A stretch of DNA of 64,000 nucleotides from an uncultured Chlorobiaceae bacterium (GTDB lineage Bacteria; Bacteroidota; Chlorobiia; Chlorobiales; Chlorobiaceae), in NCBI GenBank assembly GCA_903882665.1, contig CAIRXW010000008.1:124001-188000 (forward strand), written 5' to 3'. The position numbers were made by a program, and so were the translations under genes. Within the stretch, counting starts at the first letter, position 1. Every line of letters begins with the position of its first letter. Below are positions 1 to 64,000 of this stretch, piece by piece. The notes beneath the pieces are model-generated. The model saw only the letters and a list, made by a program, of their open reading frames with translations, searched no databases and was not told the DNA's origin.

Positions 1-266
1 TGAGCGCAAGTCACCGGCCTGATTGGCGCAGAAGTACTTTTTTTGCCTCTGACGGCCTTGCCAAGCAGCAACCCTGCAGCAAAAAAAACTGTCGTAACCG
101 CAAAAGGGTGTTTTTCGACAATTTTAACCGGCGAAAGCTCAGCTTCAATCTCCTCTTTCAGTTTTCGGGTTCTTGCCTTGATCTGCGCCTCTCTATTCGC
201 AATACTTTTTTGGAGCTCTTCGATACGTGCCTGAATACCGTCTAAAGGTTCATTTGTTGGAGTCAT
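1..266 (-). CDS. Small coiled, membrane-anchored protein (yqjK-like position), 3' end outside window
   Basis: The reading frame opens with ATG at 266-264 and runs without a stop off the left edge, so only the first 88 codons are visible. The N-terminal half is charged and helical (repeated Glu, Lys, Arg, Gln). A short hydrophobic segment at about residues 54-70 (motif AVTTVFFAAGLLLGKAV) is followed by a basic tail. Its ATG overlaps the stop of the upstream DUF1469-type gene, implying translational coupling. The gene order matches the enterobacterial yqjD-yqjE-yqjK set of inner-membrane, stress-related proteins, but sequence similarity to YqjK itself is only suggestive. The function is unknown. 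Confidence 0.6.
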   Translation of the reverse strand, partial: MTPTNEPLDGIQARIEELQKSIANREAQIKARTRKLKEEIEAELSPVKIVEKHPFAVTTVFFAAGLLLGKAVRGKKSTSAPIRPVTCA

Positions 267-660
267 GGAGCGATAAAAGAATTTTCTGAATCAGGTTTTT
301 CAAAAATAGTGGCTTGAATCTGGTGAAAAACAGAAAGCATGAAAAAAAAAGCATGCTCACAAGGAGATAACCGAGAAAAGGATGACCCAGAAGCTCGCCT
401 GCAAACAGCGCTAAAGTGGTGACAAAGTAGCCAGCCCCGACAATAAGGATAACGCCAAGAATGGTCGCAGTGGCGAGAATCGAAATCTTTTCTGCCAGCT
501 CAATTTTGAGCAGTTCAAACTTTGCCTCAACAATGGCAACCACGTCATCGTAAAGAGAGGTGGCCGTCTCATCAACGAGTTCAGGAATGCCGGTACGTTT
601 GCTTCTCGAAGAGGTTGAGCCCTGCTCCTTTTCTGCCTGACGCTTCATCATGTTTTTCAA
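250..660 (-). CDS. Phage-holin-III/DUF1469 (YqjE-like) inner-membrane protein
   Basis: The protein has 136 residues. A basic N-terminus of about 25 residues precedes an amphipathic helix (DVVAIVEAKFELLKIELAEK), which is typical of the DUF1469/YqjE family. Two transmembrane segments follow at about residues 62-85 and 95-112, with a short cytoplasmic tail. Members of this family are not true holins; in enterobacteria yqjE lies in a stationary-phase operon with yqjD. Here it sits between a DUF883-like gene (start about 15 bases upstream) and a third small membrane protein that overlaps its stop codon. The family call rests on the helix plus two-TM architecture and on neighbours. A role in envelope stress is inference. 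Confidence 0.65.
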   Translation of the reverse strand: MKNMMKRQAEKEQGSTSSRSKRTGIPELVDETATSLYDDVVAIVEAKFELLKIELAEKISILATATILGVILIVGAGYFVTTLALFAGELLGHPFLGYLLVSMLFFSCFLFFTRFKPLFLKNLIQKILLSLHDSNK

Positions 661-675
661 GTGGTCAATGGCTGG

Positions 676-951
676 TTATCGTCCTCTTTTCATAAACAGT
701 CCAAACAGGAAGCCAGCGCCCAGTGAAACAAGCATCGAGCGTGCTGGATTTTTTTTGATATATTGCCTTGTTTTTTCGGTGTTCTCCAGGATCCACTCAT
801 AGGAGTCACTCTCCCTGAAACAGGCGAAAGTCTCCGTGATGACGTCACCCAGTTCTCTGAGTTGTTCCGAAATGTTCTCTTGATTCTGCTGCTCCTCTGC
901 CTTTTCGGCAGGCTCATGGCTATGCATGGTAACCTTGACTTCCTGTTCCAT
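676..951 (-). CDS. DUF883/ElaB-YqjD-like membrane-anchored protein
   Basis: About 91 residues. An acidic, Gln/Glu-rich helical N-terminus is followed by the hallmark C-terminal block with KKNPARSMLVSLGAGFLFG, which matches the DUF883/YqjD pattern of 'P-x-ra-l-x-a-G-xGfllG' as a single tail anchor. E. coli members dock ribosomes at the inner membrane in stationary phase; that role is not shown here. The frame stays open up to 1044, but the residues before the chosen Met are not family-like. ATG at 951 or at 927 (better AAGG-type ribosome site) is the likely start. It is probably the first gene of the yqjDEK-like set. The SDR gene ends about 100 bases upstream on the same strand. Confidence 0.6.
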   Translation of the reverse strand: MEQEVKVTMHSHEPAEKAEEQQNQENISEQLRELGDVITETFACFRESDSYEWILENTEKTRQYIKKNPARSMLVSLGAGFLFGLFMKRGR

Positions 952-1051
952 AAAAGAGTGAAAACCGGTTATGCGTTTTTCCTGCGCGAGCCTGAATTCG
1001 AAAGAGTCTGTAAGCAATATATAAAAACAATATGGTCTTTGCATGGTACTC

Positions 1052-1789
1052 TTATTGCAGAAGCCGTCCTCCCTCTACATTGATAACCTGGCCGGTGATA
1101 TAGTCACTCTCAAGAAGAAAGATGATGGTTTTGACAATATCCAGCGGATCACCAGGACGGCGGAGCGCTATTTTTTTCATCATCTCCTCCTGCGGCTCCA
1201 TCTCTTTTTCCGCATTCAGTGTGACTGTTCCCGGAGCCACAGAGTTCACCAGAACCGTCGGAGCAAATTCTTTGGCAAAGATTCGAGTCAAGTGCTGTAT
1301 GCCTGCTTTCGAGACGGTGTAGGGGGCAAAATTTCGCCAGACCAAGTCGGCAGAAATATCGGTCATGGTAATGATGCGCGAGACGAACGGCTGTTTCTGC
1401 ATGATTTTTGCAGCCTCTTGCATCGTAAAAAAAGTACCCTTCAGATTGGTATCAACCAGGCTGTCCCACTCCTTTTCACTAACTCCGGGAAGGGGAGTGC
1501 AGAAAAAATTCGAAGCGCTGGTGATAAGCAGGTCAAGACGGTCAAACCGTTCACGGAATGCCGCAAACGCGCTCATGAGATCACCGGTTTTCGATACGTC
1601 ACACCGAACCATCTGCGATTCAGGGCTTACCCAGCGGATTTTTTCAAGGGTTTCGGCCGCCCTCCCTTCCGACGCGTGCCAGGTAAAAAAGAGAGTATAC
1701 CCCTGACCCGCCACAGCAAGCGCAATTTCACTGCCAAGCACGCCCGACGCGCCAGTCATAAAACATACTTTTTTGCCTGAAGGTGTCAT
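1052..1789 (-). CDS. Short-chain dehydrogenase with pteridine-reductase (PTR1/FolM)-type active site
   Basis: This is a 245-residue SDR. The cofactor loop is TGASGVLG (residues 12-19), the NxKG motif lies at about 115-118, and the catalytic Tyr157 and Lys161 form YTVSK. The usual catalytic Ser, 13 residues before the Tyr, is replaced by Asp144 (TMTD). Asp-13-Tyr-4-Lys is the arrangement of Leishmania PTR1 and E. coli FolM, which reduce dihydropterins, and SASNFFCTPL resembles the PTR1 segment NNASSFYPTPL. The C-terminus ITGQVINVEGG is also PTR1-like. A role in tetrahydropterin or tetrahydrofolate supply is therefore inferred, which would suit a group known for glycosylated tetrahydrobiopterins. 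Specificity is not proven; a generic 3-oxoacyl-ACP reductase is less likely because of the Asp. Confidence 0.75.
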   Translation of the reverse strand: MTPSGKKVCFMTGASGVLGSEIALAVAGQGYTLFFTWHASEGRAAETLEKIRWVSPESQMVRCDVSKTGDLMSAFAAFRERFDRLDLLITSASNFFCTPLPGVSEKEWDSLVDTNLKGTFFTMQEAAKIMQKQPFVSRIITMTDISADLVWRNFAPYTVSKAGIQHLTRIFAKEFAPTVLVNSVAPGTVTLNAEKEMEPQEEMMKKIALRRPGDPLDIVKTIIFLLESDYITGQVINVEGGRLLQ

Positions 1790-1947
1790 CTTCTGTGCAG
1801 TTTAATTTTCTGTTTATTCTAAAGTTAAACATGAAGAGAGGCTAAAAAGTTGATTGGAATCATTGATTGCCAGGTCAAAATGTCATCAACTCTTTTTATC
1901 CTTTTGGATGCTATTTCCTGCCGGAGAGAGGGATTTGTTTGATCCGT

Positions 1948-3003
1948 TCACGCGAGTTTTCTGAACGAGGAAGCCTTGATTGCAGCAAAAAGGGTCGAGC
2001 CCACGGAAATCATCAGCTCCTCTGCGGCTGAACGGACAATTTCAGCGACAAGTTTTTCACCCTCGACTGAAAGCACTATGCCGACTCTGCCCTCAGACTC
2101 AAACATCTCAGCAACAGTGCATTCAAAAAGATTTCTTGCACTGATTGCTTCAGGATGCTTTTTGAAAAGGATGATCTCGCGTGAAGAGAGTTCAAACAGT
2201 GCCTCTCCCACCTCCTTTCCGTCTGAAACAAGCAAGGTGTTTTTGCCCCACTGGTAAGCAAACAAGCCATGCTGCTTCACCGGAGCGGCAAGAGAAAGCA
2301 GATTGAGATAGCCCTTGGGACTCTGTGCCATTCTTTTTCTGGCAAGCTGATCAGGCGTTGTTTCATCAATGCAGCGTCCATTTTCTATTTCAAGGATATG
2401 GTCGGTCATCAGTTGCATCTCCGTCATTGAATGCGAGATAAAGAGATAGGGAATTCTGAACTCCTCGCTGACACTTCTCAGATAGGGAATGATCTGGAAC
2501 CGCAGGGCATCATCAAGAGCGGAAAGAGGCTCATCCATAAGCAGGAGGCGCGGGTTTGCAAGGATGGCCCTGCCGAGAGCGACTCGTTGTTTTTCACCGC
2601 CAGAAAGATTTTCAACACCGCGTTGTAAAAGTGGTTGCAGTTTAAGCAGATTGATGAGTGTATCAGGCCTGATACGGCGGTTTTCAGTGCGGCACCGCCT
2701 GTAGCCGTAAAGCAGATTGGCTTTGACGGAGAGGTGTGGAAAAAGCATTGCCTGCTGAAAAACAATGGCAATGCGTCGGCGTTCAGGGGAGCGATTCACT
2801 CCCTTTGCGGAACTGAAAAGGCACTCATTATTCAGATAGATCTCGCCCCTGTCTGGCTGAAGAAGTCCTGAAATGAGATGCATGAGTGTCGACTTGCCGC
2901 TTCCGGACGGGCCGAAAATCCCGATCCGTTCGCCTGAAACCTCCGCATTCACCTGCAGGAGGAAGCTGCCCTGTTTTTTTTCAGCATCAATTCGGAGGTT
3001 CAC
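1948..3003 (-). CDS. modC: Molybdate ABC transporter ATP-binding protein ModC
   Basis: 351 residues. Walker [10 protein letters not shown] is at residues 31-39, signature LSGGEKQR at about 134, Walker B LLLMDEPLSALDD at about 155 and the H-loop in LFISHSM. A TOBE/MOP-type molybdate-binding domain occupies about residues 288-350. This is the usual ModC length and layout. It energises molybdate import across the inner membrane together with ModB and ModA. Its ATG overlaps the modB stop as ATGA, so the two are translationally coupled. It is the last gene of modDABC. Molybdenum in this group is needed mainly for nitrogenase. Confidence 0.93.
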   Translation of the reverse strand: MNLRIDAEKKQGSFLLQVNAEVSGERIGIFGPSGSGKSTLMHLISGLLQPDRGEIYLNNECLFSSAKGVNRSPERRRIAIVFQQAMLFPHLSVKANLLYGYRRCRTENRRIRPDTLINLLKLQPLLQRGVENLSGGEKQRVALGRAILANPRLLLMDEPLSALDDALRFQIIPYLRSVSEEFRIPYLFISHSMTEMQLMTDHILEIENGRCIDETTPDQLARKRMAQSPKGYLNLLSLAAPVKQHGLFAYQWGKNTLLVSDGKEVGEALFELSSREIILFKKHPEAISARNLFECTVAEMFESEGRVGIVLSVEGEKLVAEIVRSAAEELMISVGSTLFAAIKASSFRKLA

Positions 3004-3686
3004 AATGCGCTCCTCCGATCAAGTTTTTTGCCGAGCAGTTCATGAACGACAAGCACAACTACTGAAATCAGAACGGAGACCAGGCAAAGCGAGAGTGCCA
3101 TGGTTACACTTGAGGGTGAACTGGCATAATCGTAGATGGCCAGCGGAATGGTTTGCGTGATACCAGGAATATTGCCGGCAACAATGATGGTTGCGCCAAA
3201 TTCACCAAGGCTCCGGGCAAACATCAGCGACGAACCGGCCATTATTCCCCGCATGGAGAGCGGAAGAATAATGGTTGCAAGGGTATCGTACCATGCTGCA
3301 CCAAGACTTCGGGATGCCTCGATAAGCTGCTGGTCGATCGACTCCATACCAAGCCGGATTGAGCGTACCAGCAGGGGAAACCCGACGGTTGCCGATGCAA
3401 TCACGGCGGCTTTCCAGGTGAAAATGATCGGGATCCCCGATGCATCGAGCACTTTTCCGATCCAACCGTTTTTGCCAAGCAGCAGCAAAAGAAAAAAACC
3501 GATCACCACAGGGGGTAATGTGAGCGGGAGGTTGACAAGCACCTCGAGCGCCACTTTGCCTCTGAATTTCTTGAAGACGATCAGCCATGCAAGGGCAAAG
3601 CCGAAAGGCAGCGCAAGAGCCGTTGCTGTAAGCGCCACTTTCAGCGAGAGCCAGATGGCGACAATATCTTCAGGTGTCAGCGTCAT
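3000..3686 (-). CDS. modB: Molybdate ABC transporter permease ModB
   Basis: 228 residues with about five to six membrane segments and the cytoplasmic EAA loop (EASRSLGAAWYDTLATIILP, about residues 133-152) that contacts ModC. The segment LPLTLPPVVIGFFLLLLLG is characteristic of ModB. Length is normal for the family. It forms the membrane channel for molybdate or tungstate. It lies 37 bases after modA and overlaps modC by four bases, so the three form one transcription unit read leftward. Confidence 0.93.
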   Translation of the reverse strand: MTLTPEDIVAIWLSLKVALTATALALPFGFALAWLIVFKKFRGKVALEVLVNLPLTLPPVVIGFFLLLLLGKNGWIGKVLDASGIPIIFTWKAAVIASATVGFPLLVRSIRLGMESIDQQLIEASRSLGAAWYDTLATIILPLSMRGIMAGSSLMFARSLGEFGATIIVAGNIPGITQTIPLAIYDYASSPSSVTMALSLCLVSVLISVVVLVVHELLGKKLDRRSAL

Positions 3687-3723
3687 AAAGTCTTAATGGT
3701 ATTGCTGTTTTTCCTGGTCATTC

Positions 3724-4473
3724 TTATTTGAGGATAAAGCCGTATTTCTGGAGAACCGATTTTGCCTCAGCACCCTGCAGGAAGAGATAGAAGGCCTTTG
3801 CCTCCTCGTTTTGTGCGGCTTTTACCGTCAATGCCATCGGGTAGGTTACTCTTGGGTAGAGTATTTGCGGTACCACGAAGAGCAGTTTTGCTTTTTGCGC
3901 CAGCAATGCATCGGTGCGGTAGATAAATCCGCCATCAACTTCGCCAAGTTCAGCATACATGAGGCACTCCCTGACATCCTTGGCCATCACAAGCTTTCCG
4001 GCAAGCTGTTTGTCAATTCCGGCATTGGTCATGGCGGTCATGGCATACTCACCTGCGGGGACGCTCTTCGGGCTGCCAATGGCAATCTTGTCGAGTTTCA
4101 GCAGGTCTTTCATCGAGGCAACCTTTTTTGTGGTTGTTCCGGCAAAAACCAATGAGTTGTATGCAAGCATCTTTGCGTTGGCACCGTCCACAAGATTTTT
4201 CTCTTTCAGATAATCCATCCACTGATTGTTTGCGGCAATAAAGAGGTCAACCGGTGCACCGTTTTCAATTTGACCGGCAAGCGTGCCCGAGGGACCGAAA
4301 TTTTTAATAAAAACCGTTGCAGGATGTTTTGCATTGTAACTCGTACTCAGCTCATTGATAACCTCTTTCAGGCTTGCGGCAACAGAGAGGTTAAGCTCCC
4401 CGGCCATTGCAGGAGCCGCAATGATGAGGAGTACAAAACTGAGGAGAGCGATGCGCTTCATTGATCGTATCAT
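3724..4473 (-). CDS. modA: Periplasmic molybdate-binding protein ModA
   Basis: About 249 residues from the ATG at 4473, or 245 from the ATG at 4461, which directly opens the signal peptide MKRIALLSFVLLIIAAPAMA. The frame is open further upstream but that part overlaps modD and is not signal-like. The mature protein begins with LNLSVAASLKEVINEL and contains FGPSGTLAGQIENGAPVDLFI, the classic ModA ligand loops that hold the oxyanion by Ser side chains and backbone NH groups. It captures molybdate or tungstate in the periplasm and delivers it to ModB. Its start lies about 13 bases after the modD stop. Confidence 0.93.
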   Translation of the reverse strand: MIRSMKRIALLSFVLLIIAAPAMAGELNLSVAASLKEVINELSTSYNAKHPATVFIKNFGPSGTLAGQIENGAPVDLFIAANNQWMDYLKEKNLVDGANAKMLAYNSLVFAGTTTKKVASMKDLLKLDKIAIGSPKSVPAGEYAMTAMTNAGIDKQLAGKLVMAKDVRECLMYAELGEVDGGFIYRTDALLAQKAKLLFVVPQILYPRVTYPMALTVKAAQNEEAKAFYLFLQGAEAKSVLQKYGFILK

Positions 4474-4486
4474 GATTGTGGATGAT

Positions 4487-5341
4487 TTATGATTGTAAGG
4501 AGGTGATTGAAACTGCGATATCCGAAGGCTTGCCGAAATAGACTGACGAAAGGACAAGCATGTCAACACCGGTTTCAGCATAAGCCGAGGCATTTTCGCC
4601 ATTGATGCCTCCTGCGGCTGAAATTTTGACTCCAGGCGCTACGTTGTGCAGTTGCTCAACCAGCCGTGAAAGCGCTTCAGGCTGGAGCTTGTCAAGCTGA
4701 ACAACATCAACACCCGCAGCAGCAATGGCAAGCGCCTCTTCCGCGCTATCGGCCTCCACAATAATTTTTTGTTCAGTCGCTTTCGACTTCAGTTCAGCAA
4801 CAGTTTGAAGAAAATGCTCAAGCCCGCCACAGAATGCGGTATGCTGCCTGAACACAAGCACCGATTCCGACAGGCCGAGCCGGTGGGGGAGCGCACCGCC
4901 AGCCATGATGGCCTTGATTGCAATTTTTTTTGTTCCCGGAAACGACTTGCGGGTTGTGACAATCGTAATGGATGCGTTAATCTCTTTGACCCGGTTAACG
5001 ATCTTCCGCGTCCGTGTGGTAATTCCTGAGGCGTACTCAAGCAAATTCAGGGCCACTTTCCATCCGGCGTGAAGGCTTCCTGCAGCTCCGGTGGCCGAGA
5101 GGATGGTAACGCCCGCCTCAACCGTTGTGCCGCTGGGCAGTAAAAAGCCAACGGACGCACCGCATCGTTCAAGAACCCGCGCAGCCTCCTCTGTGCAGCA
5201 GAGTGTTGTCGTTTCACGGCTTGTAAAGGTGATCACCCCATGCAGAGCGCCGATGCCGAGCAGTAAGGTCGTCAGATCACCGTAAGGCATATCCTCTTCG
5301 ATAAACCGTTCGATATCGCTGTCAGGCAGTTGATAAAGCAT
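4487..5341 (-). CDS. modD: ModD, NadC-fold molybdenum utilisation protein
   Basis: 284 residues with the quinolinate phosphoribosyltransferase (NadC) fold: N-terminal EEDMPYGDLTT, central TTRKSFPGTKKIAIKAIMAG and C-terminal ISAAGGINGENASAYAETGVD. The N-terminal segment with YGDLTT and a stretch different from true NadC, together with its place directly before modA, identify ModD. ModD is found in mod operons (for example in Rhodobacter), but its reaction is not established. It could in principle be the cell's NadC; the operon context argues against this. It is the first gene of the leftward mod operon, with a long upstream region carrying a ModE-like site. Confidence 0.85.
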   Translation of the reverse strand: MLYQLPDSDIERFIEEDMPYGDLTTLLLGIGALHGVITFTSRETTTLCCTEEAARVLERCGASVGFLLPSGTTVEAGVTILSATGAAGSLHAGWKVALNLLEYASGITTRTRKIVNRVKEINASITIVTTRKSFPGTKKIAIKAIMAGGALPHRLGLSESVLVFRQHTAFCGGLEHFLQTVAELKSKATEQKIIVEADSAEEALAIAAAGVDVVQLDKLQPEALSRLVEQLHNVAPGVKISAAGGINGENASAYAETGVDMLVLSSVYFGKPSDIAVSITSLQS

Positions 5342-5648
5342 GAGTGCGTTGTTTGATCGTTATAACATTGTGTCTATCCCGCTGCTTAAAAAAAAGCGCG
5401 TACCAGTAAAAAAATCTGAATTCGGCCTTTTCCATCAGGGAGTTACCTCTGTTCCTTGCAGCTCATCCTCTTCTGGTTAATCTGCTTTATTTTTTAGTAA
5501 TCCGTTAATTATAATAAAAAATTAAGGAATATAAATCAATAAAACTTAATTTTTTAATTTATAAGCGATTGTTCTGACGCTTTTTGTTACATCCATGTCG
5601 TTTCGCAGTTGGGCCATGCGCCATACGTTCTTCTGCTGGTATCTTGGT

Positions 5649-5674
5649 TCGTTATCCAAAAGCGAATATAGCGA
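5649..5674. promoter_or_regulatory. Candidate ModE box
   Basis: The half-sites TCGTTAT (5649-5655) and ATAGCGA (5668-5674) are inverted repeats separated by exactly 12 bases. This matches the ModE operator pattern TCGnTAT-N12-ATAnCGA derived from ATCGnTATATA-N6-TATATAnCGAT, except that the inner ATA/TAT bases are not conserved. It lies about 310 bases upstream of modD and about 220 upstream of arsR. A degenerate second copy (TCGTTAT at 5357-5363 with ATCCCGC at 5376-5382) sits next to the modD start. No modE gene is in the window. Confidence 0.45.
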
Positions 5675-5852
5675 TTAATCTCTTTTCTGGAAATCCGGTG
5701 ACAGGGAGGTAAAAAAACAGAGGACAGGTTTCTGGAGGTGGTCGGAATAGCAGGCTGTTGAACCGGATGCAGAGGATCGGTTGTGAACGCTCGTTGCGTG
5801 CTGACGGCAGCGATTGATGATTCGTTTTATTTTTATTGCGTTCTTATTTTTA

Positions 5853-5874
5853 TTAATCGTATATTTGCGATGAA
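5853..5874. promoter_or_regulatory. Candidate ArsR operator palindrome
   Basis: TTAATCG and CGATGAA form an inverted repeat with six of seven pairs and an 8-base A/T-rich centre. It ends 22 bases before the preferred arsR start. ArsR/SmtB repressors typically bind such A/T-rich palindromes over their own promoter. Its assignment rests on position and symmetry only. Confidence 0.35.
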
Positions 5875-5896
5875 CTATAAGAAAGCAAGGTCTGTT

Positions 5897-6232
5897 ATGA
5901 AGAGAACGTTATCGGCCGTTGAGTACAGCAGGGATGAGGAGTGTATGGCGTCGATTGCCAAGGCGATCAGCCATCCGGTCAGAATAAGGATTTTGAAGCT
6001 GCTTGCCAGCCAGCAGTGTTGCTTCACGGGGGAGTTGACGGAGATTATTCCCATGGCGCAGTCCACAATTTCGCAGCACCTCAAGGCTCTGCTTGATTCT
6101 GGCCTGATTCAGGGAAAAATCAATCCTCCAAAAGTTCGTTACTGCATTCATCGTGAAAACTGGCTGAAAGCCTATTCCATGTTTGGTGGTTTTTTTAACG
6201 CAGATCTGGCCTGCAGGTGCGATTGCCGCTGA
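5897..6232 (+). CDS. arsR: ArsR-family metalloid-responsive repressor
   Basis: 111 residues from ATG 5897, chosen because CAAGG lies about 7 bases upstream; the frame is open further up without a ribosome site. The winged-helix core covers about residues 15-90, with HPVRIRILKLL and recognition helix MAQSTISQHLKALLDSGLI. Likely metalloid ligands are the Cys pair at 41-42 (QCCFTGEL) and a C-terminal cluster at Cys106, 108 and 110 (ACRCDC). The CVCDLC motif of plasmid ArsR is absent, so the As(III) site must be built differently, as in other CCFTGEL-type members. It heads the operon with a thioredoxin-like gene, arsP, arsC and acr3, which it presumably represses. Confidence 0.85.
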   Translation: MKRTLSAVEYSRDEECMASIAKAISHPVRIRILKLLASQQCCFTGELTEIIPMAQSTISQHLKALLDSGLIQGKINPPKVRYCIHRENWLKAYSMFGGFFNADLACRCDCR

Positions 6233-6347
6233 AAACGGTTTATTTACTTCGAAAGGAGGGTCTCTTGATAGCGCAGGGCGCAAACTCTCAAAAAAAGATT
6301 TTTTTTTAAATCGACCATTTACAGATAAACAGATAAACGATAAAACA

Positions 6348-6650
6348 ATGAAAAAGGTAAAAATTCTTGGCAGCGGCTGTGCAACATGCAATCAGCTTGT
6401 CGATGCGGTAAAAGCGGTTATTGCCGCTGAAGGTATTGCCGCTTCGGTTGAAAAGGTGGAGGATATTCAGCAGATCATGGCCTATAACATCATATCAACC
6501 CCGGCACTTGTTGTCGATGAAAAGGTGCTCTGCAAAGGGCGCGTTCCTTCTCGTGAAGAACTCAGGGAACTCTTGATGGCAAAACCACAAGGGTGTTGCG
6601 GAAGCCATGGCACAAAAACTGCGGGCGGCGGTTCAGGCTGCTGTTGTTAA
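6348..6650 (+). CDS. Thioredoxin-like small protein (TM0996/redox-active disulfide 2 family)
   Basis: 100 residues. The protein starts MKKVKILGSGCATC, with the CxxC pair at Cys11 and Cys14, and has the cis-Pro loop in ISTPALVVDEKV. This is the compact thioredoxin fold of the TM0996/MTH895 family. A C-terminal extension ends in GCCGSHG and SGCCC, giving five more cysteines that could bind a metalloid or metal. Such genes commonly sit between arsR and the arsP-type permease, as here. A role as reductant or metallochaperone for the arsenic system is inference. Confidence 0.8.
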   Translation: MKKVKILGSGCATCNQLVDAVKAVIAAEGIAASVEKVEDIQQIMAYNIISTPALVVDEKVLCKGRVPSREELRELLMAKPQGCCGSHGTKTAGGGSGCCC

Positions 6651-6697
6651 CAGTTTTTTGTCCTGTTCCTGAAAACAGATAAAGACGGCAAATCAAG

Positions 6698-7771
6698 ATG
6701 ATAAACAGTATGGAAAACTCGAAACAACCAACTCCCAAGGCTTTTGGGGCGCAAAACCTGCAATGGTTCATCGGTGTTCCTGCGGCAGCGCTGCTGTGGA
6801 TCATGCTCTACAATAATCTGGAATGGTTTGCCGCACTCTCTCTTCAGTTTGCCGGAATTGCGCGCTCAAACCGTTTCGGTGAAGCGCTCTACTTCTTTCT
6901 CTACGAGGTGCCAAAAGTGCTGCTGCTGCTCACGGCGGTAGTCTTTTTGATGGGAGTGGTGCACACCTTCATCTCCGCCGAGCGCACCCGTGCATTGCTG
7001 TCGGGGCGACGTACCGGTGTTGGAAACGTTATGGCGGCCTCACTCGGCATGGTGACCCCCTTCTGCTCCTGCTCGGCGGTACCGCTTTTTATCGGTTTTC
7101 TCCAGGCGGGAGTGCCGCTTGGCGTCACCTTCTCCTTCCTGATTTCAGCACCGATGATCAATGAGGTTGCCCTCGCCCTGCTCTTTGGCATGTTCGGCTG
7201 GAAGGTCGCCCTGCTCTATACGGTCATGGGCCTCGCGGTTGCCATCATTGCCGGTATGGTGATCGGAAAACTGAAAATGGAGCGTTTTCTGGAGGAGTGG
7301 GTGCAGAAGCTGCAAGAGAGAGTGGTTTCTCCTGAAGTGGAGGGCGAGTCGATGAGCCTGTCCCTGCGGCTCCGGGAGGGTCTCCACCACGTCCGTGATA
7401 TTGTCGGCAAGGTGTGGCTCTACATTGTGCTCGGCGTAGGGCTTGGTGCCGGAATTCATGGCTACGTCCCTGAAAACTTCATGGCATCACTGATGGGTAA
7501 AAGCGTCTGGTGGTCGGTGCCTGTTGCGGTACTGATCGGCGTCCCCATGTACTCCAACGCAGCGGGCATTCTACCCGTTGTGCAGGCGCTGCTCGGCAAG
7601 GGGGCGGCCCTCGGTACGGTGATGGCCTTCATGATGAGCGTTATTGCCCTCTCTGCTCCGGAGATGATCATCCTCCGCAAGGTGCTGAAGCCCCGCCTTA
7701 TTGCCGTGTTTGCTGGAGTTGTGGCGGCGGGGATTATGCTTGTGGGATTTGTCTTTAATCTTGTTTTGTGA
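6698..7771 (+). CDS. arsP: ArsP/DUF318-type permease
   Basis: 357 residues with about eight to ten membrane segments. The diagnostic TPFCSCSAVPLF motif at about residues 122-133 carries the Cys pair of this permease family, and a second conserved block GVPMYSNAAGILP lies near 290. ArsP of Campylobacter exports trivalent organoarsenicals; related permeases (SO_0444 type) export other soft metals. The context (arsR and thioredoxin-like gene upstream, arsC and acr3 downstream) favours arsenic. It starts about 50 bases after the thioredoxin-like gene, so it is probably in the same transcript. The exact substrate is not readable from sequence. Confidence 0.8.
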   Translation: MINSMENSKQPTPKAFGAQNLQWFIGVPAAALLWIMLYNNLEWFAALSLQFAGIARSNRFGEALYFFLYEVPKVLLLLTAVVFLMGVVHTFISAERTRALLSGRRTGVGNVMAASLGMVTPFCSCSAVPLFIGFLQAGVPLGVTFSFLISAPMINEVALALLFGMFGWKVALLYTVMGLAVAIIAGMVIGKLKMERFLEEWVQKLQERVVSPEVEGESMSLSLRLREGLHHVRDIVGKVWLYIVLGVGLGAGIHGYVPENFMASLMGKSVWWSVPVAVLIGVPMYSNAAGILPVVQALLGKGAALGTVMAFMMSVIALSAPEMIILRKVLKPRLIAVFAGVVAAGIMLVGFVFNLVL

Positions 7772-7872
7772 ATAACCCGGCGACATCCTGTGCCATTAAC
7801 AGGTTGCTCCTTTAGGGTGTATGAAGAGCAGTTTTCGGTCAACCAATGGAGCTTCAAAACAATAAGAAAACA

Positions 7873-8301
7873 ATGAAAAAATCAATCCTTATTCTTTGTA
7901 CCGGAAACTCCTGCCGCAGCCAGATGGCCGAAGGGTTTCTCCGTTCATTCGACTCCTCACTTGAGGTCTGTTCTGCGGGGACAAAACCTGCTGCGGCGGT
8001 TCATCCGCTTGCCGTGCAGGTGATGCGTGAAGAGTGGGTCGATATCAGCTTGAACATGCCGAAAAGTGTCGATGAATTTCTCGGGAGGCCGTTTGACTAT
8101 GTGATAACGGTATGCGACGGAGCCAAAGAATCCTGCCCGGTTTTTATTGGTAACGTGGAGCACCGTCTCCACATCGGTTTTGACGATCCGGCAGAGGCCG
8201 AGGGCCCAAAAGAGGAGCAGCTTACCCTTTTTCGGCGCGTCCGCAACGAAATCAACCAGCGCTTCAGACAGTTTTATAACGAGAATTTAAAAGGGAAATA
8301 A
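7873..8301 (+). CDS. arsC: Arsenate reductase ArsC, thioredoxin-coupled type
   Basis: 142 residues. The phosphatase-like loop CTGNSCRS places catalytic Cys9 and Arg15; the second and third redox cysteines are Cys81 and Cys88 in [10 protein letters not shown]. This matches the Cys10-82-89 triad of the S. aureus pI258 enzyme. It reduces arsenate to arsenite and is regenerated by thioredoxin. ATG 7873 is chosen because family members begin right at [16 protein letters not shown]; an in-frame ATG nine codons earlier is less likely. It feeds arsenite to Acr3, whose gene starts two bases after this stop. Confidence 0.92.
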
Positions 8302-8303
8302 CA

Positions 8304-9353
8304 ATGGGCAATGCCACAAAACAGTTGTCGTTTCTCGACCGCTATCTGACGCTCTGGATTTTTCTTGCCATGGGTGCGGGTGTGCTCTCCGGCTGGCTCT
8401 ATCCCGCCATTCCGGGTTTCTGGAAGCTCTTTCAGTCGGGTACCACAAACATGCTGATAGCCGCCGGGCTCATTGTCATGATGTATCCCCCCCTCGCAAA
8501 GGTAAAGTATGAGGAGCTTGGTGATGTTTTTCGCAACACCCGGGTGCTTGCCCTCTCGCTGGTGCAGAACTGGGTGATTGGCCCGATACTGATGTTTGTG
8601 CTCGCCGTTCTCCTGCTCTCCGACATGCCGCACTACATGGCTGGTCTGATCATGATTGGCCTTGCCCGCTGCATCGCCATGGTCATCGTCTGGAATGAGC
8701 TTGCCAAGGGGGATACGGAGTATGCCGCCGGGCTTGTCGCCTTCAACTCAATTTTTCAGGTGCTCTTCTTCCCCCTTTATGCGTGGATCTTTCTGACGGT
8801 ACTGCCCAAGTGGCTTGGTATCAGCTCCTTTGTTGTCGACATCTCCATTGCCGATATCGCCGTCTCGGTTTTTATCTACCTTGGCATCCCCTTTCTTGCC
8901 GGCTTTCTGACCCGCTTCTTCCTGCTGCGTCTGAAAGGCAAGGAGTGGTATGAAGGCTCGTTCATCCCCCGTATCAGTCCTCTGACGCTGATTGCTCTTC
9001 TCTTTACTATTGTGGTAATGTTTTCACTGAAGGGCAGCTCCATCATCCAGATTCCCCTCGATGTGGTGCGCATTGCCATCCCCCTCATGATCTATTTTGT
9101 GATCATGTTCCTGCTCTCTTTTTACATGGGGCGCAAGTTTGGCGCAGGTTACTCCAAAACCGCAACGCTTGCCTTTACCGCCGCAAGCAACAATTTTGAA
9201 CTCGCCATCGCTGTGGCTGTAGCCGTTTTCGGTATTGATTCAGGCGAAGCTTTTGCGGCTGTTATCGGCCCTCTCGTTGAGGTTCCAGCCCTGATTGCAT
9301 TGGTCAATGTCGCACTCTGGTTCAGGGGGAAATATTTTGGTGAAACCGCGTAG
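8304..9353 (+). CDS. acr3: Arsenite efflux transporter Acr3 family
   Basis: 349 residues with about ten membrane segments. The essential Acr3 cysteine is visible as Cys123 in [12 protein letters not shown], and the conserved Glu lies in [18 protein letters not shown] near the C-terminus. It exports arsenite using the proton-motive force and belongs to the BART superfamily. It is the last gene of the ars operon, coupled to arsC by a two-base gap. A GC-rich hairpin at 9381-9399 follows. Confidence 0.92.
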
Positions 9354-9380
9354 GGGGCGCGGAGAAAATTGTTGGCAGAA

Positions 9381-9399
9381 GGGCGGGGGTACCCCGCCC
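9381..9399. terminator. GC-rich hairpin between convergent acr3 and a leftward gene
   Basis: GGGCGGGG and CCCCGCCC form a perfect 8-bp stem around GTA. It sits between the acr3 stop and the stop of the leftward small secreted protein gene, the place for a bidirectional terminator. It lacks a clear T-tract, so it could instead be a dispersed palindromic repeat. Confidence 0.4.
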
Positions 9400-9412
9400 T
9401 ACGCTGAATACC

Positions 9413-9730
9413 TCACTTCTTGTATTCCCACTTGATTGCATTTGCACCTTTGCTTTGACTGGACGACTTGATCGTGTCAACTTTTACCGAATTTGATCCC
9501 TTGCCCTCAATAATGATTTTGTGCTGGTTGGAGAGCTTGCCCTGCGTTGAATTTCCCTTGGTCTCATTCCATTTTATTGCGTGACTGTCACTGGGCCCGA
9601 CGATACCACTGTTGCCGCCCTTTATTGCGTGCGTCTCCCAATCATCTCCAGCCTGTGCAACCCCGAGAGAGGCGCCGAGTGAAGTGACTGCAGCGGCCAA
9701 TGCAAGGGCTTTTTTCGTGCTTTTGTTCAT
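9413..9730 (-). CDS. Small secreted protein with AIK-type internal repeats
   Basis: 105 residues from ATG 9730, which has GGAG about 9 bases upstream. Residues 1-27 are a clear Sec signal peptide (MNKSTKKALALAAAVTSLGA, then SLGVAQA before the cut). The mature part has no Cys. It shows a recurring pattern of hydrophobic-Ile/Val-Lys cores separated by Gly/Ser/Asn linkers: THAIKGG, SHAIKWN, HKIIIEG, NSVKVD and NAIKWE. That suggests short beta-strands, as in repeat or amyloid-like secreted proteins. I do not recognise a family. It lies 14 bases after the YkgJ-like gene on the same strand, so co-transcription is likely. Confidence 0.7.
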   Translation of the reverse strand: MNKSTKKALALAAAVTSLGASLGVAQAGDDWETHAIKGGNSGIVGPSDSHAIKWNETKGNSTQGKLSNQHKIIIEGKGSNSVKVDTIKSSSQSKGANAIKWEYKK

Positions 9731-9744
9731 GATGTTTCTCCGTT

Positions 9745-10506
9745 TTATGGCTGTTGTATCCAGCATTGCAGCGCATCCTGGTGCATGCGCATTTTGTCCT
9801 CAATAGCTAGGGGAAACGGCAACTCTCTTTGCTGGCAAAAAATTCTGACAGCCGCATCCATATCCATCCACCCGCCGCTTTCCATCATGCTCTTTTCCTC
9901 TATCCCGGGAGTATCGGACTCTTCCGCCCCCTCTTCTTCTCCACCCTGTTCAAGGAGTGCCATCATCTCCCAGAGCAGTTTCAGATAGCTGTCCGCAGCA
10001 ATCAGGTAACGATGCACCTCCTGGTCGTCAAGCCAGTTTTCCACTTTCCCTTCTCCGCCATCGCACTCGCCCCGGCATCCTGTTTCCGGCTCTATTTCCG
10101 AAAACCACTCATCACCTTGCTCATTGCGGTGTCTTCCGAGCGGGTAGAGCCTGCAGACAAGCGGCCGATCAGCATGAACACGGCACCCCTGGGGCCCAAG
10201 AAAGATACAGCGATTCTCGTTATCAAATTTCAGGAACGATCCGTTTTCGGTGGTATAGCTGGCAATAAATTGGGTGGTTGAAATACCAAGGTTGCGGGCA
10301 AGTCGCGCAATTTCGTAGGGGTTTACCTGGATTTTTTTTGACTGGCAGCATTGCAGGCAGCGCATGCATGAGAAGCTGAACGGTGTCTGTCGGTCAAGTC
10401 CTGTTCTGCGGATTGGCAGAGGCTGTGCCCGATTTGATTGCGGATGCAGCATAAGGTAAAATTTATTGAACAAGGCAGTATCCCTCAACATACAAATAAA
10501 ATCCAT
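9745..10506 (-). CDS. YkgJ-family cysteine-cluster protein
   Basis: 253 residues. The cluster begins with FSCMRCLQCC at about residues 45-54 and continues with CIFLGPQGCRVHADRPLVCRLYPL, the signature of the YkgJ/Fe-S-oxidoreductase (UPF0153) family, which binds a metal or Fe-S cluster through four to eight Cys. A further CRGEC follows at about 143. The C-terminal half is acidic (GGEEEGAEESD) and has no recognised domain. The reaction of the family is not established. ATG 10506 has an AAGAGAG stretch next to it; alternative starts are 10491 and 10452. It precedes the secreted repeat protein by 14 bases. Confidence 0.75.
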   Translation of the reverse strand: MDFICMLRDTALFNKFYLMLHPQSNRAQPLPIRRTGLDRQTPFSFSCMRCLQCCQSKKIQVNPYEIARLARNLGISTTQFIASYTTENGSFLKFDNENRCIFLGPQGCRVHADRPLVCRLYPLGRHRNEQGDEWFSEIEPETGCRGECDGGEGKVENWLDDQEVHRYLIAADSYLKLLWEMMALLEQGGEEEGAEESDTPGIEEKSMMESGGWMDMDAAVRIFCQQRELPFPLAIEDKMRMHQDALQCWIQQP

Positions 10507-10565
10507 CTCTCTTGTATGGCTCTTGGGAGCAAAAGCAAATAGCGCTCCCTCTTTCAGCCCTTTTT

Positions 10566-10574
10566 TGTTATAAT
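10566..10574 (+). promoter_or_regulatory. Extended -10 promoter element upstream of lolD-cruA
   Basis: TGTTATAAT is a perfect extended -10 (TGn plus TATAAT). No good -35 is visible at the usual spacing. It lies 74 bases before the lolD ATG and could drive lolD, cruA and ligA. A hairpin with arms GGGAGC and GCTCCC lies just upstream. Confidence 0.45.
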
Positions 10575-10647
10575 GATTTTATGTGTGCAGGCGCCGAAAC
10601 CTTTGGCTGCTGATGGCACTTTCCCCGTGATAATCCTGGAACAATGA

Positions 10648-11403
10648 ATGTGGCAACTGATGGCTGAAACCATACTCAGGCTTGAAAATATCAGAAAAGA
10701 GCTTGGACTCTCCAAGGCTATCCGCCAAACCATTATTCCCAACCTCTCTCTGGAGGTTATGGCTGGCGAGTTTGTTGCCATAACAGGGCCGTCGGGCTCG
10801 GGCAAGTCAACCCTGCTTTACATCATGGGAGGGCTCGATAAACCATCTGCAGGCAAAGTTTGGCTTGACGGTGAGGCGATTACCGAAAAAAACGAAGCGG
10901 AGATGAACCGTATCCGCAATGAAAAAATTGGCTTCATCTATCAGTTTCACTTTTTGCTGCCCGAGTTCAACGCCGTCGAAAATGTCAGCATGCCGATGAT
11001 GATCAATGGGCGACGCAGCCGAAAAGAGATCAGGGAGCGGGCTATGAAACTGCTCGACATGGTTGACATGCAGAACAAGTACACCAACAAGCCAAGCCAG
11101 CTCTCCGGTGGCCAGCAGCAGCGCGTTGCCATTGCACGGGCACTGGCCAACGAACCAAAAATCCTGCTTGGCGATGAACCGACCGGCAACCTCGATTCCC
11201 GCTCGGCCAATAATGTCTATCAACTCTTTGACCGCTTGAACCAGGAGCTGAACCAGACCGTTATTGTTGTTACCCACGATGAGGAGTTTGCCAACCGTGC
11301 GCGTCGGCGCCTTCATCTTGTAGACGGTCAAATTGAGAGCGACCGGCAATTGCGCTCGACGCTCAACTCTCCAGCCGACAGGCAAATGCAGGATCAACAC
11401 TAA
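10648..11403 (+). CDS. lolD: LolD/MacB-type ABC transporter ATP-binding protein
   Basis: 251 residues, or 247 from the ATG at 10660. Walker [10 protein letters not shown] is at about residues 47-55, the Q-loop in [19 protein letters not shown], signature [15 protein letters not shown], Walker [14 protein letters not shown] and H-loop [18 protein letters not shown] and TGNLDS are typical of the LolD/FtsE/MacB subfamily that works on the periplasmic side by mechanotransmission, usually lipoprotein release. No LolC/LolE-type membrane partner is in the window, so it is an orphan ATPase here. It precedes cruA by 22 bases, an arrangement I associate with green sulfur bacteria, although the functional link is unclear. 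Confidence 0.82.
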
Positions 11404-11425
11404 CATCCCTTATCCATACGCTTCC

Positions 11426-12964
11426 ATGCCCATCTCCCTTGATCACATCCGGCTCACCCATCCCCATCTCTACCGGGCATTTTCAACGCTTCCTGATGGT
11501 GAACGGCATCTGCATCGTATCAGTGAACTCGATCGTTACTGGGAAAGGCTGAAACAGCCTGTCCGGCAGGTCATTTTGGCCGCCGACAGCATGCCCAAAG
11601 AGGCCCTCATCAGCGGGGAGTATGATTTGATCTATGCGGGCGGGACGCTCAGTCTGCTTCATGCAGCGGTTATGGCTGGAAAGTATGGCCGGAAGGTGAT
11701 GATTTTTGACCGCCAGACTCCCGCTAAATCGACCAGAGACTGGAACATATCAAGGAATGAACTTCAAAATCTCTCCGCTATAGGGCTCTTTTCCGAAAGC
11801 GAAGTCGATTCGGTCATTGTCCGTCGTTACAAAACCGGCTGGGTTGAGTTTTATCAGCCTGACGGCCATCAGAAAAGGCTGACCATGGAAAACGTGCTCG
11901 ATTGCGCCGTTGATGCCGACAAGCTGCTCGCTCTGGCAAAAGAGAAAGTAATGGCCCCTGCCAGCAGCACGCTTTTTGCCGCCACCAGCTTTACCTGCTG
12001 TTACCAGTTTGATGACCATATTGTGGTGCAGGTTGAGGATCGCCAGGGCAAACCTTTCTGGTACAAGGCCAAAGTGCTGGTTGATGTGATGGGTATCGTC
12101 TCGCCGATTGCCATGCAGCTCAACGAAGGCTTGCCACAGACCCATGTTTGCCCGACCGTCGGGACCATAGCGACCGGTTTTGAAAATATTGATTTCGAAA
12201 CCGGCGAAATTCTTGCCAGTATAGGGCCTGCCGATACCTCTTCCGGAAAAGGGCGGCAGTTTATCTGGGAAGGCTTTCCTGCCAAAGAGAGGCAGTACAT
12301 TACCTATCTGTTCTTTTATGATGAAGTCGACTCCCCGAACGATAAATCCCTGCTCAGCCTTTTCGAAACCTACTTCCGAACGCTTCCCGATTACAAAAAG
12401 CCCGGTACGGATTTTGTTATTCATCGTCCTGTCTACGGTATCATTCCGGCTTATTGCCATGATGGATTCAACCGCACGCGCGAGATTGCCGATGACCACA
12501 TCATTCTCTTTGGTGATGCGGCATCACTTGGCTCTCCGCTCACCTTCTGCGGCTTTGGCTCGATGGTGCGCAACCTTCACCATCTTACCGCCGATCTTGA
12601 TCGGGCACTCAGTGAGAACAATATGTCGAAAAAGCATCTTGAAAAGATCAGCGCCTATGAGCCCAATGTTGCCTCGATGGCAAATCTCATGAAGTACATG
12701 TGCTTTAACGCCGCCACCGATGAGCCAAACTTTGTCAACGACCTGATGAACGAGGTAATGATCGTGCTCGACGACCTTCCCCCGCACTACCGTCAGGCCA
12801 TGTTTCGCGATGAAATGAAAATCGAGGAACTGGCAATGGTCATGCTCCGGCTGGCTTGGCGCTACCCGAAAGTGCTGACGGTGACCTGGGATAAACTCGG
12901 TCTTCAGGGCTCTCTCGGCTTTTTTAAAAATATGGTCGGATGGGCATTTTCATCAGTCCGATAA
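11426..12964 (+). CDS. cruA: Lycopene cyclase CruA (FAD-dependent)
   Basis: 512 residues from ATG 11426; the frame is open upstream but there overlaps lolD. A Rossmann-type dinucleotide motif lies at about 67-95 (YDLIYAGGTLSLLHAAVMAG ending in an acidic/basic pair), and the FAD-binding end is ILFGDAASLGSPLTFCGFG at about residues 365. This layout is that of the CruA/CruB/CruP cyclase group. CruA converts lycopene to gamma-carotene, the precursor of chlorobactene, in green sulfur bacteria. A CruB-type bicyclase, found in brown strains, cannot be excluded from sequence alone. A generic FixC/geranylgeranyl reductase call would miss the context. Confidence 0.8.
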   Translation: MPISLDHIRLTHPHLYRAFSTLPDGERHLHRISELDRYWERLKQPVRQVILAADSMPKEALISGEYDLIYAGGTLSLLHAAVMAGKYGRKVMIFDRQTPAKSTRDWNISRNELQNLSAIGLFSESEVDSVIVRRYKTGWVEFYQPDGHQKRLTMENVLDCAVDADKLLALAKEKVMAPASSTLFAATSFTCCYQFDDHIVVQVEDRQGKPFWYKAKVLVDVMGIVSPIAMQLNEGLPQTHVCPTVGTIATGFENIDFETGEILASIGPADTSSGKGRQFIWEGFPAKERQYITYLFFYDEVDSPNDKSLLSLFETYFRTLPDYKKPGTDFVIHRPVYGIIPAYCHDGFNRTREIADDHIILFGDAASLGSPLTFCGFGSMVRNLHHLTADLDRALSENNMSKKHLEKISAYEPNVASMANLMKYMCFNAATDEPNFVNDLMNEVMIVLDDLPPHYRQAMFRDEMKIEELAMVMLRLAWRYPKVLTVTWDKLGLQGSLGFFKNMVGWAFSSVR

Positions 12965-12979
12965 CCCCTTTTTTCATTG

Positions 12980-14995
12980 ATGACCGACATGATAAGCACC
13001 AAAGAGAAGATTACACAGCTTCGCCAAGAGATTGAGCGGCACAACCATCTCTATTACATTGAGGCAAAGCCGGAGCTCTCCGATTTCGACTTTGACCGCC
13101 TCCTCCAGCAACTCATCGCTCTTGAGCGGCAGTTCCCGGAGCTCCTTACCCCCGATAGCCCCTCGCAGCGGGTGGGAGGAGCCATTACGAAAGCCTTCCC
13201 CCCGGTGCAGCACCGTGAACCGATGCTTAGCCTCTCCAATACCTACTCCACCCTCGAAGTTGAGGAGTTTTACAACCGAGTCAAAAAGCTTCTTCTGCTC
13301 GAAGGGGTGGATGAGCAGGAGATGGTGGCCGAACTGAAGTTTGACGGTGTTGCCATCAGCCTTCTCTATCGCGACGCCGTACTGGTGAGGGGTGCAACAC
13401 GGGGTGACGGCAGGCAGGGCGACGACATCACGGCAAACCTGCGCACCATTCCCTCCATTCCCTTGCGGCTGAACGCTCTTGCCGAAAGTTATGAAAGGGA
13501 GGTTGAGGTGCGCGGCGAAGTATTCATGCGCAAGGCGGATTTTGAGTTTCTCAACGAAAGCCGTTCGGAGGAAGATCGCTTTGCCAACCCTCGCAATGCC
13601 ACGGCAGGCAGTCTGAAACTGCAGGATTCAGCCGAAGTTGCCCATCGCCGAATGTGCTTTGTTGCCTACTACCTCAAAGGGCTCAAGGATGAAACGGCCG
13701 CCCATATCCGCCGTCTTGAATTGCTCAGCCAGCTCGGCTTCTTTACCGGCGACCATTACCGGCTCTGCCTGGCACTGCCACAGATCACCGATTATATTGC
13801 CCGCTGGTCAGAAGAGCGCTGGCAACTTCCCTATGCGACCGACGGAGTGGTGCTGAAACTCAACGATGTACACTTTTGGGAAAAGCTTGGTGCAACCGCC
13901 AAAAGCCCCCGTTGGGCCATTGCCTATAAATATCCGGCCCAACAGGCCAGAACAGTGCTGCACAACGTCATTTTTCAGGTTGGACGGCTCGGCACCATCA
14001 CCCCGGTTGCCGAACTTGAGCCGGTACTCCTTGCCGGTTCAACCGTCTCGCGCTCAACCCTCCACAATTTTGACGAAATCGAGCGTCTTGGCCTCATGCT
14101 TCATGACCGGGTTATTATCGAAAAATCAGGTGAGGTCATTCCCAAAGTTGTGCGCACCATTCCCGAAGAGCGTCCTGCCGATGCCGAGCCCATTCAGCCA
14201 CCCTCGCACTGTCCCTCCTGCGGCACGCCGCTTGTCAGGCCGGAGAACGAAGTCAGTTACTCCTGCCCGAACGAAGAGGAGTGTCCGGCCCAGGTCAAGG
14301 GACGGGTGCTTCACTTTGCCTCACGCAATGCGATGGATATCCAGACCCTCGGCGACTCGCTCGTTGAGCAGCTTGTGTCCAAAGATCTCATCAAGGGGCC
14401 AGCCGATCTCTATTTTCTTGAGGAACAAGAGCTTGCAAAGCTTGAGCGCATGGGGCCAAAGTCGGCACACACTATCCTGCAATCCCTTGACAAAAGTCGT
14501 GCAAAGAGCTTCGAACAGCTTCTCTACGCTCTCGGTATCCGTCACGTCGGACGCACTACCGCCCGTGAGCTTTCGCAAGCTTGCCCCTCCATTGATCTCC
14601 TCCAGCAGGCAACCGAGGAGCAGCTTGCAACCGTACCCGATATCGGCCCCGTGGTTACCCGCAGCATTATCGACTACTTTTCCAGGGGCTCATGGCCAGA
14701 GCTCCTCGAAAAACTGCGCTCTGCGGGCTTGCCACTCTCGGCCTCAGAGCCGAAAGAGCAGGTCAACAGCAACTTCGAAGGGCTTACGGTACTCTTTACC
14801 GGAGGCCTTGAGCGCTACGATCGCCAGAAAGCTGCTGAACTGGTGATGGAGCGGGGCGGCAGGGTAGTAGGCTCCGTCAGCAAAAAGACCGGCATGGTTG
14901 TTGCCGGCAGTGATCCTGGCAGCAAACTCCAGAAAGCGCTCAAGCTCGGCGTCAGGGTTGTTACCGAGGATGAGTTTGAGTCAATGCTTTCATAA
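12980..14995 (+). CDS. ligA: NAD-dependent DNA ligase LigA
   Basis: 671 residues, standard length. The Ia domain YYxxxxPxxSDxxFD is seen as [16 protein letters not shown]. The adenylated lysine is Lys120 in ELKFDGVA. An OB fold follows, then a four-Cys zinc finger (CPSCGTPL and [10 protein letters not shown]), helix-hairpin-helix repeats ([25 protein letters not shown]) and a C-terminal BRCT domain ([17 protein letters not shown] onward). The Phe in KFDG replaces the more common Ile/Val and is tolerated. The start is ATG 12980, directly after an in-frame TTG. It seals nicks in replication and repair. Confidence 0.95.
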
Positions 14996-15017
14996 CACAC
15001 TTTAACCCACCAAGAAC

Positions 15018-15398
15018 GTGAATGCAAAAGAGCAGAAGGCGATGATCTTTACCCGTCTCATACTGGCCTTTACCGTAGCGGTTATAAGCTGGCAAGCTAC
15101 AATCAAGAACGGGATCGGGCTGCCTGTCATGAATGGCGACAAGATTCTTCATTATTGTGCTTTTGGCGTTCTTGCCTTTCTGGTGGATTACGCATTTCCG
15201 CGAAGCCGGTTCGGGTTCGCCAAAATATTTATCTTGATCCTCTACGGGCTTGGCATTGAGTATGCCCAAACTTTTCTGCCCTACCGGACAGCCTCTGCAG
15301 GCGACCTGTCTGCTGATATTCTCGGTATCTGCACCTATGCGTGCTTTATTCCGCTCCTCAAATACCTTCACCTCTATCGAAGGTACTGGAAAAAGTAA
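15018..15398 (+). CDS. VanZ-like membrane protein
   Basis: 126 residues with about four hydrophobic segments. The VanZ-like family pattern is visible as NGDKILHYCAFGVLAFLV and YGLGIEYAQTFLPYRTASAGDLSADILGI, where 'DKxxHxxxF' and 'EixQ.f.p.R..s..D..ad..G' are the conserved elements. The start is GTG 15018 or ATG 15042. Family members affect cell-wall antibiotic resistance in Gram-positives; the function in Gram-negatives is unknown. It follows ligA by 22 bases. Confidence 0.75.
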   Translation: MNAKEQKAMIFTRLILAFTVAVISWQATIKNGIGLPVMNGDKILHYCAFGVLAFLVDYAFPRSRFGFAKIFILILYGLGIEYAQTFLPYRTASAGDLSADILGICTYACFIPLLKYLHLYRRYWKK

Positions 15399-15478
15399 CT
15401 GCCAGTGCAGCAGAATGCTTTCCTGTTTTCTCTTCCCTCTTTCCGATCCTGCGACCGAAGCAAGGAATCTGGACATGC

Positions 15479-16228
15479 TTATTTCCGGGCGACATAGAGA
15501 ATCGAGGTCTCAAAGGTCATCGGAAAATAGTCTGCTTTTTTGAAGCCGCTTTTTTTCAGGATGGCGGTAAAAGCCTCAGCCTGCGGAAACTTTTCAACCG
15601 AATGGGGCAGATAGTCGTAGGCAAAGGTGGACTTGCTGAACAACCCGGCAATTTTCGGCAGCACCTGTTTGAAATAGACCAGGTAGAGCTTTTTCATGAT
15701 CGCATTGCGCGGTATCATCGGCTCTATAATGAGCGCATGGCCGCCCGGCTTCAGGACGCGGTGAAACTCACGCATTCCCTCGTTCAGGTTTTCAAAATTT
15801 CTCACGCCGAACCCGGCACTGACCACATCAAAGCTCGCATTGCCAAACGGCAGCTTTTCGGCATACCCCTCAATAAAGGTGATCTGCGGATACTTTTTGC
15901 GTGCAAGCAGCAGCATTTCAGGCGAAAGGTCAAGAGCGGTTACCTTTGCACCCGCTATTTTTGCCATGGCGTTCGCCAGGTCACCCGTGCCGGTAGCGAC
16001 ATCAAGAATCCGGGGAGCCGTATTTCTGCCGAGCAGCTCTTTTGCCCTGTTTGTCGCCTTTGCCCGCCAGTAGTTGTCTATTCCGAGACTCAGCAGATGA
16101 TTCAGAAAATCATAAGTAGGAGCAACCTCGTCAAACATACTCTTGATCGAGGCTCTCGATTTTGTCTGATTCAGAGATTTTGCACTCTCCCTGGCCAGAT
16201 TGCCAGTCAGGTCAGTTTTTTTTGCCAT
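15479..16228 (-). CDS. ubiE: Demethylmenaquinone methyltransferase UbiE/MenG
   Basis: 249 residues. Signature stretches of the UbiE/MenG family are [19 protein letters not shown] near residue 30, the SAM-binding [33 protein letters not shown] and [10 protein letters not shown]. It methylates demethylmenaquinone; green sulfur bacteria use menaquinone-7 and chlorobiumquinone. ATG 16228 is chosen because GGAAG lies about 8 bases upstream. The start overlaps the end of hisI by 17 bases, so the two are translated from one leftward message. Confidence 0.92.
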
Positions 16229-16625
16229 AAACATCTTCCGGGTTAAACATGAGTGTATCACAGATCTCCATCGAGAGGTCACTCGTTGCCTTGCGGTAAA
16301 AGCAGGAGTGGTAGCCCACGTGGCAGGCACCGCCGGTCTGCGAAACTATTAAAAGCAGGGTGTCCCCATCGCAGTCGATCAGTATATCGTGCACCACCTG
16401 CATATTGCCCGACGACTCACCTTTCAGCCAAAGCTCCTTGCGGCTGCGGCTCCAGTAACAGGCCCTCTTTTTTTCAAGGGTCATCTCAAGACTCTGGCGG
16501 TTCATCCAGGCCATCATCAAAACCTTGCCGGTTTCATGATCCTGCACAATTGCCGGCACAAGTCCTTTTTCATCGAACTTTACTGTTTCAAGAAAGCTTT
16601 TCTGGATATCTTGATTATGGCCCAT
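16212..16625 (-). CDS. hisI: Phosphoribosyl-AMP cyclohydrolase HisI
   Basis: 137 residues, typical of the stand-alone enzyme without the HisE domain. Conserved blocks are [35 protein letters not shown] and the metal site around [28 protein letters not shown], where the Asp and Cys residues bind magnesium and zinc. It hydrolyses phosphoribosyl-AMP in the third step of histidine synthesis. It overlaps ubiE. hisH and hisA are elsewhere in this window, at about 30.7-32.1 kb, so the his genes are dispersed. Confidence 0.94.
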
Positions 16626-16796
16626 TGATGGTGTAGATTAAGTGGTTTTTATTCCGGAGCCCCTCGAGCGGGAGGAGCGGGAAAAGAAAAAAGCTTTTAA
16701 AGATTGATAAAATTATGGAAAAACCAAGATCAGAATGGATAAAAAGATCAAAACAGGTAACTTCCCAAAGCTGAATTCATTAATAACCAAGGCCCA

Positions 16797-17879
16797 ATGC
16801 AGCCCCTACAGAAATTTCTTCCAAAATATACTATCGCTCTTGCCATTCTTTTTGTTGCTACCGTCGTTTTCCTGATGACGAGGGGCAATACGGTCGATAT
16901 TGAGGTCGCTCAGGTGACCAATGCCGAGCTGGTTCAGGCCATCTATGCAACAGGATTTGTTGAGGCTGATGCCGTGGCCAACCTCAGTGCTGAATCGTCG
17001 GGAACGGTCAGCTACGTCGGCGCACTCGAAGGGCAGCAGGTTACTGCCGGCCAGAAAATCCTGCAATTCAGCAGCCCGCAGCCACAACTTGCCCTCCGTG
17101 AAGCGAGGGCATCCTTGGCTGAACAGCAGGCCCAGACGAGTGACAACCAGCTTCGTCGTACCCGAAAGAAAAACCTTTTCGCTGAAGGAGCGATATCACG
17201 TCAGGAACTCGATGATGCCGAAAAAATGAACACCCAGGGCGAAGAGTTGCTCCAGCAGAAGGCTCTCCAGTTGAAGATGCGTGAGGATGACCTGAAAAAA
17301 TTGACGGTGATTGCTCCCTTTGCAGGCACCCTCACCTTGCAGAATGTCAAGAAGGGCGACTATGTTATGGCCAACAGCCTCGTTGCACGGGTGGTCGATA
17401 CCTCAAGCTACATGGTCACGGTTGAGGTTGACGAACTCGATATTCCCCGCATATGCAACGGCCAGGCGGCAACAGTCGCCTTTGATGCCTGGCCCGACAA
17501 GCGCCTCTCCGCCGTTGTATCGCGTATCGTGCCCCAGACAGACCGGATAACAAAAACTTCAAAGATTTATCTGACGCTCAACCATCCGGTCTCCGACATC
17601 CAGGCTGGCATGACTGCAACAGCAAACATCATCTACAATATCAGGCCAAATGCCCTTCTGGTCAGAAAAAGCTCAATCGTTGAAGAAAACTCTCAGAGCT
17701 ATGTCTGGAAAATTGCAAACGGAAAACTGAAAAAACAGCCTATCAGTATCGGGGCCAGTGACATGACCTTTGTTGAAGTGCTGCAGGGGCTTAAAAAAGG
17801 AGACAAGATAGCCCTTGCTCCTGAAAAAGGGCTCCATGAGGGGATGGAGGTCAACATCATTACAAAAAAGAGGAGCTGA
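16797..17879 (+). CDS. Periplasmic adaptor (HlyD/RND membrane-fusion family), orphan
   Basis: 360 residues. One N-terminal membrane anchor (TIALAILFVATVVFLMT), then a split lipoyl/barrel-sandwich domain (VSYVGALEGQQVTAGQKIL and FAGTLTLQNVKKGDYV) flanking a short helical hairpin rich in Gln and Ala (about residues 100-165). Beta-barrel and C-terminal membrane-proximal domains follow. This is the membrane-fusion adaptor design used by RND and MacB-type exporters. No pump or outer-membrane channel gene adjoins it; the next gene, five bases on, encodes an NYN nuclease. The partner must be encoded elsewhere. Confidence 0.85.
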   Translation: MQPLQKFLPKYTIALAILFVATVVFLMTRGNTVDIEVAQVTNAELVQAIYATGFVEADAVANLSAESSGTVSYVGALEGQQVTAGQKILQFSSPQPQLALREARASLAEQQAQTSDNQLRRTRKKNLFAEGAISRQELDDAEKMNTQGEELLQQKALQLKMREDDLKKLTVIAPFAGTLTLQNVKKGDYVMANSLVARVVDTSSYMVTVEVDELDIPRICNGQAATVAFDAWPDKRLSAVVSRIVPQTDRITKTSKIYLTLNHPVSDIQAGMTATANIIYNIRPNALLVRKSSIVEENSQSYVWKIANGKLKKQPISIGASDMTFVEVLQGLKKGDKIALAPEKGLHEGMEVNIITKKRS

Positions 17880-17883
17880 AAGT

Positions 17884-18744
17884 ATGAGCCGTGCGGCTGT
17901 TTTTATTGATGGAGCAAACCTCTTTTTTACGCAGCGCCATCTGGGTTGGCAGATCGACTTTTCCCGTCTTATGTCATTTTTCATCTCCGCTTATGGCTCA
18001 GTGCAGGCAAATTACTACGTCCCGGCATCCGAACCGGTTTCGGAGGAAAGTGCGGCATTCACCAGAGTGTTGACAGCCCATGGCTACCGGATCACCTCAA
18101 AACCGGTCAAAAAGATTGTCAACAAGGAGACCGGAGTGGTGGTCATGAAAGGTAATCTGGATGTTGAACTTGTTGTTGATGCCCTGAGTGCAGCCGATCA
18201 GTACGACACTTTTATCCTCTTCAGTGGCGACAGTGATTTTCTCCCCTTACTGAGGGCGTTAAAAGAGAAGGGCAAAGAAATTATTGTCTATTCCACCCAG
18301 GGACTGAGTGCCAGGGAGTTACTTGCCGAACAGGGAATCACCTATGGTGACCTTGCTCTCCTCAAAGAGCGTATTGAACAGGTCCGGCCGGGAGATCCCC
18401 TGCGTGTTGACGGGCTGGTTGCAGCCAATGAGCCTGACTTTTCGCTTCCTCTGCCCGATGTCGGGACCATCTTTACCGGCAGCGTTCTGAAGGTACAGCC
18501 TTACGGTATTTTTCTCAGCAGTCCCTATCATGTCAAATGCCTTCTTCCCCTGAGTTTTCTCGGTATCAGCCGTCACATCGCCGACCTGACGGCGATTGTG
18601 CGTATGACCGATGTTTTTGACGTGGTGGTCTTTCACGTCAATTCCGCTCGTGAAGTTCCCGAAATTACCGTCAAACTGGCCGATAAAAAGATGACAGAGG
18701 AGTTGACGTCGCGCATAGAGGGACAGTCGGGAAGCTATCGCTGA
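17884..18744 (+). CDS. NYN-domain (LabA/DUF88) nuclease with C-terminal S1-like domain
   Basis: 286 residues from ATG 17884, with AGGAG about 10 bases upstream. The NYN (PIN-like) domain spans about residues 1-160. It starts SRAAVFIDGANLFF with the first catalytic Asp, and has NLDVELVVDAL and FILFSGDSDFLPLLRALKEKG, giving the Asp set of a metal-dependent RNase. A region at about residues 195-275 (VGTIFTGSVLKVQPYGIFLS and following) reads like an S1 RNA-binding domain. NYN plus S1 suggests an RNA-cleaving protein with its own RNA-binding module. The C-terminal end overlaps cbiO convergently by about 10 bases. Target RNA is unknown. Confidence 0.8.
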   Translation: MSRAAVFIDGANLFFTQRHLGWQIDFSRLMSFFISAYGSVQANYYVPASEPVSEESAAFTRVLTAHGYRITSKPVKKIVNKETGVVVMKGNLDVELVVDALSAADQYDTFILFSGDSDFLPLLRALKEKGKEIIVYSTQGLSARELLAEQGITYGDLALLKERIEQVRPGDPLRVDGLVAANEPDFSLPLPDVGTIFTGSVLKVQPYGIFLSSPYHVKCLLPLSFLGISRHIADLTAIVRMTDVFDVVVFHVNSAREVPEITVKLADKKMTEELTSRIEGQSGSYR

Positions 18745-19466
18745 AGGCGGAGCGGCAGCTCAAGATGGTTGGCTTCAAGCAGTGCCCTGTTGGAGAGAAT
18801 GTCCCTGGCAGCTCCGTCAGCTACAATGCGGCCCTGATTCATGATGCAGACTCTTTGGCAGGTATCCCAGATAAAATCAAGATCGTGTGACACCGTTACG
18901 GTTGTTTTTTTGAGCCCGTTGACCAGGTTGATGAGCTTTCTGCGGTTTTTCGGGTCAAGATCAGCCGTTGGTTCATCCATGATAATCACCTCGGGATTCA
19001 TAACCAGCACGGTTGCAAAAGAGGCAAACCGCTTCTGACCCTGCGACAGGTGTGCCGGCGCTTTATCGCGCAACTCCCAGAGACCCAGCTCCCGGAGCGC
19101 ATCTTCGACCAGTCGAGCAATATCAGCCCTCTTCATGCCGAGATTCTCCGGCCCGAAAGCAACATCATCATAAAGCCGTGCTGTAAAGAGCTGGTCATCC
19201 GGGTTTTGAAAGAGCAGGCCGACCACCTTGTGGATGCGGTCAAGATTTTTTTTGCACACCTTTATGTCGCCAATCGAAATGGAGCCCTCCTGGGGCAGAT
19301 AGTAGCCATTCAGGTGGTTGACGAACGTCGATTTTCCTGCACCGTTTGCCCCCACAATACCGACTGAGCTTCTTTCGGCTACGGCAAGACTTATCTGCTC
19401 AATGGCCCTTGTTCCGTCAGAATAGGAAAAGCTGAGCCCTTCAATAGCGATCATGCAGGTTACCAT
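18735..19466 (-). CDS. cbiO: ECF transporter ATPase CbiO/NikO
   Basis: About 243 residues. Walker A GANGAGKST, Q-loop FQNPDDQLF (a hallmark of ECF ATPases), signature LSQGQKR, Walker B VIIMDEPTADLDP and H-loop TVSHDLD. ATG 19466 overlaps the cbiQ stop as TAATG; ATG 19454 (MIAIEGLSFSY) is the more family-like start. It powers the CbiM-CbiQ-CbiO cobalt/nickel uptake complex. Because cbiM carries a NikR-like operator, nickel is the favoured substrate. Confidence 0.88.
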   Translation of the reverse strand: MVTCMIAIEGLSFSYSDGTRAIEQISLAVAERSSVGIVGANGAGKSTFVNHLNGYYLPQEGSISIGDIKVCKKNLDRIHKVVGLLFQNPDDQLFTARLYDDVAFGPENLGMKRADIARLVEDALRELGLWELRDKAPAHLSQGQKRFASFATVLVMNPEVIIMDEPTADLDPKNRRKLINLVNGLKKTTVTVSHDLDFIWDTCQRVCIMNQGRIVADGAARDILSNRALLEANHLELPLRLQR

Positions 19467-20239
19467 TAAAAGATCAGGCGAAGAGCAAGGAAGAGAAGAG
19501 CCCAGAGCCCGATAGTCATCCACTCACCGAAACGCATCTTTTCGCCCGTGCGGCCTCTCATCCGCCCATCAAATCCCCTCGCGATCATGCTTCGATAAAG
19601 CCGTTCAGCACGGCTTGTCGTCCTCAACAGCAATGAGCCGATGAGTGGTGCGGTACGGAAAAGCCCTTTTCCCTTCCCGCCGAACGAACGGATATCTCTC
19701 GCTTTTAGCATTGACTTAGCCTCGTCGTGCAAAACGGAGCGGTAGCGGTCGAGCAGTATCAACTGCGTTATCAGCACATCGGGCACATGAAGCGCTTCAA
19801 GGGCGCGGCATATCCGGTAAAAGGGAATGCAGAGGGTCACCGAAAGCATGCCTGCTACAGAGATCATCGTTTTTGTCATGATCACCATTGCGGACATCAT
19901 TCCGCCTGTGATGGTGAACCCCGAGAGAATCCACATCGGAGTGCGGTCGAGAATAAGGTTTCCTGCGGCCATAAAAAACACAAAAGGGGAGAGCCGCAGC
20001 AACCGTTTCGCTATTACTCCTGCGGGAGCTTGAGCCGCGCCAATCAGAAAGAGCGGAAAAGCAGCAAAAACAACCACTGCTGCAAGATTGAATTTCGGGA
20101 CAGAGAGCACAGAGAAGAGAAAGAGAGCGGTAACCACAAGGGCTGAAAGGTCACCTCCGAGGAATCGAAAGAGCGGTGGAGCTGAATTCATATCGGTATG
20201 GTCAAAACCGATGGTATGGAGTTCATTTTTCATCATCAA
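19466..20239 (-). CDS. cbiQ: ECF transporter transmembrane (T) component CbiQ/NikQ
   Basis: 257 residues with about five to six membrane segments. The cytoplasmic coupling helices of T components are visible as LLDRYRSVLHDEAKSMLKAR and SRAERLYRSMIARGFDG; the latter carries the conserved A-R-G motif that docks to the ATPase. It couples CbiO hydrolysis to CbiM. The start overlaps the cbiM stop by four bases, and its end overlaps the cbiO start, so all three are translationally coupled. Confidence 0.9.
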   Translation of the reverse strand: MMMKNELHTIGFDHTDMNSAPPLFRFLGGDLSALVVTALFLFSVLSVPKFNLAAVVVFAAFPLFLIGAAQAPAGVIAKRLLRLSPFVFFMAAGNLILDRTPMWILSGFTITGGMMSAMVIMTKTMISVAGMLSVTLCIPFYRICRALEALHVPDVLITQLILLDRYRSVLHDEAKSMLKARDIRSFGGKGKGLFRTAPLIGSLLLRTTSRAERLYRSMIARGFDGRMRGRTGEKMRFGEWMTIGLWALLFLALRLIF

Positions 20240-21246
20240 CGTTTCGACTGCTCTCCTTTTCTGCCAAGTATCATTCCTGCCGCTCCTGCGCAGACAAGTA
20301 CGGAAAGCGTGCCGACAATACCCGAAACAGAGCTGCCGACATTGACCGGGGAGCGGGAAACTGCTGCGGCTTCAGGGCCGGGTCTGAAGCCGTAATCAGG
20401 CAGAAACGCGATCTTATGCTGAAGAGCGGCAAGCAGGTCATGCACGGGTTCGCTTGCCGGGCGGAACGTTTCGGAACCTGATACTTTCGCCAAAGACCAT
20501 TCAAGCCCGTCCGGATAAGGGGAGGCGAACAGGGAGACGACACCTCCAGTCATGAGGGCGGCGATGGCAAAGAGTGCTGTCGTAAAGCGGGGATGAGCGG
20601 TTGCTGTGGCAGGAACAAGCAGCGCCGGTTCTGTTCGAGCCACAAAAACAAGCACTCCCCAGGTAACCAGCCCCTCAACAATGCCGATGGCAAGATGGAC
20701 CGGAAGCATGAAGAGCACAAATGTGCTGAACGGTAATTCTGTTATACCCGAAAGGAGTGTTTCCAGAACAACGGCTAATGACCCCATTAATAGACCCGCT
20801 GTTGCTGCCGTCATGCTGCCGGCAGCAAGCTTTCCAGGAGACGCAGAATTACCGGCAATAACCCAATAAATAAAAGGAAAAGCAATAAATGCAGGAAAAA
20901 ATGCAAGGTTAAAAATATTGCATCCAAGCGCAAGCAGCCCCCCGTCGGCAAAAAAAAGGCATTGAATGATGAGTACCGAAGCAAGTGTTATAAATGCCCG
21001 GTATGGGCCGAGCAGTACGGTCAGCAGCAGCCCTCCGCCAAGGTGCCCGCTTGAACCGGTGCCAGGGATACTGAAGTTTATCATCTGCGCAGCAAAAACA
21101 AAGGCCCCGAGTACACCCATCAATGGCGTTTTTACCACATCATGCTCTTCAGTGATCTTTTTTGCAGAATACCCGATAAGTGCACCGCTTACTACCCATA
21201 ACACTCCTCCGACAAGCGGCGATATTATTGCATCCCCCATGTGCAT
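20236..21246 (-). CDS. cbiM: CbiM/NikM substrate-binding component fused to a PDGLE (CbiN-like) domain
   Basis: 336 residues. Residues 1-210 are the CbiM/NikM integral S component. The N-terminus MHMGDAII is diagnostic: in NikM structures the N-terminal Met-His and a His near residue 67 chelate Ni, and here His2 and His68 (GSSGHLGGG) fit. This also fixes the start codon. Residues 230-336 are a CbiN-like extension with two more membrane segments and the SPYPDGLEWSLAK motif of the PDGLE domain, so CbiM and CbiN are fused as in NikMN. It is the first gene of cbiMQO, about 41 bases downstream of a 33-bp inverted repeat that I interpret as a NikR operator. Confidence 0.9.
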   Translation of the reverse strand: MHMGDAIISPLVGGVLWVVSGALIGYSAKKITEEHDVVKTPLMGVLGAFVFAAQMINFSIPGTGSSGHLGGGLLLTVLLGPYRAFITLASVLIIQCLFFADGGLLALGCNIFNLAFFPAFIAFPFIYWVIAGNSASPGKLAAGSMTAATAGLLMGSLAVVLETLLSGITELPFSTFVLFMLPVHLAIGIVEGLVTWGVLVFVARTEPALLVPATATAHPRFTTALFAIAALMTGGVVSLFASPYPDGLEWSLAKVSGSETFRPASEPVHDLLAALQHKIAFLPDYGFRPGPEAAAVSRSPVNVGSSVSGIVGTLSVLVCAGAAGMILGRKGEQSKR

Positions 21247-21286
21247 ATCTGCTTTCTCCCGAAAGAATTACACCGTCGATCTGTTC

Positions 21287-21319
21287 TTCGTGTCACTAAA
21301 TTAATTATTGTAACACGAA
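21287..21319. promoter_or_regulatory. Candidate NikR operator upstream of cbiM
   Basis: The arms TTCGTGTCAC (21287-21296) and GTAACACGAA (21310-21319) are inverted repeats with nine of ten pairs, separated by a 13-base A/T-only centre. NikR, a ribbon-helix-helix tetramer, binds long, widely spaced palindromes; the site has the same kind of geometry as the E. coli GTATGA-N16-TCATAC site with a different half-site. A nikR gene lies in this window. The site is 41 bases from the cbiM start and in the shared region with the divergent metal-efflux genes. Confidence 0.65.
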
Positions 21320-21366
21320 AAGCAAAATCATCTTTCGGCATCGTTAGCTCTACATGCTTTTATGAA

Positions 21367-21422
21367 CCTGCACCCGGAAACGCCGAGCCCCGGCTCGGCT
21401 TCCTTCTTTCAGCCAAAGCAGG
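21367..21422 (-). other. Potential structured RNA leader of cbiM containing a dispersed palindrome
   Basis: On the leftward transcript CCTGC and GCAGG can close a structure around an inner hairpin (GGAA-GCCGAG with CTCGGC-TTCC). No B12 box or other riboswitch signature that I know is present. The inner palindrome at 21381-21399 has a 16-of-19 relative at 40873-40891, so it may be a repeat element rather than a cis-regulatory RNA. The whole element lies upstream of the NikR-like site. Confidence 0.3.
21381..21399. repeat. Palindromic intergenic repeat, copy 1
   Basis: The near-perfect palindrome CGCCGAGCCCCGGCTCGGC matches the element at 40873-40891 at 16 of 19 positions. All three differences are purine-purine or pyrimidine-pyrimidine changes. 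Both copies are intergenic and preceded by a GCAC...CCGG stretch. Confidence 0.45.
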
Positions 21423-21510
21423 GAGTACCATCTTCATGGCATTCGGGGTGCAGCGGTGATTTTTGCATTGTCAACGGGTATTGTTTACCTTGTCGGAAAC
21501 ATCAGCATTT

Positions 21511-21876
21511 ATGCACAAATACAGCGCGATAACATTTTTTTCTCTATTTTTTCTTCTGATCCTGCTGACAGCCTCGATTAATGGCGAGTTCAGTGGTGTT
21601 AAGGCGACGCAAACAAGTATTTCATCGGCGCAAAACGGGGAGGCATTTGCTGCTGTATCGGCAATGCATACCAGCAAAAAAACTGCTGATGAACGCCATA
21701 AACATTCCGCGGAATGTTATACGTGTTGTAATTGCTTGTGTCATGTGATTCTTTCGGTCCAATCGATCAAGCTTGATTATAATCCTGTAATCACCAGTTT
21801 CTGCTCTTTTAAGCCCATCACAAATCTACCCGAAATAATTCTTTCCAGATTTATTCCTCCTCGAACTTTAGCCTGA
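21511..21876 (+). CDS. Small exported Cys/His-rich protein heading the metal-efflux operon
   Basis: 121 residues from ATG 21511. Residues 4-26 form a hydrophobic signal or anchor (AITFFSLFFLLILLTASI). The mature region carries a dense metal-ligand cluster: a His-Lys-His run followed by CYTCCNCLCH, i.e. five Cys and several His within about 20 residues. Exported small proteins of this kind often head czc/cus-type operons. I do not recognise a named family. It is 109 bases upstream of the outer-membrane channel gene and divergent from cbiM. A metal-buffering or sensing role is inference. Confidence 0.6.
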   Translation: MHKYSAITFFSLFFLLILLTASINGEFSGVKATQTSISSAQNGEAFAAVSAMHTSKKTADERHKHSAECYTCCNCLCHVILSVQSIKLDYNPVITSFCSFKPITNLPEIILSRFIPPRTLA

Positions 21877-21985
21877 CAGCGTAAGTCTGCCTGGTTTCAT
21901 CATAGTTTTGTTCTGTTATTCCGTTGTTTTCCACTTCGGGCTATTGGGATGTCACGATAAAAACGTCATAAAAGAGTCTATTCTT

Positions 21986-23284
21986 ATGGGGAAAAATATA
22001 TGTGCACAGGGAGTGTTACTTCTTGTGACGGGATTGGTGTGTATGTTATGGTCAGTTCCGGTATGGGCTGCAAAGCCAGCGCTCACACTATCCGGGGTGA
22101 TTGAGTATTCGCTGCAACATAATGGTGACCTCCGGTCATTTCGTGAAGAAAAAGGAATCTTTGATGCCGGAAAGGTCAAAGCGGGGCTTTTACCAAATCC
22201 AACGCTTGAATTTGAAGCCGTTACGGGCGCTTTGACCGGGAATAGTGCCGAAAGCACGCTCTCGGTCGGGATTTCACAGGAATTATTACTGGCAGGCAAA
22301 CGGAGTAAGCGACTGGCCGTTGCCGAACGTGAACTGGATCTTTACAGATACAAGCTTGCGGACAGAGAGCGGCTTGTTTGTGAAGAGGTTTCAACAGTAT
22401 TCTATGATGTCATGCTGGCTGAACAACGACTTGCTTTGGCCGACCGATCCATCGCGCTTAACCGGGATCTTCTGGAAGTATCAAAAGCACGTTTGGCGGC
22501 AGGCGATATTCCGGAACTGGAGATGAATCTGGTCAAAGTTGAACTTGCACGGAGTGAAGCCTTGAAAATTGATGTCGCAAAAACGCTCAATCAGAGTCAG
22601 CAGAAGCTGGCGACAATTACAGGCCTGCCGGTTGGGGAGCGAAACGCAATATCAGGCACATTTTATTCCACAACAACGAGCTCAAAAGCACTGGTAGACC
22701 TAAAACAACTGGCACTGGCACAGCGTCCGGACATAAAGGTACTTGAGGCTGAAAGAGGAAGAAGTCAAACAGGTGTCTGCCTTGCCCGGGCCGAGAGTGT
22801 TCCCAACCTCACCGTCGGCCTGGCCCTCTGGCGCGACACGAGATCAATGAACATCATCGGCCTGGAAGGCACCGATAAAACATATACCATCGGGATGAAG
22901 CTCTCCATGCCCATTCCCGTTTTTGATCACAATCAAGACGGTGTTCAGGAAGCTTGGGCCCTGCAGAGCAGCGCAGAAAGTCGGTTGTTAACTGCAATCA
23001 GAAATGCTGAACGTGAAGTTGAAACGGCTTATGCCAGTTGTCTGAGCAGTGAGAAAATTCTTTCACTGTACAAGACGGACATTATTCCCCAACTCCAGGA
23101 AAACCTCAGCCTGACCGAGGAAGCCTGGCGTCTTGGTGAAGTAGGCATACTGGCAGTAATTCAGGAACAAAAAAAATTCTTCGAGGTCAGTGAAAATTAT
23201 CTGATGGCGCTCTATAACCGTCAGATCGCTCTTGTACAACTTGATTCAGCAGTGGCAACAGAATTAAACGGAGGGAAACAGTGA
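21986..23284 (+). CDS. Outer-membrane efflux channel, CzcC/CusC (TolC) family
   Basis: 432 residues. Signal peptide with core GVLLLVTGLVCMLWSVPVWA, then two tandem outer-membrane-efflux-protein repeats with long amphipathic helices (for example SKARLAAGDIPELEMNLVKV and the matching EEAWRLGEVGILAVIQEQK). LPNPTLEFE and MPIPVFDHNQG-like segments are typical of CzcC. It provides the channel for the tripartite pump. Its stop overlaps the GTG start of the adaptor. The start is ATG 21986; the frame is open upstream but that part is not signal-like. Confidence 0.9.
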   Translation: MGKNICAQGVLLLVTGLVCMLWSVPVWAAKPALTLSGVIEYSLQHNGDLRSFREEKGIFDAGKVKAGLLPNPTLEFEAVTGALTGNSAESTLSVGISQELLLAGKRSKRLAVAERELDLYRYKLADRERLVCEEVSTVFYDVMLAEQRLALADRSIALNRDLLEVSKARLAAGDIPELEMNLVKVELARSEALKIDVAKTLNQSQQKLATITGLPVGERNAISGTFYSTTTSSKALVDLKQLALAQRPDIKVLEAERGRSQTGVCLARAESVPNLTVGLALWRDTRSMNIIGLEGTDKTYTIGMKLSMPIPVFDHNQDGVQEAWALQSSAESRLLTAIRNAEREVETAYASCLSSEKILSLYKTDIIPQLQENLSLTEEAWRLGEVGILAVIQEQKKFFEVSENYLMALYNRQIALVQLDSAVATELNGGKQ

Positions 23285-24477
23285 AAAAGAGCGGGATTAT
23301 CATTGGCGTTATTCTGGCCATAATCATGGGCGGAGTCTATCTCTATCAATCTATGAGCCTGAAAAATGGGGGTGCTGAGAACCCGGAAAAGCATATAGAC
23401 CAGCAAAAAAGAGAGCAGAGTGATGGCATCAAAATGAACGCCCGGTTACAGAACGAAAACGGAGTTCTTGTTACTGTCGCCAAAAGACAAAGTTTCACTG
23501 AAGTTATCACGGCAACAGGCAAAGTGGAGGCCAATGCCGACCGGATTGCTCATGTCTCTCCGCGCATCTCCGGCCAGATTTTTTCTGTTCCGGCATCTTT
23601 GGGCGACCGGGTAAATGCCGGTCAGACTCTCGTAATCCTGAAAAGTCTTGAAATGGCTGAAGCCACCAACCGCTACCGCCTTTCAAAAACAAAACTGGTT
23701 CTTGCGGATGCAAATATGACGCGAATCAGGACTCTGGTAGAAAAGAAGATCGTTGCCCGAAAAGAACTTCTTCAAGCTGAAACCGACTATAAAATCGCTC
23801 AAACTGAGTTGCAGAATGATAAAGAGAGGCTCTCTCTGTATGGAGCCGGAAGCTCAAACTTGAATGTCAGCCGCCACAACAAAACCACTTTGATGGTACC
23901 TGCTCCAATAAGCGGAACCATTACCGAAAAGCATGCCATTGTCGGTGAACTGTCGGACCCGTCTAAAAGCCTTTTCACCGTGGTTGATCTCTCCACGATT
24001 TGGGTAGTGGTAGACATCTACGAAAAAGATCTGGCAAAAGTGCGCACGGGGCAGAGGGCAACGGTCACGGTAGATGCCTGGCCTGAATTAAAACTTACAG
24101 GGCGGGTTGCCTACCTTGCCGATATGCTTGACGCGACCACCCGCACCCTCAAGGTCCGTGTAGAGGTTGCCAACCCCGAGCGAAAGCTGAAGCCCGAGAT
24201 GTTTGCCCGGGTTGAACTGACACCTCCAGCCAGTGCCGTAATGACCTTGGCGATCCCTGAAGATGCTCTCCAGGAAATAGATGGCAAAAAAGTAATCTTT
24301 GTTACCGATAAAAGCCAGGAAGAGTTCAGACCGCAAACAGTAGAAGCGGGACGTTCTTCCGGTGGTATGGTTGAGATTGTTTCCGGCCTGAAAGAAGGCG
24401 AACGGTATGCTGTTAAAGGCTCATTTATCCTGAAGTCCGAGCTTAAAAAGAGTGAACTTGAGGGGGGCGCCGAATAA
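23281..24477 (+). CDS. Periplasmic adaptor of heavy-metal RND pump, CzcB/CusB family
   Basis: 398 residues, GTG start overlapping the channel gene's stop. N-terminal anchor GIIIGVILAIIMGGVYLYQ, lipoyl halves ISGQIFSVPASLGDRVNAGQ and APISGTITEKHAIVGELSD around a helical hairpin, then beta-barrel (WVVVDIYEKDLAKVRTGQ) and membrane-proximal domains. It bridges the RND pump and the outer-membrane channel. It lacks the Met-rich N-terminal copper site of E. coli CusB and lacks a His-rich N-terminus, so sequence does not decide between Cu, Ni/Co and Zn. It overlaps the pump gene start as TAATG. Confidence 0.88.
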   Translation: MKKSGIIIGVILAIIMGGVYLYQSMSLKNGGAENPEKHIDQQKREQSDGIKMNARLQNENGVLVTVAKRQSFTEVITATGKVEANADRIAHVSPRISGQIFSVPASLGDRVNAGQTLVILKSLEMAEATNRYRLSKTKLVLADANMTRIRTLVEKKIVARKELLQAETDYKIAQTELQNDKERLSLYGAGSSNLNVSRHNKTTLMVPAPISGTITEKHAIVGELSDPSKSLFTVVDLSTIWVVVDIYEKDLAKVRTGQRATVTVDAWPELKLTGRVAYLADMLDATTRTLKVRVEVANPERKLKPEMFARVELTPPASAVMTLAIPEDALQEIDGKKVIFVTDKSQEEFRPQTVEAGRSSGGMVEIVSGLKEGERYAVKGSFILKSELKKSELEGGAE

Positions 24478-27400
24478 TGCTTCAAAAAATCATAGCCTAT
24501 ACGTTAAAGAAAAAAGGTGCGGTCATCGTGCTTTCGCTTTTGATTACCGTGTTTGGTGTCTACTCCTATCTGAAACTGCCTCTTGATGCTTTTCCTGATG
24601 TCACCAACGTGCAGGTTGAGGTGGTCAGCTATGCGGAAAGACTTTCGGCACTGGAAATAGAGCGAAATGTAACCTATCCAATAGAGATGGCTATGCGAGG
24701 CCTGCCTGATATTGAACAGATGCGTTCAGTCACCAAGTTCGGCCTCTCGATAGTCACCATTGTTTTCAGGGATAATGTTGACATCTACTTTGCCCGGCAA
24801 CTGGTGTTCGAACGGCTGGCGGAGGCTCGGGAGAAGGTTCCAAAGGGCGTTGCGGTCGCTATGGGGCCGATTGGCACCGCCATGGGAGAGATTTACCAGT
24901 ACACGCTTGAAGGAAAGATGCCGAGAGAGCCGCAGCAGAAGATTGCCTGGCTGACTAAACTTCGAACCATTCAGGAGTGGGTTGTTGCTCCGCAGTTGAA
25001 AAGCGTTGCCGGAGTAAACGAGATCAACTCCTTTGGCGGTTATTTCAAGCAGTATCAGGTAATCGTGTCACCGGAACTACTTTTGAAATATGCCGTAACC
25101 ATTGCGGATGTCCATTCCTCCATCGGCAGCAACAATGAAAACGTCGGTGGCAACATACTCGAACGGGGTACTGATCAATATATCATCCGCGGCGTCGGGT
25201 TGATAAAAAACATAAGTGATATCGAAAACATTGTCCTGAAATCCGAAGGTGGAACACCGATCTGTGTCAGGGATGTCGCACAGGTCAAGGTCGGTGAGGC
25301 TGTCCGTATGGGTGCCGCCATGAAAAACGGCCAGGATGAGTGTGTTGGCGGTATCATCATGATGCTGCGTGGTGAAAATAGCCGGGACGTTGTTCGTCGG
25401 GTTGAGGAAAAAGTCAAAGAACTGAATGAAAACAATGTGCTGCCCGAAGGTGTCAGACTTGTTCCCTATTATGACAGAAGCGACCTGGTCAATTCGAGTG
25501 TCGGCACCGTAACCAAAGCACTGATAGAGGGTTCCATACTGGTTCTTATCGTGCTCTACCTGATGCTGAACAGTGTCCGTGGCAGTATTGTGGTGCTTCT
25601 TGCCTTGCCGCTCTCACTCCTTGCTACCTTTATCGTCATGAAAATTACAGGTATCAGCGCAAACCTGATGTCTCTCGGTGGTCTGGCCATTTCCATCGGC
25701 ATGATTATTGACACGACCATTATTCAGGTAGAAAACGTCCAGCGTCACCTGAGTGAAAAAGGGGGAATGCATCCCGATCTGCATACCGTCCTGAAAGCCG
25801 TCATGGAGGTCAGAAAGCCGAGTATATTTGGCGAGCTGATTATTGCACTTACCTTTATCCCGATTCTTTCCCTTGAAGGAATCGAAGGAAAAATGTTTGG
25901 CCCTCTGGCTATCACCGTCATCATTGCACTTTTGTCCTCCCTGTTTCTCTCCGTGTTTGTAATCCCCGTACTCTGCATTTTGTTTCTGAAACCACAGCAT
26001 GAAAAAGAGAGCTTCATCATGAAGCATGCAAACAGGCTCTATCTGCCGATGCTCGACTATGCCATGAAGATGAAGCAGGTGGTTTTGGGTATTGCTGGTC
26101 TATTGCTGCTTGTTTCGTTTTTTTTGGCCACCCGTCTGGGAACTGAATTTATACCAAGCATGGACGAAGGCTCCTTTGATATGGACGTCTCCATGCTTCC
26201 TGGCATTGCTCTCTCAAAAGCGATAGAGGTGAATCAGCGGGTCGCGATGAAGCTGAAAGAGTTTGACGAACTTGAGACCGTCGTATCACGAACCGGACAG
26301 ACCGGCGTTGCCCTCGATACCCGAGGGTCGGACAAGACCGGTTATGTCGGGATATTCAAACCGAAAAGCGATTGGAAGCGGGATATTTCCAAAGATGAGT
26401 TGACCAACAAAATGCGCCAGTCCCTTGAGTCGGTTGCCGGGATTACCTTTGGATTCAGCCAGCCGATTCAGTGCCGCATTGACGAACTTGTCGCAGGAAC
26501 CCGGGCACAACTGATTGTAAAGTTGTTTGGCGACGATATAAATCTTCTTAGTGAAAAATCAGCTCAAATTGCAAGAGTTCTCTCATCCGTGCGAGGGGGA
26601 ACCGATCTGAGCGTTGAAAAAAATTCCGGCCAGCCCTATCTGACCGTCAACATAGACCGCTCAAAAATTGCCCGCTATGGGCTGAATATCAGTGATGTAC
26701 AGAAGGTTATCGAAATCGGTGTTGCCGGTAAGGCGGCATCGCAGTTGTACGAAGAAAACCGCAGCTTTGATATAACAGTTCGTTTGCCTGAAGAAAAAAG
26801 AAACTCTCTGGAAGAACTCAAAGCGCTGATGATAACCACAAAAACAGGGGTAAATATTCCTCTTGAACAGCTTGCAGAAGTCAACATGATCGAAGGACCT
26901 GTTCAAATCAGCCGTCAGGACGGCGTAAGAAGAATCGGTATTGAGATGAATATTACCGGACGAGACATCGGCGGTTTTGTTGCCGAGGCCCGGCAGAAGA
27001 TCAAAGAACGTGTCAAATTGCCTGCCGGATATTATATCACTTGGGGAGGCCAGTTCGAAAACCAGCAGCGAGCGATGAACAAGCTGATGATCATCGGGCC
27101 TGTTGCCATCGGCTTGATACTGCTCCTGCTGTTTATCACCTTCCGCTCAATCCGCTTGGCGCTGCTGGTCATATCCAACCTGCCGTTCGCACTGATCGGC
27201 GGGGTGTTTGCGCTCTACATCTCCGGACAGTACCTCTCCGTTCCGGCATCGGTCGGCTTTGTTGTCCTGTTTGGTGTAGCCGTGCTGAACGGACTTGTGC
27301 TGGTATCACGTATCTCCCAACTGCGTGAAGAAGGACTTGAACTTCAGGAGGCAATCAGAAAAGGCTCCCTTGATCGCCTGCGCCCGGTACTCATGACCGC

Positions 27401-27572
27401 ATCGATTGCGATTTTCAGCCTGCTGCCGATGCTGCTCTCCAGCGAGACGGGTTCCGAAATACAGAAACCGCTTGCTACCGTTGTTGTTGGAGGTTTGATC
27501 ACCTCGACGCTCCTGACGCTGCTGATTATTCCATCAGTGTACAACTGGTTTGAAAAGAAAACTGCGGTGTAA
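24477..27572 (+). CDS. Heavy-metal efflux RND pump, CzcA/CusA family
   Basis: 1031 residues, the usual size. Twelve membrane segments in the RND pattern, with two large periplasmic loops. PLDAFPDVTNVQVEVVS near the N-terminus is the HME-RND signature. The proton-relay region in TM4 reads GGLAISIGMIIDTTIIQVEN, with a single Asp and the conserved VEN. It differs from the CzcA consensus (DGAVxxVEN), so the metal cannot be assigned safely. Position next to a NikR gene and a Ni-type importer makes Ni/Co export a reasonable guess. It converges on nikR, which ends 60 bases downstream. Confidence 0.9.
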   Translation: MLQKIIAYTLKKKGAVIVLSLLITVFGVYSYLKLPLDAFPDVTNVQVEVVSYAERLSALEIERNVTYPIEMAMRGLPDIEQMRSVTKFGLSIVTIVFRDNVDIYFARQLVFERLAEAREKVPKGVAVAMGPIGTAMGEIYQYTLEGKMPREPQQKIAWLTKLRTIQEWVVAPQLKSVAGVNEINSFGGYFKQYQVIVSPELLLKYAVTIADVHSSIGSNNENVGGNILERGTDQYIIRGVGLIKNISDIENIVLKSEGGTPICVRDVAQVKVGEAVRMGAAMKNGQDECVGGIIMMLRGENSRDVVRRVEEKVKELNENNVLPEGVRLVPYYDRSDLVNSSVGTVTKALIEGSILVLIVLYLMLNSVRGSIVVLLALPLSLLATFIVMKITGISANLMSLGGLAISIGMIIDTTIIQVENVQRHLSEKGGMHPDLHTVLKAVMEVRKPSIFGELIIALTFIPILSLEGIEGKMFGPLAITVIIALLSSLFLSVFVIPVLCILFLKPQHEKESFIMKHANRLYLPMLDYAMKMKQVVLGIAGLLLLVSFFLATRLGTEFIPSMDEGSFDMDVSMLPGIALSKAIEVNQRVAMKLKEFDELETVVSRTGQTGVALDTRGSDKTGYVGIFKPKSDWKRDISKDELTNKMRQSLESVAGITFGFSQPIQCRIDELVAGTRAQLIVKLFGDDINLLSEKSAQIARVLSSVRGGTDLSVEKNSGQPYLTVNIDRSKIARYGLNISDVQKVIEIGVAGKAASQLYEENRSFDITVRLPEEKRNSLEELKALMITTKTGVNIPLEQLAEVNMIEGPVQISRQDGVRRIGIEMNITGRDIGGFVAEARQKIKERVKLPAGYYITWGGQFENQQRAMNKLMIIGPVAIGLILLLLFITFRSIRLALLVISNLPFALIGGVFALYISGQYLSVPASVGFVVLFGVAVLNGLVLVSRISQLREEGLELQEAIRKGSLDRLRPVLMTASIAIFSLLPMLLSSETGSEIQKPLATVVVGGLITSTLLTLLIIPSVYNWFEKKTAV

Positions 27573-27631
27573 GAGAGAGATAACGGTAAAAAATTGTTTG
27601 GGGCAGAGGAGGCGAAGCGGGATTCTGTAAG

Positions 27632-28039
27632 TCATTCAGCGGATGAAGAGATGCTCAGGCTCAGATGCTTGACTCCGACCTGCACCTTGAGGGTTGTGGC
27701 CAGTTTTTCAACGTCCGAGGCCCGGCCTTTTACCGCAATGATTTCAAGGCAGTGGTGATGATCGAGGTGCACATGCTGGGTTGAAATGATGGTCTCCTGA
27801 AAGTCATGCTGAATATCAAGGAGCACGCTGACCAGTTCTCGCTTGTGATGGTCATAAGTCATGACGATCGCTCCGGCAACAGTGCCGCCCTCTTGCCACT
27901 CTTTTCTGACAAGCTCTTCACGGATCAAATCCCGTATCGCTTCAGATCGGTTTTTGTACTGTTGTGTTCCGATATGACGGTCAAAAGCCTCGATCAAAGT
28001 TTTTTCAAGGGAGACGCCGAATCTGTAGAGATCGCTCAT
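27632..28039 (-). CDS. nikR: Nickel-responsive regulator NikR
   Basis: 135 residues from ATG 28039. N-terminal ribbon-helix-helix (YRFGVSLEKTLIEAFDRHI, NRSEAIRDLIREEL) and C-terminal ACT-like metal-binding domain. The square-planar Ni ligands of E. coli NikR (His76, His87, His89, Cys95) are all present two positions later as His78, His89, His91 and Cys97, in DIQHDF and QHVHLDHHHC. It is therefore expected to be a genuine Ni sensor, and its probable target is the palindrome upstream of cbiM. Only about 20 bases separate its start from a strong hairpin at 28060-28096. Confidence 0.93.
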   Translation of the reverse strand: MSDLYRFGVSLEKTLIEAFDRHIGTQQYKNRSEAIRDLIREELVRKEWQEGGTVAGAIVMTYDHHKRELVSVLLDIQHDFQETIISTQHVHLDHHHCLEIIAVKGRASDVEKLATTLKVQVGVKHLSLSISSSAE

Positions 28040-28059
28040 CTGGAGTTGTGGGTTGGTGA

Positions 28060-28096
28060 GCAAAACGGACCGGACTCCCGTCCGGTCCTCTTTTGC
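28060..28096 (-). terminator. Strong hairpin terminator after nfnL, just upstream of nikR
   Basis: GGACCGGAC and GTCCGGTCC form a perfect 9-bp stem with a 4-base loop. Flanking GCAAAA and TTTTGC extend it and supply a T-tract in both directions. On the leftward strand it ends the nfn transcript 16 bases after the nfnL stop. It leaves only 20 bases before the nikR ATG, so nikR is either read through or transcribed from a promoter overlapping the hairpin. Confidence 0.75.
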
Positions 28097-28111
28097 AGTG
28101 TAACAGTCAGT

Positions 28112-29548
28112 TCAATGTTTTTGTTCGCCCATCAGCTTTTCATGAATTGCCGCCGCGGCAGTTCGTCCTGCGCCCATGGCAAGAATAACCGTAGCCCCTC
28201 CGGTAACAATATCGCCACCGGCATAAACCTTATCTTTTGAAGTTGCCATAGTATTGATATCGACAACAATCGTATCCCGCTTGCTCACCTCAATATCGGG
28301 CGTTGTCTGCTTGATAAGCGGGTTGGAACCGTTGCCGATCGAAATGACGGCCATATCGATGGGCAAAATAAATTCAGAATCTTTTATTGGCACCGGGCGT
28401 CGTCGTCCAGAATCGTCAGGCTCGCCCAGCTCCATGCGGAGGCATTTGGCCCCGGTGAGCCATTGCGCCTCATTGCCGATAAATTCCAGAGGGTTCATCA
28501 GCATGAGGAATTCAATACCCTCCTCCCTTGCGTGGTGCACCTCCTCGATACGTGCAGGCATCTCCGCCTCTGAACGGCGATAGACGATGTATGCATGTTC
28601 AGCTCCAAGACGCCTGGCCGTACGAACTGCATCCATCGCCGTGTTGCCGCCGCCGAAGACCGCCACATTTTTACCCGTACAGTTGAAGACCGGCGTGTCA
28701 TTGTCGGGGAACTGATAGGACTTCATCAGATTGACCCTCGTCAAAAACTCATTGGCCGAATAGACCCCCAGCAGATTTTCTCCGGGGATACCCATGAACC
28801 ACGGCAGACCGGCTCCAACCCCGATAAAGACGGCATCAAATTCCTCCTCCTTGAGCAGTTCATCAACAGTGATCGAACGGCCAGCGACCGCATTGGTGAC
28901 AAAGTTCACACCAAGCGTTTTCATGCCCTCAATTTCAGCCTGGACAATCTCTTTGGGAAGGCGGAACTGGGGAATACCGTACATCAATACACCTCCCAAT
29001 TCATGCAAAGCCTCAAAAACCGTTACCGCATGGCCCAATTGTACCAGATCATTGGCGCAGCTCAGCCCCGCCGGTCCGCTGCCGATAACCGCAACCTTTT
29101 TTCCAGTTGCCCGGGCTACCTGCGGCAGCTCTACCTGTCCGGTTTCACGCTCATAATCGGCTGCAAAACGTTCAAGATTGCCGATAGCAACCGAAGTATA
29201 TTTTTTCGTGAGAATGCACATTTTCTCACACTGGTCTTCCTGCGGGCAGACCCTGCCGCAGACAGCAGGCAGTACATTATCCTCCTTGATCTTTCTCGCA
29301 GCACCCGAAAAATCACCATGAGCGATGAGCTTGATAAACTGGTCAATCTTGATATTGACCGGACATCCCTTTATGCAGGCTGGATCTTTACACTGAAGGC
29401 AACGAAGAGCTTCCTGCTGAGCCAGCTCCTTTGTATAGCCAAGATTGACCTCCTGGAAGTTATGACTTCGCACCTCCGGATTCTGAGACAACATCTCCTG
29501 ACGTGGAATGGCAAGACGTTCTTTGGTCGTAATAGATTGTGCGTCCAT
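28112..29548 (-). CDS. nfnB: NfnL-type NADPH/Fd oxidoreductase large subunit (GltD-like)
   Basis: 478 residues. The N-terminal Fe-S domain has two Cys clusters (CLQCKDPACIKGCPV, and CGRVCPQEDQCEKMC) as in GltD/NfnL. The FAD domain begins KKVAVIGSGPAGLSCANDL, and the NAD(P) domain reads NVAVFGGGNTAMDAVRTARRLG. It lies downstream of an FAD/2Fe-2S subunit (NfnS/SudB-like). Together they make an NADH-dependent reduced ferredoxin:NADP transhydrogenase, earlier called sulfide dehydrogenase SudAB. In a green sulfur bacterium it would balance ferredoxin made by photosystem I-type reaction centres with NADPH and NADH. Glutamate synthase small subunit is the alternative, but no large subunit is near. 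Confidence 0.85.
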   Translation of the reverse strand: MDAQSITTKERLAIPRQEMLSQNPEVRSHNFQEVNLGYTKELAQQEALRCLQCKDPACIKGCPVNIKIDQFIKLIAHGDFSGAARKIKEDNVLPAVCGRVCPQEDQCEKMCILTKKYTSVAIGNLERFAADYERETGQVELPQVARATGKKVAVIGSGPAGLSCANDLVQLGHAVTVFEALHELGGVLMYGIPQFRLPKEIVQAEIEGMKTLGVNFVTNAVAGRSITVDELLKEEEFDAVFIGVGAGLPWFMGIPGENLLGVYSANEFLTRVNLMKSYQFPDNDTPVFNCTGKNVAVFGGGNTAMDAVRTARRLGAEHAYIVYRRSEAEMPARIEEVHHAREEGIEFLMLMNPLEFIGNEAQWLTGAKCLRMELGEPDDSGRRRPVPIKDSEFILPIDMAVISIGNGSNPLIKQTTPDIEVSKRDTIVVDINTMATSKDKVYAGGDIVTGGATVILAMGAGRTAAAAIHEKLMGEQKH

Positions 29549-29659
29549 AGTAATGCTTCTTTAAAAAAAGAGAGTTTGATGATGCAAAAAAAAGCTGTCC
29601 CCGGCAAAGAACCGGGCAAGAAGTTCATCATTGACAGCGAAATAAAGCCGATGAAGGCC

Positions 29660-30505
29660 TCAGAGCTGCTTTTGGAGATTGCACCTGTGCGTCAATGTTT
29701 CAACGGCCTGCCGTTCCTGGGGCAGGTACATCTTGTTCCGGTCAGAAAGGTTTTTGAAATCGACCTGGTGAGCGTCAAACTCAGGGCCGTCCACGCAGGC
29801 AAACTTGATCTGGTTGTCTACCGTAACCCTGCAACCGCCGCACATACCGGTACCGTCAACCATAATCGGATTGAGGCTCACAATGGTTTTAATATGGTAA
29901 GGGCGGGTGACCTCAGCAATGGCCCTCATCATCGGGATTGGGCCGATGGCAAGCACATAATCAATCGCTCTGCCGGAATCAATTAGTGCCTGCAGTTTCT
30001 GGGTGACAAAACCGTGAAAGCCGTACGATCCATCATCGGTCGTAATATAGGCCTCATCACTCACCGCACGCATCTCCTCTTCAAGGATTACCAGCTCCTT
30101 TGAGCGTGCGCCGTTGATCGTAATGACATAATTTCCGGCCTCTTTCAGCGCTACCGCCGTCGGATAGGCAATTGCTGCGCCTAACCCACCGCCGATACTC
30201 ACTGCAGTACCAAACTTTTCAATATGCGATGGCGCCCCCAGCGGACCAACAATATCGTGGATGCTCTCGCCAGCCTCTTTGCTGTTCAACTCCCTTGTCG
30301 ATTTACCCATACCCTGGACAATGATGGTAATGGTTCCTTTTTCAGGATCCGAACCAGCAATCGTAAGAGGTATTCTTTCGCCTGTCTCGCTCACCCTGAT
30401 CATGACAAACTGGCCCGCTTTTCTTTTTTTTGCAATACGGGGGGCCTCGATCTCAATTTTTTTGATATTTTCAGCTAAAAATATTGCAGAAACAATTTTG
30501 TGCAT
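29660..30505 (-). CDS. nfnA: NfnS-type FAD/[2Fe-2S] subunit (SudB/PyrK-like)
   Basis: 281 residues. FAD-binding FNR-like barrel with RIPLTIAGSD (RxPLT/S motif), the NAD-binding segment VSIGGGLGAAIAYPTAVAL, and a C-terminal [2Fe-2S] site MCGGCRVTVDNQIKFACVDG with the CxxC..C pattern of the PyrK/NfnS family. It is the electron-bifurcation partner of the large subunit, whose gene starts about 110 bases downstream. The spacer contains a CCCGG/CCGGG hairpin. Both share the leftward transcript ended by the hairpin at 28060-28096. Confidence 0.85.
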   Translation of the reverse strand: MHKIVSAIFLAENIKKIEIEAPRIAKKRKAGQFVMIRVSETGERIPLTIAGSDPEKGTITIIVQGMGKSTRELNSKEAGESIHDIVGPLGAPSHIEKFGTAVSIGGGLGAAIAYPTAVALKEAGNYVITINGARSKELVILEEEMRAVSDEAYITTDDGSYGFHGFVTQKLQALIDSGRAIDYVLAIGPIPMMRAIAEVTRPYHIKTIVSLNPIMVDGTGMCGGCRVTVDNQIKFACVDGPEFDAHQVDFKNLSDRNKMYLPQERQAVETLTHRCNLQKQL

Positions 30506-30673
30506 TGGTTCCCTGATTTCGTATGATAATGGAGAGCTGCCGGTATTTTTGGTAAGAAGAAAAAGTTATTATAATAAGCATTAATTAGTAATAATAAAAA
30601 TTGGTCAGGAGACGGTGTAACCTTTTTGCGGGAGTTGTTCTCGCGAATTTCCTGCAATATTAAAGTTTTTTTT

Positions 30674-31279
30674 ATGGTTTTTATTGCCGATTACGGCGCA
30701 GGAAATCTCCGATCTGTTCTCAAGGCATTTGACTATCTCGGAGTTAAGGCCATTGTCAGCAGTGATCCAGCCAAGCTTGCTGGATGCCGAAAAGTTATTC
30801 TTCCCGGTGTCGGAGCTTTTGGTTCTGCCATAAAGTCACTTAACGCATCGGGTTTTACCGAAGCCATCTCGGAGCATGTTGATAAAGGCGGCCAACTTCT
30901 CGGAATCTGCCTTGGAATGCAGTTGCTGCTTACAGAGAGTGAGGAGATGGGAGTCAACAAAGGAATGGATCTGATACCCGGCAAAGTGGTTCACTTCAAG
31001 AGCGACACCGACAAGATTCCCCAGATCGGGTGGAACTCCGTTGACCAGCAAAAAGAGAGTGTGTTGTTCCGCGGCATTGCGAACCACTCATTTTTCTATT
31101 TTGTTCACTCTTACTACTGTGAGCCAGAAAGTCCTGACTCCGTGGCGGCAACGACCTGGTTTGCCGGAAAAAACTTTTGTTCAGCCATTGAAAAAAATGG
31201 TATTTTCGCTGTTCAGTTTCATCCGGAAAAGAGCTCCGATGCCGGTTTGCAGGTGCTCAAAAACTTTGCCGGGTGCTAA
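30674..31279 (+). CDS. hisH: Imidazole glycerol phosphate synthase glutaminase subunit HisH
   Basis: 201 residues. Class I amidotransferase with oxyanion strand LPGVGAFG, nucleophile Cys79 in LLGICLGMQLL, and the His-Glu pair in VQFHPEKSSD near the C-terminus. It supplies ammonia to HisF for imidazole ring formation. ATG 30674 directly opens the family-typical VFIADYGAGNLRSV. hisA starts 21 bases downstream. A divergent A/T-rich promoter region separates it from nfnA. Confidence 0.95.
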   Translation: MVFIADYGAGNLRSVLKAFDYLGVKAIVSSDPAKLAGCRKVILPGVGAFGSAIKSLNASGFTEAISEHVDKGGQLLGICLGMQLLLTESEEMGVNKGMDLIPGKVVHFKSDTDKIPQIGWNSVDQQKESVLFRGIANHSFFYFVHSYYCEPESPDSVAATTWFAGKNFCSAIEKNGIFAVQFHPEKSSDAGLQVLKNFAGC

Positions 31280-31300
31280 ATTCCCTTTTTGTTATTCGTT

Positions 31301-32071
31301 ATGTTGATTATTCCAGCAATAGATATTAAAGAGGGGAAGTGTGTACGACTGACCCGTGGCGACTTCAGCCAGAAAAAAATATATCTCGACAATCCCCGCG
31401 ACATGGCAATTATATGGCGCAAGCAGAATGCCAAGATGCTCCATATTGTCGATCTTGATGCGGCCCTTACCGGCGAGATGGTCAACTTTGAGAAAATCAG
31501 GGAGATTGTCATCAACATCGACATCCCGGTTCAGGTCGGTGGTGGAATCCGCTCCGCTGATGCGGTGAGGCGTTATCTTGATATTGGTGTTGGACGCGTT
31601 GTTATCGGTTCAGCCGCTGTAACCAATCCCCGGCTGGTCGAAGAGCTTTTGAAGAGCTATACCGCGTCACAGATTGTTGTCGGCATAGACGCCGAAAACG
31701 GCATTCCAAAAATCAAGGGGTGGACTGAAAGCAGCTCGCTCCATGATTACGATCTTGCGCTTCAGATGAAAGAGATGGGCATTGAGCGCGTAATTTATAC
31801 CGACATAAGCCGGGATGGTATGATGCAGGGCTTTGGTTATGAGAGCACGAAACGGTTTGCTGAAAAAACCGGCATGAAAATTACCGCGTCCGGCGGCGTT
31901 ACCAATGCCGAAGACCTGAAAAAGCTCAACGAGCTTGCTGCTTGCGGAGTTGATTCGGTCATCATTGGCAAGGCACTCTACGAATGCAATTTTCCCTGTC
32001 AGGAACTCTGGTACAGTTTTGAAGAGGGCATCAGCATTGATCATAATTTTTCGACAGCACGGAAAAAATAG
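31301..32071 (+). CDS. hisA: ProFAR isomerase HisA
   Basis: 256 residues, (beta/alpha)8 barrel. The first catalytic Asp is Asp8 in IPAIDIKEGKCVRL, the second is in YTDISRDGMMQG. Two phosphate-binding Gly motifs, VQVGGGIRS and ITASGGVTN, are typical of HisA/HisF. IYTDISRDG distinguishes HisA from HisF. It isomerises ProFAR to PRFAR, the substrate of HisF/HisH. It is co-transcribed with hisH. Confidence 0.95.
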   Translation: MLIIPAIDIKEGKCVRLTRGDFSQKKIYLDNPRDMAIIWRKQNAKMLHIVDLDAALTGEMVNFEKIREIVINIDIPVQVGGGIRSADAVRRYLDIGVGRVVIGSAAVTNPRLVEELLKSYTASQIVVGIDAENGIPKIKGWTESSSLHDYDLALQMKEMGIERVIYTDISRDGMMQGFGYESTKRFAEKTGMKITASGGVTNAEDLKKLNELAACGVDSVIIGKALYECNFPCQELWYSFEEGISIDHNFSTARKK

Positions 32072-32088
32072 CCGTTAACCCCCACAAC

Positions 32089-32718
32089 GTGCAGCAGCAG
32101 GAGTTACCGTTACAGCAACAGATTGAGGCGCTCATTTTTGCCTCTGAAGAGCCCCTTGCCCTTCAGGCAATCCGGCAGCTTACCGCAGTGAATCTCAACC
32201 TGGACGAGCTTCAAGCCATTGTCGAGCGGCTCAACCGGGAGTATGAAGAGAGTGGAAGGAGTTTTCAGATAGAGCCTGTTGCCGGCGGCTACCGCTTTTT
32301 TGCCCGTCCGGAATTCGGCGACATACTCAAAAAACTTCTTGCCCCGAAAATCCGTAAAAGGCTTTCCAACTCTCTGCTTGAAGTTCTTGCCGTTATTGCC
32401 TATAATCAGCCTGTTACCAGGGGGGAGATTCAGCAGATTCGCGGTGTGAGCCCCGATTATGCGCTCGACAGGCTTCTGCTTCGCGCGCTCATAGAGGTTC
32501 GCGGAAGAGCGGATGCTCCCGGTAAACCCCTGCAATACGGAACCACCACGGAGTTTCTCGACCTCTTCAATCTTCCGACACTGAAAGAGCTCCCTGAACT
32601 TCGCGAAATAAAAGAAATTCTTCAGGAGCATGAAGAACAGCAATCCCTTATCCGTGTGCATGGCGACGAGAACGCTGCGTCCGGAAATGAACAGGCAGGA
32701 AACGATACAGAACTATGA
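32089..32718 (+). CDS. scpB: Segregation and condensation protein ScpB
   Basis: 209 residues, GTG start. Two winged-helix domains: EALIFASEEPLALQAIRQL at the N-terminus and the conserved LLEVLAVIAYNQPVTRGEIQ with IRGVSPDYALDRLL in the second. This is the ScpB pattern. It binds ScpA and the SMC head to build the condensin complex; smc is in this window at 43.4 kb. Its stop overlaps the next gene's ATG by four bases. Acidic tail after residue 180 is low complexity. Confidence 0.92.
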   Translation: MQQQELPLQQQIEALIFASEEPLALQAIRQLTAVNLNLDELQAIVERLNREYEESGRSFQIEPVAGGYRFFARPEFGDILKKLLAPKIRKRLSNSLLEVLAVIAYNQPVTRGEIQQIRGVSPDYALDRLLLRALIEVRGRADAPGKPLQYGTTTEFLDLFNLPTLKELPELREIKEILQEHEEQQSLIRVHGDENAASGNEQAGNDTEL

Positions 32719-33458
32719 AAAATAGCAGTAAAGATGATGAAGTACGAATCAACCGTTATCTCGCTTCATGCGGCATAGCATCACGCAGGGCGGCCGATCA
32801 GCTTGTTCTGGATGGAAGGGTTATGGTCAACGGCGTAGTCGTGACGACGCCTGGCATTAAGGTCAGCCCCTCACGCGATGAAGTTATTGTTGACGGAGAG
32901 CGCTTTGCCCAGCCTGAGCACCGCAAGGTCTACATCCTGTTCAACAAACCAAGAAATGTCATCACCACCAACAGTGACGAAAAAAAACGGGAGATGGTGC
33001 TCGATTTTATTGATGTCGAAGAGCGCATTTTTCCCGTAGGCCGTCTCGACCGGAAAACGACCGGCGTTATGCTCCTCACCAATGACGGCACGCTGGCGCA
33101 CAAATTAATGCACCCTTCGTCAAATGTGAAAAAAGAGTATATTGCCGAGCTTGGTGAAAAATTTACCCCAAATCTTCTGTCTCAACTGACCGGCGGAATG
33201 CGTTTAAAAGATACTGGCGAAAAAGTCAGTCCCTGCCGTGCTAAAATACTTGACGAGGGGATGCAGGTACTGGTGAGCATTCATGAAGGAAAAAATCACC
33301 AGGTCAGAAGAATGTTCGAGACCCTCGGTTTTGAGGTAAAACGGCTTGAACGGGTTGCTTACGCAGGCCTTCAGGCAGGAGAGCTCCGGCGTGGCGAATG
33401 GCGCTACCTGAGCCGCAATGAGGTTCAGGTGCTTTACAAGTTGACGGAAAGCCCGTAA
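32715..33458 (+). CDS. RsuA/RluB-family 23S rRNA pseudouridine synthase
   Basis: 247 residues. N-terminal S4 RNA-binding domain (IRNRYLASCGIASRRAAD-like start, read as RINRYLASCGIASRRAAD), then the catalytic domain with the Asp in FPVGRLDRKTTGVMLLTNDG and the family block KVKKEYIAEL-like. The C-terminal EGKNHQVRRMFETLG is diagnostic. It is closest in layout to RluB/RluE, which modify 23S rRNA near the peptidyl-transferase centre. scpB-rluB coupling by ATGA overlap is common across bacteria. Confidence 0.9.
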   Translation: MKNSSKDDEVRINRYLASCGIASRRAADQLVLDGRVMVNGVVVTTPGIKVSPSRDEVIVDGERFAQPEHRKVYILFNKPRNVITTNSDEKKREMVLDFIDVEERIFPVGRLDRKTTGVMLLTNDGTLAHKLMHPSSNVKKEYIAELGEKFTPNLLSQLTGGMRLKDTGEKVSPCRAKILDEGMQVLVSIHEGKNHQVRRMFETLGFEVKRLERVAYAGLQAGELRRGEWRYLSRNEVQVLYKLTESP

Positions 33459-33468
33459 GCCATCAGCC

Positions 33469-33492
33469 GGTTTTGTTAACGGACACAAAACC
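33469..33492 (+). terminator. Hairpin after the pseudouridine synthase gene
   Basis: GGTTTTGT and ACAAAACC form a perfect 8-bp stem with an 8-base loop. It begins 10 bases after the stop codon. No T-tract follows, and the next gene's AGGGG ribosome site starts within a few bases, so it may regulate rather than stop transcription. Confidence 0.4.
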
Positions 33493-33503
33493 AGGGGATG
33501 GCT

Positions 33504-35540
33504 ATGCTGCAACCGCACTTTTTTCAAAAACGTCATGTTCTCCGCAGGCTCATGACGTTTGTTTTCCTCGCTGCCTTTCTCTTTTGCCCTGATCAGGTCT
33601 TCCCGGCCGAAACCGGCGACATGCAGGATCTGCTCGACAATGCCGAATCAGAATCAAATATCGAGCAGTTACTCGATTTGTTTGACCGTCTAAAAAGCAG
33701 CAGGATCTTGATCAACCAGGCCGATGTCGATGACCTGTGCCAACTGCCCTGGCTCATGAGAGCCGATGCCGATGCCATCATCATTCACCGGCGCAATAAA
33801 GGGCCCATTCTCTCCCGATCGGAGCTCGAACTCATTATCGGTAAAGAGAAAACAGCGAGCATTGCGCCCTATATCCTTTTTACAAAAGAGAGAGTTTTCC
33901 GTCAGGCACCCGAAGCAAAAGTCGCTCTGGTTGATGGCTCATTCTACAGCCGCATATACTGGGAAACAACGCCGCGCAAAGGTATTCTCGACGGCTCCTA
34001 CCCAGGAGAGAACTATAAGCTCTACAACCGGTTGCAGTTTTCCGCTCCCCACATCAAAGCAAGCTTGGTACAGGAAAAGGATATCGGCGAGCCTGATGTA
34101 GCCGACTTTAGTGCAATCAGCATCAATGCCTACGATCTTGGCCACCTGAAAAGTGCGGTTCTCGGCAACTACAAACTCAATATTGCCCAGGGGCTGCTCA
34201 TCGGGCAAGGACGCTATTTTTCCAAAGGGAGCGATCCATCCGGTAGCGTCCGGCTTCCCTCAAAGCAACTATTGCCCTCCTCCTCAAGCACGGAATCCGG
34301 TTTTCTCCAGGGAGCAGCAGCGACCGTGAAGGTCGATCCTTTTGAAGTGACTCTTTTTTACTCCTCCAACCATCGTGACGCGGTTATCAACGATGATGGT
34401 ATCATCACCAGTTTCAGTTCTTCAGGTTACCATCGCACCGAGCTTGAAATTGAAAGAAAAGATAACGTAACCGAAATCATCTCTGGAGCAAATCTTCTCT
34501 ATCGCTACCAGAAAGGCCTCTTCATCGGCAGGGTCGGGGGAAGCATACTCAACTACCATTATCCAATGCCGCTCGATGAGCTTGAACCTTCTGCAGCAGC
34601 AAGTACGCTCTCTTCGGCTACCCTTTACAGCCTTGAAAGCGATCTCTCCGTTGGCAAGGTCAGCCTCTTTGCCGAAGCGGCATTTTCAAGCCACCCCGCT
34701 GACGCCTCATGGATTGCCGGGGCGGAGTATGAGATTCTTAAAGGCATCAGCACGGTTGCCGCAATCCGGCGCTATGGAGCTGGCTACTTTTCCCCTTTTG
34801 CCGGTGCTTTTGCCGAAAGGGGGAGCGGAGCCTCAAATGAGCGGGGATACTATGTCGGCCTCAACGCAAAAATCAGCACCCGGCTTGCAGTTGCCGCCTA
34901 TTATGACCGCTTCACCTTTCCACTGCTTGACGATCATTGCCCATACCCTTCCAGCGGTAATGATTCAAGATTTATCATCACCTGGAAACCCTCGCCCCTC
35001 TTCACCTGGAACCTGCAACTTCAGCACAAATACAAGGAGGAGCAGTCAAATCAGGGAACTTCAGGCGATCCTCTCTGGATGGCGCTTCCTCAAATCACCA
35101 ATCGCTGCCGACTCGATTGCGATGTTGCCCTTTCGAGCCGCGTGCAGCTCAGAAGCCGCGGAGAGGTGAAAAAAGTGGTCAAGGATTATCTTGCAGGAGA
35201 TCAGCAATTTTACGGATGGCTGGCCTACCAGCAGGCAGGGTACACGGCCGGAAAATTTGGCATGAAAGGGCGCCTTGCTGTTTTCAATACCGATGATTAC
35301 GACGCCGCCCTTTACGCCTATGAAGATGATCTGCCCCTCACCTCTTCCCTCGGGATGTACAACGGACGGGGCAAATCCCTCTTTCTGGTGGCAACATGGC
35401 AGGCTCTGCCACAACTGAAGCTTGGTGCCCGATATGAGGTCACCTGGTACAGCGACAGGGAGGTTTACAGCAGCGGTAACGACGAGCGGGCAACCAGCGC
35501 GCCAGGCTCATTCCATCTTGGCTGCTTTTTTACATTCTGA
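33504..35540 (+). CDS. Helix-hairpin-helix plus outer-membrane beta-barrel protein
   Basis: About 678 residues. ATG 33504 has AGGGG at ideal spacing; ATG 33498 abuts it. A signal peptide (core LMTFVFLAAFLFCPDQVFPA) is followed by a ComEA-like helix-hairpin-helix segment: ILINQADVDDLCQLPWLMRADADAIIIHRR, i.e. 'N-A-(5)-L-x-x-Lp-x-(6)-I-x-x-R' at about residues 70-100. The remaining 500 residues are alternating amphipathic strands with many aromatic and Gly residues and end in FHLGCFFTF, the terminal Phe recognised by the BAM complex. This hybrid of a DNA-binding-type motif and a barrel is known from Bacteroidetes/Chlorobi hypothetical proteins. Function unknown; DNA or polymer passage is speculation. 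Confidence 0.75.
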   Translation: MLQPHFFQKRHVLRRLMTFVFLAAFLFCPDQVFPAETGDMQDLLDNAESESNIEQLLDLFDRLKSSRILINQADVDDLCQLPWLMRADADAIIIHRRNKGPILSRSELELIIGKEKTASIAPYILFTKERVFRQAPEAKVALVDGSFYSRIYWETTPRKGILDGSYPGENYKLYNRLQFSAPHIKASLVQEKDIGEPDVADFSAISINAYDLGHLKSAVLGNYKLNIAQGLLIGQGRYFSKGSDPSGSVRLPSKQLLPSSSSTESGFLQGAAATVKVDPFEVTLFYSSNHRDAVINDDGIITSFSSSGYHRTELEIERKDNVTEIISGANLLYRYQKGLFIGRVGGSILNYHYPMPLDELEPSAAASTLSSATLYSLESDLSVGKVSLFAEAAFSSHPADASWIAGAEYEILKGISTVAAIRRYGAGYFSPFAGAFAERGSGASNERGYYVGLNAKISTRLAVAAYYDRFTFPLLDDHCPYPSSGNDSRFIITWKPSPLFTWNLQLQHKYKEEQSNQGTSGDPLWMALPQITNRCRLDCDVALSSRVQLRSRGEVKKVVKDYLAGDQQFYGWLAYQQAGYTAGKFGMKGRLAVFNTDDYDAALYAYEDDLPLTSSLGMYNGRGKSLFLVATWQALPQLKLGARYEVTWYSDREVYSSGNDERATSAPGSFHLGCFFTF

Positions 35541-35556
35541 GAGGTTGGCAGGGAGG

Positions 35557-36513
35557 TCAGGTGAGCCCTGCTGCCCGCATCAGCCGATCCCTTATCGCCC
35601 GGCCAAGTCCCTCGTCTGAAGGCAGTTCGCAGTAGATGATGCCAATATTTTTTGCGTCGCAAAGCCTGAAAAATCGGAAAAGCTCCCGGCCGTACTCCTC
35701 AAGGGTGGAGCACACCTTTTGAAGCGAAACGCCCTCAGGGGGCTCCGAGATGCCGATATAGGCCGAAGAAAGCTCTCCAACGGTGATCTTTTCCTTTCCA
35801 GAACAAAGAGAAATCGACGCCCTCGGTGCATAATGGGGATACTTCAGCCCAGGACACTTCGGTCTCTCCTCTGTTTCCGTAACTGCAATAGTCGTTATTT
35901 CCGGCACCACGGCCCGCAGTTGTTCCAGTGTGATCGCCCCGGCCCTGAGCAGAACCGGCTTCACTCCGGAACAGTCAACAATGGTCGATTCAAGGCCGAT
36001 GGCACTTGGCGTTCCCCGCAGCAGGCAGTCGATTTTTCCGTCAAGATCCTGCATGACAGCCTCCCAGCTTGTCGCACTCGGCAGCCCCGAACGATTTGCC
36101 GAAGGAGCGGCAACAGGGCAGCAAGCGAGACGGAGAAACTCCCGGGCAACCGGATTTGCCGGGCAGCGTACCCCGACCGTCTCAAGACCCGCAGTAACGC
36201 TGTAAGGAACAGATGGATTTTTTTTGAGCACCAGTGTCAGTGGGCCGGGAAAAAAGTGTTCAATCAGCTTTGCTGCCTGCACTCTCACTTCAGAGGCAAC
36301 CTCCGCAACCTGCCCAATGCTGTAAAGATGAACAATCAGCGGGTTATCCGCCGGCCGCCCTTTTGCCCGAAAGAGCTGATGGAGTGCTTCAGGGTGGCAG
36401 ATAGCGGCACCAAGGCCATAGACCGTTTCCGTTGGAAACGCTACAACTCCGCCCGAATTCAGTATAACGGCTGCCTCTTCAACTGAATCGGTAAGTGTGG
36501 TTTGCATGATCAT
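35557..36513 (-). CDS. tsaC: Threonylcarbamoyl-AMP synthase, Sua5 type
   Basis: 318 residues. The YrdC domain (about 10-200) has the ligand motifs VAFPTETVYGLGA, FRAKGRPADNPLIVH (the K-x-R pair) and SANRSG. A linker with KCPGLKYPHYAPR leads to the C-terminal Sua5 domain, so this is the long Sua5 form rather than short TsaC. It makes threonylcarbamoyl-AMP for tRNA t6A37. It follows the lipid kinase gene by 15 bases and converges on the outer-membrane protein gene. Confidence 0.92.
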   Translation of the reverse strand: MIMQTTLTDSVEEAAVILNSGGVVAFPTETVYGLGAAICHPEALHQLFRAKGRPADNPLIVHLYSIGQVAEVASEVRVQAAKLIEHFFPGPLTLVLKKNPSVPYSVTAGLETVGVRCPANPVAREFLRLACCPVAAPSANRSGLPSATSWEAVMQDLDGKIDCLLRGTPSAIGLESTIVDCSGVKPVLLRAGAITLEQLRAVVPEITTIAVTETEERPKCPGLKYPHYAPRASISLCSGKEKITVGELSSAYIGISEPPEGVSLQKVCSTLEEYGRELFRFFRLCDAKNIGIIYCELPSDEGLGRAIRDRLMRAAGLT

Positions 36514-36528
36514 GCTGAAGAAGCAAAG

Positions 36529-37158
36529 CTACCGGAAAATGGAAAGGAGCGTACAGAGTGTTCCTGCTATTGCGCTGGAAAGAGGAATCGAGAGGTTATC
36601 GTCAATCTTGAACTCACCGACACGCACCATAAACGCCTCGGTCAGCGTTGCTGTTATTGCCATGATGATACCGATAAAAAAATTAAGACCCGGTACGAAG
36701 CTGACCACAACAAGTGCAGAGAGAAAAAACGCAGCACTACCCTCAACGCTCTTCTGTCCAAACCGGTGTTTTCCGAAACTTTTTCCAACAATGGCCGCAA
36801 GGGTATCTGAAACCGCGACCAGGCTGAAGGCGGTAACTGCAATGATTTTTGGGAAAAAAAGTACCAGAAGAAGCGCTGCCATCACAATATAGGTTGCTCC
36901 GTTCAGGTGGTTTTTTGCCCGCTTGAGTTCATGCGCTCTCAGCATCGAATCAAACGTTTTGTGATACCAGACCGAAACCGGCGTGAAAAAATTTTTCAGC
37001 AGGTCAATCAGAAAAAAACCTGAAAAAAGCGGGACAAGCAGAAGAAGCGCAAGTTCACGGCTGATAAACCAGTAAATTACCGGAATAGAAAGCGAAGAGA
37101 GATGAATTGCTTTTCGCGCAACTTCATAGCGGAGTTCCAACCGGTCAATTTCTTCCAT
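36529..37158 (-). CDS. CTP-dependent polyprenol/phytol-kinase-like (DGK1/SEC59/VTE5 family) membrane protein
   Basis: 209 residues with about six membrane segments. Family motifs are EVARKAIHLSSLSIPVIYWF at the N-terminus and VSDTLAAIVGKSFGKHRF in the middle, which match the conserved 'RKxxH' and 'aDtxAaivGrxfGkhk' elements. Plant VTE5/VTE6 and yeast Sec59 and Dgk1 belong here. In a phototroph with esterified bacteriochlorophylls, a farnesol, phytol or geranylgeraniol kinase role is plausible but unproven. Upstream neighbour in the operon of tsaC. Confidence 0.75.
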   Translation of the reverse strand: MEEIDRLELRYEVARKAIHLSSLSIPVIYWFISRELALLLLVPLFSGFFLIDLLKNFFTPVSVWYHKTFDSMLRAHELKRAKNHLNGATYIVMAALLLVLFFPKIIAVTAFSLVAVSDTLAAIVGKSFGKHRFGQKSVEGSAAFFLSALVVVSFVPGLNFFIGIIMAITATLTEAFMVRVGEFKIDDNLSIPLSSAIAGTLCTLLSIFR

Positions 37159-37353
37159 AATAAAAAAGCGCTGAGCAAAAATCGTAAATGGTCATGGATG
37201 AAACGGCCCTCGCCGCCCCGATTTCAGGTTTGAATATACACCGAAATCTTTTTTTTTCGTTCATCAATCAAGCCCCTTGAACTCTTTTTCCGTTTCAATT
37301 GCAAAACGTGTATTTTGCCTCGCTTAATAAAGAGCATTTTGAACCTGCCAGGC

Positions 37354-38913
37354 ATGAAGAGTGAAAAATTGAGGGTTGCCGCCATCGATCTCGGAACAAA
37401 CTCCTTCCACATGATTATTGTCGAAGAGAGCCCGCAGAAGGGGATTGTTGAGATAGATCGTGTCAAAGATATGATCTGCATCGGACGCGGCAGCATCTCC
37501 ACAAAAATGCTTGATGAAGAGGCAATGCAGTCAGGTATTGCCGCGTTGAAAAATTTTCTTGTTCTTGCCCGGCAGCATGGTGTTGCATCAGAAAATGTGC
37601 TAGCCTTTGCCACCAGTGCCATTCGAGAGGCAAAAAACCGGGGCGATTTTCTTCGCCGTGTGCGCGAGGAGAGCGGCCTGAAAGTCAAGGTTATCTCTGG
37701 CAAGGAGGAGGCAGAATTTATCTACTATGGAGTTCGTAATGCCGTAAAGGTTGGCAAAACCGCCGATCTTCTCTTCGATATCGGTGGCGGATCGGTCGAG
37801 TTTGTGCTCGTCAACCAGAAGGGGATACAACTGCTTGAAAGCCGTAAAATCGGCGTGGCAAGAATGTGTGAGCGCTTCGTTACCTCAGAACCGATCAGCA
37901 TCCACGATATCCATATCCTCGAACAGTTTTTTTCGGCTGAGATGGTCTCCGCCGCAGAAAAAGCCGCCCAACTCAAGGTGACCAGGGCCATAGCCTCTTC
38001 AGGAACAGCCCAGAATATTGCCCGCATGATCTGCTCCATGAACGGTCGGGAGAGTGACGCGTCGCTCAACAACAGTTCCTTTTCCCGTACGGAGTTTGAG
38101 GCTCTTTACCGGGCGGTCATTCCGCTCGGAGCCGCTGAACGGAAAAAACTGACAGGCATGGACGAAAAAAGGGTCGATCTCATTGTTCCCGGTCTTATTC
38201 TTGTCGACATGATTTTCAGACTCTTCAATCTCAAGGAGATCGTGATTTCCGATTCAGCCCTGCGCGAAGGCATGGTGCTCCACTATCTGAAGCACCGAAT
38301 TGCTTCCGGCACAAAGCAGGGAGAGGACGATGAACTCGACATCCGCCGTGAGAGCATTTATGAACTCGGCTTCCGATGTGGTTGGACGCTTGACCATGCA
38401 GAGCATATTGCCCGGCTCAGCCTCCAGCTTTTCGACAAGCTCGCACCCCTGCACCATCTCGAAAAGTCCTACCGCGAACTGCTCGAGTACGCAGCACTGC
38501 TCCACAACATCGGCTCATTTATTTCCATCTCATCCCATCACAAACACGGCCAGTACATCATTCTTAACGGTGAGCTTCGCGGATTTTCACCTTCGGAGAT
38601 CGAGATTATAGCCCATGTTGTCCGCTATCACCGCAAATCAGCCCCTTCGGAGCGCCATACGGCCTACAGTCTGCTCAAGCCGGCGCATAAACGGGCGGTT
38701 GACGTGCTTTCCGGCATTCTGCGCATTGCCAACGGTCTGGAACGCGGCCACAGGAAAAACATTCAGAAAATCAGTGTAGAGGTGCAGGATCGCAACATTA
38801 CTCTGCGCCTTAAAAGCCGTTTTGAGCCCGATATTGAAATCTGGGCCTCTGACCTGCTGAAACCGTGGCTTGAAACCATTCTCGACAAAACAATTACCAT
38901 TCTGCCGCTCTGA
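37354..38913 (+). CDS. ppx: Exopolyphosphatase / pppGpp phosphatase (Ppx/GppA)
   Basis: 519 residues from ATG 37354. The ASKHA ATPase-like core has VAAIDLGTNSFHMII, LAFATSAIREAKN, DIGGGSVEFVLV and IASSGTAQNIARM. The C-terminal HD-type domain covers about residues 320-519, including LLEYAALLHNIGSFISISSHHKHGQYII. Two enzymes of this fold degrade polyphosphate or pppGpp; sequence does not separate them. It is divergent from the lipid kinase gene and followed one base later by pabB. Confidence 0.88.
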   Translation: MKSEKLRVAAIDLGTNSFHMIIVEESPQKGIVEIDRVKDMICIGRGSISTKMLDEEAMQSGIAALKNFLVLARQHGVASENVLAFATSAIREAKNRGDFLRRVREESGLKVKVISGKEEAEFIYYGVRNAVKVGKTADLLFDIGGGSVEFVLVNQKGIQLLESRKIGVARMCERFVTSEPISIHDIHILEQFFSAEMVSAAEKAAQLKVTRAIASSGTAQNIARMICSMNGRESDASLNNSSFSRTEFEALYRAVIPLGAAERKKLTGMDEKRVDLIVPGLILVDMIFRLFNLKEIVISDSALREGMVLHYLKHRIASGTKQGEDDELDIRRESIYELGFRCGWTLDHAEHIARLSLQLFDKLAPLHHLEKSYRELLEYAALLHNIGSFISISSHHKHGQYIILNGELRGFSPSEIEIIAHVVRYHRKSAPSERHTAYSLLKPAHKRAVDVLSGILRIANGLERGHRKNIQKISVEVQDRNITLRLKSRFEPDIEIWASDLLKPWLETILDKTITILPL

Positions 38914-38914
38914 C

Positions 38915-40837
38915 ATGAAGCGAGAGCCCTCTTGTAAACGAATCACCGACATCCTTTCGCGTGAGGGGTCGCTCTGGCTGGAATCGGCCTTCTGCAAAGA
39001 GCATCATGGCGGCGCGCTGCTCTTCACTGACCCAATAGAGGTGGTGACACTCACCTCCCTAACCGGGCTGAAGTACTTTTTCCGGAGGCTTGAAGAAAAA
39101 CTTGCCGAAGGCTTTTTTCTTGCCGGCTGGCTCACCTATGAAGCCGGTTATGGTTTTGAAGATTGCCTTGTCAACCGCGGCCACACCCTTCCGCCTTCGC
39201 CGCTTGGCTGGTTTGGCATCTACCGTCAACCGGAGCGCTTTTCTGGCGCGGAGGTCGAAGAGCTCTTTGCCGAAGCGAGCGCCCTCTCCGCCCTCATCCT
39301 CAATGATCTCTCGTTCAACCTCTCCGAATCAGAATACGGCAGAAAAATCGAAAGCATAAGGGCGCAGATTGCCGCAGGGAATGTTTATCAGGTAAACTTT
39401 ACCGGGCGATACCGCTTTACCTTCAATGGCGCGGCCCCGGCACTTTTTGCTGGACTGCGAAGCGCTCAACCCTCCTCATACACGGCATTGCTCAACACCG
39501 GAGAGCGCACCATTCTCTCTTTCTCCCCCGAGCTCTTTTTCCGGCGTAGCGGTTCGCTCATCGAAACCATGCCGATGAAGGGGACAGCACCAAGAGGTCT
39601 TACGGCAGAAGAGGACAACCGCCTGAAAGAGGGGCTCGGTCGATGCCAAAAAAACAGGGCGGAAAATCTCATGATTGTCGATCTCCTGCGCAACGATCTT
39701 GGCCGGATATGCAAGCCAGGCTCAGTCGAGGCAAGGGAACTTTTCGCTACCGAAAGCTGGCCGACACTCCACCAAATGCTCTCAACCATTGTCGGTGAGC
39801 AACGCCCTGATGTCGGGCTCTACGAACTCTTCAGGGCGCTCTACCCCTCGGGCTCAATAACCGGAGCGCCCAAAATAAACGCCATGAAGCTCATACAAAG
39901 CCTTGAACCGGCACCACGAGGTATCTATACCGGCACCATCGGCTATATCACTCCAGAGCGCGACATGGTTTTCAGCGTTGCAATCCGTACCATCGAGCTT
40001 GCGGGAAAGCAGGGAGTCTACGGCTCAGGAGGCGGCATCGTCTGGGACTCCAACCCCGCAGAAGAGTACCGGGAGTGCCAGCTCAAGGCAAAGATTCTTG
40101 GGCAGGGCGCAGGCCAGAAAGAGTTTGGACTTTTTGAAAGCATGCTCTGGAACGGTAGCTATCTCTGGCTTGAGGAGCATCTCCAGCGGCTTGCCGCATC
40201 GGCCACAACACTCGGCTTTCCCTGCGATATTGCCACCGCCGCCCGGATGCTTCGCAATCTCGAAAAGGAGCTGCGCCGAAGCGGCAACGGCAACAGTGTC
40301 CGATACTCTCTGTACCATGGCGGAATGCTGCTCGGAGGCGAACCGCACCGGTACGCCACCCGATTCAAGGTAAAACTCAGCCTCTCCCTGCAGGGAAGCT
40401 TCAATGTCAGCCACGAGCCCATAGAGGTTCAGGCTTCCGCCGCAACGCTCCGCGTCTGCATGGCTGCTCACCGAACCGATTCAGCAAACCCCTTGCTCCA
40501 CCACAAAACCACCCAAAGGGAGCTCTGCGACCGCTATCTCACTCTTGCCCGCCAGAAAGGCTACGACGAGGTGCTCTTTCTCAACGAACGTTCAGAAGTA
40601 ACCGAAGGGGCCATCAGCACCTTGTTTATCCGCCAGGGCCACCAACTCTTGACGCCTCCACTTCACTCCGGTCTGCTCAATGGCATCTTCCGCCGCTACA
40701 TGCTTGCTACCCGACCCTTCACAGCCGAAAAAGCCATAACCCTGCACGATCTCAAAACCACCGCCGCCATCTTCATTGCAAATTCAGTCAGAGGCCTCAG
40801 GCCAGCTCTCTTCACTGGTCATCAAATATTTTTATAG
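38915..40837 (+). CDS. pabB: Fused aminodeoxychorismate synthase component I and aminodeoxychorismate lyase (PabB-PabC)
   Basis: 640 residues. The PabB part (to about 410) has the chorismate-binding blocks IAAGNVYQVNFTGRYRF, LFFRRSGSLIETMPMKGTAPRG, MIVDLLRNDLGRIC and YPSGSITGAPKINAM. A class IV PLP-dependent domain follows (FGLFESMLWNGSYLWLEEHL to the C-terminus), with the lyase Lys in LLHHKTTQRE and ending at NSVRGLRPALF. The fusion makes 4-aminobenzoate for folate from chorismate in one chain, provided a PabA glutaminase is supplied. Start ATG 38915 follows the ppx stop by one base. Confidence 0.9.
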   Translation: MKREPSCKRITDILSREGSLWLESAFCKEHHGGALLFTDPIEVVTLTSLTGLKYFFRRLEEKLAEGFFLAGWLTYEAGYGFEDCLVNRGHTLPPSPLGWFGIYRQPERFSGAEVEELFAEASALSALILNDLSFNLSESEYGRKIESIRAQIAAGNVYQVNFTGRYRFTFNGAAPALFAGLRSAQPSSYTALLNTGERTILSFSPELFFRRSGSLIETMPMKGTAPRGLTAEEDNRLKEGLGRCQKNRAENLMIVDLLRNDLGRICKPGSVEARELFATESWPTLHQMLSTIVGEQRPDVGLYELFRALYPSGSITGAPKINAMKLIQSLEPAPRGIYTGTIGYITPERDMVFSVAIRTIELAGKQGVYGSGGGIVWDSNPAEEYRECQLKAKILGQGAGQKEFGLFESMLWNGSYLWLEEHLQRLAASATTLGFPCDIATAARMLRNLEKELRRSGNGNSVRYSLYHGGMLLGGEPHRYATRFKVKLSLSLQGSFNVSHEPIEVQASAATLRVCMAAHRTDSANPLLHHKTTQRELCDRYLTLARQKGYDEVLFLNERSEVTEGAISTLFIRQGHQLLTPPLHSGLLNGIFRRYMLATRPFTAEKAITLHDLKTTAAIFIANSVRGLRPALFTGHQIFL

Positions 40838-40872
40838 TACAAGAGGATGTATATGCCGCACAACTCCGGGAG

Positions 40873-40891
40873 CGCCAAGCTCCAGCTCGGC
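40873..40891. repeat. Palindromic intergenic repeat, copy 2
   Basis: CGCCAAGCTCCAGCTCGGC matches the element at 21381-21399 at 16 of 19 positions. It lies in the 181-base gap between pabB and the next gene. An inner hairpin GGAGC/GCTCC is also possible at 40869-40883. The rest of this gap shows no gene. Confidence 0.45.
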
Positions 40892-41018
40892 ATTTTCAGG
40901 TTACTTCTGCCCGAAAAAATGGTGCAGCAAGTTCACCTGAAGCCTCACCAAATCACCGAAAAACTCACTATATTGAACTCATCACCAATAAACGCAACAA
41001 CATAATCATCACCCCATC

Positions 41019-41480
41019 ATGCGCGACCACACCCCTGACTTCAAAATGCATGAGCTGACAGACCAGAACAAAGCGCTCATCCGCCAAACCGTACAGCAAC
41101 TGCTGGAGAAACTTGCCGCCGATGGCAAGCTGACCTTGGACACCCTGCTTGAATTCTGGATTGAAGTGCCCGGTGTCAAGCGACCAAGGGGAAGCTTCAG
41201 GGGCGGCTTTCTGATGCCCGACAGCTTTATCTGCATCAGCGACTATTTTAAGCCTGACGTGCCTCACACGCTTATTCCCGGAGCAGCATATCCCGATGGT
41301 GAAGCCGATCTTGAAAAGGTTTGGGATGACCTGCTCGAAGAACTCTTCTACCAGATCGAAATTTTCACCTCTCCGCTCTCAACGGGAAAAGGGATTACGC
41401 TTGAACTGTGGGCAGGTAATCGCCAGCGGCCTGAAGGAGAGTGGCTCTACGCCGTCGATCGTAAAGTGGAACTTGGTTAG
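41019..41480 (+). CDS. Hypothetical protein
   Basis: 153 residues, soluble, no signal peptide or membrane segment. It begins with a helical stretch (TDQNKALIRQTVQQLLEKLA), then a mixed region with VKRPRGSFRGGFLMPDSFICI. I do not recognise the family. ATG 41046 (MHELTDQ) is an alternative start, and neither has a good ribosome site. The codon use and residue mix look like a real gene. The end overlaps the convergent nth stop by four bases. Confidence 0.55.
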   Translation: MRDHTPDFKMHELTDQNKALIRQTVQQLLEKLAADGKLTLDTLLEFWIEVPGVKRPRGSFRGGFLMPDSFICISDYFKPDVPHTLIPGAAYPDGEADLEKVWDDLLEELFYQIEIFTSPLSTGKGITLELWAGNRQRPEGEWLYAVDRKVELG

Positions 41481-42115
41481 TTTTTTGTGTGGTAGTCGCA
41501 GATGCTGCTGATGGAACAGTGTGCACAATCAGGCTTTTTCGCCCTGCAGGTGTAGCGGCCGTGAAGCAGCAGGTAGTGGTGAAAGGGGAGCACCCACGCT
41601 TCGGGAATAATGTTCATCAGCTCCCGTTCGGTCTCTTCCACTTTTGTTGTCTGAACCAGCCCGATCCGGTTTGAGACCCGGTGTACATGGGTATCGACCG
41701 GCATGACCGGAAGGCCAAAAGCGTTGCTCAGCACAACGTTCGCTGTTTTTCGGCCAACTCCCGGAAGGCTTTCGAGTTCCTCCCTTGTCCCGGGAACTTC
41801 ACCATGAAAGCGCTCAACCAGAACCCGGCTTACCTCAAGAATATTTTTTGCCTTGTTGTTGCAGTAATTGATGGAACGGACAAGAGTTCTGACTTCCTCA
41901 AGCTCCATTTGGCTCATGCTTTCGCAGTCCGGGGCACACCGGAATAGTTCGCGGGTAATGACATTGACCTGCTTGTCCGTTGCCTGGGCCGCCAGAATGG
42001 TAGCCACAAGCAGTTGGAAAGGGGAGTTGTAGCAGAGCTCGCTTTTGGGGTTCGGGTATGCTGCGCCAAGCACCTCGTTGAGAAAAACAATTTTTTGTTC
42101 AGGGCTCTCTTTCAT
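41477..42115 (-). CDS. nth: Endonuclease III
   Basis: 212 residues. Helix-hairpin-helix with catalytic lysine in LPGVGRKTANVVL, catalytic Asp in MPVDTHVHRVSNR, and the C-terminal [4Fe-4S] site CRAKKPDCAHCSISSIC (C-x6-C-x2-C-x5-C). This is a bifunctional DNA glycosylase/AP lyase removing oxidised pyrimidines. It is the last gene of the leftward run from the M50 protease through smc and nusB. Confidence 0.95.
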   Translation of the reverse strand: MKESPEQKIVFLNEVLGAAYPNPKSELCYNSPFQLLVATILAAQATDKQVNVITRELFRCAPDCESMSQMELEEVRTLVRSINYCNNKAKNILEVSRVLVERFHGEVPGTREELESLPGVGRKTANVVLSNAFGLPVMPVDTHVHRVSNRIGLVQTTKVEETERELMNIIPEAWVLPFHHYLLLHGRYTCRAKKPDCAHCSISSICDYHTKN

Positions 42116-42123
42116 TCGCCCCC

Positions 42124-42639
42124 TCAGCTCTCGATTTCCGGGCTCTCCTCCTCACTCTCGCTCTTCTGAAGCTTGGCCACCGACTGGTCGATCAGTCCCC
42201 GTCCGTTTTTGTGCACCTTCCCCTCACCTTTGAGATCGTTATAAATCGCATCAAGAATGCCATTGACAAACTTGCTGCTCTTGTCGGTGCTGTTAAATTT
42301 CTTTGCAATTTCAATAGCCTCATTGATCGAAACCTTGGGCGGAATATCCTCGCAGTAAAGGATTTCCGTCAGGGCCATGCGGATGATATTCTTGTCAATA
42401 ATGGCAATACGGCTCATATCCCAGTTAAAGGTATGCTTCACAATATAGAGGTCAATCTCCTCTTTATGCTCCTTGATGTTTTTCAGGAGCGTATTGAAAA
42501 ACTTCATGGCATTGGCATCTGCCAAAATCTCCTCGGTCAAAAGCCAGCCTGCGGCGGAGTCGATGTCGGTATCACGGATTTCAATGGTATAGAGCGCCTG
42601 TAAAATTTTTTCACGTATTTGCCGTCGGTAGGTCTTCAT
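42124..42639 (-). CDS. nusB: Transcription antitermination factor NusB
   Basis: 171 residues from ATG 42639; the upstream open frame overlaps the HAD gene and is not conserved. NusB features are [13 protein letters not shown]-like (here [17 protein letters not shown]), [20 protein letters not shown], and [31 protein letters not shown]. It binds boxA RNA with S10 to support rRNA transcription. An acidic C-terminal extension of about 25 residues ([14 protein letters not shown]) is longer than in E. coli. It lies 8 bases upstream of nth. Confidence 0.93.
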
Positions 42640-42649
42640 AAAAGAGCAA

Positions 42650-43351
42650 TTAATTGATTGAGGAGTGGAGGATTTCACTGAGAACAACATCTGTTCGCCC
42701 GAGGTTTTCATACAAAACATGCGGATGATGCTTTTTCAGCTCCTGGGTTGAAAAGTTGCCGGTCGCTACGGCAATAGACTTTGCGTTCAGAACCCTGGCA
42801 CAGGCGATATCATGTTCCGTATCGCCGATGATGATAATGTCGTGGTTCACAAACGTTTTTCCGGTCAGTTGGCGCGCTTTTTCGACCGCAACCGCTGGCA
42901 GTTCATTGCGACTGGGTGCGTCATCGGCAAAGGCTCCGAAGGGAAAGTAGTGGTTTATTTCAGGAAGAAGGAGCTTGTGCCGTCCAGAGGCTTCAAAATT
43001 TCCTGTCAAAAGAGCGAGCAGTACTTCGGAATGGCCTGAAAGCTCCTGAAGCAACTCTCTGATGCCCACCATCAAACGGACGTCCGAGGCTTGAGCGGTC
43101 TGGCGGAACAGCTCAATATAGCACGCCTTGACGCGCCCGAATTTTTCGGTAATCTCACCCTCACCAAGTCCGGCACTCTGCAAGACCTCATAAATGATAA
43201 CGCTGTCCATCTTGCCGCAAAAATTATGCGTCGGAGCGCTTCCTGCAGTGCCGTAGACCTCCGTCAGGGCATCAACAAGTACGCTGCGGTTAATCTTGCT
43301 CACCGAAAGCAATGTTCCGTCGATATCAAATAACACAAGTTTCTTCAGCAT
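42650..43351 (-). CDS. HAD-superfamily hydrolase (phosphoglycolate phosphatase-like)
   Basis: 233 residues. Motif [12 protein letters not shown] carries the nucleophile Asp8 and Asp10, motif II is the Thr in [10 protein letters not shown], and motifs III/IV are the Lys of VEKARQ and [14 protein letters not shown] helical cap between motifs I and II marks subclass I. It resembles Gph/PGP-type phosphatases, but the substrate cannot be read from sequence. It sits between smc and nusB in the leftward operon. Confidence 0.85.
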
Positions 43352-43369
43352 GGCATCTCTTGGAACCTC

Positions 43370-46300
43370 TCAAATCCTTATTTTTTCAAGACGTACAGGA
43401 ATCAGTCTTGATACACCCTCCTCCTCCATGGTAACCCCGTAAAGCGCCTGGCAGGAGGCCATGGTTTTTTTGTTGTGCGTAACAATAATGAATTGGGTGT
43501 TATTCTCAAATTTTTTCAGGAGTTTAATAAAGCGGGTGACATTGGCATCATCCAGCGGAGCATCCACTTCATCAAGAATACAGAAGGGGCTTGGCTTTAC
43601 CAGATAGATGGCAAAGAGGAGTGACAGTGCCGTCAACGCCTTTTCTCCACCACTCAACTGCTCAATGGAAAGGGGCTTTTTCCCCCTTGGTTTGGCCACA
43701 ATCTCGATATGGGCATCAAGTGGATCTTCGTCGGAATGAATGAGCAGATCGGCCTCATCCTCGAGTTCAAAGAGCTCCCGAAAAAGAGCAATAAAGTTTT
43801 TTCTCACCTCGCAAAATGTCGCCTCAAATTTTTGAAGGGCCACCTTGTTGATCTCCTCGATGGTTGCGCGAAGCTCTCGTTCGGCCTTGAGCAGATCCTC
43901 CCGCTGCGAGACAAGAAAATCGAGCCGCTCTTTTTCCGTCTCATACTCATCGAGCGCCAGCTCGTTGACCGCGCCAAACTGTGCACGCTGTTTCGTCAGC
44001 AGCTCAAGTCGCTCTTTCGCCTCATTGCGGTCATAAGCATCATCAAGAGCCGGTTCCGCCATCAGGGCAAGGTCACAGTTATATTTTACCTGCGCCTCCG
44101 TAAAGAGATGGTCGAGCGACTGCTCCAGTTGCATACTCTCGTGGGTGAGGGTTGCGAGCAACTGCTGCCGCTGGTCGTGTTTCCGCCGCAGCTCCCGCAG
44201 CATCGCCTGGCTTTCGTGATGCTGTGCCTGCCGCTCCCGGTAAGCCAGTCCAAGGTCGCCAACCTTTTTCTGCTCTCCGGCAGCTTCGAGAAGCAGCTCC
44301 TCCAGCTCATTTTTCATCCCTTCAGATGCCTTCCGACCCAAAAGCCGTTTCTTTTCGGCGGCAGCACTCTCCGCCTGGAATCTTTTGATCTCTTCAAGCA
44401 GCGTATTCCGGCTCCCTGCCACAGCCGTGATGCTGAAATTGAGCTTTTCAAGATCGCGCAGCGCATCCTTGTAGCGGCTTTGACGGGCCTGCATCTCCCT
44501 GCCAAAGAGATGATGGCGCGACTCAAGAGCGGTAAGGTTCTCTTGCAAGAGCCGGATTTTTTCACTGAAGCGTGCCGCTGCCGATGCCTTGCGGCCTATC
44601 GCAGGCAAAAGCTTCTGCAGTTCAGTCTCGCAGGTCGCTTTTTGCGTAACCAGTGAAGCTCTTTCCGCTCCAGCCTGCTCTCGTTCCCGCTTGCTGGCAC
44701 TCTCCTCGGCATCCAGCCGGGCCGCTCTCTTCTCAATCGCCCCAAGTTCCCCCGTAAGGCGCTCAACCTCCCGTCGCTCTTCATCCACCCTGATCAATCC
44801 CAGCTCCCTGCGCAGTTGCACAAGAGCCTCCTCCTCATTCGCAATTGTTTTTTCCAGCGCCAGAAGCTCTTTCTGGAGACGCTCACGCAGCGCCTTTCTC
44901 CCCAGCCGGAGTCCCTCGCTGTTTTTTGAGCTGCCACCCAAAAGGAGCCCCCTGCCAGCAAATTTTTCACCCTCACTGGTCACAAACGAGCAGTCAGGAT
45001 AGCGCAAGGCAAGTGATTCCGCCCTGTTGAGATCCGGTACCACATAACTCTTGCCGAGCATCAGCAAAAGGGCATGATGCAGTTCCGGAGGGTAGTTGAT
45101 GAGTTCAGCAGTTTTCTGTGCGCCCGCGATCTCCGGGTAGTCAACCCCATTGTTCTTGCTCACCAGATCGAGCACCAGAAAATGAACCTTACCCTTGTTG
45201 GAACTCCTCAGATTGGCAATTCCCTCCTTGGCTTCCTGCAACGACTGGCAGACATAATAGCTCATACTGTCGCCAAGCGCAGCATTGACCGCTTTCTGGC
45301 AAGAACTCTCAAGCGAAAGAAGATCCGACAGGCATCCCATCCCCGGTCTACCGCTTTTCTGCTTTTCAAGAAATCCGATTCCCTCCGGCATTCCCTCAAA
45401 ATTATCAAGCACCGAGTTGGCAAGCAGAATCTGGTTGTGCACCTTCTCCCGCTCAGATCGCTGCAAAAGAAGAGCCTCCTGCATCTCCGCGATACGGCTT
45501 TGCATCCCCTCCAGCCGTTCCCGCGTCATCTCTTCCTGTTTTTTTGCCTCAGCGATTTCCTCTTTTTTGCGCCTGCTCTCTTGCTGCAACTCCTCTTCAG
45601 CGCTCCGCGATTCCCGCATCTTCTCCCGAGTAGCGGCCTCTTTTGCTTCAAGCCGCTCAATCGTCGAGCGCAGATACTCTCGCTTCGATTCAAGGCTGTG
45701 TTTCGTCAACGCCAAATGGTTGGCCTCACTCTGCTCTTCTGCGCAGAGCTTCCGCTTACGGGCAAGCTCCTCCCTCTGCTGGCCGAGCGTTGTATTCAGC
45801 TGGTCATGCTCCGCAACAAGGCTATGAAAGGCCGCATGCAGCTCCTCGCATGCAGCTTCCCCGGGAGCTTTCTGCCCGAGCAGCTCACGCTCGCGCACCT
45901 CTTCTTCAGCGCTTTTCTGCTCTTTGTTGCTGATAATTGCCCTGAAGCGCGTCATATCGGACAAAAGGCTCTTTTGATGCTCCTCATACTGCAAAAGAGC
46001 CTTTTCGAGGGCATGAATCCGCTGATTGCTCTCGTTCAGCCTCTTCTGACTCTCCGTCAAGGCATTCTCCTCCTTCAGCATTAGCAGCTCCCGCTCTTCA
46101 GAAGCGCTCTCTTCGGTCGCAATTGTGGTTGCACAGGCATGGTTCAGCCTCTCCTCCTCCCTGATACGGAGCTGCATTGGCTCAAGCTGCTCGCGCAACT
46201 CTTCCATCTTCAGCCAGGAGAGCGCAAGATCAAGATCGCGAATCCTCTTTTTCAACTCCCTCAGCTTTTCAGCCTTGCGCACCTGTAGCTTCAGACTTCG

Positions 46301-46906
46301 CACCTTCTTTTCAACTTCCGCCACCACATCATCAACGCGGGAGAGGTCGCGCGACGTACTTTCAAGCAGCTTGAAGCTCTGTTTCCGACGCTGTTTATAA
46401 CGGGTTATCCCTGCCGCTTCCTCAAAAAGCTTCAGGCGCTCCTCACTCTTGTTGCTGATAATCTCCTCAATCATCTTCAGCTCAATAACCGAATAGGCAT
46501 CACTGCCCATCCCGGTATCGGTGAAAAGATCAAGAATATCGCGGAGCCGGCAGGGCACCATATTCAGCATGAACTCACTATCGCCGTTGCGGTACAAGCG
46601 GCGCGTAACCGTCACCTCGGTATACTCAATCGGCAGCACATTTCGCGTATTCTCTATGGTCAGAGAGACTTCAGCAAGATTGAGAGGCTTGAGGTTCCTC
46701 GAACCATTAAAAATGATATTCTCCATCTTCGCCGACCGGAGCAGCGACGACTTCTGCTCGCCCAGCACCCAGCGCATGGCATCCACCACATTCGTCTTCC
46801 CACACCCGTTAGGCCCTACAATTGCCGTAAGACCCTTGTCAAATTTAATTCTGACCCGATGCGCAAAGCTCTTGAAGCCCAGGAGCTCAATTTTCGAAAG
46901 ATACAT
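43370..46906 (-). CDS. smc: Chromosome segregation ATPase SMC
   Basis: 1178 residues. Walker A GPNGCGKTN at about 32-40, the hinge near residues 500-650 (containing GFLEKQKSGRPGMGCLSDLL and the Gly-rich FAGRGLLLGGSSKNSEG), and long heptad coiled coils on both sides. The C-terminal head has signature QLSGGEKALTALSLLFA and Walker B FCILDEVDAPLDDANV. Full-length and normal. With ScpA/ScpB (scpB is at 32.1 kb) it compacts and segregates the chromosome. The long leftward and rightward open frames opposite this gene are shadows of its biased composition. Confidence 0.97.
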   Translation of the reverse strand: MYLSKIELLGFKSFAHRVRIKFDKGLTAIVGPNGCGKTNVVDAMRWVLGEQKSSLLRSAKMENIIFNGSRNLKPLNLAEVSLTIENTRNVLPIEYTEVTVTRRLYRNGDSEFMLNMVPCRLRDILDLFTDTGMGSDAYSVIELKMIEEIISNKSEERLKLFEEAAGITRYKQRRKQSFKLLESTSRDLSRVDDVVAEVEKKVRSLKLQVRKAEKLRELKKRIRDLDLALSWLKMEELREQLEPMQLRIREEERLNHACATTIATEESASEERELLMLKEENALTESQKRLNESNQRIHALEKALLQYEEHQKSLLSDMTRFRAIISNKEQKSAEEEVRERELLGQKAPGEAACEELHAAFHSLVAEHDQLNTTLGQQREELARKRKLCAEEQSEANHLALTKHSLESKREYLRSTIERLEAKEAATREKMRESRSAEEELQQESRRKKEEIAEAKKQEEMTRERLEGMQSRIAEMQEALLLQRSEREKVHNQILLANSVLDNFEGMPEGIGFLEKQKSGRPGMGCLSDLLSLESSCQKAVNAALGDSMSYYVCQSLQEAKEGIANLRSSNKGKVHFLVLDLVSKNNGVDYPEIAGAQKTAELINYPPELHHALLLMLGKSYVVPDLNRAESLALRYPDCSFVTSEGEKFAGRGLLLGGSSKNSEGLRLGRKALRERLQKELLALEKTIANEEEALVQLRRELGLIRVDEERREVERLTGELGAIEKRAARLDAEESASKREREQAGAERASLVTQKATCETELQKLLPAIGRKASAAARFSEKIRLLQENLTALESRHHLFGREMQARQSRYKDALRDLEKLNFSITAVAGSRNTLLEEIKRFQAESAAAEKKRLLGRKASEGMKNELEELLLEAAGEQKKVGDLGLAYRERQAQHHESQAMLRELRRKHDQRQQLLATLTHESMQLEQSLDHLFTEAQVKYNCDLALMAEPALDDAYDRNEAKERLELLTKQRAQFGAVNELALDEYETEKERLDFLVSQREDLLKAERELRATIEEINKVALQKFEATFCEVRKNFIALFRELFELEDEADLLIHSDEDPLDAHIEIVAKPRGKKPLSIEQLSGGEKALTALSLLFAIYLVKPSPFCILDEVDAPLDDANVTRFIKLLKKFENNTQFIIVTHNKKTMASCQALYGVTMEEEGVSRLIPVRLEKIRI

Positions 46907-47002
46907 CTGAACAATGAAGACAATAAGGGTTTGACAGTCACAATCCAGGCCAGAAACACCAATGTAACAAAAAACAAACCCGCAAAAAACACCACCCAGC
47001 CC

Positions 47003-47863
47003 CTATGATGACGGGTTACGGGTTGCGTGTACGATGGAGGCGCATGCAGCGGCAGCAGCGACGTCGTGAACTCGCAATATGGCAGCGCCACGCATCAGGG
47101 CTATCGTTTGTGCTGCGATGGTAGCGGCCAGCCGTTCGGATGGTGGCGGGGTTTCACCGCCGGGCCGGGTAATGGCATGGCCGAGAAACGATTTTCGCGA
47201 CAGACCCGCCAGGATCGGGCGCCCCAGGGCAAGCAGTGCATCAAGCTGATCGAGCAGTTTGAAATTTTCCGCAACGCTTTTACCAAAGCCGAAACCCGGA
47301 TCGATAAAAATATCCTTAATCGAATGCTTTTCAGCCAGCGCTATGGAGCGCGCTAAAAAACGGCTCACCCGCGTCACAATATCTCCTCCCTTCTCCTCAG
47401 CAGCCATGCTCCATTGCATCGACTCCGGCCTCACCGCAGTATGCATCAACACCACCGCCGCCTCGTACTTGCGGCATACAGCGGGGAGATCGTGGTCAAA
47501 AGTAAAGCCCGAAATATCATTGACCATATTCGCACCGGCCTGTAACGCCTCTTCAGCGACCTCCGCCTTAAAGGTATCAATTGAAATCAGGATGTCGCAT
47601 TTCTCGCGCAAAAGGGCAATAAGCGGCACCGTACGCTCAATCTCCTCACGGGCGGGCACTTTTTCAGCTCCCGGGCGGGACGACTCACCGCCAATATCAA
47701 TAATCGAGGCTCCTGCCTCGATCATCGCCAGCGCATGATCGAGCGCCCGGTCAAGGTCGACGCCACCGCAGCCTGCGTGCAACACCCCGCCGTCATAAAA
47801 TGAATCAGGCGTTGTATTCAAAATACCCATGATGAGTGGCCCCGCAGAGAGATCAATCATCAT
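47003..47863 (-). CDS. folP: Dihydropteroate synthase FolP
   Basis: 286 residues from ATG 47863, which overlaps the stop of the M50 protease gene (ATGA). Motifs are MGILNTTPDSFYDGG, IDIGGESSRPGA, ISIDTFKAEVAEEAL, FIDPGFGFGKS and GLSRKSFLG, ending in RVHDV. These line the pterin-pyrophosphate and p-aminobenzoate sites. It condenses PABA, made by the PabB-PabC fusion at 38.9 kb, with the pterin. Adjacent to smc in a leftward operon. Confidence 0.95.
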   Translation of the reverse strand: MMIDLSAGPLIMGILNTTPDSFYDGGVLHAGCGGVDLDRALDHALAMIEAGASIIDIGGESSRPGAEKVPAREEIERTVPLIALLREKCDILISIDTFKAEVAEEALQAGANMVNDISGFTFDHDLPAVCRKYEAAVVLMHTAVRPESMQWSMAAEEKGGDIVTRVSRFLARSIALAEKHSIKDIFIDPGFGFGKSVAENFKLLDQLDALLALGRPILAGLSRKSFLGHAITRPGGETPPPSERLAATIAAQTIALMRGAAILRVHDVAAAAACASIVHATRNPSS

Positions 47864-48888
47864 GTCACTCCGAACGGTACCGGAGTGAAGGTGATAACAA
47901 AAATCGCTATGGCCACCCATCCGTAGATGGTTCTTCCGGCAGTAAGGGGATGGTCATGCACTGTCGGAGGATGGTTCAGGCCGACAACGCGCGAAAGAAT
48001 CAGCGTCCACAACATCCAGCCCGGCCACGACCAGCGCAGCATCTCCGGCGGAATCAGTGCAATCGCCTCCGGTTTGAACCACGAGAGCAGCAATTCCAGA
48101 AATGAAGGAAAGCCAAGGAGCAGGATAAAGAGAAGAAAGAATCGCGCTGCTACAGCATGTCCTCTTCTGCCGAAAAGGGCATAACTGATATGGCCCCCGT
48201 CAAGCTGACCAACCGGAAGGAGGTTCAGTGCCGTCACAAGAGAACCAAGCCAGCCCGCAAAAAGAAAGGGATAATGATACATCTCTGTCATTGGCGGAAG
48301 GTTTTTCGGCGCTATCACATACTCCAGCCCCATCCAGAGCAGATTTTTGCCAAGAACAAGGGTGCCCGGAGTAACAGGTGCCAGCAAACCGCCCTCGGAA
48401 GCATACTCAGGATGAATGCTATAAATAAAATCAGTCGGTGGAAGATTCAGAAAACCGTAAACAAGAAGCGCTACGCATACGACAAACCCGCCCATCGGCC
48501 CTGAAACTCCAATATCGAACAGAGAGTTTGTTCCAGGGATTCGATCTCTCACCTTAATCACTGCACCCAGCGTGCCGAGGCTGAGTAGCGAGGGCAGTGG
48601 AGGCACAGGAATATAATAGGGAAGCGTTGCCCGCACACGATGGCGTCGTGCAGCAAAAAAGTGGCCAAACTCATGAACCGTCAAAAAAAGAAGGAGCGAG
48701 GCCGCGTAAGGAATGCCCGAGGCAAGCGAGCTGATAAAAAGCGGAAGAGAGCTGAATTTTACTGCATGGCCACCCCAGAAAGCTCCCGCCCAGAGTGTGG
48801 TCACTACCGTTAAAAGAAAGAGAAGCAGATGAAGAGGGTAGTTCTGGCCAACGGAAAGGGGGCGGTTTGAAAAAATCGGAAAACTCAT
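47860..48888 (-). CDS. M50-family membrane zinc metalloprotease (site-2 protease, EGY-like)
   Basis: 342 residues with about seven membrane segments. The zinc motif HEFGH is in LFLTVHEFGHFFAARRH, and the second metal site is NLLPVGQLDGGHISYALFG. Long, loop-rich architecture with VPPLPSLLSLGTLGAVIK resembles the EGY group of plastid and cyanobacterial/bacterial M50 proteases rather than RseP (no PDZ domain). It cleaves membrane proteins within the bilayer; the substrate is unknown. It overlaps folP by four bases. Confidence 0.88.
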   Translation of the reverse strand: MSFPIFSNRPLSVGQNYPLHLLLFLLTVVTTLWAGAFWGGHAVKFSSLPLFISSLASGIPYAASLLLFLTVHEFGHFFAARRHRVRATLPYYIPVPPLPSLLSLGTLGAVIKVRDRIPGTNSLFDIGVSGPMGGFVVCVALLVYGFLNLPPTDFIYSIHPEYASEGGLLAPVTPGTLVLGKNLLWMGLEYVIAPKNLPPMTEMYHYPFLFAGWLGSLVTALNLLPVGQLDGGHISYALFGRRGHAVAARFFLLFILLLGFPSFLELLLSWFKPEAIALIPPEMLRWSWPGWMLWTLILSRVVGLNHPPTVHDHPLTAGRTIYGWVAIAIFVITFTPVPFGVT

Positions 48889-48929
48889 GAAATTATTGCT
48901 GAAACAGTTGCGAAGCTGTTAAACCCGTT

Positions 48930-48950
48930 GCCGCCCATGGCTAGGGCGGC
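48930..48950 (-). terminator. Hairpin between haem-binding protein gene and M50 protease gene
   Basis: GCCGCCC and GGGCGGC form a perfect 7-bp stem with a 7-base loop, 15 bases after the leftward stop at 48965. It lacks a strong T-tract. It probably limits read-through into the protease operon. Confidence 0.45.
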
Positions 48951-48964
48951 TCTGACGGAGAGGG

Positions 48965-49477
48965 CTAATCTTTATCGTTATCGCCATCTTTACCCTTGAC
49001 GGCGCCCTTTTCACCCTCTTTAACGGCACCCTTTTGGCCACCCGCTTTTTTCTCACCGAAGGTGGCTACAAGCCCATTGGTCAGCTCAACCTTCTCCTCA
49101 GCCGTCAGCTTTGCCTCCGGATGCGCAGGCAGGTAGAAAAATGGAGGCATTTTACCCTCTCTTACCTCTCCGGCAGCCTTGTCGCCCTCATTTTCTCCTG
49201 TTGTCCGTCCCCACTCCGAAACATTAAATGCCTTTCGACCAAAAGAGACATCGACCTGGGTCAGCCACGATGCAGGTGCCACCGAGCTGTACCAAGGCCA
49301 GATGGTTTCGTTCGAATGGCAGTTCTTGCAGGCGCGTCCAAAAAGCTCGCTTGTGCGCGCAGAATTCCATTTCGGTTCGCCACTGACTGGCGGATTTTTG
49401 TGGTCACGGCCATAGGGAACAAGCTGAATGGCAGCCAGTGCTATTGCCGCTCCCGCAAGGAATTGTAATGGTTTCAT
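48965..49477 (-). CDS. Exported haem-binding-domain protein (single CxxCH)
   Basis: 170 residues. Signal-type N-terminus ([20 protein letters not shown]), then [24 protein letters not shown], the CxxCH and following region of the Haem_bd (PF14376-type) family. Mid-protein FSEWGR-like and [17 protein letters not shown] segments fit the same family; the Met in GKMPP is the likely distal haem ligand. A Lys/Gly-rich tail ([14 protein letters not shown]) is low complexity. It is a periplasmic mono-haem electron carrier or sensor of unknown partner. Confidence 0.85.
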
Positions 49478-49524
49478 GGTACAGATTCTCCTTTTGTTGC
49501 TGTTATTACCAAGACTATAATTTT

Positions 49525-49542
49525 ACGTGAATATACGTGAAT
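49525..49542. repeat. ACGTGAAT direct repeat with 10-bp period
   Basis: Two identical ACGTGAAT boxes lie at 49525-49532 and 49535-49542, one DNA turn apart. They are in the 227-base divergent region between the haem-binding protein and the radical SAM gene. The position suits a direct-repeat regulator site; the regulator is unknown. Confidence 0.3.
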
Positions 49543-49704
49543 TTTTGGTTTAACCAGCAGGGCAGACTCCATCAGTTGCCTCTCGCAGCGGAAGAGCGGA
49601 ACCATTCCTGCGTCATGCAGCACAGCAAAGTGTAAAAATCGCCAATAATATGTATCTTTCTTCTTTTTTTTGGTTGATTTTCAACGATTCAAGTCTACAA
49701 CTCA

Positions 49705-51534
49705 ATGGCATATTTCAACCATCTCTGTCTCGTTGAGGCTCCCCAGACCATCATAGCCCCCTTTCCCCGCTTCATTACTGACTGTATCGGCGTTTGCTAC
49801 CTGGCGGCGGCGGTCGAGCATGATGTTGAAAGTATTGTCATGCCCGAAAATTACTACAATGAGAAGATTTTCGACAGTCTCTGTGCACTGCTTAAAAAAA
49901 AGCCGGTTGACCTCGTTGCCATCTCCTCCATGACCGGTGCCTTCAACCAGGCTGAGCGGCTTGCAAAAATTGCCAAAGAGGCAGGCGCCTTTGTTGTCAT
50001 GGGCGGCTTTCACCCCACCGCTCTCCCCGAAGAGGTACTCAAACTCTCCACAGTTGACGTTGTCGTGATTGGTGAGGGCGAGGAAACGTTCCGCGAGCTG
50101 GTGCTCAACGGCCCCTCACGAGCGGTCAAGGGACTTGCCTACAGGGAGAATGGAGGCATTGTCTACACCGAACCAAGGCCCACCATCGCCAATATCGACT
50201 CCATCCGCTTTCCGATGCGCTCCCTCCGCCCCAGCCGATACGGCGAAAAAGGCGACGCCTACTCCATCGATACCATTTACACCTCCCGTGGCTGCCCCTG
50301 GAGCTGCTCCTTTTGCGCCAACGACCAGATGCACAAAGGGTGGAGGGGCAGGAGCGCCGAAAATGTGGTCGAAGAGATCGCTCTTCTGCACGACCCGAAA
50401 AACAAAAAGCTGCTCAAAATCTGGGATGCCAACTTTTTGACCAACATCGGGCGGGCAGAAAAGATCTGTGACCTCATGATCGAAAGGGGACTGACCAACT
50501 TCCGCATCATGACCGAAACGAGAGCCAAGGATCTTGTCCGGGCCGAACGGATTCTGGATAAACTGCACAAGATCGGGCTCAGCAAGGTTGGCCTCGGCAT
50601 CGAAAGCCCGAACGAAGCCACCCTCGCACTCATGAACAAAAAAAACAGCCTCGGCGATGTTTCACGGGCCATTGAGCTCTGCCGTGAGCATCACATCGGA
50701 GCAGAAGGGTACTTCATCATCGGCCACTACACCGAAACCATCGAGGATACCATTGTCTACCCCGACTTTGCCCGATCACTCGGCCTTCGCCAGGCACTCT
50801 TCATGATAATGACACCATACCCCGGAACTGGCATCTTCAAAGAATACAAAGATGAAGGGAAGATATGCTCATTCGACTGGGACTTCTACAACAACTACTG
50901 TCCGGTCATCGAAACCCGTACCATGAACAGCGACACCCTTGTCGCCATGCTGGCCTACTGCAATGTCGCCTTTAACCGCTACCGCTCAGTCATGAAGCGC
51001 AACAGCCCGAAAGAGCTGCTGCTCAACTTCCTGATCGACCTCTTCCAGCTCTGCTTTCTCATGCGGGTCAACAAAAACCTCAATACCCTGCAGATCACCG
51101 ACCTTGTCTTCAACGCCCTCCAGCGCATGCTTGAGCACGAGCAAGGGGAGATAGAGCAGCCAGCGCTTCCCTCATGCAAACCCCTGCCGGAGCCACTCAC
51201 CCTCCGCATCCGCCGCTCACCCGAAAAAAGCATCACCTTTTCCCTGTATGAGCGCGGCGCCAACCGCGTACTCACCATGAACGCCCAGCAACCGGGAGAG
51301 GCGCTCACGCCCATTTCAGGCCCGGAGATCAGCCTCGACAAACTGGTTGTCTGTGCCTGCTCCCTCTCAATGGAGACCCTCATGAGCGCCCTCTACCGCA
51401 ACGAATGGCTGCGCAACAACCCCGGACGCCTGACAGGCCAGATACTCTCCATCCTCGCCGACCCGGAAATTCTGCGCTTCGGTGGCCGGATTGCCGCGCT
51501 CTATATCGGAACCTGGCGCAAAAACAACAACTGA
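49705..51534 (+). CDS. B12-binding-domain radical SAM protein with extra C-terminal domain
   Basis: 609 residues. N-terminal cobalamin-binding-type Rossmann domain ([37 protein letters not shown]), then a radical SAM core with the cluster motif [15 protein letters not shown] (CxxxCxxC) at about residues 193-207, and [15 protein letters not shown]. After about residue 450 comes a helical and mixed region to the C-terminus (about 150 residues) that I cannot assign; a weak resemblance to an SCP2-like lipid-binding fold is possible. The N-terminal domain lacks an obvious DxHxxG base-off motif. BchE, BchQ and BchR, the bacteriochlorophyll radical SAM enzymes of this group, are related in architecture, but I see no basis to assign one. 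It precedes recQ by 15 bases. Confidence 0.78.
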
Positions 51535-51549
51535 CTCTCTACTCAAATT

Positions 51550-53337
51550 ATGCTCGACACGCTCCGCAAGGTCTTTGGTTTCCATGAATTCCGCCCCAAC
51601 CAAGAGAGTGTTGTGCGCTCATTGCTCGAAAAGCGGGACGTCCTGGCCATCATGCCGACCGGCGGAGGCAAATCACTCTGCTACCAGCTCCCGGCCCTCC
51701 TCCTCCCCGGCACCTGCATGGTCATCAGCCCGCTTATCGCCCTCATGAAAGACCAGGTCGACGGTGCCCGCTCCAACGGCATCCGTGCCGCCTTCCTCAA
51801 CAGCTCCCAGAGCCCCGACGAACGCGACGAGGTAATGCGCCATCTCCTCTCCGGCAGCCTCGACCTCCTCTACGTCGCGCCCGAACGCTTCATCCTCAGC
51901 CAATTCCGCGAAACCCTTAGCCGGGTGTCGCTCAGCATTGCCGTCATCGACGAAGCACACTGCATTTCCGAATGGGGGCACGACTTCCGCCCCGACTACC
52001 TCTCGCTCGCTGACCTCGTCGCCCTTTTCCCCGACACCCCGGTTGCCGCCTTCACCGCAACGGCGACCCACAGGGTGCAGCAGGAGATTCTCGACAAACT
52101 GGCCCTGCGCAACCCTTTTATCGTCCGAGCCTCCTTCGACCGCCCCAACCTCCTCTACGATGTTCGCTTCAAGGAGAATGTCGATGCCCAGCTTGTTTCG
52201 CTGCTCAACAGCAACCCCGGGAAGGCAGCTATCATCTACCGCACCAGCCGAAAAAGCGTCAACGACACCACCGCCATGCTTCAGGCAAAAGGGTTTCGAG
52301 CCCTTCCGTACCACGCAGGCCTCAGCGATGACGACCGCAAAAAAAACCAGGAGGCCTTCATCCGCGACCAGGTGGAGGTCATCGTTGCCACCATCGCCTT
52401 CGGTATGGGGATCGACAAATCCAACATTCGCCTGGTCATCCACGCCGACCTACCCAAAAGCATCGAAAACTACTACCAGGAGACCGGCAGGGCAGGGCGC
52501 GACGGCGAACCGGCAGCGTGTACACTGCTCTTCTCCCAGGGCGACATACCAAAAATGCGCTTCTTTATCGACGCAATGACGGATCAAACCGAGCGAGAGC
52601 GGGCTCTCGCCGCTCTCTCAAGGGTGAGCGCCTTTGCCTCAACCTCCGTCTGCCGCCGCCGCACCCTCCTTGACTACTTCGGCGAACGCTACCTGCATGA
52701 CAACTGCAACTCCTGCGACATCTGTCTTGGCACCCGCGAAGTGGTTGACGCCACCCTCGAGGCGCAGATGGTGCTTTCAGCCATTGTTCGCACCGAAGAG
52801 CGCTTCGGGGCAACTCATATCACCGATATCCTTACCGGAAGCAGGAATAAAAAAATTCTCGACTTCGGCCACGACCGCCTCAAAACTTACGGTGTTGGCA
52901 AGGCTCACGACAAAAAATACTGGCGTCGCCTCATCGACGAACTTCTCGCCCAAAAGGTTATCGAGAAATCGGAAGGGCTCTACCCGACGCTCTTTCTTCT
53001 TCCCAAGGCCTCAAGGGTACTCCGACGCGAAGAGCCCTTCGACATTGTCCATAAGCTCGAAAAAAAAACGGGCCTTTCGCTCCCCAAATCGGGCGATGCG
53101 CCTTATGACAACAAGCTCTTCGAACTGCTCCGTACGCAGCGCAAACAAATTGCCGACGAGCAGGGAATTCCACCCTACGTCGTCTTCTCCGACCGAACGC
53201 TGCTCGACATGGCCGCAAGCCTTCCCCGAACGGCGGAAGCGATGCTTGGTGTCTCGGGTGTCGGTGAAGTGAAGCTCCAGCGCTACGGGCGGCACTTTCT
53301 TCGCCTTATCGACCGCTACTGCAGCGAGCAGGCCTGA
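51550..53337 (+). CDS. recQ: ATP-dependent DNA helicase RecQ
   Basis: 595 residues. Motif 0 FGFHEFRPNQ, Walker A IMPTGGGKSLCYQLPAL, DEAH box in AVIDEAHCISEWGHDFRP, motif III AFTATATHRVQQEI, motif V VIVATIAFGMGIDKSNIR and motif VI YQETGRAGRDGEPA. The zinc domain has Cys in STSVCRRRTLLDYFGERY and CNSCDIC, followed by winged-helix (RQC) and C-terminal HRDC domains (LFELLRTQRKQIADEQGIPP onward). A full-length canonical RecQ that unwinds forks and G-quadruplexes. The C-terminal end is followed directly by a degenerate region. Confidence 0.96.
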   Translation: MLDTLRKVFGFHEFRPNQESVVRSLLEKRDVLAIMPTGGGKSLCYQLPALLLPGTCMVISPLIALMKDQVDGARSNGIRAAFLNSSQSPDERDEVMRHLLSGSLDLLYVAPERFILSQFRETLSRVSLSIAVIDEAHCISEWGHDFRPDYLSLADLVALFPDTPVAAFTATATHRVQQEILDKLALRNPFIVRASFDRPNLLYDVRFKENVDAQLVSLLNSNPGKAAIIYRTSRKSVNDTTAMLQAKGFRALPYHAGLSDDDRKKNQEAFIRDQVEVIVATIAFGMGIDKSNIRLVIHADLPKSIENYYQETGRAGRDGEPAACTLLFSQGDIPKMRFFIDAMTDQTERERALAALSRVSAFASTSVCRRRTLLDYFGERYLHDNCNSCDICLGTREVVDATLEAQMVLSAIVRTEERFGATHITDILTGSRNKKILDFGHDRLKTYGVGKAHDKKYWRRLIDELLAQKVIEKSEGLYPTLFLLPKASRVLRREEPFDIVHKLEKKTGLSLPKSGDAPYDNKLFELLRTQRKQIADEQGIPPYVVFSDRTLLDMAASLPRTAEAMLGVSGVGEVKLQRYGRHFLRLIDRYCSEQA

Positions 53338-53470
53338 GAAGAGCCAGAGCCTTACATGTGCGCCATGATGGCTGCGTGAGCAACACACCAGCATCGCTTG
53401 TGATGTTGCCACCATGAAAATCCAGAGCAACTTTTTTGCCCCTTACGGGGATATGGCTGATGCTGAATTG
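53338..53470 (-). pseudogene. IS1380-type transposase N-terminal relic
   Basis: Read leftward, this short stretch encodes GKKVALDFHGGNITSDAGVL, which matches the N-terminal block of IS1380-family transposases ('grrv.a.F.GG.iTSDaGvLLlr'). The similarity stops after about 25-30 residues where the recQ 3' end begins. No catalytic domain or terminal repeats are seen. It is a fossil of an element once inserted between recQ and the polysaccharide genes. Confidence 0.55.
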
Positions 53471-53678
53471 TATGAAAATAAAGTTTGTTGTGCCACTCTG
53501 TGGTGTGACTATATTATACTGGAGGAGTTGCATAAATATAGCGTCTTATTAGCTGAATTTAACTAACGGTAATATAAAAATTTGCGGTGTTTTTTTTGTT
53601 CCTTTTTTTTGTTGACGGATAATTCAGGTTACATGCCAAACATCTTGCCTGTAACGCATCCATGGCACATCAGCACCA

Positions 53679-54239
53679 ATGAAAGTTGCTCTTATAACCG
53701 GCATAACCGGCCAGGATGGTTCTTATCTCGCGGAACTGCTGCTTGTATTATGGTGATTTGACCGACAGCAGCAACCTGACCAGCATTCATGAAGAGGTGC
53801 AGCCGGATGAGGTCTATAACCCTGGAGCGCAGAGCCATGTTGCGGTGAGCTTTGAGTTGCCGCAATACTCAGCCGAAGGATTATGTGATTGCCACTGGAG
53901 TCCAGTACAGCGTCCGCGCAGCTTTGCATTACCATCCGCAGGGAGCGGGAAGGGAAGGGAAGGGAAGAGGAGAGTATTATTGAGGCACTTGCCATCCCGC
54001 ATCCTTTGCTCAGCATTGGAGAGGTGATTGTCCGTATTGATCCGTGCTATTTTCGTCCTGCAGAGGTGGAGTCGCTGCTTGGTGATCCGGCAAATGCGAA
54101 AGCGGAACTGGGCCGGGTACCGGAGATTACGCTTGACAAGATGGTTGAAAAGATGGTGGCGCACGATCTTGATCTCGCCCGGTGTCATGCGCTTCTTAAG
54201 GCCAATGGTTACCGTGTGGCGGTCAGTAAAGAGAGTTGA
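53679..54239 (+). pseudogene. gmd: gmd (GDP-mannose 4,6-dehydratase) remnant with internal deletions
   Basis: Fragments of Gmd appear in order. From ATG 53679 the frame reads [20 protein letters not shown], then hits a stop after 25 codons. A second frame gives [20 protein letters not shown] and [20 protein letters not shown] (normally Gmd residues about 58-108). A third gives [15 protein letters not shown] (normally near residue 250), and a fourth gives IDPCYFRPAEVESLLGDP to KANGYRVAVSKES, the true C-terminus. So two internal deletions (about 35 and 140 codons) plus frame changes and a GGGAA-repeat insertion have destroyed it. The enzyme would have started GDP-fucose/rhamnose-type sugar synthesis. 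Confidence 0.85.
53941..53964 (+). repeat. Tandem GGGAA repeat / G-quadruplex motif inside gmd remnant
   Basis: Five GGG runs (53941-43, 53947-49, 53952-54, 53957-59, 53962-64) are separated by loops of 2-3 bases, satisfying the G3N1-7 quadruplex rule with a spare run. From 53947 the unit GGGAA repeats four times, a pentanucleotide repeat able to slip. It is unlike the surrounding remnant sequence and has no match to Gmd coding sequence. Confidence 0.8.
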
Positions 54240-54278
54240 AATTTTATTTTTAGAGAAAAAACCTGGTCAACTACTGAT

Positions 54279-55577
54279 ATGAGTTCAATAAGAATTGCCG
54301 TTATCGGTCTTGGTTATGTCGGTTTGCCGCTTGCTGTGGAGTTTGCCAAAAAGTATCCGGTGGTGGGTTTTGATGTCAAGCGGGAGCGTGTTGTTGAGCT
54401 GCATGAGGGTCATGATGCGACGCTTGAGGTGAGCCGTGAGGAGTTGCAGATGGTGCTCTGCAAGGGTAATCATACGGCAGGGGAGGAGTGCAGGGGGCTT
54501 TTCGTAACCGCAGAGAGCAGTGATCTTTGTGCGGCAAACTGTTATATCGTTACGGTTCCGACTCCGACCGACAAGAACAATCGGCCGGTTTTGACACCGC
54601 TCATCAAGGCGAGCGAAACCATCGGTCGGGTGCTGAAGCCTGGTGACTTGGTCATATACGAATCAACCGTCTATCCCGGCGCTACCGAGGAGGATTGTGT
54701 GCCAGTGCTCGAAAGGGTCTCCGGGCTTACCTTTAACCGGGACTTTTTTGCAGGGTACTCTCCGGAGCGGATCAATCCCGGCGACAAGGAGCATACGGTG
54801 ACGAAAATAAAGAAGGTCACCTCGGGCTCTACTCCTGCAGCGGCGGCCAAGGTTGATGCGCTTTATCGCTCGATCATTACTGCAGGTACACACCTCGCTT
54901 CATCCATGAGGGTTGCTGAGGCGGCCAAGGTGATTGAGAATTCGCAACGCGACATCAATATTGCTTTTGTCAATGAGTTGTCGATGATTTTTAATCGCAT
55001 GGGCATTGATACGCATGAAGTTCTGGCGGCAGCGGGCACCAAGTGGAACTTTCTGGACTTCAAGCCGGGCCTTGTCGGCGGTCACTGTATCGGGGTTGAC
55101 CCCTATTATCTCGCCCAGAAGGCGCAGGAGTATGGCTATCACCCTGAAATCATTCTTGCGGGCCGGAGGCTGAATGATAATATGGGGAGATATATCGCTT
55201 TGCAGGTGATCAGGTTGATGATTGCGGCGGATCATAAAATCAAAGGGGCAAAGGTGCTGATGCTCGGCATTACCTTCAAGGAGAATTGCCCCGATATCCG
55301 TAATACCCACGCGGTCGATATTGTCCGTGAATTGCAGCAGTACGGCGTTGAAGTCGATATCCATGACCCCTGGGTCAAACCCGAGGAGGTGATGCATGAG
55401 TATGCTCTTACCTGCCTTCCGGAGCTTAACGGTAACCGCTACGAGGCGATTATTCTTGCTGTTGCGCATCAGGCTTTTAGCGATCTTGATATCCGTTCGC
55501 TTTGTTTCGACGATCATACTGTGGTTTACGATGTGAAGGGAGTCTTGCCGAAGGAAGAGGTTGACGGGAGGCTATGA
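54279..55577 (+). CDS. UDP-N-acetyl-hexosamine 6-dehydrogenase (WbpO/TviB/WbpA type)
   Basis: 432 residues. NAD-binding IAVIGLGYVGLPLAVEF at the N-terminus, catalytic residues in YESTVYPGATEEDC and the nucleophile Cys in GLVGGHCIGVDPYYL, then the C-terminal domain with MLGITFKENCPDIRNTHAVD. It oxidises UDP-GlcNAc or UDP-GalNAc to the uronic acid for surface polysaccharide. GHCIGVDPYYL and the KW-type insert favour the N-acetyl-sugar group over UDP-glucose dehydrogenase. It is intact, just downstream of the dead gmd and overlaps the next gene by four bases. Confidence 0.9.
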   Translation: MSSIRIAVIGLGYVGLPLAVEFAKKYPVVGFDVKRERVVELHEGHDATLEVSREELQMVLCKGNHTAGEECRGLFVTAESSDLCAANCYIVTVPTPTDKNNRPVLTPLIKASETIGRVLKPGDLVIYESTVYPGATEEDCVPVLERVSGLTFNRDFFAGYSPERINPGDKEHTVTKIKKVTSGSTPAAAAKVDALYRSIITAGTHLASSMRVAEAAKVIENSQRDINIAFVNELSMIFNRMGIDTHEVLAAAGTKWNFLDFKPGLVGGHCIGVDPYYLAQKAQEYGYHPEIILAGRRLNDNMGRYIALQVIRLMIAADHKIKGAKVLMLGITFKENCPDIRNTHAVDIVRELQQYGVEVDIHDPWVKPEEVMHEYALTCLPELNGNRYEAIILAVAHQAFSDLDIRSLCFDDHTVVYDVKGVLPKEEVDGRL

Positions 55578-56344
55578 ACACGCTTCTTTTTAATAAGATA
55601 TTGCCTCTGCTGCTCTTGCCCTCAGGGTTCAGCTTCTTGTGCCTGCTGGCTGGTCTGCTGTTGCGCAACAGGTTTTTTGTGTTGCTCGGGATGCTGGTGC
55701 TTCTGGTTTTCAGTATGCCTCTGGTGAGTGATTTTTTGATGCGTTCGGTTGAGGTTGGCTCTGGAAGGGTGCCGGTCAGCCGTGTCGGGAAGGCTGATGC
55801 GATTGTGGTGCTGAGCGGGATGATTGTGAGGGTTGAGGGGGCGCCGTTGGGTGAGTGGGGTGATGCGGTGGATCGGTTTGAAGGTGGCGTTGAGCTGTTC
55901 AAGGCAGGGCGTGCTCCTGTGATTCTCTTTACGCGTGGTCAGATGCCGTGGCAGCCGGATGCGGTGCCTGAGGGTGAGGTTCTGGCCAAAAGGGCGCTGC
56001 TGCTTGGGGTGCCGAAATCGGCAATTCGTTTGACCGGCAAGGTGGGCAATACGGCGGATGAAGCGGTTGCGTCAAGAGCGTTGCTTGGTGTCGCAAAGGG
56101 GGTGCCGAAGAGGATTATTCTGGTGACCAGTGCCTTCCATATTCGTCGGGCGCGTTTTCTGTTTGAGCGTGCCGGTTTTGCGGTTGAGTCGTTTCCGGTA
56201 GATTATCAGGTGAGTGAGAAGAACGATTTGACGGTGTTGCGCTATTTGCCAAATGCTGAGGCGCTTGCGGAGTCGGAGAGGGCGCTGCGTGAGGTGATGG
56301 GGCTGCTCTATTACAGGTTGCGGAGTTTAATTGGGCTGGATTGA
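55574..56344 (+). CDS. DUF218 (YdcF/SanA/ElyC-like) membrane protein
   Basis: 256 residues. Two N-terminal membrane segments (LPLLLLPSGFSFLCLLAGLL and FFVLLGMLVLLVFS) then a periplasmic DUF218 domain with ADAIVVLSGMIVRVEG, TRGQMPWQPD and RIILVTSAFHIRRARFLFERAGF. The same layout occurs in ElyC, linked to envelope polymer assembly. It begins four bases before the dehydrogenase gene ends. A role in polysaccharide or lipid-carrier handling is inferred from family and context. Confidence 0.85.
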   Translation: MNTLLFNKILPLLLLPSGFSFLCLLAGLLLRNRFFVLLGMLVLLVFSMPLVSDFLMRSVEVGSGRVPVSRVGKADAIVVLSGMIVRVEGAPLGEWGDAVDRFEGGVELFKAGRAPVILFTRGQMPWQPDAVPEGEVLAKRALLLGVPKSAIRLTGKVGNTADEAVASRALLGVAKGVPKRIILVTSAFHIRRARFLFERAGFAVESFPVDYQVSEKNDLTVLRYLPNAEALAESERALREVMGLLYYRLRSLIGLD

Positions 56345-56418
56345 CGGTATGGTATTTGATAAGTGATGCGCAGTTGTTATCTTTTTTTCTTTTTGAAATA
56401 CTGTTTTTGCGTGATTGC

Positions 56419-57009
56419 ATGAGTGATGTTGATGATGTAAAGTGGTATGCGCTCTATGTTCGTTCCCGGTATGAAAAGAGGGTGCATCAACTGCTTCTTG
56501 AGCAAGGTGTTGTGAGTTTTCTGCCGCTGCTTGATACCTGGAAGCAGTGGAGCGACAGGAAGAAAAAGGTCTCTGAACCCCTGTTTCGGGGCTATCTGTT
56601 TGTCAATATTGCGATGCAGCGGGAGAAGATTGCGGTGCTCGATACGGAGGGTGTGGTAAAGTTTATCGGGATTGGTAAAACGCCTTCGGTGATCTATCAG
56701 CGCGATATTGAGTGGCTAAAGCAGTTGGTCAGGGAGCCGGATGCGGTTCACCGTACGGTTGATTCTCTTCCTCCGGGCCAGAAGGTGAGGGTTCTTGTCG
56801 GTCCGTTCAAGGATTTTGAGGGTGTTGTTGTCAGGCAGGGAAGGGAGTCGCGGCTGGTGGTTTTTTTTGATAGTATCATGCAGGGCGTTGAGGTTACACT
56901 TTCCCCTGATGTGCTGCTGGCCGTTGCTGGTGCTCCCTTGCCGGTTCATGACGCGGTGCTTTTGCAGGATGAGCTTTCGGCGGTTGAGAGGCATTTGCGC
57001 CGGTTGTGA
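56419..57009 (+). CDS. NusG-like antiterminator of the UpxY/RfaH group
   Basis: 196 residues from ATG 56419. The NGN domain reads KWYALYVRSRYEKRVHQLLL, FLPLLDTWKQWSDRKKKVSEPLFRGYLFVNI, and the KOW domain is GQKVRVLVGPFKDFEGVVVRQG at about residues 125-146. It is a paralog of the housekeeping NusG, which lies elsewhere in the ribosomal protein region of such genomes. UpxY proteins in Bacteroides and RfaH prevent early termination in long polysaccharide operons. Here it is followed only by an MFS transporter, so its operon target is not obvious. Confidence 0.88.
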   Translation: MSDVDDVKWYALYVRSRYEKRVHQLLLEQGVVSFLPLLDTWKQWSDRKKKVSEPLFRGYLFVNIAMQREKIAVLDTEGVVKFIGIGKTPSVIYQRDIEWLKQLVREPDAVHRTVDSLPPGQKVRVLVGPFKDFEGVVVRQGRESRLVVFFDSIMQGVEVTLSPDVLLAVAGAPLPVHDAVLLQDELSAVERHLRRL

Positions 57010-57094
57010 GATGACGTAATGGAGTGGTTGCTGACGCCGTCAATACTGAAGAGGAAAGGCAGGCTTGCGCAAATTTGCGCTGATAAGAAGAAGA

Positions 57095-58351
57095 ATGGAG
57101 GGTTTTGTGCAACCAACATGCGGTCAAGCGTCAATACGGAATATCTTCAGCCTGCCGGTGATTGTGGCGGCGCTGGGTTATTTTGTTGATATTTACGATC
57201 TGGTGCTCTTCAGCATTGTGAGGGTGCCGAGCCTGAAGTCGTTCGGGCTGTCGGGAAAGGAGCTGATCGATTACGGGGTCTACCTGCTCAATATGCAGAT
57301 GATCGGTATGCTGGTTGGCGGTATTCTCTGGGGGTGGCTTGGTGACAAAAAGGGGCGTCTGAAGATCATGTTTGCCTCTATCCTGCTTTATTCGCTGGCC
57401 AATATTGCCAATGGTTTTGTTTCGTCGCTGCCGGCTTATGCCGCTTTGCGTTTTATTGCCGGCGTCGGTCTTGCGGGGGAACTCGGGGCGGGCATTACGC
57501 TTGTTTCTGAGGTGCTGCATACACGGATACGGGGGTATGGCACCATGCTTGTGGCTTCTGTTGGTGTTTCGGGGGCGATTCTGGCCAATATTGTGGCCAA
57601 TACCTACGAGTGGCATAACGCTTTTTTTATTGGAGGCGGGCTTGGCCTCTTGTTGCTGATTGCCCGTGTGCGGGTTGCCGAGTCGGGGATGTTCAAGGCT
57701 ATGGAGGCAAAGAGCGGGATGAGCCGGGGGAATATGCTGGCTTTGTTTACCGACCGCAAGCGCTTTTTCCGTTATATTAATTCGATTATGATTGGCGTGC
57801 CAATCTGGTTTGTTGTTGGGGTGCTGATTACCTTTTCGCCGGAGTTTGGTGTTGAGCTTGGCCTTACCGGGCCGGTTAAGGCTGGTAATGCGGTGATGTA
57901 CTGCTATCTTGGCCTTGTTTTCGGGGATCTTTCGAGCGGGCTGTTGAGCCAACTGTTGCAGAGCCGTAAAAAGGTTATTCTCTTGTTCATGCTGCTGACG
58001 GTTGGCGCGGTGGCACTCTATTTTCTGCAGGGGCACCAGAGCCCGCAGTTTTTTTATGTGGTATGTGCCATTCTTGGGTTTGCGGGTGGTTACTGGGCTA
58101 TTTTTGTTACGGTTGCGGCTGAACAGTTCGGTACCAATCTTCGCGCTACGGTTGCCACTACGGTACCCAACCTGGTGCGTGGCATGGTGGTGCCCATCAC
58201 CATGCTTTTTCAGTTTTTCCGAGGCTTATACGGTCTGGAGTCAGGGGCTCTGCTGGTTGGAGCCCTCTGCGTGACGGCCGCCTTCTTCTCTCTCCGAGCC
58301 CTCGAAGAGACCTTCCACAAAGATCTCGACTACTACGAGGAATTCCTCTGA
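57095..58351 (+). CDS. Major facilitator superfamily transporter
   Basis: 418 residues from ATG 57095, which has a GAAGAAG ribosome-site-like stretch; the frame is open from TTG 57065. Twelve membrane segments. The loop 2-3 motif reads GGILWGWLGDKKGRLKIMFA, and motif RFIAGVGLAGELGAGITLVSEVL in TM4 resembles the sugar/organic acid porter group. An alternative loop GGYWAIFVTVAAEQFGTNLRATVAT is also typical of that group. The substrate is unknown. It converges on uvrA, 64 bases away. Confidence 0.85.
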   Translation: MEGFVQPTCGQASIRNIFSLPVIVAALGYFVDIYDLVLFSIVRVPSLKSFGLSGKELIDYGVYLLNMQMIGMLVGGILWGWLGDKKGRLKIMFASILLYSLANIANGFVSSLPAYAALRFIAGVGLAGELGAGITLVSEVLHTRIRGYGTMLVASVGVSGAILANIVANTYEWHNAFFIGGGLGLLLLIARVRVAESGMFKAMEAKSGMSRGNMLALFTDRKRFFRYINSIMIGVPIWFVVGVLITFSPEFGVELGLTGPVKAGNAVMYCYLGLVFGDLSSGLLSQLLQSRKKVILLFMLLTVGAVALYFLQGHQSPQFFYVVCAILGFAGGYWAIFVTVAAEQFGTNLRATVATTVPNLVRGMVVPITMLFQFFRGLYGLESGALLVGALCVTAAFFSLRALEETFHKDLDYYEEFL

Positions 58352-58415
58352 TCCCCTCATCAAACGAGTAAAAGGGGGACGTTGTTGACTACGTGTATTT
58401 CCCGCCTCAGGAGCG

Positions 58416-61256
58416 TCAAACGATTCCCATTTCGGCCTTTAAAAACTGGCCGGTGTGGGAGTGCGCGGTTCGGGCAATCTCTTCAGGGGTGCCTTCGGCG
58501 ATGATGTTGCCTCCTTCGAAGCCTCCTTCGGGGCCGATATCAATAATCCAGTCGCTGTTTTTTATTATGTCGAGGTTGTGTTCGATGATGATGACGCTGT
58601 TGCCTTTGTCGACGAGCCGGCGCAGCACTTCGAGCAGGTGCTGGATATCCTGGAAGTGGAGTCCGGTGGTGGGTTCATCGAGAATGTAGAGGGTGTTGCC
58701 TGTCTGAATTTTGGCAAGTTCCGCCGAGAGTTTGATGCGCTGTGCTTCGCCGCCTGAGAGCATGGGGGATGGCTGGCCGAGCTTGAGGTAGCCGAGTCCG
58801 ACGCTTTGCATGGTGGTGAGAATGCGCATGATCCGGGGGAAGTCAACAAAGAATTCTGCGGCTTCGGTGATCGACATGGCTAGGACGTCGGCAATGGATT
58901 TTCCCCGGTATTTGACTAGCAGGGTTTCGCGGTTATAGCGCTCGCCTTTGCAGTTTTCGCATTGGACATAGACGTCGGGCAGAAAGTTCATCTCGATTTT
59001 CCGGGTTCCGGCTCCCTGGCACACTTCGCATCGTCCCCCTTTGACGTTGAAGCTGAATCGTCCGGCTTTGTATCCCCGGATCTGTGCTTCGGGCATGCGG
59101 GTGAAGAAGTCGCGGATGAAGGTGAAGGCTCCGGTATAGGTTGCGGGGTTGGAGCGGGGCGTGCGCCCGATTGGTGACTGGTCGACGTTGACCACCTTGT
59201 CGATATGTTTGATGCCTTCGATGCTTTCGTAGGGGTAAGTGAGCAGTTTTGAGCGGTAGAAGTGGCGCGCAAGGATCGGGTATAGGGTCTCGTTGATGAT
59301 GGTCGATTTGCCTGAGCCGCTGACGCCGGTGATGCTGACGAGTGAGCGGAGCGGAATAGTGATGTCGACGTTTTGGAGGTTGTTGCCCCGGCACCCTTTG
59401 AGTCGCAGGAATTGCGGCTCTTCGATGTTTGTTTTTTCCTCTTTTTGGCACTCTACCTGCCTCTTTCCGCTTAGGTATCCTGCGGTCAGTGAGTCGGGGT
59501 CGAGGGAGGTGGCGGCTCCCTGGGCGACAATCTCTCCACCGTATTCTCCTGCTCCGGGGCCGAGATCGATAATTTCGTCGGCTTCGAGCATGGTCTCTTT
59601 GTCGTGTTCGACGACGAGGACGGTGTTTCCGAGATCGCGTAGTCGCTTGAGTGAGGTGATGAGTTTCGAATTGTCGCGCTGGTGGAGACCGATGCTTGGT
59701 TCATCGAGGACGTAGAGGACGCCGCTAAGCTGTGAGCCGAGCTGGGATGCAAGCCTTATGCGTTGTGCTTCGCCGCCGGAGAGGGTTTGCGAGCTGCGGT
59801 CGAGGGAGAGGTAGCTGAGGCCGACGTTGAGGAGAAATTCAAGGCGTTTGATGATTTCGTGCAACACTGGTTTGGCGACAAGTTTCTCTTTTGTGGTGAG
59901 GGTGTCGGGCAGTGCGATGAAAAAGGCAAGCGCTTCGGGCAGCGGCAGCCCTTCGCATTCGGCGATGTTGAGCTCGTTTATTTTGACCAGGAGGCTCTCT
60001 TTGCGCAGTCTTGCCCCTTTGCATGAAGGGCAGGGCTGGCGTAGCATGTAGTTTTCGGCCCATTCGCGTATTTTTGCGGTGCTGGCATTTTTAAGGATCT
60101 CTTCGACGTAGGGCACTGCTCCGGGAAAGGGTTGCGGGTAGAGGGTGTCGTGGCCGGAGTAGCTGTAGCTGACGTCAAAGGTGCGACTGCCGGAGCCTTC
60201 GATCAGGATTTTCATCGCCTCTTTTGGAATGGCGGAGAGCGGGGTATCAAGTGTGAAGTTGAACTCTCTGGCGATAGCCCTGATCACCTGCCAGAGGTTG
60301 CGTTTTCCTGATTTGCCGAAAGGGTCAAGCCCGCCTTCGTTGAGGGAGAGCGTTTCGTCGGGAGTCATCAGCTCTCCTGAAAGCTGCATGAGCTCTCCAA
60401 GGCCGTTGCACTCGGGACATGCGCCGTAGGGTGAGTTGAAGCTGAAGTGGTTTGGCGCAAGGTTGACGACCGGTACGGAACCGTCTGAATAGGCGTAGCG
60501 TGTGCTGAAGGTGAGCTCTTTGCGCTCACTCTCCGTCGGGTCGCAGATGACCGTCGATTTATGTTCCGACATGGTTATGGCCATGCTGACAGCATCTCTG
60601 AGGCGATCTTCGGACTCGTTGTCGATCACCATGCGGTCGACAACGAGCTCGATTGAGTGGCTTTTATAGCGTTCGATCTGCATATCTTTCTCCAGCTCCC
60701 GGTATTTTCCGTCGATGCGTACACGGAGAAATCCTTTGAGGAGGAGCCTTTCGAAGAGCTCACGGTAGTGCCCTTTGCGTCCTGTGACGAGCGGGGAGAG
60801 GATCTGCACTTTTGTACCGTGTGGCAGGGCGAGAATGGTTTCGCAGATGGCTTCTTCGCTCTGCTGCTGGAGCACGGCGCCGGTGACGGGGTCGTAGCGC
60901 CGTCCTGCCTTGGCGTAGAGGAGGCGGATAAAGTCGTGAATTTCGGTGATGGTGCCGACCGTTGAGCGGGGCGAGCGATTGGTGCTTTTCTGGTCGATGG
61001 AGATGACCGGTGAAAGCCCTTCGATAAAGTCGACGTCGGGGCGCTCGATGTTGCCGATATATTGCCGGGCGTAGGGCGAGAGTGTTTCCATAAAGCGGCG
61101 CTGTCCTTCGGCGTAGATGGTGTCGAAGGCGAGGCTCGATTTGCCGGATCCCGAGAGGCCGGTAATGACAATAAATTTGTTGCGTGGAATATCGAGAGAG
61201 ATGTTTTTGAGGTTGTGGACTCTTGCTCCCCTGATGTTGATATGGCTGAATTCCAT
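58416..61256 (-). CDS. uvrA: Excinuclease ABC subunit A UvrA
   Basis: 946 residues from ATG 61256; the frame is open for 59 more codons but without family-like sequence. Two ABC modules: first Walker [21 protein letters not shown], signature [12 protein letters not shown]; second Walker [18 protein letters not shown], signature [12 protein letters not shown], Walker [16 protein letters not shown]. Zinc fingers are CPECNGLG / CPSCKGARL and [14 protein letters not shown] / CENCKGERY. It recognises bulky DNA lesions in nucleotide excision repair. Downstream of ppdK on the same strand but separated by a terminator. Confidence 0.96.
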
Positions 61257-61435
61257 TGGTGTTCTCTGTGCCTTTGTTTTCTCTGCGTGGCAATCGGCTT
61301 GAGTGGTTGATGCCTTGCCAAGCGTTGTGCTGAAGGTTACTGTGTCGTTTCCGGAACATTCAATATGGAAATTATTTTCCGGAAGTGAGCTGAAAAAGGT
61401 AAAGAGTGTTTTTGTGATGTGGTTTTTACGCAATG

Positions 61436-61464
61436 AAAAAAGGCGACCCTGAGCCGCCTTTTTT
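61436..61464 (-). terminator. Rho-independent terminator of ppdK
   Basis: AAAAAAGGCG and CGCCTTTTTT form a perfect 10-bp stem with a 9-base loop, giving a run of T on either strand. It lies about 30 bases after the leftward ppdK stop and about 180 bases before the uvrA start. Confidence 0.8.
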
Positions 61465-61494
61465 CATGAGCGTGTTGCTGTTTGCGCTATCGTC

Positions 61495-64000
61495 TCACTC
61501 CTTCAGTGCGGCTCTTGCGGCGGCAAGGCGCGCAATTGGTACCCTGTAGGGGCTGCATGAGACGTAGTTGAGCCCCAACTGGTGGCAGAATTCGACGGTG
61601 GATGGGTCGCCGCCATGTTCACCGCAGATGCCAAGTTTGAGTTCTGGCTTGACGGCACGTCCCTCTTTAGCCGAGATGCTGATCAGTCGGCCGACGCCAT
61701 CCTTGTCGATTGATTCGAAGGGGTTGCGTGGAAAGATATCCTGCTGCTGGTAGATTGGCAGGAATTGGCCGGAGTCGTCGCGGCTCATGCCGAGTGCCAT
61801 CTGTGTGAGGTCGTTGGTGCCGTAGCTGAAGAAGTCGGCGGCGGTGGCTATCTGGTCGGAGGTTATTGCCGCGCGGGGTACCTCAATCATGGTGCCAACG
61901 AGGTATTTTACCCCGGTACCTTGTTCGGCAATGACGCTGCGTGCGGTTTTGTGGATCACTTCGCTGGTGATTTCAAGCTCTTTGACGGTGCTGATGAGTG
62001 GAACCATGATTTCGGGTACCACGACGAGTCCCTCTTTTTTGAGCTTGCAGGCGGCTTCGATAATTGCCCGCACCTGCATGACGGTGATTTCGGGGTGCAG
62101 GATGCCGAGGCGGCAGCCGCGCAGTCCGAGCATGGGGTTGAATTCGTGCAGGTCGTTGATACGCTCTTTGATCGCTTCAAAGGAGGTGCCTATCTTGCTG
62201 GCAAGCGCACGGATTTCGCTGTCGGTATGCGGCAGGAACTCGTGGAGCGGTGGATCGAGCAGGCGGATAGTTACCGGGCGGGATCCCATCGCTTTGAAGA
62301 GGCCGTAGAAGTCTTCGCGTTGGTAGGGTAGCAGTTTTTCGAGCGCTTTTTTGCGCCCTTCGACGTCATCAGCCAAAATCATCTCCCGCATGGCGTCGAT
62401 GCGTTCTCCGCCGAAGAACATGTGCTCGGTGCGGCAGAGACCGATTCCTTCAGCGCCGAAGGTGAGGGCGATTTCAGCCTGGTCTGGCTGGTCGGCATTG
62501 GTGCGGATATTGAGTTTGCGGTATTTATCGGCCCACTTCATCAGTTGCTCGTAGATTGGCCAGGTCGGGGCATCTTCGGGTTTGAGGGTTTTGTCGACGA
62601 GGACTTCAATAATTTCGGAGTTTTTGGTAGCCACTTTGCCTGCGATGACTTCTCCGGTGCTGCCGTCGATGGAGATGTAGTCGCCTTCCATCAAAACTGT
62701 TGGGTTGCCGCTTACGCGCATTTCCCCTCTCTGGTAGTCGATGTTAAGTGCGCCGCATCCGACAACGCAGACTTTGCCCATCTGGCGTGCGACCAGTGCG
62801 GCGTGTGAGGTCATGCCGCCCCGCTCGGTGAGGATGCCTTCAGAGGCGGCCATCCCTTTGATGTCTTCGGGTGAGGTTTCGATGCGGACAAGAATGACGG
62901 CTTCTCCTCGTTTTCCTGCTTCGTATGCGTCAACGGCATTGAAATAGATCTTGCCGGTAGCAGCGCCGGGCCCGGCATTCAGCCCTGTCGCGAGGAGTCT
63001 TTTTTCGGCAATGGCAGCCTGTTTCTCTTTCATATCAAAGACCGGCCGGAGCAACTGGTTGAGCTGTTCGGGTTCTATGCGCAGCAGCGCCTCTTTTTCG
63101 TCGATCAGTTTTTCGTTGTACATATCGACGGCGATTTTGACGGCGGCCATGCCGGTGCGTTTGCCGACGCGGCACTGGAGCATGAAGAGTTTGTTGTTCT
63201 CAATGGTGAACTCGATGTCCATCATGTCGTGGTAGTGGTGTTCGAGTATGGAGCGGATCTCTTCTAGCTGGTCGTAGATGCCGGGGTTTTCGGCCTTGAG
63301 CTGTTCAATTTTTAGGGGGGTTCTGGTGCCGGCTACCACATCTTCGCCTTGGGCATTCATGAGGAATTCGCCGTAGAAGATGTTGTCGCCGGTGGCGGCA
63401 TCGCGGGTGAAGGCTACGCCGGTACCGCAATCGAGGCCCATGTTGCCGAAGACCATGGCCTGGACGTTGCAGGCGGTGCCCCAGTAGCCGGGAATGTGGT
63501 TGAGCTTGCGGTAGATGATGGCCCGTTCATTGTTCCAACTGTTGAAGACGGCTCCGATTGCTCCGATGAGCTGTTCGTGGGGATCTTCGGGAAATGTTTT
63601 GCCGGTTTTTTCCAAAATTGCGGCTTTATAGTCGGCAACGATCTCCTGAAGGTCTTCAACGGTGAATTCGGTGTCGAGTTCAATGCCGAGCTCACGTTTT
63701 TTTGCTTCAAGGATTTTTTCGAAGGGGTCGATCTGCTTTTTGTCGGTCGGTTTGAGGTCAAGCACGACATCGCCGTACATCTGCACGAAACGGCGGTAGC
63801 AGTCCCAGGCGAAGCGGGGGTTTCCTGATTTTCGGGCCAGGCCGTCAACGGTTTGTGCATTGAGGCCTAAATTGAGAATGGTGTCCATCATGCCGGGCAT
63901 CGAGGCTCTTGCGCCTGAACGGACCGAGACGAGGAGGGGATTTTCAGGATCTCCGAATTTTTTGCCGAGTGCCTCTTCAATTTTGCGGAGTGCAGCGGGG
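61495..64000 (-). CDS. ppdK: Pyruvate phosphate dikinase, 5' end outside window
   Basis: The leftward frame is open from the right edge to the stop at 61495, giving 835 residues of an enzyme normally near 880-910. Visible are the end of the ATP-grasp domain, the phosphohistidine motif [15 protein letters not shown], and the C-terminal PEP-binding barrel with [30 protein letters not shown] and the catalytic Cys in [16 protein letters not shown]. It interconverts pyruvate and PEP with ATP and Pi, feeding gluconeogenesis after pyruvate synthase in the reductive TCA cycle of green sulfur bacteria. ATG 63900 is an internal Met, not the start. Confidence 0.95.

Follow-up and report, generated by a model that had tools for sequence, protein, structure and literature searches.

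The core of an inverted repeat at positions 21290-21316 of the window, the 64,000-nucleotide stretch of DNA analysed here, is very probably an operator site for NikR, the nickel-responsive repressor, and stands before a nikMN-nikQ-nikO importer operon. The sequence-only reading had already put forward a candidate NikR operator before a nickel-type importer, and this proposal is supported by a degenerate site that we found family-wide at nikR-linked nikMN genes. When nickel is sufficient, a Ni-NikR tetramer would bind both half-sites, whose first bases are 20 bp apart and which flank an A/T-rich centre, and the bound repressor would block the promoter of nikMN-nikQ-nikO just downstream, turning nickel import off. 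When nickel is scarce, the importer would be made and would supply [NiFe]-hydrogenase. Judging from other members of the NikR family, binding, nickel dependence and repression at 21290-21316 are most likely, and the distance of 43 bases from the core to the nikMN start codon fits repression. The blocked promoter is one that we infer, because a promoter scan recognised no sigma-70-like promoter beside the site. Control of nikMNQO by NikR is already known and of a textbook kind. What is new lies in the detail, namely the family-wide NikR recognition pattern and the apparent single-site regulon in this genome, together with the occurrence of PF13557 barrels ahead of both NikR-controlled nikMN and riboswitch-controlled CbiM. 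The features of the locus are as follows.

18735-19523, minus strand: nikO/cbiO, the ECF ATPase (Pfam PF00005; NCBIfam ECF ATPase models below cut-off)
19466-20239, minus strand: nikQ/cbiQ, the ECF T component (Pfam PF02361)
20236-21246, minus strand: nikMN (cbiM in annotation style), a CbiM domain fused to PDGLE, nickel-type S component (Pfam PF01891 and PF13190)
21287-21319, no strand: full inverted repeat with 10-base arms, nine of ten positions paired, and a 13-base centre of A/T only
21290-21316, no strand: predicted 27-bp NikR operator core, GTGTCAC-N13-GTAACAC, based on the published consensus, its uniqueness in the genome and the family-wide degenerate motif
21382-21399, plus strand: terminator-like hairpin in the interval between the predicted operator and the efflux operon, its stem kept in genome G074 and its loop changed
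21511-21876, plus strand: small ORF, secreted-like and rich in His/Cys, with which the divergent efflux operon begins, no Pfam match
21908-27572, plus strand: RND metal-efflux operon (TolC-like, CusB/CzcB-like and CusA/CzcA-like, by domain and family matches), between nikMN and nikR
27632-28063, minus strand: nikR (PF08753 and NF003381, above cut-off)

Direct reading of the window gives the full repeat as TTCGTGTCAC-TAAATTAATTATT-GTAACACGAA, confirming the nine of ten pairs and the A/T-only centre originally described, and places it 40 bases from the nikMN start (ATG at 21246, minus strand). Its core matches the published NikR half-sites and spacer with a single base off consensus and lies upstream of a probable nickel uptake gene. 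The exact pattern GTGTYAC-N13/14-GTRACAC occurs once in the 2.8 Mb genome, at the window site. Scored with a first matrix built without the window's own genome (G000) and G074, the site reaches 26.2 bits, whereas no match in 20 shuffled windows exceeded 11.2. When G067 is left out of the matrix as well, the site scores 25.8 bits, and the runner-up in the window, which overlaps the site, scores 6.5. A sequence profile of 44 sites, again without G000 and G074, returned the window site as the sole significant match in its own genome (E=8e-4), followed by two partial matches with E of 0.05 and 0.7. This genome appears to have no second NikR operator, so NikR is probably a single-operon regulator, with some 6 kb between nikR and the target operon.

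The nikR gene, 6.3-6.8 kb from the repeat, encodes a repressor with an RHH domain (PF01402) and a C-terminal PF08753 domain, in which the RFGVSL strand is kept. An alignment to solved NikR structures, including 2bj1, shows that the His/His/His/Cys nickel site is kept as well, which bears out the earlier statement that a full nikR with all four Ni ligands is present. Its start is likely the ATG at 28039 (MSDLYRFGVSL). The nearest named relatives are Chlorobium and Chlorobiaceae. The CbiM-PDGLE fusion noted from the sequence was likewise borne out by PF01891 and PF13190, and the importer consists of a CbiM-type S component with a NikN-type (PDGLE) domain plus the Q and O components; the true start of nikO/cbiO is probably inside the ORF listed above.

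The exact motif is found upstream of cbiM only in G000 and G074 among the 98 genomes of the order, and also at an unrelated place in G011, while NikR occurs in 58 and CbiM in 80 of these genomes. The sequence-only reading had expected the same palindrome at nikR-linked genes of relatives. This expectation failed for the exact form, which one other genome shares, and held family-wide for the degenerate form RTRNYAY-N13-RTRNYAY; the absence of the exact palindrome was dropped as a refutation once the degenerate site had been found in relatives. Few sites in the family have GTGTTAC/GTAACAC in its exact symmetric form, and most read GTRGCAC-N13-GTGCTAY. Three other lines were set aside: conservation between G000 and G074 was rejected as stand-alone evidence, the whole intergenic region being nearly identical in both, a two-mismatch pattern search was swamped by chance and fell below its reversed control in most genomes, and generic inverted-repeat detection upstream of cbiM/nikR was uninformative.

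Among 60 fetched nikR/cbiM loci, nearly all that bear NikR carry the degenerate site with its A/T-rich N13 centre. It occupies one or both of two places, either about 850-990 bases before nikMN and immediately ahead of a barrel gene (the usual gene order being nikR, outer-membrane barrel, nikMN, nikQ), or 57-77 bases before nikMN, and the window site belongs to this nikMN-proximal class. About 60 matches fall at these two fixed places, versus 3.5 in shuffled loci. None of the seven NikR-less nikMN loci L146-L152 carries the site; it is present in another NikR-less locus, L153 (G015), whose contig ends at the expected nikR place. When the regions upstream of nikMN from 15 genomes were aligned, the site was the clearest conserved block between the genes. 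Across the order, the profile at E<=0.01 found the site in 57 of 58 NikR-bearing genomes versus 5 of 40 without NikR, so that the site is kept where nikR is kept and missing where nikR is gone. This comparison is only partly independent, because NikR-bearing loci supplied the sites for the profile. The counts are not independent events either, because the genomes are related, and the Fisher tests on co-occurrence ignore this relatedness and illustrate strength only.

The one NikR-bearing genome of the order in which the profile search found no site is G087, whose NikR is 44% identical. The five NikR-less genomes with a match comprise G015, three with weak matches (E 0.006-0.009) upstream of CbiM, and one with a partial match elsewhere. 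The weak matches lie at the operator position in NikR-less loci, upstream of a short CbiM (L040, L048 and L053, in G033, G072 and G075), and may be relic operators left after nikR loss. In four genomes whose loci were left out of profile building (G038, G061, G070 and G071), the site is 27-61 bases before CbiM and nikR is on another contig. In a 394-genome sample of the phylum, every profile match at E<=0.001 fell in this same family, f1.

The efflux operon diverges from nikMN and ends tail to tail with nikR. It has a 264-base intergenic region in common with nikMN, and it had been proposed that one site there both represses uptake and affects efflux. The placement is a recurrent one, since the operon diverges from nikMN in G000, G074 and G067 and an 80% identical operon diverges from a NikR-sited barrel gene in G058. 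Nevertheless, we consider it improbable that NikR acts here through a shared two-way operator, repressing import and also affecting the divergent RND operon. About 195 bases separate the site from the first efflux ORF, and the terminator-like hairpin falls within this interval. RND pumps 78-96% identical to that of the window occur in about ten other genomes, and where the same operon is placed elsewhere (G031, G055, G033, G070 and G072) no NikR site was found upstream of it. In addition, the homology of the efflux module stops near the first ORF and does not take in the site. Control of efflux by the site is unlikely on this comparison, and the earlier claim goes unsupported. HME1/HME2 pumps for Co/Ni/Zn are marked by a DFG-DGA-VEN motif in TMH IV (PMC3637150), and the window pump has SIG-X3-DTT-X3-VEN, without DFG-DGA. 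The His/Cys-rich ORF at 21511-21876 has a signal-like N-terminus and is kept in G074, G067, G031 and G055, with no match in Pfam or NCBIfam.

Annotation-type names for the importer would be CbiM, CbiQ and CbiO, and there is only one CbiM in G000, where the cobalt route of the genome was not identified. These points would suit a cobalt transporter for B12 synthesis, with the palindrome belonging to another regulator, a reading that we regard as very improbable. In the five genomes with a second, shorter CbiM lacking PDGLE, that gene lies downstream of a cobalamin riboswitch, and this riboswitch-linked CbiM is a class separate from the NikR-linked nikMN. No cobalamin riboswitch was found at the NikR-linked nikMN loci tested and no Rfam match in the window, and the single cobalamin riboswitch of the window's genome precedes a BtuB-like receptor; the context of the window's importer is thus NikR, not a B12 riboswitch. 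Across the related genomes of the order, the site tracks NikR, and presence of a CbiM-family importer follows [NiFe]-hydrogenase (78/80 versus 4/18). His2 and His68, which had been taken for a NikM-type nickel pattern, are present in the window protein, but the riboswitch-linked, cobalt-type CbiM has Met-His behind an apparent signal peptide and also keeps the second His. We therefore rejected these residues as a nickel mark, as they occur in both importer classes and do not discriminate between them.

Because the site is conserved with nikR and the cobalt-type CbiM is under a riboswitch instead, the locus is best read as a NikR-repressed NikMNQO, in support of the original preference for NikMN-Q-O over cobalt uptake. 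From its regulation and neighbourhood, nickel is likely the substrate of the importer, and this settles what is probably carried by a transporter whose annotation would read cobalt importer. A wider treatment of Ni/Co transporters is reportedly given by Rodionov et al. in 2006. Zhang et al. assigned the transporter family to the nickel type in seven of nine Chlorobi and to the cobalt type in two (PMC2667541).

As a bare palindrome the repeat is weak evidence for a site, because similar repeats are common in the window. A census of inverted repeats whose 10-base arms pair at 9 or more positions across a spacer of 3-30 counted 113, versus 48-72 in shuffles, and its subset with a spacer of 13/14 counted 13, versus 3-9 in shuffled windows; the repeat at 21287-21319 is the sole case with an A/T-only spacer of at least 8. 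It exceeds chance only weakly as a plain palindrome, but it does exceed chance when judged as a NikR site. A reading without an operator role, in which the palindrome arose by chance or forms a hairpin in a transcript, is hardly credible, for although the window has a fair number of such repeats, the motif match of this one is unique in the genome, its position is kept in relatives, the changes stay inside the motif (plus-strand half-sites GTGTCAC/GTAACAC in G000, GTGTTAC/GTAACAC in G074 and GTAGCAC/GTGACAC in G067), and a 13-base A/T-only loop with no T-run behind it would make a poor terminator.

Genes for PF13557 outer-membrane barrels, at L138:1919-2746 (-), L056:599-1396 (+) and equivalent places in L058-L061 and L094-L101, occur in two settings in the same genomes: one barrel gene is flanked by the NikR site and nikMN, and a paralogue, about 46-54% identical, by the cobalamin riboswitch and CbiM. 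The PF13557 barrels are therefore highlighted, as a so far unstudied outer-membrane family, as candidate nickel/cobalt channels. The window's own genome has one barrel relative elsewhere, at L211:1489-2229 (-) in C3, which adjoins a gene for an RND-type outer-membrane lipoprotein and has no NikR site; the same search found no relative in G074 or G067. In G034, where nikR abuts nikMN directly, a barrel gene (L164:1779-2549) and the RND efflux operon end tail to tail, a layout suggesting that barrel and efflux genes have replaced one another more than once. We tentatively propose that every ECF metal importer of green sulfur bacteria may have its own PF13557 barrel under the same metal control, arranged as NikR site, barrel and NikMN-Q for nickel and as B12 riboswitch, barrel and CbiM for cobalt, that the barrel may be a metal-specific channel, and that in the window lineage it may have been replaced at the locus by the RND efflux operon; we rate this proposal somewhat below an even chance. 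If it is true, the window lineage would have nickel import and metal export opposite each other, with a single NikR site between the two.

Rodionov et al. (2004) derived the NikR consensus GTGTTAC-[N13/14]-GTAACAC from delta-proteobacterial nikMNQO operons, recorded GTGccAC-N13-GTAACAC at -41 before the Desulfuromonas nikMNQO, and reported a reversed NikR signal for D. psychrophila (PMC545781). Shared with this delta-proteobacterial signal are the GTGTTAC/GTAACAC half-site, the spacer of 13-14 bases, the position 41-183 bases before the operon and the linked NikMNQO-type importer. The Chlorobiaceae sites differ in that they come from another phylum, that their prevailing form is the one given above with a strongly A/T-rich centre, and that their half-sites are in the opposite order, resembling the reversed signal of D. 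psychrophila. Since the half-site GTRNYAC is nearly symmetric, both half-site orders fit one pattern. At the nikMNQO/TonB loci of Caldithrix abyssi, the importer was similarly named from an upstream NikR-like motif and a linked nikR (PMC5317091), although the partner there is a TonB-dependent receptor, whereas that in Chlorobiaceae is the PF13557 barrel, absent from the window-lineage locus. The NikR operator of E. coli nikABCDE has in common with the window site an RHH repressor with a C-terminal nickel site and an inverted repeat of equal overall length, but its half-sites are GTATGAT/ATCATAC and its importer is NikABCDE. CbiMNQO under a cobalamin riboswitch belongs to the same ECF transporter superfamily, and the window differs from it by having no riboswitch, a PDGLE fusion and linkage to NikR. 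We found no description of a Chlorobi NikR motif in the open-licence literature, and the recognition pattern of green sulfur bacteria is usable for naming nickel genes in other genomes.

Outside the phylum, nikMN relatives in a Raymondbacteria and an Accumulibacter genome (L230 and L238) lack a full operator match in the upstream sequence, and no neighbouring nikR was detected. In four Lentisphaerota loci, where NikR is 70-74% identical to that of the window, RTRNYAY-N13-RTRNYAY lies 53-64 bases before nikMN. In these loci (L231, L233, L234 and L235), the nikMN and NikR proteins are about 60-74% identical to Chlorobium proteins and the operator pattern is common to both groups, which suggests that the whole nikR-nikMN locus was transferred between the phyla of Lentisphaerota and Chlorobium.
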